Shown here one piece after another: positions 1 through 64,000 of a DNA stretch of 64,000 nucleotides (positions are counted from its first letter, which is position 1; each line of letters opens with the position of its first letter). A program made the translations under genes and the position numbers. Source of the stretch: a bacterium (GTDB lineage Bacteria; Verrucomicrobiota; Verrucomicrobiia; Limisphaerales; UBA11358); the NCBI GenBank assembly GCA_021780905.1, contig JAJXXW010000028.1, positions 84,752-148,751 of the forward strand, in the 5' to 3' direction. The notes under the pieces are model-generated. The model did no database searches, had not been told where the DNA came from, and worked only from the letters and a program-made list of their open reading frames with translations.

Positions 1-343
1 GATAAATTTTCGGAACGTAAAGGTCGTGGATGGTGTCTTCGAGTTCGCCGATGGTTTTGCCGGCGGCTTTGACGTCACCAATGTCCGGCATCGAGATGGT
101 GCCGTCTTCCTTGATGGGCTTGTTCAACGGTTCCAACGGGGTCGGCAGACCGGAAAAGCTGATGGAAACTATGTCGCCAACGTGCAGGCGGGGAACATTG
201 GCTTCGCCGGGATTGCTGACAAAGCGTGGCGGAGCCATCGGATCCGGCTTGCTGGCGGACGTGGAACAACCGGCCAAAGCCAGTGTCAACACAGGCAGCA
301 ACCAAAGAAATTGGCATGCGGAGAAAACGGATTTTGGTTTCAT
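1..343 (-). CDS. Polysaccharide export lipoprotein, Wza/BexD family (partial, runs off window start)
   Basis: Reverse-strand translation MKPKSVFSACQFLWLLPVLTLALAGCSTSASKPDPMAPPRFVSNPGEANVPRLHVGDIVSISFSG...; lipobox LAGC and poly-export motif; upstream of it is a Wzc-like kinase. Confidence 0.8.
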   Translation of the reverse strand, partial: MKPKSVFSACQFLWLLPVLTLALAGCSTSASKPDPMAPPRFVSNPGEANVPRLHVGDIVSISFSGLPTPLEPLNKPIKEDGTISMPDIGDVKAAGKTIGELEDTIHDLYVPKIY

Positions 344-379
344 CAAATAAAAAATTTCAGCATCGCGGCGGAAGGGAGG

Positions 380-2545
380 TCAGTATTTTTGCTTGATCTC
401 GGTGTCGCCGGCGGGAGTTTGAGCGGCCTTGGCGTCGGCTTCCTGCTCGCTGGGGTTGCGGGAGTAGTAATAATCGTGATAGTAGCCGCTGTAGTAGTAA
501 TAGCCCTCGTCCTGCGACATATTGATGTTGTTGAGAACGATGCCGACAAAATTGCCGCCGACCTTCTCGATCATCTGCTTGGCGCGGATGGTCATCGGCT
601 GCGGATAGCGGCGGTATTGGATCACCTGCATCACTAGGTCCACTTCGCTGGCGAGAATGGATGCGTCGCTGACGCCAAGAATCGGCGGTGAATCGAAGAA
701 GATGAAATCGTAACGTTGCTTCAGCTCGGCGATCATCTCCTTCATCTGGCCCGAACCCAAAATGCCCATGGAGCTGTTTGGCAGCTTGCCGCTGGCCATG
801 AAATCCAGATTAGGCACGTTGGTCGTCTGGACAATTTCCGCAATGGTGTTTTGCTTGAGCAGGTAGTTGGTCAACCCCAGATTGTTGGTCACCTTTAACA
901 ATTTGTGCAGCGTCGGGCGGCGCAAATCGGAGTCCACGATAAGCACGCGGCTGCCGGCCTGGGCAAATACGGTGGCCAAATTGATGCCGGTGGTGGACTT
1001 GCCCTCGCCCGCGCCGGCGCTGACGATGACGATGGTGTTGAGCGTTTCCTCCTTTCGGGTGAACAGTAGATTGGTCCGCAGCACGCGGTAGGCTTCGGCG
1101 TGCTTGCTCTCGGAACCCTCGTCCATGAGATAGCCGATATTTTGCGGGATGACGCCCAGCACGGGCGCCTGGAACGTCCGCTCCACGTCGTCAATCGTCT
1201 TGACGCTGGTGTCAAGATATTCAATGAAGAACGCCAGACCGATGCCCATGACCAGGCCGAAGACCAAGCCGAGAGCGATGTTGACCGGCTTGTTGGGCTT
1301 GACGGGCGTTGTCGGGATTTCGGCCGGGTCGGTGACCCGCACCATGGTGGTTTTGGGAATCACCGCCTCAAGTTTTTCTGCTTCAATTTTCGTGTAAAGC
1401 AGATTGTGCATACTGCGCAACTGCTCAAGGTCGCGCTTGGCATTGTAGTAAGGCTGGCGCTGGGCCGATTCATTCATGTCCCTCGCTTTGGCGCCATCCA
1501 CTGACCTGGTCAGCGCGTCCAGCGCGGCTTTTTTGGAGCTGACCTGGCTGTCCAGGCTGGAAAGAATGCCGGCGATGCGGTCGTCAATCTGCCGGTTCAA
1601 AGTGTCAATCAGGGACTGAACCCGGGTCACGTTGAGGTTGTTCGTCGGATAATCCACTTTCAGCGTGCCAATTTGTTGTTGCGCATCGTGCAGTTTGGCC
1701 AGGAGATCAACCAGGGCGCCGTCGTTGACCACGTTGGGCAGCACGTCCCGCAGCTTGTTGTTGTCAAAAGACTTCAACTGGGCGAGCTGGTTGGACTGAT
1801 CCACGTAGGCGGTTTCGTTCTGGATCATCTGCTGGTGCAACGACTGAAGCATTTCGGTGGTCAGCGAAGGCGTGTAGCCCTGGGCGTCGGCCTGATCCAT
1901 GGTGATCCCCAAGCTGCGCCGGAGGACATCAATCTGCTGCTGCGCCTGTTGAATCTGGTTGGACTCGTCAAGATACTGGTTCTCCAGAACCTCAATGCCC
2001 TTCTCCGAGATTTCCCGGCGCGTATTGATCCGGTAGCTTTTGTAGGCGTCGGCCACGGCATTGGCCAGCCGGGCCGCCTCTTTGGGATCGTCGCTGTAAA
2101 CCGTGATGGAAATGATCTTGGTGTTGCGCACCGGTGCGAGGGCCAGCCGTCCACGCAGAATATTCATGGTCTCCGTGGTCTTGAGTGTCTCGCCGTTGAA
2201 ATATTTTTTGCCCCATTCGACGTTCAGATTGAGCGACTGGATCACGTTGCTCAAGATGAGGGTCGAATTCATGATTTCAAAGGTGGTCTGGATGAAGTAA
2301 GGGTCGTAGCCGGCTTGCGCCGGCGTGGGAGCGAGGCCGCCGGCCGTGTCGTTGACCTCGTTTTCCACCCAGATCTTGCAGGTGCTGGAGTAGGATTCCG
2401 GCAGGATGAACGTGACCGCCGTGGCGATGATGGCGGTGATGAGAAAAACCGTGATGATGATTGCCTTGCGGATCCGGATCACGCGCCAGTAATCCAGAAA
2501 ATGCAGCTTGGCCTCGGGCGACGCGGTGGGGTTCGGTGAATCCAT
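380..2545 (-). CDS. Polysaccharide biosynthesis tyrosine autokinase (Wzc/ExoP/CpsD type)
   Basis: 721 aa; Wzz domain, P-loop SAGAGEGKSTTGINLA, Walker A' VLIVDSDLRRP, C-terminal Tyr-rich tail EGYYYYSGYYHDYYYSR. Confidence 0.93.
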   Translation of the reverse strand: MDSPNPTASPEAKLHFLDYWRVIRIRKAIIITVFLITAIIATAVTFILPESYSSTCKIWVENEVNDTAGGLAPTPAQAGYDPYFIQTTFEIMNSTLILSNVIQSLNLNVEWGKKYFNGETLKTTETMNILRGRLALAPVRNTKIISITVYSDDPKEAARLANAVADAYKSYRINTRREISEKGIEVLENQYLDESNQIQQAQQQIDVLRRSLGITMDQADAQGYTPSLTTEMLQSLHQQMIQNETAYVDQSNQLAQLKSFDNNKLRDVLPNVVNDGALVDLLAKLHDAQQQIGTLKVDYPTNNLNVTRVQSLIDTLNRQIDDRIAGILSSLDSQVSSKKAALDALTRSVDGAKARDMNESAQRQPYYNAKRDLEQLRSMHNLLYTKIEAEKLEAVIPKTTMVRVTDPAEIPTTPVKPNKPVNIALGLVFGLVMGIGLAFFIEYLDTSVKTIDDVERTFQAPVLGVIPQNIGYLMDEGSESKHAEAYRVLRTNLLFTRKEETLNTIVIVSAGAGEGKSTTGINLATVFAQAGSRVLIVDSDLRRPTLHKLLKVTNNLGLTNYLLKQNTIAEIVQTTNVPNLDFMASGKLPNSSMGILGSGQMKEMIAELKQRYDFIFFDSPPILGVSDASILASEVDLVMQVIQYRRYPQPMTIRAKQMIEKVGGNFVGIVLNNINMSQDEGYYYYSGYYHDYYYSRNPSEQEADAKAAQTPAGDTEIKQKY

Positions 2546-2631
2546 AACTTAAAACTTAAAAGTAAAACGAACCCGTCAGGGATTTCGGCTCCCCGGCGGG
2601 ACTAAACGGAGATTTCAGTCATCAACCACGC

Positions 2632-3930
2632 TCAATAAGTCGCCTCCAACCCGAGGTAGACCACATTGCGACTGAAGCCGCGCTGATCAACGGTGGATAA
2701 CAGGTCGGTGAAGTCATAACCGGCGTTCGCGGAAAAATGCTGGTTGATCATGTAATCAAAATGAATCCCCGCGCCAACGGTGGTTTCACTCACATTGTTA
2801 AACTGACCACCTTGAAAGACGGAGTATTGATAGGTGCCGACCAGGGAACCGGACAATTTCGAGGTGATTTGGTGGTTTAAATCCAGGTAAAGGGTGGAGC
2901 TTTCCTGATATAGCGTCAACTGACCGTTAGACGCGACTCCGGCAACATCCGTGGCGTTCTGATCCTGGGTAAAACCAGCCTGCAAGTAGCAGCCTGGCAG
3001 ATAAGTGTAGGTCAAATTGAGGTTGGCATAAGGCGCAAGCGTATTTTGCGTGGCGACCGGATCGTTATACGCGTCCGTCAAGGAGGCGCCGACGCGAAAG
3101 CTGCCGCTCAAATTGGGGCTGAAAGTTTTGGACAAGCCCACATAGGCATAATGCGTGTAGTAATTTCGGGCATCGCTGTAGTAATTGATCACCTTTGGTG
3201 GATTGGGCGGATTATTGAGGAGATATGGCGGCGAAATCAAATCATTGACCGTATAATTGACCCATGTGAAATCATAGCCAATAAAGGCAATCGTCTCCGG
3301 CTGGATTGTCCATTGAAAATCTATCCCAACATCTTGTTGCACCCGGTTCAAAAGGGCGGCAATGCTGGGATTGTTGGGGGTGCTGACGGGGCTATTGTTG
3401 TAATCTATAAAATTATTGCCGTAGTGCGTCGCCGTGCTGAACTGACGTGTCCACTCCGAATTCAAGGTGACCGTCGCAATGTTGTTCACGTTGTCGCCGT
3501 TCACCCGGACCACCGCCCCGCCTTGCACCAACTGGGGATCCTGCCCGATGACCAGCGAATCAGAAATCGTCAACTTTTGGCGCTCGTTAAACGAATGGTC
3601 CAGCCATAAATCGCCCTGATGGGTATAGTCCAACGGGTCTTGGCCGGTATCCTGCCGCTGCTGGTAGTAATACATCCCGAAAGTGTATTTCACACCAAGA
3701 TCGGTCTGCTGCCTCGCCAAGTTCGCGGATATGGAAGGCGACAGTTCCATGCCAAAGCTGCCAACCTTGTTTGGGGTAACCAAGTAATTGTCGTCGTAGA
3801 ACCCGCGCAGATTCGCCGACACATTCCAGGTTTTGGGGGGGATTCCGGTGTCCAAGGCCTGCGCAACGGCGGACTGAATGCCGGTGGCACCAACCGCCGC
3901 GAGTCCGACCGAAATAAAGGTTTTTTTCAT
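2632..3930 (-). CDS. Outer-membrane beta-barrel protein of exopolysaccharide locus
   Basis: 432 aa, signal peptide, alternating aromatic beta-strand pattern, C-terminal aromatic (VVYLGLEATY), directly upstream of wzc-like gene. Confidence 0.7.
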   Translation of the reverse strand: MKKTFISVGLAAVGATGIQSAVAQALDTGIPPKTWNVSANLRGFYDDNYLVTPNKVGSFGMELSPSISANLARQQTDLGVKYTFGMYYYQQRQDTGQDPLDYTHQGDLWLDHSFNERQKLTISDSLVIGQDPQLVQGGAVVRVNGDNVNNIATVTLNSEWTRQFSTATHYGNNFIDYNNSPVSTPNNPSIAALLNRVQQDVGIDFQWTIQPETIAFIGYDFTWVNYTVNDLISPPYLLNNPPNPPKVINYYSDARNYYTHYAYVGLSKTFSPNLSGSFRVGASLTDAYNDPVATQNTLAPYANLNLTYTYLPGCYLQAGFTQDQNATDVAGVASNGQLTLYQESSTLYLDLNHQITSKLSGSLVGTYQYSVFQGGQFNNVSETTVGAGIHFDYMINQHFSANAGYDFTDLLSTVDQRGFSRNVVYLGLEATY

Positions 3931-4102
3931 TTTGGCACTCCAGTTCTGACCGCCGACAACCCTTTCGTATTCAAAAAGTTTTCCAACGGCCGATTGCCTG
4001 TCAAATCTATCAGGTTGGCCAGTGCCGCGTCAAAACAAATTTACCCGAATTATTCACCGCCAGAAACGCCGGTTTTCCCTTCAATTACGGCCGCTGACAG
4101 CG

Positions 4103-5887
4103 TCAAGCCATTTGCCTGTAACGCTTTTGTTTCAATTGCGATTGCAGTTGCGCGAGCGGCAGCGCATTCACAACCTCGGTTTTTTCCAGCCAGCCCTTCC
4201 GCGCCACGCCCGCGCCCAGCCGCAAGAATCCCGCGTGTTCGTTGCGGTGCGCGTCGGGATTGATGACGCATTTCACGCCTTTCGATTGGGCATAAGGCCA
4301 GTGCCGCCAGTCCAGATCCAGCCGATACGGATTGCAGTTCAGCTCAATCCAAGTGCCGGTAGCGGCGCAAGCGTCAATTACCGCGTGGATATTGACTGGA
4401 TACGGCTCGCGCTCCAGCAACAGCCGGCCGGTCAGGTGGCCTAGAATATGCACGAATGGATTTTCCGCCGCGCGAATCAGCCGCTTGGTGTTTTCCGCCT
4501 CGCTGCTGCTCGGCACATGCAAACTGGCGACCACTACTTCCAGTTCCGCCAGCAACTCGTCGTCAAAATCCAGCCGGTCTTTCAAAATATCCACCTCGCT
4601 GCCGGTCAATAATCGAAAATCACTGCCGCCCGCCGCGATTTTCTCGTTCACCATTCTTATTGCCAACATCTGTTCTCGCAGTCGTTTTGCATCCAGCCCA
4701 TTCGCCTGATACGAAGCCTTCGAATGGTCTGTGATCGCCCAGTATTCCAGCCCCAAGTCTTCCATGTAGTCCGCGATTTCTTTCAGCGTGTTGTGGCCGT
4801 CGCTCCAGTTTGAGTGATTGTGCAGCGCGCCTTTCAAATCCGTCCACTCGACCGGCTTCGGCAAAGCGCTTTTCTCCGCCGCTGAAAATTCGCCGTGGTC
4901 TTCGCGCAGCTCCGGCGGCACCCACGCCAAGTCCAGCTTGGCGAAAATCTCCTCCTCGGTTTTGCACGCCACCAGCAATTTCGCGTCGCGCGTTTCCTCC
5001 CTCGACTTGAACAGGCCGTATTCATTCAGCCGCAAGCCGCGCTGGATGGCCCGCTGCCGCATGACGATGTTGTGCTCCTTGCTGCCGGTGAAATACGCCA
5101 GCGCAAACGGAAACTCCGCGTCGCTCACCACGCGCAAATCGCACTGGATGCCGCCGTCCAGAATCACGCTCGCCTTGGTTTCGCCCTTGGCCAGCACTCT
5201 GACGATGCCCGGCTGCGAAACGAAAAATTCAATCACCGCCAATGGCTTTTTCGACGACGCCAGCAAATCAATGTCGCCAATCACTTCCTTGAACCGCCGC
5301 AAGCTGCCCGCCGTGCTGCACCGGATGACCTCGGGATGTTGCCGCAGGTTTTCCAGCAACGGCTCCGCCGCCAGCCAGGCGTCGCTGAGCAAATGTTTGC
5401 TCGCGTAAGTCCGCTTCAGCGCGATGCCTTCCAGAATATTCGCCTGCGTTTTCTCGCCGAAACCGTCCAATTCCGCCACCTTGCCGGCCTTGCACGCGGC
5501 TTCCAGTTTTTCAATCGAATCAATGCCGAGCCTCTTGTTCAGCGCCTGGATTTTCTTCGGGCCGAGGCCGGAAATCTCCAGCATTTCCAACAGTCCCGGC
5601 GGAAGCGAAGCTTTGAGTTCTTCGTAATATTTCAGCCTTCCGGTTTCGACCAGCTCGGTGATTTTTTGTTCCAGCGCCGCGCCGATGCCTTTGATTTCGC
5701 CGAGCCGTTTTTCGGCGACGATTTTCGCCAGCGGCTCGGCCAAGCCTTCGATGGTCCGCGCCCCGTTGGCGTAGGCGCGCGTCTTGAACGGATTTTCGCC
5801 CTTCAATTCCAACAGCGTGCCAATCTCGACGAGCATCTCGGCAACCTTGTCTTTGTCCATGCCGCCCACTGTAACCGCAGATTTCAC
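4103..5887 (-). CDS. polX: DNA polymerase/3'-5' exonuclease PolX (Pol beta-like + PHP domain)
   Basis: 594 aa; helix-hairpin-helix, nucleotidyltransferase GSLRRFKEVIGDIDLL, PHP domain LHNHSNWSDGHNTL. Confidence 0.95.
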   Translation of the reverse strand: MKSAVTVGGMDKDKVAEMLVEIGTLLELKGENPFKTRAYANGARTIEGLAEPLAKIVAEKRLGEIKGIGAALEQKITELVETGRLKYYEELKASLPPGLLEMLEISGLGPKKIQALNKRLGIDSIEKLEAACKAGKVAELDGFGEKTQANILEGIALKRTYASKHLLSDAWLAAEPLLENLRQHPEVIRCSTAGSLRRFKEVIGDIDLLASSKKPLAVIEFFVSQPGIVRVLAKGETKASVILDGGIQCDLRVVSDAEFPFALAYFTGSKEHNIVMRQRAIQRGLRLNEYGLFKSREETRDAKLLVACKTEEEIFAKLDLAWVPPELREDHGEFSAAEKSALPKPVEWTDLKGALHNHSNWSDGHNTLKEIADYMEDLGLEYWAITDHSKASYQANGLDAKRLREQMLAIRMVNEKIAAGGSDFRLLTGSEVDILKDRLDFDDELLAELEVVVASLHVPSSSEAENTKRLIRAAENPFVHILGHLTGRLLLEREPYPVNIHAVIDACAATGTWIELNCNPYRLDLDWRHWPYAQSKGVKCVINPDAHRNEHAGFLRLGAGVARKGWLEKTEVVNALPLAQLQSQLKQKRYRQMA

Positions 5888-5949
5888 GGATTAAAAGTCT
5901 GCGTTCTTCAGCGAAAGCTGCGGACAACTCCGTGCCTTTGCGTTAATTT

Positions 5950-6759
5950 TTGAAAATGTCTGCGAGAAAAACTTTGCCGGTGGCTTTGACCATCGCCGGC
6001 TCCGACAGCGGCGGCGGCGCCGGCGTGCAGGCCGACCTGAAAACCTTCGCCGCCCTCGGCGTCCACGGCACCAGTGCCATCGCCTGCCTCACCGCGCAAA
6101 ATCCCAAACGCGTTTTGGCGGTGGAATCGTGCTCGCCCCAAATGCTGCGCCAGCAAATTGAAGCCGTGTTCGAGGAATTTAATCCGGCGGCGGTGAAAAC
6201 CGGAATGCTGTATTCCGCGCCAAACATCCGCGTCGTCGCGGAGTTTTTTGGCAGCTCAAAACTCAAAACAAAAAGCTTAAAACTGGTCGTTGACCCCATG
6301 ATGGTTTCCACCAGCGGCGCGCGACTGCTACAGCCGGCGGCGGAAAAAATTCTGCGCGAACAACTGCTGCCGCTCGCCGCGCTCGTCACGCCCAATTTGG
6401 ACGAGGCGGAAATTTTAACCGGCCGGAAACCGGCCTCCATCGAGGAAATGCGGGCGGCGGCGCGGGAAATCCATTCGCGCTTCGGCTGCGCCGCGCTCGT
6501 CAAAGGCGGCCATTTGCGCGGCGTTTCGGAGGCCGTGGACATTTTCTTCGATGGAAAGACGGAACTGCTTCTGTCCGCGCCGTTCGTGAAAGGGGTTCGC
6601 ACGCACGGCACCGGCTGCACTTATTCGGCGGCCATTTGCGCGGCACTGGCGCTCGAACACGATCTGCCACGCGCGGTGGAAATCGGGAAAGATTTCATCA
6701 CGGCGGCGATTGCCGGCAGCCACCGCATTGGAAACCATTTCGTGCTCGGATGCTTTTAA
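5950..6759 (+). CDS. thiD: Hydroxymethylpyrimidine/phosphomethylpyrimidine kinase
   Basis: 269 aa; ALTIAGSDSGGGAGVQADLKTFAALGVHGTSAI and GVRTHGTGCTYSAAI motifs. Confidence 0.95.
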   Translation: MKMSARKTLPVALTIAGSDSGGGAGVQADLKTFAALGVHGTSAIACLTAQNPKRVLAVESCSPQMLRQQIEAVFEEFNPAAVKTGMLYSAPNIRVVAEFFGSSKLKTKSLKLVVDPMMVSTSGARLLQPAAEKILREQLLPLAALVTPNLDEAEILTGRKPASIEEMRAAAREIHSRFGCAALVKGGHLRGVSEAVDIFFDGKTELLLSAPFVKGVRTHGTGCTYSAAICAALALEHDLPRAVEIGKDFITAAIAGSHRIGNHFVLGCF

Positions 6760-8372
6760 GGCCGCCAGAGCCGGAAAAATTGCGCCGCGTTCGGCGCGTT
6801 CAACCGGACGGCGTTTTGATGGTTCGTCACAATCGGCGCCGGGTTGTTCGTGCTCCAAGTCACCGGCGGAACAAGATTGGTCGTCGCTTGAAGAACGAAT
6901 CCGTCCGGATAAACCGGCCACGAAAGCGAAACATTCCCGTCGGCTCCGGCCACCGTCAGCCGTTCCGAGAAAAATTCCCATGCCAGCGCGTAGGTTTCCG
7001 AATCGCTGACCGTGCTGTTTGCGCCGGCCTTCCAGACCTGCAAATCATAACGGCCCTGCGGCAGCGCGGGCAGAAAAATGTGCTGGATGTTGTCCACCAG
7101 GCTGGTGCTGCACGCGACCAAATTGCTGTCGGCGCAGTTGTAGAGAAACAGAGCCAGATTGTTGATATTGGTTTGACCTTGCTGGCGGTTCCAGACCAGC
7201 GTCGCAGTGAGAGTGAAATTCGCATTGCCGTCCCCGTTGGTCGCATTGAAATCGTAATCGTTCACCGCGTCGTAAGCCGGATGCCCCAGACTGCTCAAGG
7301 CGTTGAAATCCCAGCCGCTCAACCCAGCGACCGCGTTGGTCGTGGCCGCCGGCGGGTGCGCGCCGCCCGTCGGGATCCACTGGTGATCAATGTAAACTTG
7401 ACGGCCTCCGGCGAGTTGTTCGTAGGAGTTGAACACGTTCAACACGCCCGCGCCATAGCGGGTGTCAAGCGGGGACGGCGGGGTGTTCGTCCAATCGGCC
7501 GGCTTGACCGCGCCGTTGAGCAGCAGCGCCTTCACCGTGCGGATGTCAGCAGCGGCGTTGGTGTCGTTGCCGCCGTCGCCGCGCAAAGCGGCCTGCATCA
7601 GCAATGCCGCCGCGCCAGCAACTTGCGGCGTGGAGTCACTGGTTACGCTGGCGGGCGCGGTGATGTCCGGCTTGCAGCGGCCGTTGTCCAAGGTCGGACC
7701 GACACTGGAACTGCCGCCGAAAGCCGCCACGCCAATGCTGTTGTAAGCCGTGCCGGGCGGGCTGACGGAACCGCCGTTGTTAACCGCCGAGATGAACAGC
7801 GTGCCATAGTTCGCGGCGTAATTGTCGTAAAGCAAGTCAACGGCCTGCTGGTCGCTGACCGCCAGATCGTTGGTCGGCGTCGGAATGTTCGTGGACACGT
7901 TGCCGAAGGTGAAACTCTGGTTCACCACGCTGTCGGCCAGCGCGACCAGATTACTGACGAGGTAATAATTGATGAAATAATCGGCGTCAAAATTATCAAC
8001 GTGCGCCACGTTGGTGGCGACGCCGCTGCCGGTGCGGCCGTAAAAAATTGCCGCGACGCCGTCGGCGTGGCCGGATTCGTTGCCGACGGCATTGGTGAAA
8101 CCGGTGGCCGTTCCCAACGCCGAGGCGTAGGTGAACAGGTTCGACGGTTGATTGACTGCCGCCGGATTGACTTCAAACGCGCTGGGATCGTTGGTGTTGC
8201 TGTCCGTGTTCGCCTCCGGTTGCGCGGCCCCAATGCCGGAGCCGTCCACATTCGTCGTCATGGCCCGCAACAACGTCACGCCAATCTGGTCGAGGTTTTG
8301 CGCCTGGGCCAGCCAGCCGCTCGCCCACAATGCCGCCAGAAAAACAATTTGGCAAAACGGACGGTTCATCAT
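6756..8372 (-). CDS. Secreted subtilisin-like (S8 family) serine peptidase, divergent
   Basis: Signal peptide from MMNRPFCQIVFLAALWASGWLAQAQ; ESGHADGVAAI (His region), ISAVNNGG (oxyanion region), STPQVAGAAALLMQ (Ser region); ORF is longer (to 8426), start chosen at signal peptide. Confidence 0.7.
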   Translation of the reverse strand: MMNRPFCQIVFLAALWASGWLAQAQNLDQIGVTLLRAMTTNVDGSGIGAAQPEANTDSNTNDPSAFEVNPAAVNQPSNLFTYASALGTATGFTNAVGNESGHADGVAAIFYGRTGSGVATNVAHVDNFDADYFINYYLVSNLVALADSVVNQSFTFGNVSTNIPTPTNDLAVSDQQAVDLLYDNYAANYGTLFISAVNNGGSVSPPGTAYNSIGVAAFGGSSSVGPTLDNGRCKPDITAPASVTSDSTPQVAGAAALLMQAALRGDGGNDTNAAADIRTVKALLLNGAVKPADWTNTPPSPLDTRYGAGVLNVFNSYEQLAGGRQVYIDHQWIPTGGAHPPAATTNAVAGLSGWDFNALSSLGHPAYDAVNDYDFNATNGDGNANFTLTATLVWNRQQGQTNINNLALFLYNCADSNLVACSTSLVDNIQHIFLPALPQGRYDLQVWKAGANSTVSDSETYALAWEFFSERLTVAGADGNVSLSWPVYPDGFVLQATTNLVPPVTWSTNNPAPIVTNHQNAVRLNAPNAAQFFRLWRP

Positions 8373-8479
8373 CAGCGTTCTTAACGGGTTTGCCGAAAAA
8401 TAATCCAGCCGGCGACAAAATGCCACCCGAATTACGCAATGGCATTTCCCTTTTGACCGGGCTGGACTAGAATGCCGGC

Positions 8480-9223
8480 GTGTCCGAAACGCTCGTCGTC
8501 AACGAAATCTATCTAAGCCTGCAGGGCGAAAGCACCTTCGCCGGGCTGCCGTGCATTTTCATCCGCCTCACCGGCTGCGATCTGCGTTGCTCGTATTGCG
8601 ACACCGCCTATGCCTTCACCGAAGGAAAAAAACAGACGCTGGCGGACGTGTTGAAAAAAGTCCGCGCACTGGCCGCGCCGTTTGAGAATTTCAAATCTCA
8701 AATTTCAAATCTCAAATTGCCGCTCGTCGAGCTGACCGGCGGCGAGCCGTTGCTCCAAAAAAATTCCCGGCCGCTGATGCAGACGCTCGGCGACGACGGC
8801 TTCACCGTGCTGATTGAGACGAGCGGCGCGCACGATATTTCCCAGATTGACCCGCGCGTCCACCGCATCATGGATTTGAAATGTCCGTCCAGCGGCGAGG
8901 CGGCGCGGAACCGTTTTGAAAATATCGCGCATTTGCGGGCCACCGACGAAATCAAGTTCGTCATCGGCACGCGGGAAGATTACGAATGGGCGAAGACGCA
9001 GATCACCGCCCACCGGCTCGCAGCGATTTGCCCGCTGCTGTTTTCCTGGGTGCATCCGCTCGCGCCGGCGCAGCAGACCCTGGTGCTGAAGCAAGTGCCC
9101 GCCGGCCTCACGCCAATTTCGCGAAAGGAACTCGCGGAAAAAATCATCGCCGACGCGCTGCCGGTGCGGTTCCAAATCCAGCAGCACAAAATCATCTGGC
9201 CGCCGGCGCAGCGCGGCGTCTGA
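8480..9223 (+). CDS. queE: 7-carboxy-7-deazaguanine synthase (radical SAM)
   Basis: GTG start; EIYLSLQGESTFAGLPCIFIRLTGCDLRCSYCDTAYAF, LTGGEPLLQ. Confidence 0.93.
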   Translation: MSETLVVNEIYLSLQGESTFAGLPCIFIRLTGCDLRCSYCDTAYAFTEGKKQTLADVLKKVRALAAPFENFKSQISNLKLPLVELTGGEPLLQKNSRPLMQTLGDDGFTVLIETSGAHDISQIDPRVHRIMDLKCPSSGEAARNRFENIAHLRATDEIKFVIGTREDYEWAKTQITAHRLAAICPLLFSWVHPLAPAQQTLVLKQVPAGLTPISRKELAEKIIADALPVRFQIQQHKIIWPPAQRGV

Positions 9224-9225
9224 CC

Positions 9226-10146
9226 ATGCAAACCTTCGCCATTGACGTCCGCGGCGTGACGAAAAAATTCGGCGCACGCACGGTCGTCAACAACATCGCC
9301 ATGCAGGTGCGGCCCGGCGAGATTTACGGCTTTCTCGGCCCCAACGGCAGCGGCAAGACTACCTTTCTGCGGATGCTCTGCGGCCTGCTCCGGCCCGACG
9401 GCGGCGAAGGCACCTGTCTCGGACTCGATTTTCGCACCCAGTCCGCCGAAATTAAAAAGCGCGTCGGCTACATGACGCAGCGGTTCAGTTTTTACGAGGA
9501 TTTGACCATCGAGGAAAATCTGGACTTCATCGCGCGGCTTTATGGAATGCCGGATCGCCGCGCCGCCGTGCAAAAAAGTCTGGCACGCCTCGGCATGATC
9601 GGGCGGCGGCGGCAGCTCGCGGGCACGTTGTCCGGCGGTTGGAAAAAGCGGCTCGCGCTCGCGGCGTGTTTGATTCACGGGCCGCAACTGTTGCTGCTCG
9701 ACGAGCCGACGGCGGGCGTGGACCCGAAAGCGCGGCGCGATTTTTGGGAGGAGATTCACAAGCTCTCGGCGGCAGGGCTGACGTTTTTGATCACCACGCA
9801 TTACATGGACGAAGCGGCGCGCTGTCATCGGCTCGGCTACATTGCCTATGGCAATCTGCTTTCACACGGCAGGGTGGACGAAGTGGTGCAAGCCGCCAAA
9901 CTGACGACATGGGAGGTGACCGGTGAACATCTTTGGGTGCTGGCGGACAAAATCCGCGGCCGGCCGGGCGTGGAACAAGTTGTGGCGTTCGGCCTGACGC
10001 TGCACGTCAGCGGACGCGACGCGGAAAAATTGCACGCGAGCATCACGCCATTGCAAACCGACGATCATCAGTGGTCCAAAATTGAACCGGGATTGGAAGA
10101 CGTGTTCATCAGCCTGATGGAAACCGCGAAGGACAATTTCTCTTGA
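9226..10146 (+). CDS. ABC transporter ATP-binding protein (ABC-2 type exporter)
   Basis: Walker A GPNGSGKTT, signature LSGGWKKRLALA, Walker B LLLLDEPTAGVD; ATG at 9226. Confidence 0.93.
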   Translation: MQTFAIDVRGVTKKFGARTVVNNIAMQVRPGEIYGFLGPNGSGKTTFLRMLCGLLRPDGGEGTCLGLDFRTQSAEIKKRVGYMTQRFSFYEDLTIEENLDFIARLYGMPDRRAAVQKSLARLGMIGRRRQLAGTLSGGWKKRLALAACLIHGPQLLLLDEPTAGVDPKARRDFWEEIHKLSAAGLTFLITTHYMDEAARCHRLGYIAYGNLLSHGRVDEVVQAAKLTTWEVTGEHLWVLADKIRGRPGVEQVVAFGLTLHVSGRDAEKLHASITPLQTDDHQWSKIEPGLEDVFISLMETAKDNFS

Positions 10147-10155
10147 GGCAATGGA

Positions 10156-10253
10156 AAACATTCAACATCCGACCTTCAAAATCGGACCCCCAACTCTGCG
10201 CCGGTCAAATATTTATTGCATCGTGAGCGTTGAATGTTGGATGTTGAACGTTT
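10156..10253. repeat. Imperfect inverted repeat, 24-nt arms around a ~50-nt loop
   Basis: Left arm aaacattcaacatccgaccttcaa (10156-10179); reverse complement of right arm (10230-10253) is aaacgttcaacatccaacattcaa; 3 mismatches in 24. Confidence 0.8.
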
Positions 10254-10269
10254 GCGAAAGGAGTTTTTC

Positions 10270-11400
10270 ATGAGCTTCTGCTTCCCGCGGTTCTGGGCCA
10301 TCGTCGTCAAGGAGTTCATCCAGATGCGGCGCGACCGGCTGACCTTCGGCATGATGGTCGGCATTCCGATGATCCAGCTCATCTTGTTCGGCTACGCCAT
10401 CAACTCGAATCCCAAGCACCTGCCCACGGCGGTTTATGCGGCGGACAACAGTCCGTTCTCGCGCACCCTTGTCTGGGGCTTGCGCAACAGCAGTTATTTC
10501 GACCTCACGCGCGAGGCGCACAGCGCGGCGGAAATCCAGAAAATGCTGGCCGAAGGCGAAGTGCAGTTTGCCGTGACCGTGCCGGTGGATTTCTCGCGGA
10601 AATTGTCGCGTGGCGAAAAACCGGAGGTGCTGCTGGAGGCCGACGCCACCGATCCCTCTGCCGTCGGGTTTGCGATGGCGGCGGTAAACCAGCTCGCCAC
10701 TACCGTCATCAATCGCGACCTGACCGGACCGCTGGCGAAATTGCAGGCGTCCGCGCCGCCGTTCAACATCGTCGCGCACCAGCATTACAACCCCGAAAGC
10801 ATCAGCCAATACAACATCGTTCCCGGCCTGATGGGCGTGATGCTGACGATGACGATGATCATCATCACCGGCCTGGCCATCACGCGCGAACGCGAGCGCG
10901 GCACGATGGAAAATCTGCTCTCGACGCCGGCGCATCCGGGCGAGGTCATCGTCGGCAAAATCATTCCCTACATCATGGTCGGCTACGTGCAGGTGGCGCT
11001 GATTCTGCTGGCGTCGAGGTTTCTGTTCAACGTGCCGTTCATCGGCAGCGTGCCGCTGCTGGTCGGGCTGACGTTTTTGTTCATCGTGGCGAACCTCGCC
11101 GTGGGCATCACGTTTTCGACCATCGCCAAAAACCAGTTGCAGGCGGTGCAGATGGCTTTTTTCTTTTTCCTGCCCTCGCTGCTGCTGTCGGGTTATATGT
11201 TTCCATTCCGCGGGATGCCCGGTTGGGCGCAAGCCATCGGCGAATGCCTGCCGCTCACGCATTTCTTGCGCGTCGTGCGCGGCATTTTACTTAAGGGCAA
11301 TGGCCTGACCGAATGCGTGCCGGACCTGTGGCCCATCGCGCTGTTCGTCGCGGTGATGCTGGTCATCGGCATCAAACGCTACCGGCAGACCCTGGATTAA
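10270..11400 (+). CDS. ABC-2 type transporter permease
   Basis: ORF opens at 10234, but MSFCFPRFWAIVVKEFIQMRRDRLTFGMM at 10270 is the family-typical N-terminus; ERERGTMENLLSTP motif. Confidence 0.9.
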   Translation: MSFCFPRFWAIVVKEFIQMRRDRLTFGMMVGIPMIQLILFGYAINSNPKHLPTAVYAADNSPFSRTLVWGLRNSSYFDLTREAHSAAEIQKMLAEGEVQFAVTVPVDFSRKLSRGEKPEVLLEADATDPSAVGFAMAAVNQLATTVINRDLTGPLAKLQASAPPFNIVAHQHYNPESISQYNIVPGLMGVMLTMTMIIITGLAITRERERGTMENLLSTPAHPGEVIVGKIIPYIMVGYVQVALILLASRFLFNVPFIGSVPLLVGLTFLFIVANLAVGITFSTIAKNQLQAVQMAFFFFLPSLLLSGYMFPFRGMPGWAQAIGECLPLTHFLRVVRGILLKGNGLTECVPDLWPIALFVAVMLVIGIKRYRQTLD

Positions 11401-11561
11401 AGCCCGTGTTGGCTGCCGATTCACCCGGGGCAGCATAACGGGGCTGCGGCCTGCAGCCCAGGGTTGGCGGGCAGGCTCGCCGAGCCGAGCGCGCCGCCAT
11501 GTCCGTGAGCGTCTGCCCCAACTCTGATTCCACCGAAGACAGCGGGGAACCTCAAGGCCTT

Positions 11562-13064
11562 TTAAGCCGCAGTCGCCTTGGCGCTGGCAAGGTCATTGCG
11601 TCGTTGTTTAAGGCTCTTGAAAAACTCGAAGCCTTCACGCGTCCGACGCACGAGCACGTCCTTGTCTTGCAGCATGGATTTCAAAATTCGCCACGACGGA
11701 GAACGCGGAATGAGCAACGAGCGTTTCTTGCCGAGGAAATGGAAGCTTCGCTTGTCGAAATAGTATCTGTGATAAAATTCCTCCAGAGATTCAAAAATTT
11801 CCTCTTTTGATGCCGTCGGATATTCCAAAGTGCTTTGCTGAAAGCCGTCACCTTCAACCAAATCGGTCTTGTCTTTCTTGACGAACCAGCCGTTGAGCTT
11901 GGCCTGTTCGTAAAGTTCCGTGCCCGGATATGGCGCGGCGAGCGAAACCTGCAGGCTGAAAACGTCCAACTCCTTCGCGAAATTGATCGTTTGCTCAATC
12001 GTTTTCTTCGTCTCGACTGGCAAACCGAGGATGAACGTCCCGTGAATCACCACGCCGGCCTGATGACAATCCTTTGTGAACTTCCGCATTTCGTCCGTGG
12101 TCACGCCCTTTTTGATGCGCGTGAGCGTCTCGTCGTTGCCGCTTTCGTAGCCGACGAGGAACAGGCGCAGGCCGTTGTCCTTGAAACTTTTGATCGTATC
12201 ATAATCAAGATTCGCACGGCTGTTGCAACTCCAGTCCACACCGAGCGGACCGAGCTTCTTCGCGATTTCGCGCGCGCGCGGGAGGTTTGCGGTGAACGTG
12301 TCATCATCGAAGAAGAATTCGCGCACCTGCGGAAAAATCTTCTTCATGTAGGCCATCTCGTCCGCGACGTTCTGCGGCGAGCGCACGCGATACTTGTGCC
12401 CGCCAATCGTCTGCGGCCAGAGACAAAAGCTGCACTGCGCCGGGCAGCCGCGGCCGGTATACATCGAGACGTAAGGATGCTGGAGGTAGCCGATGAAATA
12501 TTTTTCAATCTCCAAGTCGCGCTTGTAGACATCGGCAACCCACGGGAGCTGGTCCATGTCGGCGATCATTTCGCGCTCGGGATTGTGGATGATCTTGCCG
12601 TCCTTATTTTTGTAGGACAAACCGGCAATGGTCGAAAGGTCGCGGTCTTCGGCGACTTCCTTGCAGGTGTAATCAAATTCCTTGCGGCCGACCCAGTCAA
12701 TCGCCCACGACGCCTTGAGCGTCTCGGTCGGCAACACCATCGTGTGCGCGCCGACAAAACCGATTTTGGTGTCCGGCCGTTGCTGTTTGATAGCTTCGGC
12801 CACTTTGCAATCGTTCTTCAACGACGGCGTGGAGGTGTTGATGATGACGTGATCGTAGTCCTTGGCGATGGCGAGGCATTTGGCGACGTCGATGTTGTGC
12901 GGCGGGCAGTCGAGCAGGCGCGAGTTGGGCGTGAGCGCGGCCGGTTGCGCGAGCCAGGTCGGATACCAATAGCTGGTGACTTCGCGCCGCGCCTGATACC
13001 GCGCGCCGGCGCCGCCGTCAAAGCCGTCAAAACTCGGTGGTGAAAGATAAAGGGTTCTGCTCAT
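11562..13064 (-). CDS. hpnJ: Hopanoid biosynthesis-associated B12-binding radical SAM protein HpnJ
   Basis: 500 aa; YTGRGCPAQCSFCLWPQTIGGHKYRVRSPQNV radical SAM motif, N-terminal B12-binding-like domain; next to hpnH. Confidence 0.88.
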   Translation of the reverse strand: MSRTLYLSPPSFDGFDGGAGARYQARREVTSYWYPTWLAQPAALTPNSRLLDCPPHNIDVAKCLAIAKDYDHVIINTSTPSLKNDCKVAEAIKQQRPDTKIGFVGAHTMVLPTETLKASWAIDWVGRKEFDYTCKEVAEDRDLSTIAGLSYKNKDGKIIHNPEREMIADMDQLPWVADVYKRDLEIEKYFIGYLQHPYVSMYTGRGCPAQCSFCLWPQTIGGHKYRVRSPQNVADEMAYMKKIFPQVREFFFDDDTFTANLPRAREIAKKLGPLGVDWSCNSRANLDYDTIKSFKDNGLRLFLVGYESGNDETLTRIKKGVTTDEMRKFTKDCHQAGVVIHGTFILGLPVETKKTIEQTINFAKELDVFSLQVSLAAPYPGTELYEQAKLNGWFVKKDKTDLVEGDGFQQSTLEYPTASKEEIFESLEEFYHRYYFDKRSFHFLGKKRSLLIPRSPSWRILKSMLQDKDVLVRRTREGFEFFKSLKQRRNDLASAKATAA

Positions 13065-13083
13065 GAAAAACTGGTTTTAATGC

Positions 13084-14517
13084 TTATTCCGCCTTTTTGG
13101 TGTCTTGGATTTTCTCCAGCAACGCGTCGCGTTCCGCAGTGTCGGTCGTGCCGCAGTGGCTGCCGACATGCGCCGGGTGGCCGTTGGAGCCGGGATCGCC
13201 TTCTTTGCGGCTGAAAGCCCCACGGGCACTCGCCGCTGGCGAGTTGATGATGGCCTTGGCCTCGGCCAGGTGGCCTTTGCCGATGGTCGCGCCGTTGAAC
13301 GCGCGTTTCGCCAATTCCGGCGACGCCGGATAAGGCTTCGGTTTCGCGCCGAAGTTGTATTTGAAATTTTTCCAGTTGTCGCCGGACTGGTAATTCGTGC
13401 CCAGCGCGCCGCTGGGATCGTAACCGCAATGCACCATGCAATGTTCGCAGCGCGGATCGCGCGCCTTGCCGTCCACGACGCCGTATTTTTCCCACGGCAC
13501 CTTGGCGAGCATTTCCTGATAACCAGGATAGTGGCCGTCCGTCATCAAGTAACAAGGGGCTTTCCAGCCCTTGACGTTGTAGGTCGGGATCGCCCAGGCG
13601 GTGCAGGTCAGCTCGCGCTTGCCGGCGAGAAACTCCTGGTAAACCGGCGTGCCGAAAATCGTGAAGGCCTGGCCCCACTGCTCAATCTTCGCAAACTTTT
13701 GGCGCGTCATGTCGCGCGTGAGGAAAAATTGTTTCGGATCCTTGCCGAGGCGCGAAACCATGTCCTTTTTCGCCGCGTCGTAATCGTAGCCGGGCGAAAT
13801 CGTGTGGCCATCCACTTCGAGCGACGAGAGGTATTTGAACATGTCTTCGATTTCCGCCACATCGGTCTCGCGATAAACCGTCGTGTTCGTCGCAACTTGA
13901 TAGCCGCAAATCTTCGCCATCTTGATGGCCTCGACACATTCCTTGAACACGCCTTCGCGCTCGACGATCAAATCGTGCGTAAATTCCAAGCCGTCCACGT
14001 GAACGTTCCAATACATCCATTGCGTGGGGCGGATAACGGCTTTTTTCTTCGCCGTGTCATCGGATTGGCGGATGACTTCGGCTTCTTTTTCAGTAATCAA
14101 TTTTCCGGCGAGCAGCTTCTGCAGCATCGGCTCAATGGCCGGCGAATAAATTGCCGCGAGATAGTCGCGCATTTTTTTGCGCATGAACATGCCGTTCGTG
14201 CAGACGTAAATCACCCGGCCCTGTTCCAGCAGGCCGTTGATCAGATCTTCGATCTTCGGATAAATGAGCGGTTCGCCGCCGCAGATGGAGACCATCGGGG
14301 CGTCGCATTCCGCCGCCGCCGCCAGGCATTGCTCCAGGGGCACCATGTCCTTGAGGGACGTGGAGTATTCGCGAATGCGGCCGCAGCCGGTGCAGGTCAG
14401 GTTGCAGGTGTGCAGCGGTTCGAGCTGCAAAACCATCGCAAATTTTGGGGTTTTGCGCAGTTTGTGCTTGATGATGTGACTGGCGATTTTTTTCGTCAGC
14501 GCGAATGGGAAACGCAT
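13084..14517 (-). CDS. hpnH: Adenosyl-hopene transferase HpnH (radical SAM)
   Basis: LEPLHTCNLTCTGCGRIREYSTSL, ICGGEPLIYPKI; 477 aa. Confidence 0.88.
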   Translation of the reverse strand: MRFPFALTKKIASHIIKHKLRKTPKFAMVLQLEPLHTCNLTCTGCGRIREYSTSLKDMVPLEQCLAAAAECDAPMVSICGGEPLIYPKIEDLINGLLEQGRVIYVCTNGMFMRKKMRDYLAAIYSPAIEPMLQKLLAGKLITEKEAEVIRQSDDTAKKKAVIRPTQWMYWNVHVDGLEFTHDLIVEREGVFKECVEAIKMAKICGYQVATNTTVYRETDVAEIEDMFKYLSSLEVDGHTISPGYDYDAAKKDMVSRLGKDPKQFFLTRDMTRQKFAKIEQWGQAFTIFGTPVYQEFLAGKRELTCTAWAIPTYNVKGWKAPCYLMTDGHYPGYQEMLAKVPWEKYGVVDGKARDPRCEHCMVHCGYDPSGALGTNYQSGDNWKNFKYNFGAKPKPYPASPELAKRAFNGATIGKGHLAEAKAIINSPAASARGAFSRKEGDPGSNGHPAHVGSHCGTTDTAERDALLEKIQDTKKAE

Positions 14518-14520
14518 AGT

Positions 14521-14721
14521 TTATTTGGCGGAGGCGATTTCACTGGAAACGGCCGGGGTCAGATTCGTCGGCTCGGCCGGCGCGTCATTTTTCAAAAAGC
14601 CTGGCAGGAAAAAACTGCCCGGAGAAACGCTCTGGCTGGCATTGATGCCGCTGCAACCGGCGGCGGCCAGCGGCAACGCCGCCGCCAGAGCCAATCGCAC
14701 AAAATTCCAGCTTAATCTCAC
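14521..14721 (-). CDS. Small putative lipoprotein
   Basis: VRLSWNFVRLALAAALPLAAAGCSGINA... lipobox; GTG start proposed; 4 bp from hpnH start. Confidence 0.5.
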   Translation of the reverse strand: MRLSWNFVRLALAAALPLAAAGCSGINASQSVSPGSFFLPGFLKNDAPAEPTNLTPAVSSEIASAK

Positions 14722-14773
14722 TTGCCGAGTATAATTTACTTCGTCACGATGGCAACTGCTAATTGATTCCATC

Positions 14774-15529
14774 ATGCCACTGAAACCCCTTTTCCAAAGG
14801 ATTTTGACTGCGGCCGGCCTGCTGATGGCGGCAGCGGTCTCGGCGGCCCCGGCCACCAACCCGGTATTTACAGCCCGGGCCAAGGCCGCCTTTGCGCAGG
14901 CCGAGAAAAAATTTCTGGCCGATACCAATTCTTCCGCCGCCGCCGGCGACCTGGCCCGCACCAGTTTTGATCTCGCGGACTTGGCGATCAATGAAACGCA
15001 GCGCGCGGTATTTGCCCGGCGCGGCATCGGCGTCTGCCGCCCCTGGCTGGCGCGCGAACCGAAATCCGCCCCGGCGCATTATTATCTGGCCATGAATCTT
15101 GGCGAACTGGCGCAGGCCGAGGCGCCGTCCCTCGCCGCCTACCGGCTGGTGCACGAGGTGGAACGGGAATTCAAAACGGCGGCGGAACTGGACGTGAACT
15201 TGGATTACGCCGGGCCAGCGCGCAATCTGGGCGAACTCTATTTTCAAGCACCCGGCTGGCCGTTCAGCATCGGCAGCAAGTGGAAGGCGCGCGAATGGTT
15301 GGCGCGCGCCGCCGCTCTCGCTCCGGAGTATCCTGAAAATCTCCTCAACCTCGCCGAGGCGCAGCTGCAATGGTCGGAACCCAAATCATTCGCCGCGACG
15401 ATTAAAAACCTGGACGCCCGCTGGCCCGCCGCCCGCACCAATTTTGCCGGCGCGGCCTGGGAGCGGAGCTGGCTTGATTGGAACGCCCGCCGGGCGGCCC
15501 TCCTCCCGGCACCGAAGCGCGCCCCGTGA
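14774..15529 (+). CDS. Secreted TPR-like hypothetical protein
   Basis: 251 aa with signal peptide, Ala-rich helical repeats. Confidence 0.65.
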   Translation: MPLKPLFQRILTAAGLLMAAAVSAAPATNPVFTARAKAAFAQAEKKFLADTNSSAAAGDLARTSFDLADLAINETQRAVFARRGIGVCRPWLAREPKSAPAHYYLAMNLGELAQAEAPSLAAYRLVHEVEREFKTAAELDVNLDYAGPARNLGELYFQAPGWPFSIGSKWKAREWLARAAALAPEYPENLLNLAEAQLQWSEPKSFAATIKNLDARWPAARTNFAGAAWERSWLDWNARRAALLPAPKRAP

Positions 15530-15541
15530 GGGCGGCTTTTT
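15520..15541 (+). terminator. Candidate rho-independent terminator overlapping the stop codon
   Basis: CGCCC-cgtga-GGGCG followed by GCTTTTTC. Confidence 0.45.
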
Positions 15542-15595
15542 CGTTCGTGCAAAAGCGGTCGGATGAATTATGCTGGCATCAAAGACCGCCGAAAC

Positions 15596-16180
15596 ATGGC
15601 CAAAAAAATCATCGCCGCGTTAAGCGACTCGACGCTGTTCCTGCGCGAATGGCTCGTGAACCCGCAGCGCACCGGCTCGGTCGCGCCGAGTTCGCCGCAG
15701 CTTGGCGCCGCGATGGCCCGCTGGCTCCCGCGCAACCCCGAAAGTTTTGTCCTCGAACTCGGCCCCGGCACCGGGGCGGTTACCGACGCCCTGCTCAAAT
15801 ACGGCCTGCGCGAAGACCGGCTGATCGCCATTGAGCACAATGACACGCTGGCCCGGCTGCTTCAGAAAAAATACCCGCGCGCCACGATCATCGCCGGCGA
15901 CGCCTGGGAGCTCGACAAACTGCTCGCCACCTTGCCGGAGCCGGTCACGACGGTCGGCGCGGTTATTTCCAGCCTGCCGCTGCTGAATTTTCCCAAGGCC
16001 CAGGCGGACAGGCTTGCGCACAAAATCCGCGCCATCCTCGAACCGCGCGGCCGTCTGGTGCAATACAGCTATCACCTCGTCAAGGACCGCAGCCGGGGCA
16101 CGGACGACTTCCGGCTGCTCGCCTCCAAAATCGTCTGGTGGAACCTGCCGCCCGCGCGCGTCCACGTTTTCCAGAAGTAA
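15596..16180 (+). CDS. Class I SAM-dependent methyltransferase (phospholipid N-methyltransferase-like)
   Basis: MAKKIIAALSDSTLFLREWLVNPQRTGSVAPSSPQL...VLELGPGTGAVT; ORF opens at 15563. Confidence 0.8.
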   Translation: MAKKIIAALSDSTLFLREWLVNPQRTGSVAPSSPQLGAAMARWLPRNPESFVLELGPGTGAVTDALLKYGLREDRLIAIEHNDTLARLLQKKYPRATIIAGDAWELDKLLATLPEPVTTVGAVISSLPLLNFPKAQADRLAHKIRAILEPRGRLVQYSYHLVKDRSRGTDDFRLLASKIVWWNLPPARVHVFQK

Positions 16181-16189
16181 CAAAAATGG

Positions 16190-16420
16190 TTTTCCGCTGT
16201 TTCCGGTGGAATTTGAATTGGGGCGGGCGAAGCTTGCCGGCGGTGAAGTAAAGCATGGCGATGAGGTGGGTGTTGGAACGATAGCCCGGGCTTTGCGTTT
16301 GGTGGCGCTGAAGACCCTGTTTAAGCCTTCCATAAACGCATGGGTCACACCCCACTTCCAGTGCGCCGGAAGAGCCACCGCAGCACCTCGTTGCGCTCGC
16401 GATATGGCAGGAGTTTTTTG
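16190..16420 (-). pseudogene. C-terminal remnant of an ISL3-like transposase, frameshifted
   Basis: Minus strand: HWKWGVTHAFMEGLNRVFSATKRKAR then, after a 1-nt shift, GYRSNTHLIAMLYFTAGKLRPPQF; together resembles the EGLN..KRKARGYR..AGKL transposase C-terminus. Confidence 0.55.
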
Positions 16421-16565
16421 GAGCGTTTCCACTTTTCATGTAGCGCCGTCCGTCCCGGCGGCGGGTTGAAAGCACCGTCCCGATGACTTGGGGAGACCGG
16501 GCGGCGAGACGCCGCCGCAACGTGCCGGCGCGGACGCCTGCGCTACCTCATTTTCGGAAACGCTC
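16421..16565. mobile_element. 145-bp MITE/ERIC-like element, copy 1
   Basis: Perfect 10-bp TIR GAGCGTTTCC...GGAAACGCTC; internal GCGGCG-aga-CGCCGC hairpin; near-identical copy at 51651-51795. Confidence 0.85.
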
Positions 16566-17335
16566 TAACTGACAAACTTCGGCTCAAAAACCGGACCGAG
16601 GTTGTGTTTGCGGAGCAACTCGCAGAATTTCGCGATGGCGCACTTTTCGTCCGCGCCGAGGTGAAACTGGATGTGCCACTCGAAATAATCGCGCCGGAAA
16701 TCCGCGTCAAACTCCGCGCGCGTCTCGATGATGTGATCCAGCGTCTCCATGCCGAAGCGTTTGGCCTGCCGCAGTTCGCGGCGCAGTTCCGTGTTTTCGA
16801 CGCCGCGCCGCAGCGCCCAGACCGCATAAACAAAGGGCAGATTCGTCAGCTCCGACCAAGCGTAGCCGAGGTCGAAAATCTCGTGCCGGTGCGCGGAGCG
16901 CTGGAATTCAATCGCGGGGTCGCCGATGAGCAGGACAAAATCTTTTTCCCGCGCGGCAGCGTAGTTCGCCAGCGGCTTGAATTCGGGGAAAAGATTTTTT
17001 TCCGCCAGCAGCACTTTCAGCAGGTTGACGCTGGTGAGCGACGCGGGGTCGCAGAAAATCTCCTTCGCCTCGGCCAGCGGCTTTTGGTGAGCCAGAATCA
17101 CGCTGTAAACCTCGCCGAGCGAACCGATGGCCACGCCGTCGAGAATGTCGTAGCGGTCGTGGAGCAATACTTCGGTGATGCTGACGAGCGCGGCGTCCAG
17201 TTCGTCGCGCCGGAGCATTTCGGCCAGTCTGGCGGGCGTGGCCAGAATCAATTCGCTGTCCAGATCGCGTGTGAGCGGCGCGGCGTTGAGATAGGGCACG
17301 GAGCCGATGCGGAATTTTTTTTTGTCGCCGGCCAT
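16565..17335 (-). CDS. mqnA: Chorismate dehydratase MqnA (futalosine menaquinone pathway)
   Basis: MAGDKKKFRIGSVPYLNAAPLTRDL..., SITEVLLHDRYDILDGVAIGS, WSELTNLPFVYAVWA. Confidence 0.88.
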   Translation of the reverse strand: MAGDKKKFRIGSVPYLNAAPLTRDLDSELILATPARLAEMLRRDELDAALVSITEVLLHDRYDILDGVAIGSLGEVYSVILAHQKPLAEAKEIFCDPASLTSVNLLKVLLAEKNLFPEFKPLANYAAAREKDFVLLIGDPAIEFQRSAHRHEIFDLGYAWSELTNLPFVYAVWALRRGVENTELRRELRQAKRFGMETLDHIIETRAEFDADFRRDYFEWHIQFHLGADEKCAIAKFCELLRKHNLGPVFEPKFVS

Positions 17336-17340
17336 GATGC

Positions 17341-18834
17341 TCACTTGGCCTTGATCTCGAGGTTGTCGCGCTGGAGCGAGCTGCCCTCGGCGGCGGCGAG
17401 GCTGGCGAGCGACTGGTTGTAATTGGCGAGGGCGCGGATTTCCTGCGAACGCGCCGTGGTCAGCGCGCTTTGCAGTTGGAGCACGACAAAGATGGTGCTT
17501 TTGCCGACGGCGTATTTTCCCTCTTCGGCCTTGAGCGCGGCCTCGGCGTAGAGGCGCGCCTGCCGGGTGGCGTCCACGCTTTCCCACGCGGATTCGGCAT
17601 TTTTCACCGCGTTGTCAATCTGCACCATGATGTTTTGCTCCAGTTGCTTGAGCTGGAGCAACAGTTGTTTCTCGTTCGCCTTGCCGGCCTTCAACTGGTT
17701 GCGCGGGCCGATGTTGCTCAACGGCATCGTCAACTGTCCGCCGTAGGAATAATAGGGCCGGTTGCCGTCGCCCATCTCATTGAATGAGTCGCGGTATTGG
17801 TTGCCGTCGCCGTTGAAGCCGTAGCTGCCGGTCAAATCCAGTTGGGGGAAAAGCTGGTTGCGATAAAATTTCAACTGGATGCCCTGCTGTTCAACATTCA
17901 GCCGCGCCTGCACCAGATCCGGCCGGCCGGTCATGCCTTTGCCCCAACTGTCCTGTAGGTCGAAAAAATGCCGTTCCGCGGTCATCGCCAGGGTGGGTTC
18001 AAGCACCACGTCGTGCCATTGGGAATAATTGTCCGTCAGCAGGGTTTTCAAAGTGTTTTGATCCACGGCCAGCGTGTTTTGGGCGGCGATGAGGTTGGCG
18101 CGGCTCTGCGCCGCCTGCGCCTCGTCCTGCTCAATGGTCCCACCGCGTTCGGCCACCGTTCCGACGACCATCCGCTGCTTGTCATCGCCAAGCTGGGTTT
18201 CGGCCAGCGCCAGCGCGTCCCGCTGCACCTGGACGTTTTCACGGGCATAGATGAGTTCGTAATACGCATTCTCCACGGCGGTGACGGTGGTGATGATCTG
18301 CTGGCGCAAACCTTGTTCCGAGTATTTCAGCCGGTTTTTGGCGACCAGAATCGTGAGGCGGTTGTTGTCAATCCAGAAGTTTTTCAGCAGCGGCTGGGTC
18401 AGGGTGATCCCGAAGGAACCGCCGGAGCTGCTGGTGTAATTGGTGCCGATGGCAATGTGCTGATCTGAAATGTTGCCGCTGGCATCGTAGTTCATGCCCC
18501 ACGGGGTGAGTCCGCTGATTCCGGAGCTGAAAGTGTTATTGTTTTCAATCGTGGGAGGGAAAATCTGGCCATACTGGAACAAGGCCCCTTGGTCATTGTA
18601 GTTGTGCGTCCCCCCCAGGTTGAACTGCGGATCAAAGCCGCCGTAAGCCCCTTTCAAATTATAGAGCGATATCTCCGGCACGGTCCGCTCAATCTGCACG
18701 TCGAGGTTGTGCTGGAGCGCCTCGGCAAAGCAATCCTGTAATGACAGCGGGCGCGTTGCCGGCGCGTTGGTCTGCGCGGATGCGAGCGCGCCGAGGCCGG
18801 CCAAAAAAATCAAACTGGCGATAATCTTTTCCAT
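17341..18834 (-). CDS. TolC family outer membrane efflux protein
   Basis: 497 aa; signal peptide, LSLQDCFAEALQHNLDVQIERTVPEI, OEP repeat features. Confidence 0.85.
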   Translation of the reverse strand: MEKIIASLIFLAGLGALASAQTNAPATRPLSLQDCFAEALQHNLDVQIERTVPEISLYNLKGAYGGFDPQFNLGGTHNYNDQGALFQYGQIFPPTIENNNTFSSGISGLTPWGMNYDASGNISDQHIAIGTNYTSSSGGSFGITLTQPLLKNFWIDNNRLTILVAKNRLKYSEQGLRQQIITTVTAVENAYYELIYARENVQVQRDALALAETQLGDDKQRMVVGTVAERGGTIEQDEAQAAQSRANLIAAQNTLAVDQNTLKTLLTDNYSQWHDVVLEPTLAMTAERHFFDLQDSWGKGMTGRPDLVQARLNVEQQGIQLKFYRNQLFPQLDLTGSYGFNGDGNQYRDSFNEMGDGNRPYYSYGGQLTMPLSNIGPRNQLKAGKANEKQLLLQLKQLEQNIMVQIDNAVKNAESAWESVDATRQARLYAEAALKAEEGKYAVGKSTIFVVLQLQSALTTARSQEIRALANYNQSLASLAAAEGSSLQRDNLEIKAK

Positions 18835-18876
18835 CGGAAACCAGACGCCGGTTCCGGCCAGAAAGTAACCAAAAGG

Positions 18877-20187
18877 TTACTTGGCCGCCGCCGCTTCTGA
18901 GAGGGTGGCGCTTTTTTCCAGCAACTCCAGCACTTTTTCGTGCAGCACCTGCTCGTAAAGCTCGTTCACGCCGTTCCGCTTCTGGAGATCCTTGAGAAAC
19001 TGGTCGAAGGGCATCTGATACATCACCGCCAGTTGCTGCGCGCGCCGGAGCACGTCCTCCTGCGTGGCCTGGATTTTTTCCTGCTCGGCAATCCGGCCCA
19101 CGAGGAACGCCAGCTTGACGCGCTCCCGGGCGTTGCCCGCCGCCGCCGCGTAGATCTCGTCCTTCTGCTGCTCGATCAGTTCGCGCGCGATGCCGCGCTG
19201 CGTGTTCTGGCGGACGAGGTCATAAACCACGTTGCGCGTCTCCTGCGCCACCGCCGTCTCCGGCAGGTCAAAATTCACCCGGCTCAACAGTTCGCGGACC
19301 ACCTGGCCGCGCACGGCCTTCGAGCGCGAATACTTCAACTCGTTCTCCAGGTCCGTGCGGACCCCGGTCTTGAGCGCCGCCAGATTTTCGGCGCCGAACT
19401 TTTTGGCCAGTTCGTCGTCGAGCGGCGGCAGAACTTTTTCCTTCACCTCGACCAGTTCAACTTCGTAGGTGCCTTTCTTGCCCTGCAATTCCTTCGTGAC
19501 GAAATCCGCTGGAAAATCCACATGCACCGTGCGCCGGTCGCCGGCGTTTGCGCCAATTAGTTGCGCGGCAAAACCGGGGATGAACGAACCGTCGTTCGTC
19601 TCCACCCAGAAATTTTTCTGCTCGGTCAAACCCTTCGCCGTCGGCGCGAGTTCGGTGATCGGCTTGCCGTCGCAGGTGCCGGCGTAGTTGACCACCGCGA
19701 TGTCGCCGCTGGCGAGCGGGCGGGCGACGGTGTGGTGGCTGGCGTGCTGGCCGCGCAGCAGATCGAGCGCTTTTTCCACGTCCGCATCCGTCACGGTTTT
19801 CGCGTCGAGCGTGGCGGGCAGTCCTTTGTATTCCGGCAGTTGGAATTCCGGCGCGGTCTCGACCGTGGCGGTGAACTGCAAGCTCTGGCCGCGGCCGAAC
19901 TGCACTTCCTCGATGTCGGGATGGCCGACCACGGAAATTTTCTGGTCGGCGATGGCCTGGCGGTAGGCGTCGCCGATGAGCTTGCGCTTGGCTTCGTCCT
20001 TGATTTCCGCATCGTATTTTTTCACGACCATCGGCAGCGGCGCCTTGCCCGGCCGGAAGCCCGGCAGCACGGCCTGCTTCTGGTAGTCCTTCGTGACGGC
20101 GGCCAACGCCGCGTCCACGGCGGTTGCGTCGAGTTCCACCCGCACGAGTTTTTTGCACGGGGCCAAATTTTCAATCGATACGTTCAC
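18877..20187 (-). CDS. tig: Trigger factor (peptidyl-prolyl isomerase chaperone)
   Basis: PGFRPGKAPLPMVVKKY, FKBP-like domain, C-terminal helical domain; ORF extends to 20283, GTG at 20187 (VNVSIENLAPCKK) proposed. Confidence 0.92.
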   Translation of the reverse strand: MNVSIENLAPCKKLVRVELDATAVDAALAAVTKDYQKQAVLPGFRPGKAPLPMVVKKYDAEIKDEAKRKLIGDAYRQAIADQKISVVGHPDIEEVQFGRGQSLQFTATVETAPEFQLPEYKGLPATLDAKTVTDADVEKALDLLRGQHASHHTVARPLASGDIAVVNYAGTCDGKPITELAPTAKGLTEQKNFWVETNDGSFIPGFAAQLIGANAGDRRTVHVDFPADFVTKELQGKKGTYEVELVEVKEKVLPPLDDELAKKFGAENLAALKTGVRTDLENELKYSRSKAVRGQVVRELLSRVNFDLPETAVAQETRNVVYDLVRQNTQRGIARELIEQQKDEIYAAAAGNARERVKLAFLVGRIAEQEKIQATQEDVLRRAQQLAVMYQMPFDQFLKDLQKRNGVNELYEQVLHEKVLELLEKSATLSEAAAAK

Positions 20188-20267
20188 GGTAAAATAAAGG
20201 TTAAACGAGCCGCGCAGGATATATTGTTTGGACAACGAAGGCAAATTGTTTTGATGGCGCAAAGCGG

Positions 20268-20960
20268 ATGATTCCGCTTTCATGTCCGCCGATGCGGCGA
20301 ACCCTGTTCATCACCGGCACCGACACCGGCGCGGGCAAAACCGTTCTGACCGCGCTGCTGGCGGCGTTTTTGCGCTCGCAAAAAATCCGCGTGGTCGCGT
20401 TCAAGCCCGTCTGCTCGGGCGATCGCGACGACGCGGAAAAAATCTTCGCCGCGCTCGGCGGCGCGCTGACGCTGGACGAAATCAACCCGTGGCATTTCCG
20501 CGCCGCCATTGCGCCGGCGCTCGCGGCCAGGCGAGAGAAAAAATCCGTCACGCTCGCCCAAGCGCTCGCGCACGTCCGCGCAACGCAAAAGGATTTCGCC
20601 GTGACGCTCGTGGAGGGCGCGGGCGGTCTGCTGGCCCCCCTCGGCGAACAGTTCGATTCGCGCGATTTGATGACCGCCCTGCGCGCGACGCCCGTCATCG
20701 TCGCCCCCAACCGGCTCGGGGTGGTGAACCACGTTTTGCTGACGCTGGAGGCGCTGCCGAAAAGTCTCCGTGCGCGGGCGAGGGTGGTTTTGATGTCGCC
20801 GGCCAGGCCAGATGCCGCGACGGCGACCAACGCCAAATTGCTCGGTGATTTTTTCCCGGCCGAAAAAATCTTCAGGCTGCCGTGGCTCGGCCAGATGTTC
20901 TCGCCGTCCCAGGCCTTGAAGCACGCGGCGGTGCGGCGAACCCTCGCGCAACTGCTTTGA
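20268..20960 (+). CDS. bioD: Dethiobiotin synthase
   Basis: MRRTLFITGTDTGAGKTVLTALLAAFL, VAFKPVCSGDRDDA, LVEGAGGLLAPL; internal ATG at 20292 may be the true start. Confidence 0.93.
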   Translation: MIPLSCPPMRRTLFITGTDTGAGKTVLTALLAAFLRSQKIRVVAFKPVCSGDRDDAEKIFAALGGALTLDEINPWHFRAAIAPALAARREKKSVTLAQALAHVRATQKDFAVTLVEGAGGLLAPLGEQFDSRDLMTALRATPVIVAPNRLGVVNHVLLTLEALPKSLRARARVVLMSPARPDAATATNAKLLGDFFPAEKIFRLPWLGQMFSPSQALKHAAVRRTLAQLL

Positions 20961-21010
20961 TCGCGACTCGCATTCCAAAGGGACAAGCGCCGCGAACTTC
21001 CGCCAAAAAA

Positions 21011-23032
21011 TCAGGGGCCCGTGGCGCTGGTCGCTGCGGATTTCGCCGGCGCGTTGGTGGCCGCGAAGGACTCCCGCCAGGGCTGGTGGTTTTGGTAGAG
21101 CGCCAGCCGGTGCTGGATGGACTCCACATCTTTCTGTTTCAGCGCGGCGGCCACGGTGAGCGCGGTTTGCGCGGCCGTTTGCGCCTCATCAAAGCTGCCC
21201 ATTTCGGCGCAGGCCATGCCCAGCGTGTCCAGCACGTCCGGCCGGCGGCCACTCGTCAGGAGGTTGGCCTTGGCGGCGAAGGTGAAGGCGCTCTGGCCGT
21301 TGCGGGTGGCGGGATTTTCGGAGCTGGCCAGCACCCGCGCGGTGAAGGTGAGAAACTCAATGTTATTTGGATCCCGCCGCAGCGCGGCCCGCAATTCAGC
21401 GAGCGCCTCGGGGTCGCGATGTTCGCGCAGGAAAATCTTGGCCGTTTCAAAATGCGGCCAGGCGTAGTGCGCGTCCAGCTGCGCGGCCCGGGCAAACTCC
21501 TGGATCGCCTCGTCATCCCGGCCGGCGGTGGCGAGCGCCAGGCCCAGCACGTTGTGGAGAAACGGCACGGCGGGGCCGAGGCGCACGGCGGCGCGATGTT
21601 CGGCCAGTGCTTCCGCCGGCCGGCCCAAATGATCCAGCGCGTTCGCCAGGTTGTGGTGGCCCTGATAGCGGTCGGGTTCGACGCGCACGGCGGCGCGGTA
21701 TTGCCCGGCCGCCGCCGCGAGCCGGCCCTGCTGTTCGAGGGCCACGCCGAGGTTGTTGCGGGCAACGTCATTGTCGGTCGTCACCGCGAGTGCGTGCCGG
21801 AAGAGCGTGACGCTGTTGCGCCAGTGCCAAAGCTGATTTTCCATCGTCACCACGGTGGCGGCCAGAATGGCAACCGAAATTCCCGCGAGCATGATTTTGG
21901 GAATCCGCCACCGCGCCGCCAGATCGGCGACGGCAAACACGCACGCAAACAACAAACCGACGGACGGCAGATAGCTGTAGCGGTCGGCGATCTCGGCGCC
22001 GCCGACCTGCACGAGGCCGATGACCGGCACGAGCATACCCAGAAACCACAGCCAGCCGGTCAGCCCATACGGTGCGGGCCGGCGCAGCTGCCAGGCGGCC
22101 AAGGTGATCGCCAGCAGCACCGCGACCGCCAGCGCGACGGCGGCGAGCGGAATTTTTTCGGGCAGCGGATAAAAAATCGCCAGTTTGGCCGGCCAGAAAG
22201 TTTTTTCGAGATAATCGAGGTAGGCGACCGGCACGCTTTTGAGCCGGTAATGCAGCGGCACCGTCGCCAGCGAGACGACGGCGTTGCTGCTGCGCTGCGA
22301 TTGCGCGAGCAGCGTGATGGCGCACGCGGCGGCGCTGATCGCAAAGAATGGCAGCTTTTCCAAAAGCAACACGCCAAAGGCACGCAGATTTGAAATTTGA
22401 AATTTGAAATTTGGAATGCGTTGCAGCGGCCAGTAGTCCAGCAGCAGCAGCACGCACGGCAGCGTCACGAGCATGGGTTTGGCCATCAGACCAAGCGCAA
22501 ATGTCGCCAGGCTCCCGGCCAGATGAACTTTGGACCGGGGACTTTGAACTTTGGATTCCTCGACGTAACGCGTGTAGTTCCAGAGCGCGAGCAGCGCGAA
22601 AAATGTGCTCAACACATCCTTGCGTTCGGAAATCCAGGCGACCGACTCGACGTGCAGCGGATGCCAGGCGAACAGCGCGGCAACGAAGGCCGGGGGCCAA
22701 ATTTTATCAGTGAGCCGGCACAGCCAGACCAACAGCAGGGCCGCATTCGCCGAATGAATCAAGGCGTTGACGAGATGCGGCCCGGCGGGATTGAGGCCGA
22801 AGACGCCGCAGTCAATCATGTGCGAGAGCCAGGTGAGCGGATGCCAGTTGCTGGCCGCCATCGTGGTGAACGCCCATTTGACGCCGGCCCATGTCACGCC
22901 GGCCTGCACGACGGGATTTTCAGTGACGTAAAGGCCGTCGTCATAGACGCAAAAGCTGAACCACGCCACCGGCAGATACAGTGCGAAGGTGGCGACGGCG
23001 AGCAGCCCGGCAAGGCGGCGCGGTTGCAACAT
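21011..23032 (-). CDS. TPR-containing multi-pass membrane protein (glycosyltransferase-like)
   Basis: SFCVYDDGLYVTENPVV, AALFAWHPLHVESVAWISERKDVLS, then C-terminal TPRs; ORF open to 23185. Confidence 0.88.
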   Translation of the reverse strand: MLQPRRLAGLLAVATFALYLPVAWFSFCVYDDGLYVTENPVVQAGVTWAGVKWAFTTMAASNWHPLTWLSHMIDCGVFGLNPAGPHLVNALIHSANAALLLVWLCRLTDKIWPPAFVAALFAWHPLHVESVAWISERKDVLSTFFALLALWNYTRYVEESKVQSPRSKVHLAGSLATFALGLMAKPMLVTLPCVLLLLDYWPLQRIPNFKFQISNLRAFGVLLLEKLPFFAISAAACAITLLAQSQRSSNAVVSLATVPLHYRLKSVPVAYLDYLEKTFWPAKLAIFYPLPEKIPLAAVALAVAVLLAITLAAWQLRRPAPYGLTGWLWFLGMLVPVIGLVQVGGAEIADRYSYLPSVGLLFACVFAVADLAARWRIPKIMLAGISVAILAATVVTMENQLWHWRNSVTLFRHALAVTTDNDVARNNLGVALEQQGRLAAAAGQYRAAVRVEPDRYQGHHNLANALDHLGRPAEALAEHRAAVRLGPAVPFLHNVLGLALATAGRDDEAIQEFARAAQLDAHYAWPHFETAKIFLREHRDPEALAELRAALRRDPNNIEFLTFTARVLASSENPATRNGQSAFTFAAKANLLTSGRRPDVLDTLGMACAEMGSFDEAQTAAQTALTVAAALKQKDVESIQHRLALYQNHQPWRESFAATNAPAKSAATSATGP

Positions 23033-23196
23033 GCGTTTCTTGTAAGCGATTTTGCGGCCGGGGCAAAGCGGATTCATTTTGCTCAAAAATGTTTTTGCAA
23101 TTTCCACCCCGCGCATTGATAATCCGCCCGGCGGATCAATGCTCACGCACCCGCCGCTTGGCCCAAACCGGTTCCTCACCAGCAAGTTTGAATTTT

Positions 23197-23922
23197 ATGA
23201 GCGGGTTACCTTTTGCACTAATCGCGGCAGCCTCGGACCAGACCGAACTGCTTTATATCTGGGACAAGGCGACGGTCGAAGCCAAGGTCATCATCGCCTT
23301 GCTCTTGGTCTTTTCCATCGCCGCGTGGTTCGTGATGTTGTCCAAAATCCTCCAGATGCGGCGGGCGCGGAAATTGAATCTTTATTTCGGCGAGGAATTC
23401 ACCGCGCAAAAAACCGTGCTGGAGATGTATGACCGCAAGCTCCAGGTCGAAGGCTGTCCGCTCTACGCCGTCTATCAGGCCGGCTGCTCGCAGCTTGACG
23501 CGCGGCTGCGCGGGCCGGACGGCGACCGCGCCCGGCAGAACATCAGCCTCAAAAACATGGAGCACATCAAACGCGCCATCGAAAACGTCGTCGCCAAGGA
23601 ATCGCTGAAACTGGAATCCGGCCTGATCCTGCTCGCCATCGCGGTGAGCGGCGCGCCGTTCATGGGGCTGCTGGGCACGGTCTGGGGCGTGATGAGCACG
23701 TTCGCCGGCATCGCGCAGCAGGGCGCGGCCACGATGGCGGCGATGGCACCGGGCGTTTCCGCCGCGCTCGTCACGACGGTCGCCGGCCTGCTGGTGGCGA
23801 TCCCCTCGATGTTCGGCTATAACTGGCTGGTCCACAATCTGCGCGCGTTCACCGTCGAGCTGGACAACTTCGCGCAGGAACTGGTTTCCAAGATGGAGAC
23901 GGAATTTTTGGCGGAAGAATAA
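23197..23922 (+). CDS. tolQ: TolQ/ExbB/MotA family proton channel protein
   Basis: GAPFMGLLGTVWGVMSTFAGIAQQGAATMAAMAPGVSAALVTTVAGLLVAIPSM; followed by tolR, tolA, tolB, pal-like genes. Confidence 0.9.
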   Translation: MSGLPFALIAAASDQTELLYIWDKATVEAKVIIALLLVFSIAAWFVMLSKILQMRRARKLNLYFGEEFTAQKTVLEMYDRKLQVEGCPLYAVYQAGCSQLDARLRGPDGDRARQNISLKNMEHIKRAIENVVAKESLKLESGLILLAIAVSGAPFMGLLGTVWGVMSTFAGIAQQGAATMAAMAPGVSAALVTTVAGLLVAIPSMFGYNWLVHNLRAFTVELDNFAQELVSKMETEFLAEE

Positions 23923-23930
23923 TAACTTTC

Positions 23931-24347
23931 ATGCGCCGCTTCTCCCAACGCAGTCATCTGGTGACGTTGAGCGAAATCAACATCACACCGCTGCTGGATC
24001 TGGCGTTCGTGCTGCTCATCATCTTCGTCATCACCACGCCGCTGCTGGAACAGAGCATCAACCTGAAACTGCCGCGCGGCGGCTCGCGCGAAACCAAGCT
24101 GAACAAATCCGACATCCGCACGGTCGAAATCTCCAACACGGGCTATTACGCGCTCAACAAACGGAAAATGCAACTGCCGCAGATTATTTTGCAACTCGCC
24201 AACGAATCGCGCGCGAACCAGAATCTTGTGGTTTATATCCGCGCCGACAAGGATTGCCGCTACGATTTGGTGGCACAGATCATTGACGGCTGCCAGAAAA
24301 ACGGCATCACGCGCTATTCGCTGCGCACCGACCCGACGCCCAAATGA
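23931..24347 (+). CDS. tolR: ExbD/TolR biopolymer transport protein
   Basis: SEINITPLLDLAFVLLIIFVITTPLLEQSINLKLP. Confidence 0.9.
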   Translation: MRRFSQRSHLVTLSEINITPLLDLAFVLLIIFVITTPLLEQSINLKLPRGGSRETKLNKSDIRTVEISNTGYYALNKRKMQLPQIILQLANESRANQNLVVYIRADKDCRYDLVAQIIDGCQKNGITRYSLRTDPTPK

Positions 24348-25198
24348 GCCGCCTGCAAAAAAAATGCCTCATCGCCACCGTGGGTTTGCACCTGCTGCTG
24401 GTGTTGACGGTGGTTTTTGGTGCGGCGTTTTTCACGAGCCGGCCCAAGCCGGACGACACCCAGGTGCTGGATGTGATTCCGGCGAACCTGATTGACGCGG
24501 CGTTCAACAGCGGCGTCCAGGCCGCGCCGCCGCCCGCGCCGACCCCGGTTGTCAAACCGCCGGAGCCAACTCCGCCGCCGGCACCGGTAAAACCCGTCGT
24601 CTCGCCGCCAACCTTGATGGAGCGCGTGGAGAAAATTTTCAAACCCGCGCCGGAAAGACTGCCGCCGGATGATTTGCAGCCGGTGACCGAAGCGGAAAAA
24701 CCGCCCCGGGTTCACAAGATTCAACCGGATTTGAAACCTGTCGTCCACAAGGTTTCGCCGGTGGACCCGACCGCAGCCGACGAGGCGCGGGAAGCGCGGC
24801 ACCAGCGCGAGACGCGCTTGAAGGCCATCGCCGCCGCCGCCCGCGCCATCAAGGAAAATGCCACGTCGGCCACCAAGGTGGAGATGTTCGGCAGCAGCAG
24901 TGTTTCGTATGCGAACTACGCGTCGGTGGTCAAAAGCATTTACGAGCAGGCGTGGACGCCCCCGGACGACACGGCCAGTGACGACGCGAACACGCGCGTC
25001 AGCGTGACCATCGGCAGTGACGGCTCGGTGATAAGTGCGCGCATCCTCAACGCGTCCGGCGACACCCGCGTGGATGCCAGCGTGCAGCGGACGCTCGACC
25101 GCGTGACTTTCATCGCGCCGTTTCCGGACGGCGCGAAGGAAAAAGCAAAGACCTTTATCATCAACTTCAACCTCAAAGCCAAACGAAACATCGGATGA
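24344..25198 (+). CDS. TonB/TolA-like energy transducer
   Basis: N-terminal TM, Pro-rich spacer, TonB-like C-terminus (DTRVDASVQRTLDRVTFIAPFPDGAKEKAKTFIINFNLKAK); ATGA overlap with tolR. Confidence 0.82.
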   Translation: MSRLQKKCLIATVGLHLLLVLTVVFGAAFFTSRPKPDDTQVLDVIPANLIDAAFNSGVQAAPPPAPTPVVKPPEPTPPPAPVKPVVSPPTLMERVEKIFKPAPERLPPDDLQPVTEAEKPPRVHKIQPDLKPVVHKVSPVDPTAADEAREARHQRETRLKAIAAAARAIKENATSATKVEMFGSSSVSYANYASVVKSIYEQAWTPPDDTASDDANTRVSVTIGSDGSVISARILNASGDTRVDASVQRTLDRVTFIAPFPDGAKEKAKTFIINFNLKAKRNIG

Positions 25199-26367
25199 AA
25201 AAAATAATTCTCACGGTTTTAACCATCGGCCTGGCCGCAGCGCTCCCCAGCGCGCGGACACAGGAAATCAACATTGAACACTCCGGAAACTATTTCGGCC
25301 AGAAGCCTATTCCTATCGCCTTGAGCGGATTCACCGGCGAGGGCGCGGAGGTTTTGAAATTTGACCTGACCGTGCAGGGCTTCAGTTTTGTGTCGCCGGA
25401 CGCAGCTCAGTATCTCGTCAGCGGCAGCGACTCCGGTGCCGTCACGGGCAGCCTGACGGACAAGTTTGCCAAGCGCGTGTTGTTCTCGCACAGCTACAAC
25501 GGCGCGAGTTTGCGGCGGCAGGCGCACGCGCTCGCCGACGACATCGTGCAGGCGGTGACGGGGAAAAATGGCATCGGCCAGACGAAAATCGCCTACAAGG
25601 TTCAGCCGACCGGCTACGGCGCGGGTGAAATTTATGTCGCGGATTTCGACGGGGCGAACGCCCAGCGCGTGACCACCGACAACGCCATCGTGGCCAAGCC
25701 CGCGTGGGTGCCGGGCCACCTGGCGCTGTATTACACCAGCTACGCGCTGGGCAATCCGGACATTTTTTACCACAGCCTGACCACCGGGCAGCGGCGCAAG
25801 GTCGCGGCGTATTCCGGCCTGAACACCAGCGCGGCGGTGTCGCCGGCCGGCGCGAGGATTGCCATGGTCTTGAGCAAATCCGGCAGCGACAACATCTGGA
25901 CCTGCAACGCGGACGGCACGGGCCTGAAGCAGATCACGTTTGGCGTCGAGGATTCCTCGCCGACTTGGTCGCCGGATGGCAACTGGATTTGTTTCGCGAC
26001 GAAGGATAACAGCCGGCGGCGGCTGGCGAAAGTTCCGGCCGGCGGCGGCAGCGTGCAAACCCTCGACACCCGCGGCACGCCGAACCCCACCGAGCCGGAC
26101 TGGTCGCCGGACGGCAAATGGATCGCGTTCACCTCGCAGATGGGTGACTTCAACATCTGCGTGGCGCCGGCAGACGGCAGCGCGCCACCGGTGGTGCTGG
26201 CGACGGGCCAGAACCCGTCATGGGCGCCGAACTCGCGGACGCTGGTTTACAACCACCACGCGACGGGCTACCGGCAGGTGCTGTCTGTGCTTGACGTTTT
26301 CACCAAACAATACAAGGATTGTGTCCGAGCGACCGGCAACAGTTCCCAGCCCGCTTGGGCGAAATGA
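25195..26367 (+). CDS. tolB: Tol-Pal beta-propeller protein TolB
   Basis: 390 aa; EIYVADFDGANAQRVTTDNAIVAKPAW, SPTWSPDGNWICFATKDNSRRRL repeats; ATGA overlap with preceding gene. Confidence 0.9.
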   Translation: MKKIILTVLTIGLAAALPSARTQEINIEHSGNYFGQKPIPIALSGFTGEGAEVLKFDLTVQGFSFVSPDAAQYLVSGSDSGAVTGSLTDKFAKRVLFSHSYNGASLRRQAHALADDIVQAVTGKNGIGQTKIAYKVQPTGYGAGEIYVADFDGANAQRVTTDNAIVAKPAWVPGHLALYYTSYALGNPDIFYHSLTTGQRRKVAAYSGLNTSAAVSPAGARIAMVLSKSGSDNIWTCNADGTGLKQITFGVEDSSPTWSPDGNWICFATKDNSRRRLAKVPAGGGSVQTLDTRGTPNPTEPDWSPDGKWIAFTSQMGDFNICVAPADGSAPPVVLATGQNPSWAPNSRTLVYNHHATGYRQVLSVLDVFTKQYKDCVRATGNSSQPAWAK

Positions 26368-26430
26368 TTTTCCTTTTCGTCACGGATTTTGACCGCAGCT
26401 TTTAACCGACAAATCAACCGAATAAAAATT

Positions 26431-27045
26431 ATGAAAATGAACCGAATTGTTTTTCCGCTCGTGCTCGCGCTGGCCGCGACGCTGGCCACGACCGGCTGCA
26501 AACACAAACCCGTCAAGGTCACGCCCATTCCCGGCCCGGCGATCAGCAATGTGCCGGACAACAGTAATCTGAATCCGACTTTGCCGCCCAGCCCGCCCAT
26601 CAATCCCGAACCCGCGCCCGGCGTGAACACGCAGCTGGGCGGCGGACCGCTGCCGGACAACTGGGATCCGTCCATGATGAACCAGGATCGCGCGGCGCTC
26701 GCGGCGAACACGATTCATTTTGCCTTCGACAGCGCCGTCATCCGCAAGGGCGAGGACGCGAACCTTTCCGCCGTCGCCGCGGCACTCGCCGCCAACGCAA
26801 ATGACCGGCTGCTCATCGAGGGCAACTGCGACGAGCGCGGCACCGAGGAATACAACCGCGCGCTCGGTGAGCGCCGCGCGCTGGCCGCCCGCGAGGCGCT
26901 GGTCAAGCACGGCGTCAGCGCCGATCGCATTCGCACCATCAGCTACGGCAAGGACAAGCCGGCCGACCCCGGCCATGACGAGGCCGCGTGGACAAAAAAC
27001 CGCCGCGACGATTTCATCCTGCTGCACCCGAAGACGGCCATGTAA
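26431..27045 (+). CDS. pal: Peptidoglycan-associated lipoprotein Pal (OmpA domain)
   Basis: Lipobox TTGC; IHFAFDSAVI, LLIEGNCDERGTEEYNRALGERRALAAREAL. Confidence 0.92.
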   Translation: MKMNRIVFPLVLALAATLATTGCKHKPVKVTPIPGPAISNVPDNSNLNPTLPPSPPINPEPAPGVNTQLGGGPLPDNWDPSMMNQDRAALAANTIHFAFDSAVIRKGEDANLSAVAAALAANANDRLLIEGNCDERGTEEYNRALGERRALAAREALVKHGVSADRIRTISYGKDKPADPGHDEAAWTKNRRDDFILLHPKTAM

Positions 27046-27067
27046 GACCGGCAATTCTCAGTTTCAA

Positions 27068-27095
27068 GGCCGCGCATTACTGCGCGGCCTTTTTT
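27068..27095 (+). terminator. Rho-independent terminator after pal
   Basis: GGCCGCGCA-TTAC-TGCGCGGCC perfect 9-bp stem followed by TTTTTT. Confidence 0.92.
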
Positions 27096-27144
27096 GTGGC
27101 TTTACTTGAGGCTCAAGGCGGCGTAGGCTGATCCAGATATAAAT

Positions 27145-27408
27145 ATGAATGCCATGTTAGCCATCCTGGGATTGAGCGGAACGGAATTGATCATCGTGCT
27201 GGTCGCCATCCTGGTGCTGTTCGGCGCCAAGCGCATTCCCGAATTTGCGAAAGGGCTGGGCAAGGGCATCAACGAGTTCAAAAAGGCTTCCCGCGAAGTG
27301 ACGGAATCCATCGAAAACGAATCGGTCGCGGCCGCCAAAACGCCGCCGGCCAACACCACCGCGCAGACGCCGGCCCGACCGGTGCCGTCCGAAACCAAAG
27401 TCGGTTGA
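27145..27408 (+). CDS. tatA: Twin-arginine translocase TatA/E family subunit
   Basis: LGLSGTELIIVLVAILVLFGAKRIPEFAKGLGKGINEFKKASRE. Confidence 0.93.
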   Translation: MNAMLAILGLSGTELIIVLVAILVLFGAKRIPEFAKGLGKGINEFKKASREVTESIENESVAAAKTPPANTTAQTPARPVPSETKVG

Positions 27409-27438
27409 TCGCGCCGGTCAGGTTGCGCGCCGATTTTC

Positions 27439-28452
27439 ATGGCCGATTTCCCCAACACACCGCCGCCCGATGAGCCGGAGGAGGATGGCGGCGGTCCGGT
27501 CAAAAGCTTTCTTGAACACCTCGAAGATTTCCGCTGGCTGCTTATCAAGACCGGCGCGGCGCTGTTCGTCTGCTTGGTCGTCTGCCTTTACGCCGTTCCG
27601 GAGATCGTCGCCATCTTGAAATGGCCGTTGTCCCGCGCCGCGCTGGTGCGCGTGGGCGGCGAACGCAAGGCGCTGGTCTGCGTCGGCACGAACACCATCG
27701 CCACGCTGGATTTGACGACAAACCAGATCGGCGGCCTGGACCTCGGCTCGAACTGGTTCACCGTGCTGCACGTCGAGCCGGTGCAAATCGGCAGCAACGT
27801 CCTGCTCTCGCTCCAGGTGGAAAAAAGTCCGCCCACCACGATGATGCTCCAGTCGGCGACGGATCTGGTTTACTTCGATCCCGCCGCGCCGTTTTTTTCG
27901 TCCATGGTGCTGGCGTTCTACGGCGGCATTTTATTGGCGTCGCCGGTCATCTTCTTTTTTGTCGCGCAGTTCGTTTTGCCGGCGCTGAAGATCCGGGAGA
28001 AAAAATACGTCCTGCGCGCCGCGTGCATCGGCGTCGGGCTGTTTCTCGCGGGCGTGGCGTTCTGCTATTTCTTCGTGCTGGCGCGGGCGTTGAAATTCGC
28101 CGTCTGGTGGGCGGTATGGATGGGCGTGAAGGTGCCCGAATGGCGCGCGGAAACGTATTTCAGCTTCGTCACCAAATTCCTGCTGGGCATGGGGCTGGGC
28201 TTCGAGTTGCCGGTGGTGCTGCTGGCGCTCGTGAAAATCGGCGTGCTGGACTACCAGAAACTCACGGCGCTGCGCCGCTACATGATCGTCATCAACCTGG
28301 TTTTGGGCGCGCTGCTGACCACGCCGGAGCCGTTCACGCAGGTGGTCATGGCCGTGGTGCTGCAGCTCCTGTTTGAACTCAGCGTCTGGATCGCCTGGTA
28401 TTGGGAATGGCGCGATCGAAAACGCGCTTTACAAGCTGGCGATTCGGAGTAA
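27439..28452 (+). CDS. tatC: Twin-arginine translocase TatC, with enlarged first periplasmic loop
   Basis: SFLEHLEDFRWLLIKTGAALFVCLVVCL, LLGMGLGFELPVVLL, LLTTPEPFTQVVMAVVLQLLFELSV. Confidence 0.9.
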   Translation: MADFPNTPPPDEPEEDGGGPVKSFLEHLEDFRWLLIKTGAALFVCLVVCLYAVPEIVAILKWPLSRAALVRVGGERKALVCVGTNTIATLDLTTNQIGGLDLGSNWFTVLHVEPVQIGSNVLLSLQVEKSPPTTMMLQSATDLVYFDPAAPFFSSMVLAFYGGILLASPVIFFFVAQFVLPALKIREKKYVLRAACIGVGLFLAGVAFCYFFVLARALKFAVWWAVWMGVKVPEWRAETYFSFVTKFLLGMGLGFELPVVLLALVKIGVLDYQKLTALRRYMIVINLVLGALLTTPEPFTQVVMAVVLQLLFELSVWIAWYWEWRDRKRALQAGDSE

Positions 28453-28477
28453 GCTCGAACCATCAACAGAACCTGAT

Positions 28478-28915
28478 ATGCGCAAACTGATTTTTTGCAT
28501 TGCCGCCGCTCTGGTTGCCGCCGGCATCACGGGCTGCACCGGCCCCGAACACAAACTGGCCCGCGGCATTGACAACACCATGGAACTGGTTCGCTGGGGC
28601 GACATGCGCCAGAGCATCGAGGAGAACGCCGTGTTTTCCGCGCCGGATGTCAGCTACACCTACGGCGCGATTCATGGCTTTGACCAGTCGCTCAAGCGCG
28701 CCGGCCTGGGCGTCCTGGAAGTCGCCACCTTCCCGCTCCCGTCCTACGACCCGATCTTGACCTGGACCGTGCCGGCCGTCCCCCAGTATCCGGACAGCTA
28801 CAAGCCCCATCTGATTGCCGACCCGCTCTTTGAAACCGACACTTACAGCGGTTACAGCGGCGGCGACATCGCACCGTTCGTTCCGGGCAGCCGGTTCAAT
28901 GTCTTTGACTACTGA
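28478..28915 (+). CDS. TIGR04073-like lipoprotein (hypothetical)
   Basis: MRKLIFCIAAALVAAGITGCTGPEHKLARGIDNTMELVRWGDM...; lipobox; family assignment tentative. Confidence 0.55.
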   Translation: MRKLIFCIAAALVAAGITGCTGPEHKLARGIDNTMELVRWGDMRQSIEENAVFSAPDVSYTYGAIHGFDQSLKRAGLGVLEVATFPLPSYDPILTWTVPAVPQYPDSYKPHLIADPLFETDTYSGYSGGDIAPFVPGSRFNVFDY

Positions 28916-28936
28916 AGTGAAATTTTTCCCGCACCG

Positions 28937-28965
28937 CGCGCCAGCAAAATTTGTTGGCGCGTTTT
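28937..28965 (+). terminator. Rho-independent terminator
   Basis: CGCGCCAGCAAA / TTTGTTGGCGCG stem followed by TTTTGCTTT. Confidence 0.8.
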
Positions 28966-28981
28966 GCTTTCGGGAACCGCC

Positions 28982-29854
28982 ATGCGCCTTGAAAAAAAAT
29001 CGCCCTGCAAGGTCAACCTCATCCTGAACATCCTCGGCCGGCGCGCCGACGGCTTCCACGAACTGGAAACCGTCCTCCAGCCGGTGAATGTCTGGGACGA
29101 AATGTCCTTCGAATGCGCCGGTGCCGGCCTGCAACTGACGTGCAGCCATCCCGACCTGCCGACGGATTCCAAAAACCTGGTCCACCGCGCGGCCACTTCG
29201 TTTCTCGCCGCCGCCAAGATTGCCGACGGCGTAAAAATTCACCTGCAAAAAAAACTGCCGCTCGCCGGCGGCATCGGCGGCGGCAGCGCCAACGCGGCGG
29301 TGACACTAACCGCGCTGAACGAACTTTTTGGCCAGCCGCTGCCGCTCGCAAAACTGCACGGGCTGGCGGCCGCGCTCGGCTCGGACGTGCCGTTTTTTCT
29401 CCATGATAAACCCGCGCTGGCCACCGGTCGCGGCGAGCAGGTGCGGACGCTGGAGCCTTTTCCGGCGCTGACCGGCAAGGCGTTTTTCCTCGTCCATCCC
29501 GGCTTCGGCATTTCGACGCCGTGGTCATATCAAAACCTGGCGCGGTTTCCGAAAGACCAGAACGGCATGGCCGGCCGCGCGGAGAGATTGGTGACGGCGT
29601 TGCAGGCCGAGGATGGGACCGCCATCGCGGACGGCTTTTACAATTCGCTGGAAGCGCCGGCGTTCGACAAGTTTCCGGTGCTGCCACTCTACCAGGACTT
29701 CCTCCGCGAGCAGGGCGCGCTGGTGGCGCTCATGTCCGGCAGCGGCTCGACGACCTTTGCCATCGCGGAAGATTTGGCGGCGGCGGAAAACTTGGCGGAG
29801 AAATTCAAATCGCAGTTCGGCGACCACGGCTGGACGGCGGTGGTGGCTATTTGA
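28982..29854 (+). CDS. ispE: 4-diphosphocytidyl-2-C-methyl-D-erythritol kinase
   Basis: SPCKVNLILNILGRRADGFHELETV, LPLAGGIGGGSANAAVTLTALN, ALMSGSGSTTFAI. Confidence 0.94.
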   Translation: MRLEKKSPCKVNLILNILGRRADGFHELETVLQPVNVWDEMSFECAGAGLQLTCSHPDLPTDSKNLVHRAATSFLAAAKIADGVKIHLQKKLPLAGGIGGGSANAAVTLTALNELFGQPLPLAKLHGLAAALGSDVPFFLHDKPALATGRGEQVRTLEPFPALTGKAFFLVHPGFGISTPWSYQNLARFPKDQNGMAGRAERLVTALQAEDGTAIADGFYNSLEAPAFDKFPVLPLYQDFLREQGALVALMSGSGSTTFAIAEDLAAAENLAEKFKSQFGDHGWTAVVAI

Positions 29855-31454
29855 ACCGCTTAAACTTCGCCAGCGCAAACTCCGTCATTTCCTTCGCCGC
29901 CGGGATTTGGCAGAGCAGCGCAAGCAGCCAATAGGTGCCGCCGGCGATGCCCGCCGGCACAAACACTGCGCCGATTTTCAGCGCCAGGGTCGCGTGGCCG
30001 AGGCATTTTTCCCAGCCCGTCCAACCGCACCAGGCCGCAACGCCCGCAAGCAAGGCCGCCAGCGCCAGCGGCCGCAGGACGCCCCGCAGTGATTCCATTT
30101 CCAGCCGCCCCAGTTTCTTCCGCAGCGCAAACAGAAGCAGCGCGACATTCGCGATGGAAGTCGCCGTGTTGGCGAGGCCGAGGCCGCCCTGCTTGAGCGG
30201 CACGATGAGGATGGCCGCCAGCAGGAGGTTCAGCCCCAGACAGACCAGGCTGATTTGCATCGGCGTCTTGGTGTCGCCGAGCGCGTAGAAGGCGCGGGCC
30301 AGGACATTCACCGTGGAAAAGGCCACGAGGCCGGGCGCGAGGCAGACGAGCGCGAACGCCGCGCGGTCGGTTGAGGCGGCGGTGAACTGGCCGCGCTCAA
30401 ACAGCAGCCGCATGATCGGCTCCGCCAGGGCGACCAGCAGCGCGGCGGCGATCAAATTCACCAGCAGCAAGGAGCCGATGCCGTGGCGCAGCGCGGCGCG
30501 GAACTCCGGATAATTCTTGTCAATCGCCAGGCTGCTCAATGTCGTCAGCAGATACGTCGCCAGCGAGATGCCGAACATGCCCTGCGGCAGTTCCATCAGC
30601 CGCACGGCGTATTCAAACGAGGCGTTGATCTGCGGATTGATCCAGAAGGCGAGGCTCTGCACGAGCAGGACGTTGAGTTGAAACGCGGCCACGCCAATGG
30701 TTCCCGGAATCATCCGCGTGGCGACCAGCCGGACGGTTGCGTTTTTCCACGGCGAAACCCAGCGGTAGCGGAAACCTTCGCGCCAGAGCGTCGGCACTTG
30801 AAACGCCGCCTGCGCCATGCCCGCCACTAGCACGCCGTAGGCCAGCGCAAAAATCTGCACCGGCAGCCGGCCTTCCTTCGGGAGATTCAGCCCGAACCTT
30901 GGTGCGAGGAACAAAACCGACGCGATCATCACCACGTTGAGCATCGTCGCGCCCATCGCGGGAATGAAAAAATGGCCGCGCGCGTTCAACATGCCCATCA
31001 GTGCCGCCGCGATGCAGACGAGCAGCATGTAGGGAAACATCACGAACAGCAGCCGCAGCATCAGGCCGGTGGCCGTTGAGAATTCATGCGCCGACAGCGC
31101 AATCGCGAGGCCGAGCATGACGGCCGCGATCAGCCCGCTCGCCACGACCACCAGGCCGGAGATGACGGCGTTGGCGGCTTTCCACATTTCTTCCTCGCCG
31201 TGATTTTTTTCCTTCTCCTTGAAAATCGGGATGAAGGCCGCCGTCAACGCGCCTTCGCCGAGCAGCCGGCGGAACAGGTTCGGGATTTGAAAGGCGAACG
31301 TGAACGCGCCGGCCACCCAGCCGTCGCCCATGAAGCGCGCATAGACCATCACGCGCACCATGCCGAGCACGCGGCTCAACAACGTGGCGCCCGCCATCGC
31401 GCCGGAGGCTTGCAGCATCTTTGACACCGGCGGATTCTCATGCAAAGACGCCAA
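29847..31454 (-). CDS. murJ: Lipid II flippase MurJ (MviN)
   Basis: 535 aa; GATLLSRVLGMVRVMVYARFMGDGWVAGAFTFAFQIPNLFRRLLGEGALTAAFIPIF. Confidence 0.94.
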   Translation of the reverse strand: MASLHENPPVSKMLQASGAMAGATLLSRVLGMVRVMVYARFMGDGWVAGAFTFAFQIPNLFRRLLGEGALTAAFIPIFKEKEKNHGEEEMWKAANAVISGLVVVASGLIAAVMLGLAIALSAHEFSTATGLMLRLLFVMFPYMLLVCIAAALMGMLNARGHFFIPAMGATMLNVVMIASVLFLAPRFGLNLPKEGRLPVQIFALAYGVLVAGMAQAAFQVPTLWREGFRYRWVSPWKNATVRLVATRMIPGTIGVAAFQLNVLLVQSLAFWINPQINASFEYAVRLMELPQGMFGISLATYLLTTLSSLAIDKNYPEFRAALRHGIGSLLLVNLIAAALLVALAEPIMRLLFERGQFTAASTDRAAFALVCLAPGLVAFSTVNVLARAFYALGDTKTPMQISLVCLGLNLLLAAILIVPLKQGGLGLANTATSIANVALLLFALRKKLGRLEMESLRGVLRPLALAALLAGVAAWCGWTGWEKCLGHATLALKIGAVFVPAGIAGGTYWLLALLCQIPAAKEMTEFALAKFKRFK

Positions 31455-31547
31455 GTCGCAAAGTCAAATCCCGTGGCGGCCCGGCGTGAGCCGGTTCCGG
31501 TTTAATTGGCAATTGGCAACCGGCGGCCGGCAATTTATCCTGCCCGC

Positions 31548-32831
31548 GTGAGCATCATTGATGAATTAAAATGGCGCGGGCTGGTGGCCGATTGCACCGA
31601 TGCGGCGGAGTTGGAGAAGAAAATCGCCGCGCCCCTCACGCTTTACTGCGGCTTCGACCCCACCGCCGACAGCCTGCACGTCGGCAATCTCGTGCCGCTG
31701 CTCGCGCTGCGGCGGTTCCAACTGCTCGGCCATCATCCCATCGCCGTCGCCGGCGGCGCGACCGGCTCCATCGGCGATCCCAGCGGCAAGTCCGCCGAGC
31801 GCCAGCTCCTCACCCAGGAAATTTTGGATCACAACATCGCCAGCGTGAAAACGCAGCTCGCGAAGCTGCTCGATTTTGAAACGAAGCAAAATCCCGCGCG
31901 GCTCGTGGACAATGCAAGCTGGACGGCGGGCATTTCCTTCCTCGATTTTCTGCGCGACATTGGGAAGCATTTTTCCGTCAACCAGATGGTCGCCAAGGAA
32001 TCCATCCGCGCCCGCATGGAAGACCGCGAGGTGGGCATCAGCTACACCGAGTTCAGCTATATGCTGCTCCAGGCGTTCGATTTCATGGTGCTGTGCCGCG
32101 ACGCAAACTGCGAACTCCAGATTGGCGGCAGCGATCAGTGGGGCAACATCACCGCCGGCATCGAACTCACGCGCAAAAAGCTCGGCAGACAGGTCTATGG
32201 CCTGACGCTGCCGCTCATCACCAACGCCGACGGCTCGAAATTCGGCAAGACCGTCGCCGGCGCCATCTGGCTCGCCCCGAAACGCACCAGCGTCTATAAA
32301 TTCTACCAGTTTTGGATCAACACCGACGACCGCGACGTCATTCGCTATTTGAAATATTTCACATTTCTGGCACAGGCAGAAATCGAGTCGCTGGAAAAAC
32401 AGCACGCGGAAAATCCGGGCACCCGCATCGCGCACAAGGCGCTAGCTCGTGCCGTAACTGAATTGATTCATGGCGACATTCCGACGGCCAACTCAATTCT
32501 GGCAAGTAGAACACTTTTTGGAGAAGAAATTGACCCGTTAAGTTCTGGTCAAGATTACTTTGAAATTATTCTTGGCGAAGTGCCAACAATAGAAATCAAA
32601 ATCACAAAACTTGGCGGCTTGGGTGTGCCATTGGTGGAATTGCTAGTTGAGTCCAGACTATGCACCTCGAAAGGTCAAGCGCGGAAAGACATTGAAGGAG
32701 GTGGAATTTATGTAAACAACAGTCGCGAGACGAATGTCACGCGTTCCGTCACATTGAGAGATTTGCTATTTAACAAGCATTTTCTGCTTCGCAAGGGCAA
32801 AAAGAATTACATCGCAGTAACGGCGAAATAG
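31548..32831 (+). CDS. tyrS: Tyrosyl-tRNA synthetase (apparently chimeric: 3' third from a lower-GC source)
   Basis: LYCGFDPTADSLHVGNLVPLLALRRFQ, GGSDQWGNITAGIEL, SKFGKTVAGAIWL; GTG start; composition shift near 32440; C-terminal S4 segment duplicated at 34115-34264. Confidence 0.95.
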   Translation: MSIIDELKWRGLVADCTDAAELEKKIAAPLTLYCGFDPTADSLHVGNLVPLLALRRFQLLGHHPIAVAGGATGSIGDPSGKSAERQLLTQEILDHNIASVKTQLAKLLDFETKQNPARLVDNASWTAGISFLDFLRDIGKHFSVNQMVAKESIRARMEDREVGISYTEFSYMLLQAFDFMVLCRDANCELQIGGSDQWGNITAGIELTRKKLGRQVYGLTLPLITNADGSKFGKTVAGAIWLAPKRTSVYKFYQFWINTDDRDVIRYLKYFTFLAQAEIESLEKQHAENPGTRIAHKALARAVTELIHGDIPTANSILASRTLFGEEIDPLSSGQDYFEIILGEVPTIEIKITKLGGLGVPLVELLVESRLCTSKGQARKDIEGGGIYVNNSRETNVTRSVTLRDLLFNKHFLLRKGKKNYIAVTAK

Positions 32832-32833
32832 CT

Positions 32834-34087
32834 ATGAAATTGAATTGTAGCCGGCGTTTCAGGATTCTTTTCTTGATGATGTCAGCGATTGCTTGTTCAA
32901 CGGCCGGGTTTGGACAAGATTTTGTTTGGACGCAAACCAGTGCAACAAATCTAAATTGACAAGCTATCGCCTCAACGTCCGATGGGATGAAATTGGCTGC
33001 TGTGGCGACCGGAGATTATATCTACACCTCAACAAATTCTGGCGCGACTTGGACTCAACAAACAGGTTCTTTCATAATGAATTGGTCTAGCATCGCTTCA
33101 TCAGCGGATGGGACAAAATTGGTGGCGACCGCACAATCTAGCGGGATTTTTATTTCAACAAATTCTGGGATTACTTGGGCTCGATCTGGTGCACCCAATG
33201 AAAATTGGCAAGCAGTCGCTTCATCCTCTGATGGCACAAAGCTGGTGGCTGCAACTTATGGTGGTTATGGCACTTCGACCGAGGGTGGAATTTATGCCTC
33301 AACCGATTCAGGAAATACTTGGAATAAAACCGGTGCGCCCACGTTTTTTGATGGGCGCTACAACGACGTCTATAGTTGGCAAGCTATCGCATCATCTTCG
33401 GATGCGGCTAAATTCGCAGCAGTAGTTTACGGTGGTCCGGTTTTCACATCACAAAATTCGGGAGCTACATGGGCCCAGACTTTCGCGCCTAATGCTGCTA
33501 ATTGGACTTCCATTGCGTAATCATCGGATGGAACAGTTCTCGTCGCCGGTTCACCTGGCGGTATTGTTTATGTTTCAACAAATTCAGGAACAAATTGGAA
33601 AAACGACAGCGGAACGAACAACTTAAATGGTTGGATTTCTATTGCTTCATCATCGAACGGATTGAAATTGATAGCGGCAGTTTCCGGCATCGGAATTTAT
33701 GCCTCAACCAATACAGCGAGTATGTGGGCACTAACCAGTGCACCTCACAATTTGCAGTGGCATTGTATCGCCACATCATCGGACGGAACAGAAATTGCCG
33801 CTGGTGCACAACCAAACTCTTTCGGTGGTGGAATTTGGATCGGGAGAATCAGAATTTTGCCGACGCTGAATATCATTTCAACCAACGCTTCAGCCTCAAT
33901 GGCCATAATGCCAAACGGGAAAAACCTGATGATTGGACAGGCTTATCAATTGCAAATTTCGAGCGATCTTAAAAATTAGACAAATTTCGGAAATGCTTTC
34001 ACCGCGACAAATAACAACTGGGCGGGCACGAATTGTTGGAATGTGGCGAATACGAACCAAGCATTTTTCCGGCTGCAAATGTTATAA
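32834..34087 (+). pseudogene. Secreted BNR/sialidase-like repeat surface protein, inactivated by three nonsense codons
   Basis: One frame from MKLNCSRRFRILFLMMSAIACSTAGFGQ to AFFRLQML*, interrupted by TGA (32957-32959), TAA (33518-33520) and TAG (33977-33979); repeats of (N)WQAIASSSDGTKLVA..GGIYASTNSGNTW. Confidence 0.85.
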
Positions 34088-34114
34088 AAAATTTGCGGTT
34101 TTCTTCCGGAGGAG

Positions 34115-34264
34115 ATCAAAGACATCGAAGGCGGCGGTGTGAACATCAACAACGTCCGCGAAGCCAGTGCCGCGCGGTCCGTGGCCGCCGGTGATTTGCT
34201 TTTCGGCAAACACGTCCTGCTGCGCAAGGGCAAAAAGAATTACGTCGTGGTGACGGCGGTGTGA
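34115..34264 (+). pseudogene. Orphan 3' remnant of tyrS (displaced native C-terminus)
   Basis: IKDIEGGGVNINNVREASAARSVAAGDLLFGKHVLLRKGKKNYVVVTAV* parallels the intact tyrS C-terminus RKDIEGGGIYVNNSRETNVTRSVTLRDLLFNKHFLLRKGKKNYIAVTAK*. Confidence 0.9.
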
Positions 34265-34330
34265 ACCATCGGTGCTGGTGCCGCCGTCGCTGGTTTCCGT
34301 TCCCCTGGCGGGTGAAGGGATGAGATTTGC

Positions 34331-34430
34331 CTGGACACGCTGCCGGGCAAATTCACGATCACGCGCGCGGACGAAGCGCTGACGCCCGACGGCGGGCTGG
34401 CCGCGTGGAGCGGCTTTCTAAACACTTGAT
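34331..34430 (+). pseudogene. Possible N-terminal transposase fragment (IS1380-like)
   Basis: LDTLPGKFTITRADEALTPDGGLAAWSGFLNT* resembles the DE.LT..GGL..F..FL N-terminus of IS1380-type transposases; too short for certainty. Confidence 0.35.
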
Positions 34431-34532
34431 CGGGGAAAACATGGCCCAGCAAATCGAGTGGTGCGGCGACTCGAACGCGGTTGGGTGAAACGACGGTCGT
34501 TTGGAGCCTGTCCGGGCGTTGGTCGAGCGGAA

Positions 34533-36689
34533 TCAGTTCTCCCGGTGGCTGAAGTCGCGGATCATGGCTTTCCACCACGGCGCGAGTTTTTCTTCCGGCC
34601 GCACCCAAGCCTGCTGGTGCAGCCAGACCATCACGCGCTGGTCGGCCATCACGGCGAGGCGCTCGCCGGCGTTCAACTTCTCCGGACCGCCGGCGAGAAG
34701 TTTCTCGCCAAGTTCGCGCACGGCGTCCGTGCCGGCACCAAGTTTGACCAGATGCTCGGCATAGACGGGATTCAACTGTTTTTCGCGTAGCAGGGTGACG
34801 TGGACGGCGTTGACGTAGGGATCGAGCACGGCGGCGGCCAGGCCGGCATGGGTGCGCGGGCGCGGCGTTTCGTCCCCGGTCAGTTCGTGAATTTTCATCC
34901 GCGAGCGCAGCGAGACGAGTTCCATCGGCGGCCGGGTTTCTTCCGGCGTCAGAAACAAGCCCAGACTTTTCGCCCGCGCGCCGAGGCTGCGACGGCTGGT
35001 CAGGACGCTCAACGGCACGGACAAAACCAGGCCGGCCAGCACCGGCGTGAACCACCAGAACAAATCGGGATCGAGCTTCCAGGTGAACCAGCCCCACGCC
35101 GCACCGATGAGCGTGTGGCCCCAGTGCCGTTGCGCGGCGTAAAGCCAGTCGGTGCCGTCGGCGGAACGTTTCTGCGTGGTCCAGCCGACGCTGATGCCGG
35201 CGAGGTTGGTCAGCACGAACCGCGTGTGCCAAAGCATCAGCAGCGGCGCGTGCAGCGTGGAGAACAGCGTTTCACCCAGCACGCCGCCGGCGGCGTTGAG
35301 CAGGCCGCCGAACTGCCGACGGCGCGGCCAGTCGCGGGCGAGGTCAATCAGCGACAGCAGTTTCGGCAGCAGGATGACGACCATGCAGATGATGAAAATC
35401 AGCAGCGCGTGCGCCGTGCCGCTCCAGTTCTTGAGGTAGGGGTTGAACGACTCCACGGTGATGTTCGAGAGGCCGGTGAACTTCTGCACGCAGAAAATCC
35501 AGTAGAAAACGATGAGGAAGGCGAGCCACAGCGGGCCGGCGACGTAGCCCATGATGCCGAGGATGAGGTGCATCCGGCTCACGCCGCGCAGGCCCCTGGC
35601 GAACAGCACGAGGCTGTGCTGCAGGTTGCCCTGGCACCAGCGGCGTTCGCGCTGGGCGTTTTCAATGAGCGCCTGCGGGGCTTCCTCGTAGCTGCCGTCC
35701 AGATCGTAGGCCAGCCAGACGGACCAATTTTCGCGGAGCATCAGCGCGGCTTCGACGAAATCGTGCGAGAGAATCTGGCCACCAAACGGTTTGCGGCCGG
35801 GCAGCGAGGGCAAATCGCAAAACTGCATGAACGGCTCGGTGCGAATGATGGCGTTGTGGCCCCAGTAATTGCCGAAATCGAGCGCCCAATAATTCAAACC
35901 CGAAATGAATACCGGCGCATAAAGGCGGTTCGCAAATTGCTGAATGCGGCCGAACAGCGACTCGGCGTTGACGAGCGCCGGCACGGTCTGGATCAGGCCG
36001 ACGGTCGGATGCACCTCCATCAATTTCGCGAGGTCCACGAGCGTTTCGCCGCGCATCACGCTGTCGGCGTCGCAACAGACGAAGTAGCGGTAGCGCTTGC
36101 CCCAGGTGTTAAGGAAGTCGCGGACGTTGCCGCTCTTGCGCGCCTCATTGAAGAGGCGGCGGCGGTAGTAGATTTTCCCGAGCGCGTCGAGGTCGCGCAC
36201 GAGTTCGGACCAGTTTTTTTCCTCCTCCACCCAGCGGTCGGGGTTCGTCGAGTCGCTGAGGATGAAAAAATCGAATTGGTCAAGCTGGCCGGTGCGTTCG
36301 AGCGATTCGTAGGTGGCGCGCAAGCCTTCCAGCACGCGCACGGAATCCTCGTTGTAGATCGGGAAAATGATCGCGGTGCTGACGCCGTCAATTTTTTGGC
36401 CCTGGAACGGTTTTAGCCCGGTGATGTGCCGCCGCGTGCCGAAGATGCGGATGAAAAAGCCATACACGCCGTGCATGCAGCCGATGGCCGTGAGCAAAAA
36501 CAAAATAATGAACAGCACCAGCAGCACCGTGCGCGACGCGCTCCAGCCGGTGCGCCAGAGCAGATCAGCGAAGAGCATCGCCACCGCGCCGGTCAGCAGC
36601 ACCGCCGAGGAGAAAAACAAAAACAGCCGCGGCCCGCGCCGGAACGCGGGCACGGTATTGGGGGGCAGTTCTGAAATGGTGAGCGACAT
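34533..36689 (-). CDS. opgH: Glucans biosynthesis glucosyltransferase MdoH/OpgH
   Basis: 718 aa; AIIFPIYNEDSVRVLEGLRATYESL, FFILSDSTNPDRWVEEE, YWALDFGNYWGHNAIIRTEPFM, QRERRWCQGNLQH. Confidence 0.93.
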   Translation of the reverse strand: MSLTISELPPNTVPAFRRGPRLFLFFSSAVLLTGAVAMLFADLLWRTGWSASRTVLLVLFIILFLLTAIGCMHGVYGFFIRIFGTRRHITGLKPFQGQKIDGVSTAIIFPIYNEDSVRVLEGLRATYESLERTGQLDQFDFFILSDSTNPDRWVEEEKNWSELVRDLDALGKIYYRRRLFNEARKSGNVRDFLNTWGKRYRYFVCCDADSVMRGETLVDLAKLMEVHPTVGLIQTVPALVNAESLFGRIQQFANRLYAPVFISGLNYWALDFGNYWGHNAIIRTEPFMQFCDLPSLPGRKPFGGQILSHDFVEAALMLRENWSVWLAYDLDGSYEEAPQALIENAQRERRWCQGNLQHSLVLFARGLRGVSRMHLILGIMGYVAGPLWLAFLIVFYWIFCVQKFTGLSNITVESFNPYLKNWSGTAHALLIFIICMVVILLPKLLSLIDLARDWPRRRQFGGLLNAAGGVLGETLFSTLHAPLLMLWHTRFVLTNLAGISVGWTTQKRSADGTDWLYAAQRHWGHTLIGAAWGWFTWKLDPDLFWWFTPVLAGLVLSVPLSVLTSRRSLGARAKSLGLFLTPEETRPPMELVSLRSRMKIHELTGDETPRPRTHAGLAAAVLDPYVNAVHVTLLREKQLNPVYAEHLVKLGAGTDAVRELGEKLLAGGPEKLNAGERLAVMADQRVMVWLHQQAWVRPEEKLAPWWKAMIRDFSHREN

Positions 36690-36956
36690 TGCTGCCTTGC
36701 TGCGGTCTCTGCAAATCCAAAACTATTATCGGCAAATTCCGAAATGAAGCGCAAACTCAAAACGGGTCTCCCAGCAAAAAATCAGGTGAAACCTTGGCAC
36801 CCGCGCGTTCAAGTTTTGCGTTCGCAGGTTGCATTTGGGCATTCGCAATGCGGGGCTTTTGAAGCTTATTGATGGTGGTTACACGGATTCTGGAATTCTT
36901 GCGCAAGGTGCTTGGATTGATACACCGGCTGGCACAATGTCAACAAGACAATGAAA

Positions 36957-39052
<2,096 letters not shown>

Positions 39053-39187
39053 ACTTGAGGATAGGCCGAACCTTGCAAGGCGTCAAGGAACGGGCGGGGA
39101 AATCAGACCGCCGAAGACGATCCGTTAGGAGCGTCGCGACGTTTCCGCGCCAAGGCAGAAAAAATGGTTGGTGGCTGCCGGCTCAAA

Positions 39188-39541
39188 TCAGCCAGGGGAA
39201 TGGCTGGAAACAGGCGGAACCATTCCCAGTGCGGCGGAGCCGCGTTCGCCGGTCTTGATGCGCAAAGCATCGGTCACGGGCAGCACGAAAATTTTCCCAT
39301 CACCGCGCTGACCGGTATGAGCGCTCTTGTAAATCGCCTGGACGATGGTTTCCGCCGCCTCATCGCTACAGACGATTTCCAGGCGCAGTTTTGGCGGCAG
39401 TTCCACGTCGGTGAAATCGCGGTCGTGCTGGCCGAAGCCGCGCACCTCGGAAACGGTCAGTCCCGGCAGATGCTGTTCGTCGAGAGCGTCCAGCACCTGG
39501 TTGAGATGGTCCGGCGGGATGATGGCGAGAATCATTTTCAT
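39188..39541 (-). CDS. P-II family-like protein with shortened T-loop, last gene of RND operon
   Basis: MKMILAIIPPDHLNQVLDALDEQHLPGLTVSEVRGFGQHDRDFTDVELPPKLRLEIVCSDE...GDGKIFVLPVTDALRIKTGERG; overlaps RND stop (39538). Confidence 0.8.
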   Translation of the reverse strand: MKMILAIIPPDHLNQVLDALDEQHLPGLTVSEVRGFGQHDRDFTDVELPPKLRLEIVCSDEAAETIVQAIYKSAHTGQRGDGKIFVLPVTDALRIKTGERGSAALGMVPPVSSHSPG

Positions 39542-42500
39542 TGTGAATTTTCCTCTGCGGATTTTTTTTCAAACCAGGGATACAGCAGCGGCACGAGGAA
39601 CAGCGTCATCACCGTCCCGGTCAGCAGGCCGCCGATGATGACCACAGCGAACGGCCGCGCGGTTTCCGCGCCGACGCCGGTGGAAATCGCCGCTGGCAGC
39701 AGTCCCAGCATCGCCATCAGTGCGGTCATCACCATCGGCCGCACGCGCGACGCCGCGCCGTCCTGGATGGCCGGCAGCATTTCCAGACCGGCTCGCCGCA
39801 GTTCGCGGATGCGCGAGACGAGAATCACGCTGTTCTGAATCGCGATGCCAAACAGCGCGACAAATCCGACCAGCGCCGCCACGGATAAGTTCAATCCCGC
39901 CAGCGGCAGCGCAAAAATACCGCCGACGGCGGTGAACGGCACAATCAACAGAATGAGCGCGGCGAAAGCCGACGAATTGAACGTCACGAACAGCAAAAAG
40001 AAAATCGCCGCCAGCGTGATGGGAAAAATAATCGCCAGCCGTCGTTCGGCCCGCCGCTCGTTTTCAAACGCCCCGGTCCAGACGATGCGGTAGCCGGGCG
40101 GAAGTTTCACCTGCGCGGCGAGGGCCCGTTGCGCGTCGCCAACCATCGAACCCATGTCGCGGTCGCGCACGGAAAGTTTGATGTCCGTCCGCCGCTCATT
40201 CTCCTCGCGGTAAATCCGCGCCATCCCGGCCTTGGCTTCCACCGTCGCCAGATCGCCCAGCGTCACGCGCTCGCCGTTCGAGCCGAACACCGGAATGTTG
40301 CGGATGGCTTCCACGTCTGCAACGGAACGCGGCGCCATTTTCACCACGAGATCAAAACTGCGTTCGCCTTCGAGCACCTGCGTCGCCGCCTGGCCGCCGA
40401 GCGCGGTGGCGATGACGTTTTGCAGATCGGTCATGGCCAGCCCGTAGCGGCCGATGGCCGCGCGGTTCACGGCGATTTGAATTTGCGGCTGGCCGGTGAG
40501 ATGTTCGGTGCCGACATCCGCCGCGCCGGGAACTTTTGAAACCACGTCCACGATTTGATCCGCGAGCTTTTGCAGCATGAAAGCATCCGGGCCGAAAACC
40601 TTGATGGCCAAATTCGCCTTCACGCCGGAAACCGCTTCGTCCACGTTGTCCTCGATGTATTGGCTGAACTGCGTGTCAATGCCGGGAATTTTTTGAAGTT
40701 GGCGCGCCATCGCGTCGCACAGCGCCTCGCGGTCGTGCGCCGTCGTCCAGCGTTCGCGCGGAATCAGGCCGACGCTGTATTCCGAGGTGTCCCAGCCGTT
40801 CACGTCGCTGCCGTCATCGGGCATGCCTTCCTGGTCCACGATGTAGCGGACTTCGGGAAACGACGCCAGGATCAGCCGGACTTTGTGCGTGATCTTGGCG
40901 GCTTCCGACGGCGAAATTGATTGCGGCAAAAAAGTCCGCACCCATAAATCCCCCTCATCCAGCTTCGGCAAAAATTCCGAACCGACAAAATGAAAAACAA
41001 CGCCGCCCAGCAGCAGCAGCAGCCCCGCCGCTGCAAAAATCAAGCGGCGCGATTTCAGCGCGAATTCCAGAGCCGGGCGGTAAATGCGCAGCAGCCGGCG
41101 GACAATCCAGGATTCGTCCTCCGGCGTGCCGCGCTTGACGGCGAAGGTCGCCAGCGCCGGCGCGACCAGCACGGCAAACACCGTGCCGGCGACCAGCGCG
41201 AACGTCAGCGTCCAGGCCATGGGTTTGAAAATGCGGCCTTCGACTTGTTGCAGCGTGTAAAGCGGAATGAACGCCGTCAGCAGGATGATTTTGGAAAACA
41301 GAATGGGCCGGCCCATTTGCGCGACGGCTTCCGATATGGCGCGCGGCAGCGAACGCAATTTGCCCCGGCGCTCGTGCAAAATCCGCAGCAAATTTTCCAT
41401 GATGACCACCGACGAGTCCACAATGATGCCGAAATCAATCGCGCCCAGCGAAATCAAGTTGGCCGGAATGCCGCGCAGATCCAGCAGCATGTAAGCGCCG
41501 AGCAGCGACACCGGCACGGCCAGCGCCACGACGAGCGCGGACCGCCAGTTGCCGAGCCCCAGAAAGAGCAGCGTCACCGCCATCACCAGCGCGACGCCTT
41601 CGAGCAGATTTTCGTGGACGGTGTGAACGGTGCGATCCACCAGCGCGGTGCGGTCGTAATACATCACCAGCTTGACGCCCGGCGGAAGATAATGCGCATT
41701 GATGTCCGCGAACATCTGCTTGACGCGCTCACAAACAACGGTGGGATTTTCACCGCGCCGCATGATGACTATGTTTTCGGGAACATCGTCCTCGTCGCTG
41801 ATGACTTTGCCGCCGGCGCAATCCGTCCGGCCCACGCGCCCCAGCCGCGTCGCGTGGCCGATGATCACCTGGCCGATGTCCCGGATGAAAATCGGGGTGC
41901 CGTTGACGGTCGATACGGCAATATTTTTGATGTCGTCCACGTTTTTGATCAACCCCAGTCCGCGCACGATGTAAAGCTGCGCGCCGTGCTCGACATAACC
42001 GCCGCCGGCGTTGACGTTGCCGTTTTGCAGCGCCGTGAAAACCTGCTGCAAATTCATGCCGTAGGATTTTAATTTCACCGGATCCACGAGCACTTGATAT
42101 TGCTTGGTCAAACCGCCAAACGGATTTAAATCCACGACGCCGGGCACGGCGCGGAATTTTTTTTCCACGACCCAGTCCTCAATCGCGCGCAATTCCTCCG
42201 GTGGAAAACCTGGCGGCGCGCGGAGCGTGTAGCGGAAAATTTCGCCGATGGGCGTGGCGTCGGGCGACAGGCCGGCATTCGCGCCGGCGGGCAGAGTCAC
42301 CGTGCTCAAAAGCTGGCTGACCAGATTGCGGACTGACACGGGATCCGCATCGTCCTCAAAGATGAGTGAAATTTGCGACAGGCCGAACAGTGAAATCGAG
42401 CGCATCGAAAGCCGCTTGAGCGCGCCGTTCATCACGGTTTCAATCGGGATGGTGACTTGTTGCTCGACTTCCTCCGCCGCGTGGCCGGGCCAGAGCGTTT

Positions 42501-42693
42501 GCACCTGGATCCGCAAATTGCTCACGTCGGGATACGCCTCGACCGGTAATTTTTCGTAGGCGTTGATGCCGGCCAAGATGAACACAACCAGAAACGCCAC
42601 GACCAGCGGCCGGTGACGCAACATGGCGGCGGTGAGTTTGCTCAGCATTTCAACTCGCGGGGTTGACGATGGACTGCAACAGCAGCGCGCCAC
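39538..42693 (-). CDS. CzcA/CusA family heavy-metal efflux RND permease
   Basis: 1051 aa; VEAYPDVSNLRIQVQTLWPGHAAEEVEQQVTIPIE, GAIDFGIIVDSSVVIMENLL (HME-type TM4 motif). Confidence 0.93.
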   Translation of the reverse strand: MARCCCSPSSTPRVEMLSKLTAAMLRHRPLVVAFLVVFILAGINAYEKLPVEAYPDVSNLRIQVQTLWPGHAAEEVEQQVTIPIETVMNGALKRLSMRSISLFGLSQISLIFEDDADPVSVRNLVSQLLSTVTLPAGANAGLSPDATPIGEIFRYTLRAPPGFPPEELRAIEDWVVEKKFRAVPGVVDLNPFGGLTKQYQVLVDPVKLKSYGMNLQQVFTALQNGNVNAGGGYVEHGAQLYIVRGLGLIKNVDDIKNIAVSTVNGTPIFIRDIGQVIIGHATRLGRVGRTDCAGGKVISDEDDVPENIVIMRRGENPTVVCERVKQMFADINAHYLPPGVKLVMYYDRTALVDRTVHTVHENLLEGVALVMAVTLLFLGLGNWRSALVVALAVPVSLLGAYMLLDLRGIPANLISLGAIDFGIIVDSSVVIMENLLRILHERRGKLRSLPRAISEAVAQMGRPILFSKIILLTAFIPLYTLQQVEGRIFKPMAWTLTFALVAGTVFAVLVAPALATFAVKRGTPEDESWIVRRLLRIYRPALEFALKSRRLIFAAAGLLLLLGGVVFHFVGSEFLPKLDEGDLWVRTFLPQSISPSEAAKITHKVRLILASFPEVRYIVDQEGMPDDGSDVNGWDTSEYSVGLIPRERWTTAHDREALCDAMARQLQKIPGIDTQFSQYIEDNVDEAVSGVKANLAIKVFGPDAFMLQKLADQIVDVVSKVPGAADVGTEHLTGQPQIQIAVNRAAIGRYGLAMTDLQNVIATALGGQAATQVLEGERSFDLVVKMAPRSVADVEAIRNIPVFGSNGERVTLGDLATVEAKAGMARIYREENERRTDIKLSVRDRDMGSMVGDAQRALAAQVKLPPGYRIVWTGAFENERRAERRLAIIFPITLAAIFFLLFVTFNSSAFAALILLIVPFTAVGGIFALPLAGLNLSVAALVGFVALFGIAIQNSVILVSRIRELRRAGLEMLPAIQDGAASRVRPMVMTALMAMLGLLPAAISTGVGAETARPFAVVIIGGLLTGTVMTLFLVPLLYPWFEKKSAEENSQ

Positions 42694-43915
42694 TGGTCAC
42701 AACTTTTTGGCCGGCGATGACGCCTTCAAACACGGGAACTTTGCTGTCCAGTTCCGTGCCGACCTTGACGGGCTGGCGTTTGAAGTGGCCGGGAGCCGTT
42801 TGCACAAACAAATAATACTGGTTATCCATCATGAACACCGCCGAGGCCGGGATTTCAACGCCGGCGGCCGCGAGCTTGTCCGCTGCCTGCACCACGTCCA
42901 CGGTCACATACATTTCCGCCTTGAGCAGCTTGTCGGGGTTGGCCACCACGCCGCGGACTTTGACCGTGCGCGTGGCCGGATCCAGCGTATCGCCGATCTT
43001 GTCCACCGTGCCGTCAAAAGTTTTTTCCGGAAACGCATTGCAGCGGAGGCGCAGCGGTTGTCCCGGTTCGAGCGAAGGCAAATCGGCTTCGGCCACGTCC
43101 ACTTGGAGCCAGAGTTTCGTTGGGTCGCTGACGGTGAAGAGCGGATTGAACGTTTGCGGCACGTTGCCGAGCATCATGTCCGGCCGCAACTCCTGGCCGG
43201 GATTGATGTTTTTGTCCACGACCATGCCGGCGAGCGGCGAGCGCAGCAGATAAAATTCATTCGTGCCTCGGTCGCTGCCGCCGTAATTGGCGAGCACGCC
43301 TTCCGCGCGGTCGCGTTCCGCCAGCGCGGCGGTGTCGGCGGCTTCGGCGGACTCGACATCCTGCTGCGCCGCCGCGCCGTGCGCGAACAATTCCTTGGTG
43401 CGGGTGAACGCCTTCTCTGCCGCCGCGAGATTGCCCGCGGCCGTGCGCGCCGCTGCCAGCGCCTGACCAAAATCGGGCGAATCAATTTCCGCCAGCGATG
43501 CGCCGGCGGCAACGGTTTGCCCGATGTCCGCCAAAACCGCGCTGACGCGACCGCCGACCGGCGTGAAAATGCGAACCGTCACGGCGTCATTCCAATAAAG
43601 CCTTCCGGTCAGGTGCCGCACTGCCACGGTGCGCGGCTGCGCGGTTTCGAGCACGAGCGAATCCAATTGCGGCGCCCCGGCGGCGAAAACGACTTCGTCA
43701 CCCGAAACTTTCGGCGTGGCGGCATCCTCCGCCACCGGCGCTTCTTTTTTGGCGCAGCCTGCCAGCGCGAACGCGGCGAGCAGCCCCGTAGCGGCGCCTC
43801 GCTGGAGCGCCGCTAATTTAAGACATTTGAAGAATGCGGCTACCTGTCGAAAGCCGCTACGATCGTTTTGCAGGGTTCGCAAAAAAACTGGCATGGTAAA
43901 AATCCTTTTCATCAA
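42650..43915 (-). CDS. RND efflux periplasmic adaptor (CzcB-like)
   Basis: 421 aa; lipobox LAGC, GGRVSAVLADIGQTVAAGASLAEIDSPDFGQ hybrid motif; start may be internal. Confidence 0.88.
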   Translation of the reverse strand: MMKRIFTMPVFLRTLQNDRSGFRQVAAFFKCLKLAALQRGAATGLLAAFALAGCAKKEAPVAEDAATPKVSGDEVVFAAGAPQLDSLVLETAQPRTVAVRHLTGRLYWNDAVTVRIFTPVGGRVSAVLADIGQTVAAGASLAEIDSPDFGQALAAARTAAGNLAAAEKAFTRTKELFAHGAAAQQDVESAEAADTAALAERDRAEGVLANYGGSDRGTNEFYLLRSPLAGMVVDKNINPGQELRPDMMLGNVPQTFNPLFTVSDPTKLWLQVDVAEADLPSLEPGQPLRLRCNAFPEKTFDGTVDKIGDTLDPATRTVKVRGVVANPDKLLKAEMYVTVDVVQAADKLAAAGVEIPASAVFMMDNQYYLFVQTAPGHFKRQPVKVGTELDSKVPVFEGVIAGQKVVTSGALLLQSIVNPAS

Positions 43916-45246
43916 TTTGCGGAGTTCAATTCCGTTGCGGTTAAAACATTTTGCGCGGCCTGCACATCCGCCGTGGCGCTGGCGGTGTCGGCCTGCGCCT
44001 GCGCCGCCGCGAGCCGCACATCGTTGTCGGTGCGTTCCGCCTCCAGCAAATCCACCAGCGACGCGCCGCCCTTTTCATAGGCGAAAGCCACCGACTCGCG
44101 CACCTTCGCGGATTTGGGGACGGTCTGGTCCCGATAACGCTGCCAGCGCTGCGCCGCCTCGTCGTATTCGCTGGCGGCGTTGGCGATGTCGGCCAGCACC
44201 TGCGCCTTCGCTTTTTCGAGTGCAAGTTCCGACTGCGCGCGCGCGGCATCCGCCGCCTTGATCTGCCCGCCGTTCAGATTCCACAGCGGCAAGGGAAAAC
44301 TCACGCCAAAGTTTATGGTGTCCACCGGCGGCCCGCCACCGGGCGGATTGTGTTCCGCGCCCACCGAAATCGTCGGGTCGGGAATCCGCATGGCCTTCTG
44401 CAATTTCAGATTGGCCAGCGAGCTTTTCAGGTTGGCGTCCGCCGCGATTACATCCGGCCGCGCGACCTGCGGCCTCAATTCATTGGTGCCGGCTGTTGGC
44501 GTGACGAGCAACTGATCCAGCGCCTCCGCTGGCGTCCAGTTGCCTTTCGGCTGGTTCACGCCCAGCAGAATTTCCACCGCGATGCGTGCCTGCACCGCCG
44601 TCGCGCCGGCGGATTGGGCCTGGAGTTCCAATTGTTCGGCGCTGATTTCGATCTGCTTCTCGTCCGCATCGGAAATCGCCCCGGCCTTGAATTTCACCTG
44701 CGCCAAATCCGCTTCATGGCGCAGATAGCCGGCGGACTCGTTCAAAATCCGCGCGTTTTCACTGGCCAAAACAGCGGCGACGTAAGCCTTGGTCACGCCC
44801 TGATCCAGCAATCGCCGCGCGTCAAAAAAGGCCGCGCGGGCGCCGGTGACGCCGGCGCGGGCCGCCATCTGGCGGTCATGGCGTTTGCCACCGATCTCGA
44901 TCAACTGGCTGACGGCGGCGAGGGAATCATAATTGCGCTCCACCAGTCCGTTGCCCAGCGACGTGCCGCCCTGCCGGTCCCCGATCTTGAAAGTCGAAAG
45001 TGAAGCGGTCGGATTGGGAAATTCCTTGGTGACGATGAGCTGCGCCTGCGCCGCATCAATACCGCTTTTCGCCGCGAGCAGATCCCAGTTGCGTTCAAAC
45101 GCCAGACGTTTGGCCTCCGCGAGCGAAAGCGTGTTCGTCGCCGGCAAATCAACCTGCGCCCGCCCCGGCGGCGGGAAAAAACCGAACGCCGCCGCGAGGA
45201 GCAGCCGGGCAAACCACGTTCGTTGAAAACATAGACGGATGACCAC
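43912..45246 (-). CDS. TolC/CzcC family outer membrane efflux protein
   Basis: 444 aa; LSLAEAKRLAFERNWDLLAAKSGIDAAQAQL, overlaps adaptor start. Confidence 0.88.
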   Translation of the reverse strand: MVIRLCFQRTWFARLLLAAAFGFFPPPGRAQVDLPATNTLSLAEAKRLAFERNWDLLAAKSGIDAAQAQLIVTKEFPNPTASLSTFKIGDRQGGTSLGNGLVERNYDSLAAVSQLIEIGGKRHDRQMAARAGVTGARAAFFDARRLLDQGVTKAYVAAVLASENARILNESAGYLRHEADLAQVKFKAGAISDADEKQIEISAEQLELQAQSAGATAVQARIAVEILLGVNQPKGNWTPAEALDQLLVTPTAGTNELRPQVARPDVIAADANLKSSLANLKLQKAMRIPDPTISVGAEHNPPGGGPPVDTINFGVSFPLPLWNLNGGQIKAADAARAQSELALEKAKAQVLADIANAASEYDEAAQRWQRYRDQTVPKSAKVRESVAFAYEKGGASLVDLLEAERTDNDVRLAAAQAQADTASATADVQAAQNVLTATELNSAN

Positions 45247-45330
45247 CCCCGATTGGAACAGATTTCATGATGTTCTGGCCATTAGGCGTGGGATGTTTCA
45301 CGGCTAGGGCATTGCCCTATGGTCGCAAAG

Positions 45331-45993
45331 TCAGCTGGTCGGATAATTTTCCTGCCAACGGACAGCCTCGCGCAGGAGTTCGGCGGCGTTGGTCAGCTTG
45401 AGTTTTTCCTTGATGTGGGCGCAGTGGGCCTGGACGGTTTTCATGCTGACATTCATCATTTCCGCGACCTGCCGCGTTTCGTAGCCTTTGCCGAGCAGTT
45501 GAAAAGTTTCAAGTTCGCGGTCGCTCAATTGCTCCACCAGCGAACCGCCCGCTGGCAACCGGCCATCCACGAATTTTTCCGCGAAAATCGCCGCCAGACT
45601 TTCGCTCATGTAAATTTTCCCCGCCAGCACCTGCCGGATGGCGGTGATGACTTTTTTGGCGGTCTCGCGTTTCATGATGTAGCCGCGCGCCCCGGCCCGC
45701 AGCGCCCGCTCCGCGTAAAGCCGCTCGTCGTGCATCGAAAGCACGATGACCGCGACGCCGGGTTGTGCCGCCCGGAGATTTTTTATCAACTCGATTCCCG
45801 AACCCTGTTTGAGCGAAATATCCACAATCGCCACGTCGGGTCTGGTCGCAGAAATCTCCTGCAGGGCGTGCGGCGCACCCTCGGACTCGCCGCAGACAAT
45901 CAGATCGGGCTGCTGATGAATCAGGTTGGTCAGCCATTCGCGGACCAGCGGATGGTCGTCCACGAGAAAGATTTTTATTTTCGGATTATTCAC
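45331..45993 (-). CDS. NarL/LuxR-type response regulator
   Basis: KIFLVDDHPLVREWL, DVAIVDISLKQGSGIELI, LSDRELETFQLLGKGYETRQVAEMMNVSMKTVQAHCAHIKEKL; GTG start at 45993 proposed. Confidence 0.92.
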   Translation of the reverse strand: MNNPKIKIFLVDDHPLVREWLTNLIHQQPDLIVCGESEGAPHALQEISATRPDVAIVDISLKQGSGIELIKNLRAAQPGVAVIVLSMHDERLYAERALRAGARGYIMKRETAKKVITAIRQVLAGKIYMSESLAAIFAEKFVDGRLPAGGSLVEQLSDRELETFQLLGKGYETRQVAEMMNVSMKTVQAHCAHIKEKLKLTNAAELLREAVRWQENYPTS

Positions 45994-47089
45994 GGTGCGG
46001 CTTTTTTGAAGGGGGTTCGACGCGCAATTCGCAAACGACCAGCGTGCCGCCGGTTGCGGCGCGTTGCGCGGAGAAGGTTCCGCCAATCATGGTGGAGCGG
46101 TGCGCCATGATGCGCAGGCCCATGCCGCGCGGTTTTGGCAGCGGTTCCGGCAGGCCCGCGCCGTCATCCTGGATGGACAAAACAGTGTTTTCTTCGCCGA
46201 CCTCCAGCCGGATCAGAATATTTTTCGCCTGGCCGTGCTTGATGGCGTTGCCGGTGGCTTCCTGGGCAATCCGATAAAGATGCCCGGCGGTGGCCGGGTC
46301 GTGGATCAGCACGGGCGAGTCGCATTCAAAGCGGCAGGCGACCTTGAATAATTTGCTGGTGTTGTCGGCATATTCCTCCAACGCCAGCATCAGGCCGTCG
46401 GCGTCCATTTCCACCGGGGACAAACCCTTGGCCAGCCCGCGCGAAAGGTTGATGCCTTCCTCCACCAGTTCGACCACTTTGTTGGCGTCCGCCGCCAGCG
46501 GCAGATTCAATGCCGCCAGTTTTTCCTCCAGCACCTGTCCAGCCAGCGTCGCGCCGGTGAGCTGCTGGCCCAGGCTGTCATGCAAATCCTGGCCGATGCG
46601 ACGCTGCTCGCGTTCGCTGATGTCGAGCAGCTCGCGCTCCAGCCGTTCGCGCTCGGCGATTTCCTCCGAGAGGGCTGCCGTCCGTTGCCGCACCTGGGCT
46701 TCCAAATAATTGTTAAAGGACCGCAGCCGGGCCAGCAGCCAGACGACCACGAGGTAAAACGCCAGTAAAATCAGCGCGTTCCAAACCGGAATGATCGGGC
46801 TGGAAAAATGCGCGCCGCGCGCCAAGTCGCCGGCCAGCGACACCGCGACGCTCAAAATCGAGATGAAAACGGCAAAATTCCGGCTCACAAACCAGGCCGC
46901 CAGCCCGATGGCCAGCAAATAAAAAATTGAAAAAGAGGTCTCGAAACCGGTGACAAAGTCCACGAATCCCACCGCCACAATAATCAGCGTGGCGATTGCG
47001 ATCAGAAAGATGCGCGACCGATTTTCGAGAGATTTGACCAAGCGCTGCATGGATGTTTTGAGCGGTTGCCCGCCGCGTTTCATAAACAC
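45986..47089 (-). CDS. Membrane sensor histidine kinase (HisKA_3, NarX-like)
   Basis: EREQRRIGQDLHDSLGQQLTG phospho-acceptor, QEATGNAIKHGQAKNI, DDGAGLPEP; N-terminal TM helices. Confidence 0.9.
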   Translation of the reverse strand: MFMKRGGQPLKTSMQRLVKSLENRSRIFLIAIATLIIVAVGFVDFVTGFETSFSIFYLLAIGLAAWFVSRNFAVFISILSVAVSLAGDLARGAHFSSPIIPVWNALILLAFYLVVVWLLARLRSFNNYLEAQVRQRTAALSEEIAERERLERELLDISEREQRRIGQDLHDSLGQQLTGATLAGQVLEEKLAALNLPLAADANKVVELVEEGINLSRGLAKGLSPVEMDADGLMLALEEYADNTSKLFKVACRFECDSPVLIHDPATAGHLYRIAQEATGNAIKHGQAKNILIRLEVGEENTVLSIQDDGAGLPEPLPKPRGMGLRIMAHRSTMIGGTFSAQRAATGGTLVVCELRVEPPSKKPHRE

Positions 47090-47155
47090 CAGACGCCCGG
47101 CCCGGTGTCAAACGCAATGTCGGCGTCCTTGGCACGGAGGAAAGGAAAACCCGTT

Positions 47156-48580
47156 TCAAAATTCCCAATGCGCCCGCGCGCCGAAGACCGACACCGGCCC
47201 GCGATCTTGGTTGAAGGCCGGGTTGTCAATAAACTGGTAATCCAAAGAGGTGTGCAAGGTCTTCCAGATTTTGAAGTCGTAATACGTTTCCAGGATTTTC
47301 TCCCAGCCGTAATTCAAATTGCCGTCGCCGGCGAGGATGCCCGTGCCGCCGGCCGCGAAAAAGTCCTGATGCGACTTGGAAAGGCCGTTCATCACCCCTG
47401 CCAGACCAAAAGTGTCGTCGGGACGCTGCCACGCTTCGCCCTTGACGCTGAGTCCCGCCGTCGCCGTGTAATCCACATCGCTGAACATCCACGCCTGATT
47501 GTTGCCATCGCTCCAGCCCAGCCTTGAAAACACACCGACGTTTTTGGCGATTTCCTGTTCGAGATTCAGGCCGAAACCATATTTGTAGCGATAGGCGGCC
47601 GAAGCCGTGATGTCGGCGGGGCTGGTCGCTGTGGCGGCATTCACCGCGTCCTGATAACTGCCCATGTTGGCGCGGTTCAGATAGGCGAGAAAACGAATCA
47701 CGCCGGGATGATCTTTAATGGCATAGCGGCGCTCAAATTCCGACACCATGCCCCAGGTGTCCAGGATCGGACCATCTTCTGCCGAACCGTCATACGGCCA
47801 TTTGAAAATCCGGTCTTCGGCGGTCAAAGAATTCGAGAAGCGCGGCACCTGAAAAAATCCGTAGCGCAAGGTCCATTTCGGCTGGTTCAATTCCAGGGCA
47901 ATGCCGGTGGTGTAGCCGATGGCATCCGCCGGATAATCCCAGGCTTCATTCGCCATCAGCGCCCAGTTCATGAACTGCGTGCGCGGGTCGTTGGCGTAGG
48001 CGTTGTTGTCAAAAACATCCTTGGCGCTGAACCGGCCGAGGGTGATGGTGATCCGGGAAACATCTTGTTTCCCGGCGAGCGTAAGCTGATCGTCCGCGAT
48101 ATTTTCCTGCTCGCCGCCAAGGCCGATGGTCTGGCGGATAAACAGGCGCGTGATGGCGCCATTGGGCTCCGCCGTGCCGAGACGAAAGGCTTCGCCGCTT
48201 GGAAAGCCGTCCACGCCCAGCGCGTTGTTCACACCAAATCCCTGCCACATCATGCCGTCAATGTGCGCCTCGGCACCGGGCCACAGCCGGACGCCGGCCT
48301 GCAAATCCAGCGAAACCGTTTCACGCGCTTGACCGCCGTTAGGCAAACTGTTAGGCCCGGAATACTGCGAGGAAAATCCGGGATAGCCCTGCAGGATGTC
48401 GGTGTTCTGGACGTGCCAGTTCCAGTTTTGTTCAGCTGCCGGGGAATTGGTGGTGTCGTCCGCCATCGCCGGTAAGAGAACCGCGAAAAATGCAAGCGAG
48501 TTAATGGCTGGCCGGCTTTTCATGCCAGAAATGAATAACCGATGAATAAAAACACGTTGCCATATACCCCTACCCCCCAT
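47156..48580 (-). CDS. OprB-like carbohydrate porin
   Basis: NWNWHVQNTDILQGYPGFSSQYSGPNSLPNGGQARETVSLDLQAGVRLWPGAEAHIDGMMWQGFG..., C-terminal ...ARAHWEF; likely start MKSRPAINSL. Confidence 0.75.
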   Translation of the reverse strand: MGGRGIWQRVFIHRLFISGMKSRPAINSLAFFAVLLPAMADDTTNSPAAEQNWNWHVQNTDILQGYPGFSSQYSGPNSLPNGGQARETVSLDLQAGVRLWPGAEAHIDGMMWQGFGVNNALGVDGFPSGEAFRLGTAEPNGAITRLFIRQTIGLGGEQENIADDQLTLAGKQDVSRITITLGRFSAKDVFDNNAYANDPRTQFMNWALMANEAWDYPADAIGYTTGIALELNQPKWTLRYGFFQVPRFSNSLTAEDRIFKWPYDGSAEDGPILDTWGMVSEFERRYAIKDHPGVIRFLAYLNRANMGSYQDAVNAATATSPADITASAAYRYKYGFGLNLEQEIAKNVGVFSRLGWSDGNNQAWMFSDVDYTATAGLSVKGEAWQRPDDTFGLAGVMNGLSKSHQDFFAAGGTGILAGDGNLNYGWEKILETYYDFKIWKTLHTSLDYQFIDNPAFNQDRGPVSVFGARAHWEF

Positions 48581-48590
48581 ATTGGGTCAA
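48563..48590. promoter_or_regulatory. Candidate CsoR/RcnR-family operator between divergent genes
   Basis: tatacccctaccccccatattgggtcaa: G/C tract flanked by TAT/ATA, in the divergent gap just upstream of the csoR-like gene. Confidence 0.5.
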
Positions 48591-48639
48591 GGTCGATTTT
48601 GGAGTGGCGCAGCGGGGGAAAACTGTTAAAAGTCTTGTC

Positions 48640-48924
48640 ATGAAAGTTAAGCACGTCCGCCCTGGACTGGAGAAACGCGCGCTGATCGTCCGTCTGCGCC
48701 GCATTAAAGGCCAAGTGGAGGCCATTGAAAAAATGGTCGAGGCCGACACCGATTGCTCGGATGTCCTGATGCAGGTCGTTTCCGCGCGCCGGGCGCTGAA
48801 ATCGTTTAGCGAAGAAATGATCGAGTCGCACATGCATGAGTGCATTGAAAGCGCCGCGAGCCAATCCGAGGGCCGCCGCGAACTGCGTTCCTTGCTCACC
48901 GTTTTGAAACGCTACGCCGTCTAA
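48640..48924 (+). CDS. Metal-sensing CsoR/RcnR/FrmR family repressor
   Basis: KRALIVRLRRIKGQVEAIEKMVEADTDCSDVLMQVVSARRALKSFSEEMIESHMHECI; Cys..His-x3-Cys pattern. Confidence 0.9.
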   Translation: MKVKHVRPGLEKRALIVRLRRIKGQVEAIEKMVEADTDCSDVLMQVVSARRALKSFSEEMIESHMHECIESAASQSEGRRELRSLLTVLKRYAV

Positions 48925-48936
48925 TGCCCACATAAT

Positions 48937-51591
48937 ATGTCAGCCATCAAAAATCCCGAAGGCCAGCAAACTGCCGACCTGTTGCGCGATGCGGCGACCA
49001 GCGAAAGTGCCATCATCCTCGAACGCCTGAAAACCTCGCCCGCCGGCCTGACCGAAGAGGAGGCGGCGGAAAGGCTAGAGGTGTTCGGCCCGAACGAAGT
49101 CGCGCATGAACGAAAACACGAGTGGTTGCACCGGCTGTGGACCGCCGTGCGCAACCCGCTGGTGGTTTTGCTCACCGTCCTTTCCATTCTTTCCTACGCC
49201 ACCGATGACATTCCCGGCGGCACGCTGATGCTAATCATGGTGATTCTCGGCGTGGCGCTGCGCCTCGTGCAGGAAACCCGCGCCGGCAACGCGGCGGCGA
49301 AGCTCAAGGCGATGATCAAAGTCACCGCCACCGCGCTGCGCGACGGCCAGCCGAAGGAAATCCCGCTGCAACAGCTCGTGCCCGGCGACGTGGTAAAACT
49401 CTCGGCCGGCGACATGATTCCCGGCGACGTGCGACTCATCGCGGCGAAGGATTTGTTCATCATCCAAGCCACGCTCACCGGCGAATCATTGCCGGTGGAA
49501 AAACACGACCTGACGGACACGCGCACTGGCGTCTCATCCATCGAGCACACGAACATCTGCTTTCTCGGCACCAGCGTGGAAAGCGGCGCGGCCACGGGCG
49601 TCATCGTCGCCACCGGCGCGCAAACTTATTTTGGAAAAATGGCGAGCAGCCTGTCCGGCCAGCAGACGGACACGGCGTTCGACAAGGGCGTGAAAAAATT
49701 CGTCTGGCTCATGCTGACCTTCATGCTGGTGATGGTGCCGATGGTATTTTTCATCAACGGCCTGATGAAGCACAATTGGAAGGACGCCTTTTTCTTCGCG
49801 ATGGCCGTCGCCGTCGGCCTCACGCCGGAGATGCTGCCGATGATCGTTTCCGTCTGTCTTTCCAAGGGCGCGCTGGCGATGTCCAAGAAAAAAGTCATCG
49901 TCAAAAAACTGAATTCCATCCAGAACTTCGGCGCGATGGACGTGCTCTGCACCGACAAGACCGGCACGCTGACGATTGACCACGTCATCCTCGAACTGCA
50001 CGTGGACGTGTTCAAAAAGGAAAGTGATGAGGTGTTGCGCGACGCGTATCTCATCAGCCATTTCCAGACCGGATTGAAAAACGTCCTCGACCGAGCGGTG
50101 CTGAAATACAAGCAACTTCACGGCGAACTCGGCATTGATAAATACAAGATGGTGGACGAAATCCCGTTCGACTTCTCGCGCCGCATGATGTCCGTGGCCA
50201 TCGAACTGCCGAACGGCGAGCGCCAGTTGCTCACCAAAGGCGCGCCGGAAGCGGTGTTTGCCAAGTGCTCGCACTTCGAGAGCGAGGGCGAAATTTTGCC
50301 GATGGAACCGATTCTCGTCGGCGACCTGGTGCAGCAGGTGAACGATTTGAGCGAAGACGGTTTTCGCGTGCTCGCCGTGGCCACCAAGAAACTCGGCGCG
50401 CAAACCACCTTTACCAAGGCCGACGAAAGCGATTTGGTGTTGACCGGTTATCTGGCGTTTCTCGATCCGCCGAAGGATTCCGCCGCTAAGGCCATCACTG
50501 CTTTGCGGCAAAACGGCGTGACGGTGAAAGTTTTGACCGGCGACAATGACCTCGTCACGCGCAAGGTGTGCAGCGAAGTCGGCATCCACGCGGAAAAAAT
50601 CCTGCTCGGCAGCCATGTGGAAAAATTGACGGAAGACGAATTGTGCAAGGAAGTCGAGACGACGGACGTGTTCGCGCGCCTCTCGCCGACGCACAAAAAG
50701 CGCGTCGTGCAGGCCTTGCAGAAGAACAAACACGTCGTCGGCTTCATGGGCGACGGCATCAACGACGCGCCGGCGCTGCGTGCCGCCGACGTCGGCCTAT
50801 CTGTGGACAATGCGGTGGACATCGCGAAAGAATCCGCTGACATGATTCTGCTCGAAAAGGATTTGATGGTGCTGGAGGAAGGCGTGCTGGAAGGCCGGAA
50901 AGTGTTCGTCAACATTTTGAAATACATCCGCATGGGTGCGAGCTCCAACTTCGGCAACATGTTCAGTGTGCTCGGCGCCAGCGCGTGGCTGAAATTTCTG
51001 CCGATGCAGCCGATCCAGGTGCTGACGAACAATTTGCTCTATGATTTCTCGCAGGTGCCGATTCCGACGGACAACGTCGGCACGGCGGTCATTTCCAAGC
51101 CGCGCCCGTGGGCGATGGGCGAGATCGCCAAATTCATCGTGTTCATCGGGCCAATCAGCTCCATCTTCGATTACACGACGTATGCGCTGATGTATTTTTA
51201 TTTCAAGTGCGGCAACCTCGGCCTCGTGCCGCCGTCGCCAGAACTCGTCGCGCGTTTTGCGAGCGCCAAGGACAGCGACCACACCTACGCCGCCGCGCTG
51301 TTCAGCACCGGCTGGTTCGTGGAATCACTGATGACGCAGACGCTCATCGTCCACGTCATCCGCACGAACCAGATTCCCTTCATCCAGTCGCGCGCAAGCT
51401 GGCAGCTCACGATGACGACCCTTGCCATCATGCTCGTCGGCGCGATTCTGCCGTTCTCGCCGCTGGCGCAGTATCTGGGCTTCGTGCCGCTGCCGTGGCA
51501 GTTCTGGCCGCTGTTGGGAATCACCTTGATTTGCTACGTCGGCCTGACGCAGCTCATCAAGCAGTGGATGGTGAAGAAAAAGTGGATTTGA
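48937..51591 (+). CDS. mgtA: Magnesium-translocating P-type ATPase (MgtA-like)
   Basis: 884 aa; DKTGTLT, FGPNEVAHERKHEWLHRLWTAVRNPLVVLL, MAVAVGLTPEMLPMIVSVCLSKGALAMSKKKVIVKKLNSIQNFGAMDVLCTDKTGTLT. Confidence 0.92.
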   Translation: MSAIKNPEGQQTADLLRDAATSESAIILERLKTSPAGLTEEEAAERLEVFGPNEVAHERKHEWLHRLWTAVRNPLVVLLTVLSILSYATDDIPGGTLMLIMVILGVALRLVQETRAGNAAAKLKAMIKVTATALRDGQPKEIPLQQLVPGDVVKLSAGDMIPGDVRLIAAKDLFIIQATLTGESLPVEKHDLTDTRTGVSSIEHTNICFLGTSVESGAATGVIVATGAQTYFGKMASSLSGQQTDTAFDKGVKKFVWLMLTFMLVMVPMVFFINGLMKHNWKDAFFFAMAVAVGLTPEMLPMIVSVCLSKGALAMSKKKVIVKKLNSIQNFGAMDVLCTDKTGTLTIDHVILELHVDVFKKESDEVLRDAYLISHFQTGLKNVLDRAVLKYKQLHGELGIDKYKMVDEIPFDFSRRMMSVAIELPNGERQLLTKGAPEAVFAKCSHFESEGEILPMEPILVGDLVQQVNDLSEDGFRVLAVATKKLGAQTTFTKADESDLVLTGYLAFLDPPKDSAAKAITALRQNGVTVKVLTGDNDLVTRKVCSEVGIHAEKILLGSHVEKLTEDELCKEVETTDVFARLSPTHKKRVVQALQKNKHVVGFMGDGINDAPALRAADVGLSVDNAVDIAKESADMILLEKDLMVLEEGVLEGRKVFVNILKYIRMGASSNFGNMFSVLGASAWLKFLPMQPIQVLTNNLLYDFSQVPIPTDNVGTAVISKPRPWAMGEIAKFIVFIGPISSIFDYTTYALMYFYFKCGNLGLVPPSPELVARFASAKDSDHTYAAALFSTGWFVESLMTQTLIVHVIRTNQIPFIQSRASWQLTMTTLAIMLVGAILPFSPLAQYLGFVPLPWQFWPLLGITLICYVGLTQLIKQWMVKKKWI

Positions 51592-51650
51592 TTCGTGAAA
51601 AATTAAAATCCCGTTGCGATTTATTGCCGACCAATGCGCCGGTGGATTTA

Positions 51651-51795
51651 GAGCGTTTCCACTTTTTATGTAGCGCAGTCCGTCCCGGCTGCGGATTTAA
51701 AGCGCCGTCCCGATGCCTTGGGGAGACCGGGCGGCGAGACGCCGCCGCAATATGCAGGCGCGGACACCTGCGCTAACTCATTTTCGGAAACGCTC
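51651..51795. mobile_element. 145-bp MITE/ERIC-like element, copy 2
   Basis: GAGCGTTTCC...GGAAACGCTC TIR, flanked by TA on both sides (ggatttA|GAGCG ... CGCTC|TAatt); same length and orientation as 16421-16565. Confidence 0.87.
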
Positions 51796-54389
51796 TAATT
51801 GGTTCCCGCTTTCAGCGCTGTTCTTTTCTGTTCGAGCAGTTCTTTCAACGGGGGGAGCAAGGTCTCCAGACGGTCAATGAATTTGTCCACGTTGCCGTCG
51901 CCGGTGGCGTTAAAAAGCGGCAACGCCTGCAGACCAGCCTTCTTGGCCCAAAAGCCATTGGCGGTCGGGTCATAGACCACGTCCCGGTAGAGGTTCAGCG
52001 CCTGCAATTTCAGCTCTTTCTGGGTGGCGGGCGGCGCGGTCTCGGCCATTTTTTCCAAGGCGCCGGCCCAGCCGACCCGGGCACGGCCGCGCAGGCGGGC
52101 CGTTGCCTGAATTGAGTTGGCCACCTGCGCGTAGGCGTTCGTGGCCGCGTCCAGCGCGCCGAGTTGAAGATTGCAGTCGCCGGTTTCACTCAATGCCAGC
52201 AGGCCCAGTTGGTTCGTCGGCGGGATTTGGCCGAGGACGTTGGTGGCGAGCTGAAAATTCGCCAGGGCGTTGTTCGTGTCGGTGGAAATCGTCTGCATCA
52301 ACGACGCAGCGTAAGCCAGCCGCGTCTGGTCTTTCACCCCGACCGGGCAGGCGCTGGCGGGATCGAGCAGTTTGGCAAAATAGGCGTTGGCGTCGGAAAA
52401 GCCCAGCCGGCCCATCGCCGCCCGGCCCGCCATGAGTTGCGCGGGATAAACCAGGCCGGAATTTTTCCACGCCGGCGTCTGGAAGATCAGCTCGTAGTTT
52501 TTTTCCGCGCCCTGGTAATTCGTCCCGCTGCGAAAGCAGTAATCCGCCACCCACCACTGCGCCAGCGGCGCCAGGTCGTTGGTGGGGAACGCCGCCACGA
52601 GACCCGAAAAAATCCGGAAGGCGTTGGTCTCCCGGCCCGCCTGGAAATCGGCCCGGCCCAGCGCGTATTGCACCTGCGGTTGCAGGTCGTTCCTCGGATA
52701 GGTTTTCAGCCAGGTCTCGTAGTTTGTGATGGCCGCTGGCCAGTTCTGCCCGCGCTCGTAGGTGCGCGCCACGGCCAGCGCCACCTGCGGCGCCAGCGGA
52801 GAATCGGGAAACAGGGTGGCGAATTGCTGAAAGACTTCCCGGGCCTTTTCCGGCAGGCCAAAATCCGTGAACGCCTCGCCGGCGAGCAGCAGGCTGTTGT
52901 CCGCAAAATCACTCGCCGGAAAATCCGCCAGCAATTTCCGCATCGCCGCCTCTGCGCCGGCCATGTCGGCCAGATTCAAATCGGCCCGCAAAATCTGGTA
53001 GAGCGCGCGGTCGCCTAGGGATTTGGCCACTTCGGGAATATTGCCGAACTCGTCCCGCACGGCCTCATAATGGCGCCGGGCACCGGCAAAATCCTGCAGC
53101 ACAAACCGGGCGTCGCCAGCCTTGAATTCCGCCACGGCCCGGTCTGCCGACGGCGGCAGAAGCCGCGCGGCCGTTTCAAAGTCCGCCAGGCTGTTGGTCA
53201 TGTCGTTACCCAACCACTCGCACCAGCCGCGATCCAAATGGCCCTTGCCGGCGAGCGGATTATTTGTGCCTGCGCCGAGCAACTGATCGAACCGGGCCTG
53301 CGCCGCCGCCAGGTGATTGGTCGCCGCCGCCGGCGGATTGGTGGCCGTCAGTGAGGCGGCATAATCTTTCAGGTGCAGTTCGCCCAGTGTCAGCAGCGCC
53401 AGCCCGGACACGGGCGAACCCGCAAACTGCGTGAGAAGATTTTCCAGCTTGTCCTCGGCCAGGGCCGAATTTCCCTGCGCCGCCGCCAGCGCCGCGATTT
53501 TAAGCACCGCCTCCTGCTGGCGCTCCGCCGGCGCGGCGTTGGTCAGATTCGCCGCCCACGCGGCGGTCGCTTCGGCCAGCAGATTTTTCTTCTCCAGCGC
53601 CGCCGCGTGGAGCGCCACACCGTCGGCGAATTGTTCCGGCGTCTGCGCGGCCGCCAACAGATTCGTGGCGGCGGACAGCGCCGCCCCGGGGTCGTTCAAG
53701 CCGAGTTGGACCTGATAGAGCAGATTCAAACGCTCCCAGTTTTGTTCAGGCTTGAGCGTTTGGGGATTCAGGGCGTCCAGAATTTTCCCGGCGGCGGCAA
53801 AATTCCTCCGCTCCAATTTTGATCGGGCCAGGGAGAGCCGGCCGCTGGCGACCAGTGGATTGTCCGGATTCAATTGCGCCGCGCGCGCAAAAACCCCGTC
53901 GCCGGCCTCCAGCAGCGCGTCGTGGCGCGGCCAGTCGCCGAGCCGCGCATAGGCCGCCGCCGCCTCGACCACGGCTGTCAGGGCCAGCGGCGAACCGGGA
54001 AAATTTCTGGCGAGCGCCACCAGGGTCTCCGCCGCGCGCGCAAAATCCTGCTGCGCGAACTGAACCTCGCCGAGCCAGTAGGCGTAGCGGTCGGCCAGAC
54101 TGCCGGCATCCGCCGCGCCGGCCGCCAGCAACGCGCCGGCGGCGGCGAACTTGCCCTGTTTGAACTGCGCCTGCGCTTCCAGCAGCCGCGCCGGCGGCAC
54201 CTGTGCTGACTTGGGGAAACGCTGGATGAAGTCCGCGAGTTCCGTTTCCGCCTGGCTCCAGTTCTCATCCTGAAACATCGTGGTCGCCGTCGCGAAGGCG
54301 CGGTCCTCCCGCACGCCGCCGGCGGACAGCGATCCGCCGCCCAGGACGAACGTGGAAAAAATCAAAAGCCATCGCCGGCAAAAGGCCAT
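51795..54389 (-). CDS. Large secreted TPR protein
   Basis: 864 aa; repeated FPxSPLAPQVALAVARTYERGQNWPAAI-type TPR units. Confidence 0.82.
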   Translation of the reverse strand: MAFCRRWLLIFSTFVLGGGSLSAGGVREDRAFATATTMFQDENWSQAETELADFIQRFPKSAQVPPARLLEAQAQFKQGKFAAAGALLAAGAADAGSLADRYAYWLGEVQFAQQDFARAAETLVALARNFPGSPLALTAVVEAAAAYARLGDWPRHDALLEAGDGVFARAAQLNPDNPLVASGRLSLARSKLERRNFAAAGKILDALNPQTLKPEQNWERLNLLYQVQLGLNDPGAALSAATNLLAAAQTPEQFADGVALHAAALEKKNLLAEATAAWAANLTNAAPAERQQEAVLKIAALAAAQGNSALAEDKLENLLTQFAGSPVSGLALLTLGELHLKDYAASLTATNPPAAATNHLAAAQARFDQLLGAGTNNPLAGKGHLDRGWCEWLGNDMTNSLADFETAARLLPPSADRAVAEFKAGDARFVLQDFAGARRHYEAVRDEFGNIPEVAKSLGDRALYQILRADLNLADMAGAEAAMRKLLADFPASDFADNSLLLAGEAFTDFGLPEKAREVFQQFATLFPDSPLAPQVALAVARTYERGQNWPAAITNYETWLKTYPRNDLQPQVQYALGRADFQAGRETNAFRIFSGLVAAFPTNDLAPLAQWWVADYCFRSGTNYQGAEKNYELIFQTPAWKNSGLVYPAQLMAGRAAMGRLGFSDANAYFAKLLDPASACPVGVKDQTRLAYAASLMQTISTDTNNALANFQLATNVLGQIPPTNQLGLLALSETGDCNLQLGALDAATNAYAQVANSIQATARLRGRARVGWAGALEKMAETAPPATQKELKLQALNLYRDVVYDPTANGFWAKKAGLQALPLFNATGDGNVDKFIDRLETLLPPLKELLEQKRTALKAGTN

Positions 54390-54445
54390 GCGCCGAATCT
54401 AAACGATCCGGCGCGGTGAAAAAAGCGGGAAATCTACTTTGAGGA

Positions 54446-54955
54446 GTGCCAACCACATTTTCGCAGTGTTTTTTTGTTTTCAGAAACGAAACGGGCCAAC
54501 ACGCCGGAAACTTCCCCACGCCGGGCGAAAAAACACCGACGCCGATGTTCTGGTGTTTCCGCAAATTTGTGCTGGGCCGGATGCGGAATCTCAAGCTAAC
54601 CAAAGACCGTTTCACGGTGCCGAAGAATTTTGATCCGAAAAAATTCTTCGACCACAGCCTGGGCGTGGTGACGGGCACGGGCGATTTCGAAGCCGTGATC
54701 GAGCTGGATGCGTGGCTGGCGGGCATCTTGCGCGGGCGCAAATGGCATCCGTCACCGGTCTGGACGGAACTGCCCGGCGGCGGTTCGCATTTGCAGATGC
54801 GGCTGAGTTGCCTCGACGAGATCGAGCAATGGGTTTTGAGCTGGGACACGCGCGCGACGGTGGTGCGACCACAGGCACTTCGCGAGCGGATTTTAAACAT
54901 TACGCAGACGCTGTGGCAGCGGTATGGCGGGCCGATGATTTTGCACGGGAAATAA
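54446..54955 (+). pseudogene. C-terminal fragment of a WYL-domain transcriptional regulator
   Basis: LGRMRNLKLTKDRFTVPKNFDPKKFFDHSLGVVTGTGDFEAVIELDAWLAGILRGRKWHPSPVWTELPGGGSHLQMRLSCLDEIEQWVLSWDTRATVVRPQALRERI; no N-terminal HTH found upstream. Confidence 0.65.
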
Positions 54956-55035
54956 ATCTCACGCAAAGGCGCTGGAAGTTTTTAACCGCGAAAGACACGA
55001 ACCACACGAACTGGCACCATTACGCAGCGACCGCT

Positions 55036-55170
55036 ATGATTTTTGGCCGGCGTGGGCGGTGGCTGATGCATTGCCACCGCTTGGTGCGCGATCACGAACA
55101 AACCGCCGCTTCCGTCGCCGGCTGGATTTACCTCGCCATGACCCGCCGGATGCTCCGCCGACTCGCATGA
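55036..55170 (+). pseudogene. C-terminal remnant of an IS5-like transposase
   Basis: GRWLMHCHRLVRDHEQTAASVAGWIYLAMTRRMLRRLA* resembles the RRL..DyE.....e.miY.AMiR.MLRRL C-terminus. Confidence 0.6.
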
Positions 55171-55203
55171 ACATTGAACCATTTTGATTTTTCAGACCGG
55201 CAA

Positions 55204-55770
55204 TTAATGTTTGGCCTCCACAAAGCCGAAATACTGCTTGGTGCAGGTGGGGCAGAGGCCGTGGCTGAACTGGGCCTGGGAGCGACTGGCGATGAATCGT
55301 TCTACCGGCACCCAGTTGCCCTGGCCGTCCCGAATGCTCTTGCAATGGGAACAGATGGGCAGCAGACCTTCGAGTGCCTGCACGCGTTGGCGCAATTGCC
55401 GGGACTGCCGGCCCAGCAGCGAGGTCAGCGCCGCCAGCAGCACCAGCACGAAAAACTGGATCAGCGCGTCGGTGGTGTCGATGACGGAAACCGGTTTCGG
55501 ATCGAAAACCAACTCGTGCGCGACCCGAGTGATGGACAGGCCGCTGGAGCAAACGAGCGCAAACCAAAGGCTGCGGTTCCAGGCGGCCAGCATGGCCGGG
55601 AAAATAAACACGAACGGAAACACCAGCAGTGACACCATTTCCCAGTCCACTGCGGCAAAGACCAGGCACAACACAATGATGAACCAAGCCATGTTCCACA
55701 GCCCGCGTTCAAAGGCATAAACCACCGGCGGCGGAGCTGCCGGTAGCGGTGTGCGAGGTGAAAAATCCAT
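55204..55770 (-). CDS. Small membrane protein with C-terminal four-Cys LPICSHCK..CPTC module
   Basis: Four or so TM helices then coiled coil RQLRQRVQALEGLLPICSHCKSIRDGQGNWVPVERFIASRSQAQFSHGLCPTCTKQYF. Confidence 0.75.
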   Translation of the reverse strand: MDFSPRTPLPAAPPPVVYAFERGLWNMAWFIIVLCLVFAAVDWEMVSLLVFPFVFIFPAMLAAWNRSLWFALVCSSGLSITRVAHELVFDPKPVSVIDTTDALIQFFVLVLLAALTSLLGRQSRQLRQRVQALEGLLPICSHCKSIRDGQGNWVPVERFIASRSQAQFSHGLCPTCTKQYFGFVEAKH

Positions 55771-56120
55771 TATTGTTTGACCACTTTGACGGTGCCGGTG
55801 GCCGGGTCGTAAACGATTTTGCAGCCGAAGGGCGCTTCGGGGATTTTTCCAAGATAACGCATCGTCACCATCTCATTCAGGTCCTTCGGCAGCCGCCCTT
55901 CGGCCACCTGAAACTGCTGGATCGCTTGATTAATATACGCAAGATCAATCTGCTTCTCCGAATATTTCTGCGCCTGAACCACCGCGCCGACATAATTCAG
56001 CGGCGCATCCACCGCATTGGAAACGGCGTTCATGGCCTGCGTGGATTTCTGGCCGCTGTCACCGCAGCCCGCCACCAGCAACAGCGCCGCCAAGATAATC
56101 AGTGAAGCGGGTGTTTTCAT
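55770..56120 (-). CDS. Hypothetical lipoprotein
   Basis: MKTPASLIILAALLLVAGCGDSGQK lipobox; abuts the preceding ORF at 55770. Confidence 0.7.
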   Translation of the reverse strand: MKTPASLIILAALLLVAGCGDSGQKSTQAMNAVSNAVDAPLNYVGAVVQAQKYSEKQIDLAYINQAIQQFQVAEGRLPKDLNEMVTMRYLGKIPEAPFGCKIVYDPATGTVKVVKQ

Positions 56121-56318
56121 GGTTCCAAGCTACCTCCGTTTGCCCCAAATTAAAACTGATTTTTTAACACGCTTCCCGCCTGGTTTGCCAGGTGGTTCTG
56201 CCGTGGAACTGGTTCGCGCAACCCTTCCGCCAAATAGCATCGGCGATGGCCGGGCAACGCGCCCGGCGCCGCCTGCTTTCAAATTGTGCCGCCGTGACTT
56301 TTGGCTTAAAGTGACCGG

Positions 56319-57662
56319 ATGTTTGATTCGTTAAGCAGCAAGCTCCAGAACGCTTTCAAAAACCTGCGCGGCCTCGGGAAAATCTCCGAGAGCAACGTCG
56401 GCGACGCCCTGCGCGAAGTCCGCCTCGCCCTCCTCGAAGCCGACGTGAACTTCAAGGTGGCGCGCGATTTCATCGAGCGCGTCAAGACCAAGTCGCTCGG
56501 CGCGGAAGTCATCACCAGCGTCCAGCCCGGCCAGCAGATCATCAAATTTGTCAGCGACGAGCTGACGGAGCTGCTCGGTTCGCAAAACGCCGCGTTAAAT
56601 TTGTCCGGCAATCCAACGTGCCTGATGATGGTTGGTTTGCACGGCGCAGGGAAAACCACTTCCAGCGGCAAGCTCGCGAAACTCCTGAAAAAACAAGGTC
56701 GCGCTCCGCTGCTCGTCGCGGCGGATGTCTATCGGCCGGCGGCGATGGATCAGCTCGAAACGCTCGGCAAACAGGTGGATGTGCCGACATTCGTCAAACG
56801 CGGCGAGACGGATGTCTTGAAAATCGCCCGCGAGGCGCTGCCGTTCGCAAAGGAGAAAAATTGCACCGTCGTCATCTTCGATACCGCCGGCCGGTTGCAG
56901 ATTGATGAACCGCTGGTGCAGGAACTTGTGCGCCTGCGCGATCTCGTGAAGCCGCAGGAAATTCTGCTCGTGCTGGACGCCGCGACCGGTCAAGAAGCCG
57001 TCAATGTCGCCACACATTTCGATCAGGCGCTGAACATCACCGGCTCCATTCTCACCAAGCTGGACGGCGACGCGCGTGGCGGCGCGGCATTGAGCATGAA
57101 GTCCGTCACCGGCAAGCCGATCAAATTCGCCGGCGTCGGTGAAAAACTGGACGAGTTCGAGCCGTTTCATCCCGAACGCATGGCGTCGCGGATTCTCGGT
57201 ATGGGCGACGTCGTCAGTCTGGTTGAAAAAGCGGCGGAAGCGGTGAATGAAGAAGACGCCAAGCGCCTGGAAGAAAAGATGCGGAAGGGCGAATTTTCGC
57301 TCGAAGATTTTTTGGAGCAGTTGCGCGCGATGAAAAAGCTCGGTTCGCTGGAAAGCATCGTGAAAATGTTGCCCGGCGGCGGCGACGCGCTGAAGCAGAT
57401 GGATATCGGCAAGCAGGAGAAGGAATTCAAGCGCATGGAAGGCATGGTCTGCGCGATGACGAAGAAGGAGCGGCTAAATCCGGTCATCCTCAATGCCAGC
57501 CGCCGGCGTCGCATCGCCGCCGGCAGCGGCGTGACCGTGACCGAGTTGAACACCATGCTCAATAAATTTTTCCAGATGCAAACGATGATGAAAAAGATGG
57601 GCAAGATGTCCAAGATGATGGGCAAACTGGGCGGCGCGATGCCGGGAATGTTCCGGCGCTGA
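56319..57662 (+). CDS. ffh: Signal recognition particle protein Ffh
   Basis: 447 aa; GLHGAGKTTSSGKLAKLLKK, FDTAGRLQIDEPL, ILTKLDGDARGGAALS, C-terminal Met-rich M domain. Confidence 0.96.
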   Translation: MFDSLSSKLQNAFKNLRGLGKISESNVGDALREVRLALLEADVNFKVARDFIERVKTKSLGAEVITSVQPGQQIIKFVSDELTELLGSQNAALNLSGNPTCLMMVGLHGAGKTTSSGKLAKLLKKQGRAPLLVAADVYRPAAMDQLETLGKQVDVPTFVKRGETDVLKIAREALPFAKEKNCTVVIFDTAGRLQIDEPLVQELVRLRDLVKPQEILLVLDAATGQEAVNVATHFDQALNITGSILTKLDGDARGGAALSMKSVTGKPIKFAGVGEKLDEFEPFHPERMASRILGMGDVVSLVEKAAEAVNEEDAKRLEEKMRKGEFSLEDFLEQLRAMKKLGSLESIVKMLPGGGDALKQMDIGKQEKEFKRMEGMVCAMTKKERLNPVILNASRRRRIAAGSGVTVTELNTMLNKFFQMQTMMKKMGKMSKMMGKLGGAMPGMFRR

Positions 57663-57889
57663 ACCGCTTCAAAACATATCTCCCAAATTAATTCAAAGGA
57701 CTGAAAGTCCGAAAGAAATGCGGCCCGGGGAATCGCTCGGGACTGGAAAACAGTCAGCGCTCGCTTTGCCTTGGCCTGATTTCTGTTACCCTGTGAGGGC
57801 TTCAGTTTGGCTTCATGAGGTCGCGCCGAATTCTCTGATTTTGACTGAAGCGATTGAATCGGCGCCCAACCGTGGTTACATTTTCCGGC

Positions 57890-58423
57890 ATGAAAACCGA
57901 ATCCCTCCGCATCGGCATGAAGGTGCGTCATCCGCAATACGGCTCCGGCCTCGTCAAAACCATTTCCGAGACGGTGGCGGAAATCCAGTTCGACGACGGC
58001 ACGAAGCGCGCCGTTGCGCCCGCGGCCAGCGGCCTCGAGCCGATGGAGCCGCAGGCGACTATCAACGGTTTGGACGTGCCGCTGAAACAGTTTGTCGAGG
58101 AGACGCTCGCAGCGGCGGTCGCCAGACTGGGTTTGGAAAAGCCAGACGAGGTGGTGGAACAACTCGGCTTGCGCTGGCACGATGGCAGACTGGTGCTGCA
58201 CCCGGCGGATGCAGCGTTGCAGGCGAAGGAAGTGCCGCTGGAAACCTTCTTCCACAAGATTGTGATGGTTAGAAACAACCTGCGCGTGCTGGAACAGAAA
58301 ATCAACGCGCATGGGAAATTGTCGGACGGCGAGAAAGTGGAGATGCAGCAATACATCACCAAGAGCTACGGCTCGCTGACGACGTTCAACGTGCTGTTCA
58401 AGGAGAAGACCGGGCAGTTTTAG
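57890..58423 (+). CDS. Conserved hypothetical protein with tudor-like N-terminus
   Basis: MKTESLRIGMKVRHPQYGSGLVKTISETVAEIQFDDGTKRAVAPA. Confidence 0.7.
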   Translation: MKTESLRIGMKVRHPQYGSGLVKTISETVAEIQFDDGTKRAVAPAASGLEPMEPQATINGLDVPLKQFVEETLAAAVARLGLEKPDEVVEQLGLRWHDGRLVLHPADAALQAKEVPLETFFHKIVMVRNNLRVLEQKINAHGKLSDGEKVEMQQYITKSYGSLTTFNVLFKEKTGQF

Positions 58424-58659
58424 CCGCTGCGGGCCACGGCCGAAACACGCAGCCAACGAGTCGCGCGAACCTGAAAAATCGGTGTTTCCTCGGGGCCGTT
58501 TTGTGCTAAAGTCTCGCGATGAAAATCGAATCGTCCGGCGGCACCCCCAAGGCGCGGCCGGAAAATAACCCGGGCCAATCCGGTTCCGGGCTTGCCGCCG
58601 CTGACCGCGCCGTCGGACGGCGCTGAACGCGGTCGGCTGCTTGCCCCTGGATTTTTATC

Positions 58660-60513
58660 ATGCTCACCGTTGCCGGACTTTCCAAATCATTTGGCGGACG
58701 CGAACTGTTTGACGATGTTTCATTGAACATCATGAACGGCGACCGCATCGCCATCACCGGGCCGAACGGCGCGGGCAAATCCACGCTCATCAAGATCATC
58801 CTCGGCCAGGCGGAGCCGGACGCCGGCAGCGTGTCGTTCATCCGCGGCACGCGCGTCGGCTACCTGCCGCAGGAAAGCGAGCCGGCCGGCAATGAGACCG
58901 TGATGGAAGTCGCCGTGCCGCACCAGCACGAGCACGACGGCCAGTTCATCGCCAAGGTGAAGCAGATTCTGGCGAGCCTCGGCTTCAAGCAGACGGACCA
59001 TGACCGGCCGGCGAAGGAGATGTCCGGCGGCTGGATCATGCGCGCCCACCTCGCGCGGTTGCTCGCCGAGGAGCCGGATTTGCTGATGCTGGATGAGCCG
59101 ACGAACCATCTCGACCTGGAAACGCTCATCTGGTTCCAGAATTATCTGAAATATTATCCCGGCGCGATTTTGCTGATTTCGCACGACCGGGAATTTTTGA
59201 ACGAGCTGTGCACGCACATCGCGGAGCTGCGCGCCGCGCGCATCCTGCGTTACACCGGCAATTACGACAGCTACCTCGAACAGCGCGCCGCCGCCGAGGC
59301 GACGATGGCCGCGACGGCGCTGGCCCAGCAACGGAAGATTGACCAGTTGCAGACCTTCGCCAACCGGTTTGGCGCGAAAGCCAGCAAAGCCTCGCAGGCG
59401 CAGAGCAAGCTCAAGCAGATCGAACGCATCAAGGAGGAAATGGTCGAGGTGCCAAATGGCTCCGGGCCGACGGTTGGCTTCCGTTTCCCGCAGCCGCCGC
59501 GCAGCGGCCAGCGCGTCATCACGCTGGAGAAGATCAAGTTCGGCTACGGCGAGAAATTGATCTACGACGGCATTGATTTTGAAGTGGAGCGCGACCAGCG
59601 CATCGTGCTGGTCGGCCCGAACGGCGCGGGCAAATCCACGTTGCTGAAACTGCTGGCGGAGGTGCTCAAGCCGCAGGCGGGAGTCCACAAGCTCGGCCAC
59701 AACACGAAGTCCGGCTATTTCGCGCAGCATCGCGCGGCGATGCTCAACCCAAAGCACACCGTGATGCAGGAGGCGCTCGACACGCCGGAGCGCGTGACGG
59801 AACAGGCCATCCGCAACGTGCTGGGCAGCTTTCTGTTTCGCGGCGATGACGTTTACAAGCCGGTGAGCGTGTTGAGCGGCGGCGAAAAAAGCCGGCTCGC
59901 GCTGGTGAAGCTGCTGCTCAATCCGCCGAACCTGCTGCTGATGGACGAGCCGACGACGCACCTGGATCTGGCCAGCGTGGACGCGTTGATCGGGGCGTTG
60001 CAGCAGTATCAAGGCACGCTGGTGTTCATCAGCCACGATGTGCATTTCATCCGTGCGCTGGCGAATCACGTCGTGCGCGTGGAGGCGGGCCAGCTCCGGC
60101 ATTTTGGCGGTGGCTACCAGTATTATCTGGACAAGACGGCGCAGTCGGCGCGTTCGGCGCTGACGAGTTCCAGCTTCAGCAAAAATTCAACCGCGCCCGG
60201 AAGCGTCGTCCCGCCCGCCGATCGCAAAGAACAGAAACGCCTGGAAGCCGAGCAGCGACAGGCGCGTTCGCGGAAAAAATCGGAAATCACAAAACGCATC
60301 GCCGCGCTGGAAAAGGAAATCGCCGACCTCGAAGCGCAAGAGCGCGATTACGCGGCGGAACTGGAAAAGTCGGAGACGTATCATTCCGGCGGACGGGCCA
60401 CGCAGATCAACCGCGAGCTGGTGCATGTGTCCGACCGGCTCGAGGCGGCCAATGCGGAATGGGAAAAGGCCGGCGCGGAGCTGGCGGCATTCGAGGCGGA
60501 GCTGGCGGCGTAA
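58660..60513 (+). CDS. ABC-F family ATP-binding protein
   Basis: 617 aa; two ABC domains (GPNGAGKSTLIKII, GPNGAGKSTLLKLL), two signature motifs, Uup-like C-terminal coiled coil. Confidence 0.94.
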   Translation: MLTVAGLSKSFGGRELFDDVSLNIMNGDRIAITGPNGAGKSTLIKIILGQAEPDAGSVSFIRGTRVGYLPQESEPAGNETVMEVAVPHQHEHDGQFIAKVKQILASLGFKQTDHDRPAKEMSGGWIMRAHLARLLAEEPDLLMLDEPTNHLDLETLIWFQNYLKYYPGAILLISHDREFLNELCTHIAELRAARILRYTGNYDSYLEQRAAAEATMAATALAQQRKIDQLQTFANRFGAKASKASQAQSKLKQIERIKEEMVEVPNGSGPTVGFRFPQPPRSGQRVITLEKIKFGYGEKLIYDGIDFEVERDQRIVLVGPNGAGKSTLLKLLAEVLKPQAGVHKLGHNTKSGYFAQHRAAMLNPKHTVMQEALDTPERVTEQAIRNVLGSFLFRGDDVYKPVSVLSGGEKSRLALVKLLLNPPNLLLMDEPTTHLDLASVDALIGALQQYQGTLVFISHDVHFIRALANHVVRVEAGQLRHFGGGYQYYLDKTAQSARSALTSSSFSKNSTAPGSVVPPADRKEQKRLEAEQRQARSRKKSEITKRIAALEKEIADLEAQERDYAAELEKSETYHSGGRATQINRELVHVSDRLEAANAEWEKAGAELAAFEAELAA

Positions 60514-60519
60514 TCCATT

Positions 60520-61107
60520 TCAAAGCCAGCTTTTCAACCGCTCGCGCAAAAGGCCCCGGGCGCGATACAGCCGCGATTCCACGGCTTTCGGCGTGGCTTC
60601 CAAAATCGCCGCCGCCTCGGCCACGCTGCGCTCCTCCCATTCGCACAGCACGAGCGCCTCACGCAAATCTTCGGGCAATTTCCGGACGGCGGCGCGCACG
60701 GCGGCCGCCCGCTCTTCCGCCAGCGCGGCGTCGTTGGGCGCCGGATTTTTCGCAGGCAGGGTGCTGCCGACCGATTGTTCCGTTTCCGCATTTTCCGCGT
60801 CCAGCGAAATATTCGGATGCCGCGAGCGCCAGCGGAAATGATTCCGGGCCAGATTGGCGGCGATGGTGAACAGCCAGGTGGAAAATTTTTGTTCGATACG
60901 GAAACTTTTCGCCGATTTGAAAACGCGGACGAAGGTTTCCTGCGCGAGATCATTCGCGTCGTCCTCGTGGCCGACCATGCGGCAGAGAAAGTGAAAGACC
61001 GGCGTGGCGTGGCGCGCCATCAAATCGTTCAGCGCGGCATCGTGGCCGGCCTGAAGCCTCGCCATATCGGCCCGGTCCTGGTCGTCGGGCTCAAGGATGC
61101 TGCTCAT
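60520..61107 (-). CDS. ECF-type RNA polymerase sigma factor (CnrH-like position)
   Basis: 195 aa; HEDDANDLAQETFVRVFKSAKSFRIEQKFSTWLFTIAANLARNHFRWR (region 2), LVLCEWEERSVAEAAAILEATPKAVESRLYRARGLLRERL (region 4). Confidence 0.93.
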   Translation of the reverse strand: MSSILEPDDQDRADMARLQAGHDAALNDLMARHATPVFHFLCRMVGHEDDANDLAQETFVRVFKSAKSFRIEQKFSTWLFTIAANLARNHFRWRSRHPNISLDAENAETEQSVGSTLPAKNPAPNDAALAEERAAAVRAAVRKLPEDLREALVLCEWEERSVAEAAAILEATPKAVESRLYRARGLLRERLKSWL

Positions 61108-61582
61108 GGCCGGAAGCGCCTGACATGGATTGTTCCATCTGCTCGTGTTCGTGGAGCGTGAGCCGTTTCATCTCCGCGAGATAGCGCCGCCCCTGTTCCG
61201 GTGGCATCGCCTGACTGACCGTGACGAAATGCTGGAGCATCTGCGCCTGGCATTGGGCGCGGAGGACGGCGATTTCGTTTAACTTGGCCTGCGCCGCGGC
61301 GGTGAGATTGGTGCCGGGGCCGACGAGCGAATCAAGTTCGCGTTTTTTGGCGGCGATTTTCGCGCACATCTCGGCGCATTTCGGCAAATAGCCTTCGTGC
61401 ATCTCGCGGATGTGCGCCATCTCGGCGGCGCTCAGGTGAAATTCCAGCCGCAGCCAGTTCAAATCGTCCGCCGGCGCGGCACAGCACAAGACCGTGGTGT
61501 GGCGCGCGGCGAAAAACGAGCACGCAAAAATCGCCGCGCCCACCGCCAGCGCGCCGAGGAGGATGATGAGCGAGCGATTCAC
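61091..61582 (-). CDS. Periplasmic heavy-metal sensor (CnrX/Spy-like)
   Basis: N-terminal TM anchor, helical domain with HLSAAEMAHIREMHEGYLPKCAEMCAKI and C-terminal His/Met-rich RLTLHEHEQMEQSMSGASGHEQHP; overlaps sigma gene. Confidence 0.8.
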   Translation of the reverse strand: MNRSLIILLGALAVGAAIFACSFFAARHTTVLCCAAPADDLNWLRLEFHLSAAEMAHIREMHEGYLPKCAEMCAKIAAKKRELDSLVGPGTNLTAAAQAKLNEIAVLRAQCQAQMLQHFVTVSQAMPPEQGRRYLAEMKRLTLHEHEQMEQSMSGASGHEQHP

Positions 61583-61585
61583 GTG

Positions 61586-61888
61586 TCAGCGGATGGCGTG
61601 CGGCGCGACGGCGGCGAGATAATTCATCTGCGCGTCCTGCCGGGCAAGTTGCCGGCCTTCGCGTGTGCCGATCGAAATGCCGGCCAGCAGCAGCACAACG
61701 GCCGCCGTCACGGCGAAGCGCGGCCGCAAAATCAGCGCGGCCAGCGCGTCGAGCCAGGATTCGGATATTGCAGGCGCTTCCGAGTCTTCGATGCGCCGCC
61801 AGACGTTTTGCTGGAAGCGCGGGGGCAATGCCGGCATCGGTTGGCTGGCCCGCAGCAGGTTCTGGAGTTTGGCGTCTTCGGAGTTCAT
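61586..61888 (-). CDS. Single-TM protein, candidate anti-sigma factor (CnrY-like position)
   Basis: MNSEDAKLQNLLRASQPMPALPPRFQQNVWRRIED...RPRFAVTAAVVLLLAGISIGT; immediately precedes sensor and sigma genes. Confidence 0.6.
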   Translation of the reverse strand: MNSEDAKLQNLLRASQPMPALPPRFQQNVWRRIEDSEAPAISESWLDALAALILRPRFAVTAAVVLLLAGISIGTREGRQLARQDAQMNYLAAVAPHAIR

Positions 61889-61981
61889 GGTTTTTAATTC
61901 GTGGCGGACGGCGGGAATCACATCCGCCGCCCGCAGTTTAATCGTTGGTGGCACCGGAGGCAACCGGGGCCTGCGACCGGT

Positions 61982-62338
61982 TTACTTCAGCGGCGCGACG
62001 GTCATGGGCTTGCAGGCGGGCATGTTCGGATTCGAGGTGCAGGCGTCAATGGCCTTCGGGCTGCTGCCGCTCATGGCATTTCGACACACCAGCGCGGGAT
62101 TGACGTCATAATTGGTGCCTTGCAGCCCTTTGGTCTGGTTGGCTTGGGCGCGGGGCGAAAGCCGTGCCGAACCGTTATCAACGTAAGCGACCGAGATGGT
62201 CGGCGCACTCGCCGAACTGGAGACCATCGGCATTTGATTGCTGATTTGCCGGGGCGAACTGAGCACCTCGTTCGCAAACGAGGTGAGCGTGAACGCGGCC
62301 ACCGCCGCACCGAGGAGGATCATTTTGTTGTTTTTCAT
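61982..62338 (-). CDS. Secreted hypothetical protein
   Basis: 118 aa; MKNNKMILLGAAVAAFTLTSFANEVLSSPRQISNQ signal peptide. Confidence 0.6.
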   Translation of the reverse strand: MKNNKMILLGAAVAAFTLTSFANEVLSSPRQISNQMPMVSSSASAPTISVAYVDNGSARLSPRAQANQTKGLQGTNYDVNPALVCRNAMSGSSPKAIDACTSNPNMPACKPMTVAPLK

Positions 62339-62477
62339 ATTGGTTCTTTCTTTTGGTTTCGGCAGCGCTTCATTGCGTTGCTGATGCCGGTATTACCCCG
62401 GCCGGGGGGAAAACCCGCAAAAAATATAAAAACCACGGTGTGCCAGAGGATGGCCACCGGTGGTAAGAAGGATAAAG

Positions 62478-63404
62478 CTAACGGAGATGTTCGGCGGGCG
62501 ATAAAGGGAACAAGACGAGGCGTTTGGTTTTGGTGTCAATCGTCACCGATTTGAAATGGTCCAGCAGGCCGTTGCCCAGCAGGCCGGATTCGCCGGCGAA
62601 AATGGCGCGGCGATGCAGCCCCGTGGGCACCTGCTCAAATTCTTTGCCACCGAGGGAGACGGTGGTCCGGGTTTGTGAAATGGTCAGTCCGGCCAGCCCA
62701 ATGGCGGGGCGCTGGGAATCAACCGGAATTCCCGCGTCGGCAGTCACCCATTGGAACGCCGTGGCGCAGCCGGTGTCCACCCGCAGCCATTGGGTTTGCC
62801 CGCCGTTGATGCGGGCCGGCGCGCAGCAACAGGTGCCGGAGAATTTCAATGGCAGGTCAATATCCGTTTTGGCGGAGGACTTTTGTTCAAGAAAGTGAAT
62901 CCTGTGTGACTGAAAATCAATTTCCACCACCTTGCCTTGGATGAAGTCTGCGCCCAGCAATCCGTCCAGCGGACGTTCGCACGAAGCTGCCAGCCGGCTC
63001 AAATCCAGCGACAGATAATTCGCGGGCAGCGTCACGTCTCCCGCCTTCGCCGCCAGCGCCACTGGCCAGCGACCCGTCGTGGCGGCGTCCACGCCTTGCA
63101 CCCGGATTTTTTCCCCGCCTGAAATTCCGAGGGCTTTGGCGGTGCTGGCGTTGAGGACGCTGCGTTCCGCGCCGGTGTCGAATAAAAAATTTAACGGCCG
63201 GACCGATTGCGGAACCTCGACCCGCACCCAAAGCAGGCCTTCGGAGTAGTCGAAAGGCAGTTCATTTGTCGGCGGTAACGACGCGACACCCGCTCCGCAA
63301 ACAACCAGACAGGAGAGCCAAAACAGGTTGCAAATAATCCGCATTAAGATGGTAAATGCAAGTGACATGCCAAGCTGCACTCGCCCGATTTGCAACCAAT
63401 TCAA
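62478..63404 (-). CDS. Retropepsin-like/aspartyl protease family protein, two DTG motifs
   Basis: NFLFDTGAERSVLNASTAKALGI and LRVDTGCATAFQW. Confidence 0.75.
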   Translation of the reverse strand: MNWLQIGRVQLGMSLAFTILMRIICNLFWLSCLVVCGAGVASLPPTNELPFDYSEGLLWVRVEVPQSVRPLNFLFDTGAERSVLNASTAKALGISGGEKIRVQGVDAATTGRWPVALAAKAGDVTLPANYLSLDLSRLAASCERPLDGLLGADFIQGKVVEIDFQSHRIHFLEQKSSAKTDIDLPLKFSGTCCCAPARINGGQTQWLRVDTGCATAFQWVTADAGIPVDSQRPAIGLAGLTISQTRTTVSLGGKEFEQVPTGLHRRAIFAGESGLLGNGLLDHFKSVTIDTKTKRLVLFPLSPAEHLR

Positions 63405-63640
63405 GGGATTTCAAGCTGGTCACTGGGCTTCCGGTGGCGCTTTTTACGCGGCCCGGCAAAAGACGCGCAGGGATTTCCCCGCCCGCCTGGGTGTTTTTCC
63501 TGCCTGGCAGCGTCACGGAACGGGTGACGCTATGAACTTAATTATTAATGCGGGGTTTTCCACCGGGGGGTGTATTTGCTTGTGCCGGTGCGTTGACAAT
63601 GGAATTTTGTCGGGCATCATCAATTAAGATTTAGTTGAAC

Positions 63641-63898
63641 ATGAGTTCACGCCAAACAACGTTGCGTCCGCTGCTCCGCTGGTGCGGGGTGGTGACGCTG
63701 TTGACATGGCTTGGCGCGCAAACCTTGTGTCAGGCGCATTGCTTGCTCGACACGTGCCAGGACGAGGCAGGTGAAACCGGCACCCACGCGACGGCGGCTT
63801 CCGGTTCGCATCACGGCGCTGAACCCGCTTCCCATCATCAAGAGCATGGCGATGATGATGCTTGCGCCACGCTTAACAGGCCGTTGAAAAACGGGTGA
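63641..63898 (+). CDS. Small secreted His-rich protein (C-terminus possibly truncated)
   Basis: MSSRQTTLRPLLRWCGVVTLLTWLGAQTLCQAHCLLDTCQDEAGETGTHATAASGSHHGAEPASHHQEHGDDDACATLNRPLKNG; first ATG at 63641. Confidence 0.5.
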   Translation: MSSRQTTLRPLLRWCGVVTLLTWLGAQTLCQAHCLLDTCQDEAGETGTHATAASGSHHGAEPASHHQEHGDDDACATLNRPLKNG

Positions 63899-64000
63899 TT
63901 TTTCAGCGCCACGATTTTTCATGGGTGATTTTTTCAAAATTCAGTGTGCGAACCGTGGTAACGGCTGTCCCCACCGCAGCCGCCAGTCGGCGGTTGGCCT

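Follow-up and report, generated by a model that had tools for sequence, protein, structure and literature searches.

RUP is a MITE of IS630-Spn1 in pneumococcus. The element described here shares with it a length in the range of about 107-145 bp, the terminal inverted repeats (TIRs) of an IS630 insertion sequence (IS), a TA target, a tight fold in which the TIRs are paired, and over-representation between convergent genes (PMC2229807, PMC3049150). A convergent bias is also reported in pneumococcus for BOX and for IS elements, and for RUP and the IS elements it has been read as a sign that insertions are tolerated there, downstream of genes (PMC3049150). BOX of Streptococcus pneumoniae shares this bias, and in 36 cases the repeat supplies the stop codon of a gene with no evident truncation of the protein (PMC3049150), as is also seen here.

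GTAG REPs and REPINs, together with their RAYTs, are the other relevant group. They have in common with our element a GTAG tag, head-to-head hairpins, and a position downstream of genes (PMC3733652; PMC2817692, PMC3116915). They also have a RAYT gene as neighbour; in the genome described here the units next to the RAYT have the layout of our cassette but different stem sequences. Di Nocera et al. (2013) describe GTAG-15 dimers in Anabaena variabilis that lie inside long palindromes starting with TA (PMC3733652). At the locus described here, too, a GTAG REP dimer is framed by a long palindrome with TA at the start of its outer end. This 145-bp repeat, from a Verrucomicrobia genome whose relatives place it in subdivision 3, is very probably an IS630-type MITE like RUP, carrying a GTAG hairpin cassette.

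The 145-bp element and its copies

The stretch of DNA analysed (the window) is 64,000 nucleotides long and contains two copies of the element. The features at the two sites are:

51651..51795, plus strand: putative MITE, copy 2; GTAG...CTAC cassette of four hairpins within a TIR frame of IS630 type
51651..51675, plus strand: left 25-bp end of copy 2, GAGCGTTTCC-ACTTTTTAT-GTAGCG; 5 mismatches to the end of the IS630-family IS of the relative G212
51771..51795, minus strand: right 25-bp end of copy 2, GAGCGTTTCC-GAAAATGAG-TTAGCG; differs from that IS end by 5 mismatches
51670..51776, plus strand: GTAG...CTA(C) cassette with four hairpins; also found TIR-free in relatives
51649..51650, no strand: left TA, probable target-site duplication
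51796..51797, no strand: right TA, probable target-site duplication; together with G51795 it makes up the TAG stop codon of the TPR gene on the minus strand
48937..51591, plus strand: mgtA-like P-type ATPase gene, ending 59 bp before the element
51795..~54389, minus strand: TPR protein gene, stop codon overlapping the element
16421..16565, plus strand: putative MITE, copy 1
16565..17335, minus strand: mqnA, TAG stop overlapping copy 1

Copy 2 is bounded by perfect 10-bp TIRs (GAGCGTTTCC/GGAAACGCTC) and has TA on both sides. Copy 1 is also 145 bp long, has the identical orientation and is 92% identical to copy 2; it has TA on its right side only, the left flank being TG. The original prediction had given these coordinates, the length, the common orientation and the two TA flanks of copy 2, had placed both copies between convergent genes, and had read the TAG stop of the minus-strand gene as the flanking TA plus the terminal G of the element. 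All of this was confirmed, the last point for both mqnA and the TPR gene.

A BLAST search of the 3.89-Mb draft genome (E-value 1e-54 for copy 1) gave ten dispersed matches: six full-length copies, one that lacks the first 16 bp, and three that are fragments. At C10:38872-38999 there is an eleventh element, which has the same ends with another core. No transposase gene exists within the 145 bp. TA is found at 12 of the 18 element ends that could be scored in this genome, while the background is about 2.9% TA per intergenic base. The copies differ from each other by 8-16% and TA is missing at the other six ends, so the family looks old. The predicted RNA fold of the element is far stronger than that of shuffled sequences on either strand (z -4.8, and -5.3 on the other strand). 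A search of the plasmid collection gave no match, and nothing in Rfam scored above chance (the best score was 16.7 bits, for Atu_C7, where the cut-off is 45).

The small number of copies in the window would, taken with nothing else, fit a chance inverted repeat or a duplicated and immobile intergenic spacer. The dispersed genome matches refute this reading, and the sharp ends of the copies, their unrelated flanks and the presence of the same frame across several families of the order also speak against it; its probability is close to nil.

Some other features lie beside the copies or elsewhere in the window. To the left of one copy (L007), the predicted gene C46:2069-2440 looks as if part of an ABC-ATPase had been joined to the tail of a membrane protein, and its TGA end falls exactly at the element; it is possibly a pseudogene or an assembly joint. 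A second repeat, CCCACTAGGAAATATCCGGGCTA, adjoins two copies, at the left flank of L006 (C54:67993-68015) and at the right edge of L008 (C80:45112-45134). It has 23 sites in the genome at two or fewer mismatches, and some of these (C72, C41) are no more than a few hundred bases away from stretches of IS630 transposase sequence. Diverged repeats (families D2, D3, and D5) with spacings of about 126-144 bp at window positions 32685-34258 are likely a repeat protein.

An IS630-type frame and a GTAG cassette

A complete 996-bp IS with TA on both sides and 25-bp TIRs (three mismatches between them) exists in the relative G212 (L067:1501-2496). Two overlapping reading frames of this IS contain HTH_23 and DDE_3 domains (3.4e-35 for DDE_3), and the transposase belongs to the IS630 family by the NCBIfam model NF033545 (134.7 bits against a cut-off of 100). 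Its 25-bp end, GAGCGTTTCCATAAATAATGTAGCG, was compared with all 128,000 positions of the window on both strands. The four element ends match at 4, 5, 5, and 5 mismatches; they are the only sites within eight mismatches, and the next best site has nine. Because the end of a TA-flanked IS630-family IS matches only the four element ends in the window, the element is read as an IS630-type MITE. The original prediction of a non-autonomous mobile element with a TA target is supported by this match and by the TA flanks, and the autonomous IS with the same TIR, which it had proposed to look for, is the one in G212.

IS630 transposase sequence adjoins the same end in another relative (G152), and also in G149 and G161, there at the edges of contigs. 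In five contigs of the latter two genomes (L065, L078, L061, L074, and L081) the break falls within an IS630 copy that has the GAGCGTTTCC end, as is expected of a recent multi-copy IS in draft assemblies. In the draft genome under study, no autonomous IS with these ends was found; the TIR is absent from all ten of its DDE_3 stretches. MITEs in which this frame surrounds other cores are found in two relatives (G119, 99 bp, and G063) and in this genome (the eleventh element above). The arrangement of exact GAGCGTTTCC, nine bases, and GTAGCG is common to several families of the order. A pattern of the TIR followed by GTAGCG matched in 18 of 244 genomes of the order, where some of the single matches with other spacings are likely due to chance. 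A stricter pattern matched 12 stretches in the genome contig collection, nearly all titled Verrucomicrobia, subdivision 3 or Pedosphaera, and one titled 'bacterium'.

The interior has a distribution of its own. BLAST matches in relatives end at element positions 18-20 and about 125, which are the GTAG and the CTAC, and their flanks are unrelated. Cassettes without TIRs, sharply bounded at GTAG and CTAC, are thus found in relatives of the genus and the order. An alignment of 16 cassettes from inside and outside TIRs folds into four local hairpins closed by GTAG/CTAC. In this alignment 95% of the cells are paired and nine pairs have changed on both sides, a covariation that none of 500 shuffles reached, and sliding the alignment destroys the hairpin signal.

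The genome also contains a tyrosine transposase gene (L048:1426-2124, minus strand, in C81), identified by the REP_Tyr_transpos model NF047646 (93.3 bits against a cut-off of 80). This RAYT gene adjoins eight tandem 138-bp units (the whole region being L048:1426-3222), each running from GTAGCGCAG through four hairpins to CCTAC. Their layout is the same as that of the element cassette, and their stem sequences are different. The first unit of the array starts at the base adjoining the ATG of the RAYT gene. The GTAG...CTAC hairpins, the free copies in relatives and the RAYT beside units of the same layout indicate, by comparison of sequences, that the cassette is REP-like.

Could the whole element be a REP/BIME-type repeat moved by a RAYT, its outer GAGCGTTTCC palindrome being a target site or an extended arm? 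The GTAG-tagged cassette does exist alone in relatives, a RAYT lies beside cassette arrays in the same genome, and the Anabaena variabilis GTAG-15 dimers lie in TA-starting long palindromes (PMC3733652). However, the outer frame is also found around unrelated cores and as the ends of a TA-flanked IS630-family IS, and in the genome under study the cassette type was found only inside this frame or as a fragment. In addition, the orthologous gap in G014 (see below) points to an empty site with only TA, not to an empty GAGCGTTTCC palindrome. This reading is quite improbable. No RAYT gene flanked by the GAGCGTTTCC TIR (TIRtron) was found among six Y1 loci.

With the IS630-type MITE as the preferred reading, the following mechanism may be proposed. 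An IS630 transposase would act in trans, recognise the ends (GAGCGTTTCC, nine nucleotides, and GTAGCG), insert the element at TA and duplicate the TA. The interior is not a deleted transposase gene. It is a cassette of four hairpins in which two arms, each with the GTAG tag, face each other head to head, and it resembles the REP type thought to be mobilised by tyrosine transposases (RAYTs). GTAGCG is common to the cassette and to the inner end of the IS630 TIR; it would be their joint and the point at which the cassette was captured. The joint could also have formed by recombination or by descent (no intermediate was seen), and the sharing of GTAGCG may be a coincidence, the motif being short. 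A broader model is that of two nested systems, in which the inner GTAG of the IS630 TIR would repeatedly admit RAYT-type cassettes and the second transposase would spread them at TA, tolerated even in TAA stops that become TAG. We regard this model as conceivable yet doubtful.

Stop codons, convergent gaps, and transcript ends

The mgtA/TPR gap exists without the element in the nearest relatives (G014, G016, and G005). The TPR gene ends with AAT TAA in G014 and with AAT TAG here, and joining the flanks of copy 2 after removal of the element and one TA restores AAT TAA as in G014. Copy 2 would thus have entered the TAA stop codon of this gene at its TA. As G is the first base of the element, TAA would become TAG and the protein would stay unchanged. 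Orthologues of mqnA end at the same final residue (KFV plus one) with TGA, TAA, or TAG as stop, and the flanks of copy 1 would fit an earlier TAA if the outer TA has undergone a single T-to-C change. These comparisons support the view that both window copies inserted at the TA of an ancestral stop codon and that the protein ends stayed as they were.

The original prediction had made such settling at stop codons recurrent. It stands for the two window copies, whose orthologues end at the same residue, and not as a general rule. Of the intergenic TA sites, 7.0% lie in stop codons; within convergent gaps the share is 12.4%. Among ten copies with both neighbouring genes called, two overlap a stop codon in the form TA|G, and a third overlaps the TGA of the methyltransferase gene left of L008. 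The excess gives P 0.15-0.36 for two of ten and 0.03-0.12 for three of ten under the looser criterion, and the two window copies that gave rise to the idea are counted in its own test. There is no good evidence of a general stop-codon preference, as the hits do not clearly exceed chance.

The bias toward convergent gaps is real, and its direction is clear in this small sample of ten. A comparison of the copies with intergenic TA sites, along the lines that the prediction had suggested, showed enrichment: seven of the ten copies lie in convergent gaps and none in divergent ones, against 17.8% of the intergenic TA sites in convergent gaps (P 4e-4). Without the two window copies, five of eight are convergent (P 0.006). 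These gene-context statistics rest on a home-made, approximate gene caller applied to 763 kb (about 700 kb of stretches plus the window) with 620 genes. Convergent gaps, in which an insertion leaves both genes unharmed, would be the main place where copies persist, and the element may now form the 3' end of both transcripts.

In the relatives, the mgtA/TPR gap has a strong hairpin near the mgtA stop (z -5.9 in G014, -5.6 in G016, and -4.0 in G005), followed in G014 by a T run. In this genome, the 59-bp stretch between mgtA and the element has no fold better than that of shuffled sequences (z +0.6), and the element alone is a strong structure in the gap. If an old terminator decayed after the arrival of the element, this would agree with a role of the element as its replacement. 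A conserved CGCCGTTC...GAACGGCG hairpin is found in the gap downstream of mgtA in relatives (L083 637-671; L085 and L086 about 1755-1790) and is absent here. A strong stem followed by a T run was not found in the element; there is one weak match, where 0.6 are expected by chance.

Selection might place or keep the element at convergent ends, making it a host-maintained bidirectional module that terminates or protects both mRNAs. Seven of ten convergent copies would agree with that, as would the loss here of the strong gap hairpin of the relatives (z -4.0 to -5.9), with the element as the sole strong structure. Yet insertion tolerance gives the same convergent bias, as reported for RUP, BOX and IS (PMC3049150). 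The element also lacks a strong stem with a T run, its stop-codon overlaps are not clearly above chance, and its copies are neither all intact nor uniform. We consider maintenance by the host unlikely.

Comparison with known repeats

The element adds one more member to a known class of bacterial repeats and does not amount to a new system; its structure is composite. It differs from RUP in host phylum and TIR sequence, in its GTAG four-hairpin interior and in its far smaller number of copies. BOX has an unrelated sequence and a different proposed parent IS. With ERIC and Correia elements, compared by layout, it has in common the general layout of MITEs. The element represents, for the Verrucomicrobia, an IS630 MITE whose parent can be identified, and shows how an element starting with G can enter a TAA stop without changing the protein. 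It is also a case of a REP-type hairpin cassette travelling inside the ends of another transposon. Compared with GTAG REPs, the cassette here packs four hairpins into about 106 bp and sits between IS630 ends. The Anabaena variabilis arrangement appears, by analogy, to be equivalent; no transposase was connected with its frame there, whereas the frame here matches an IS630 IS (PMC3733652).
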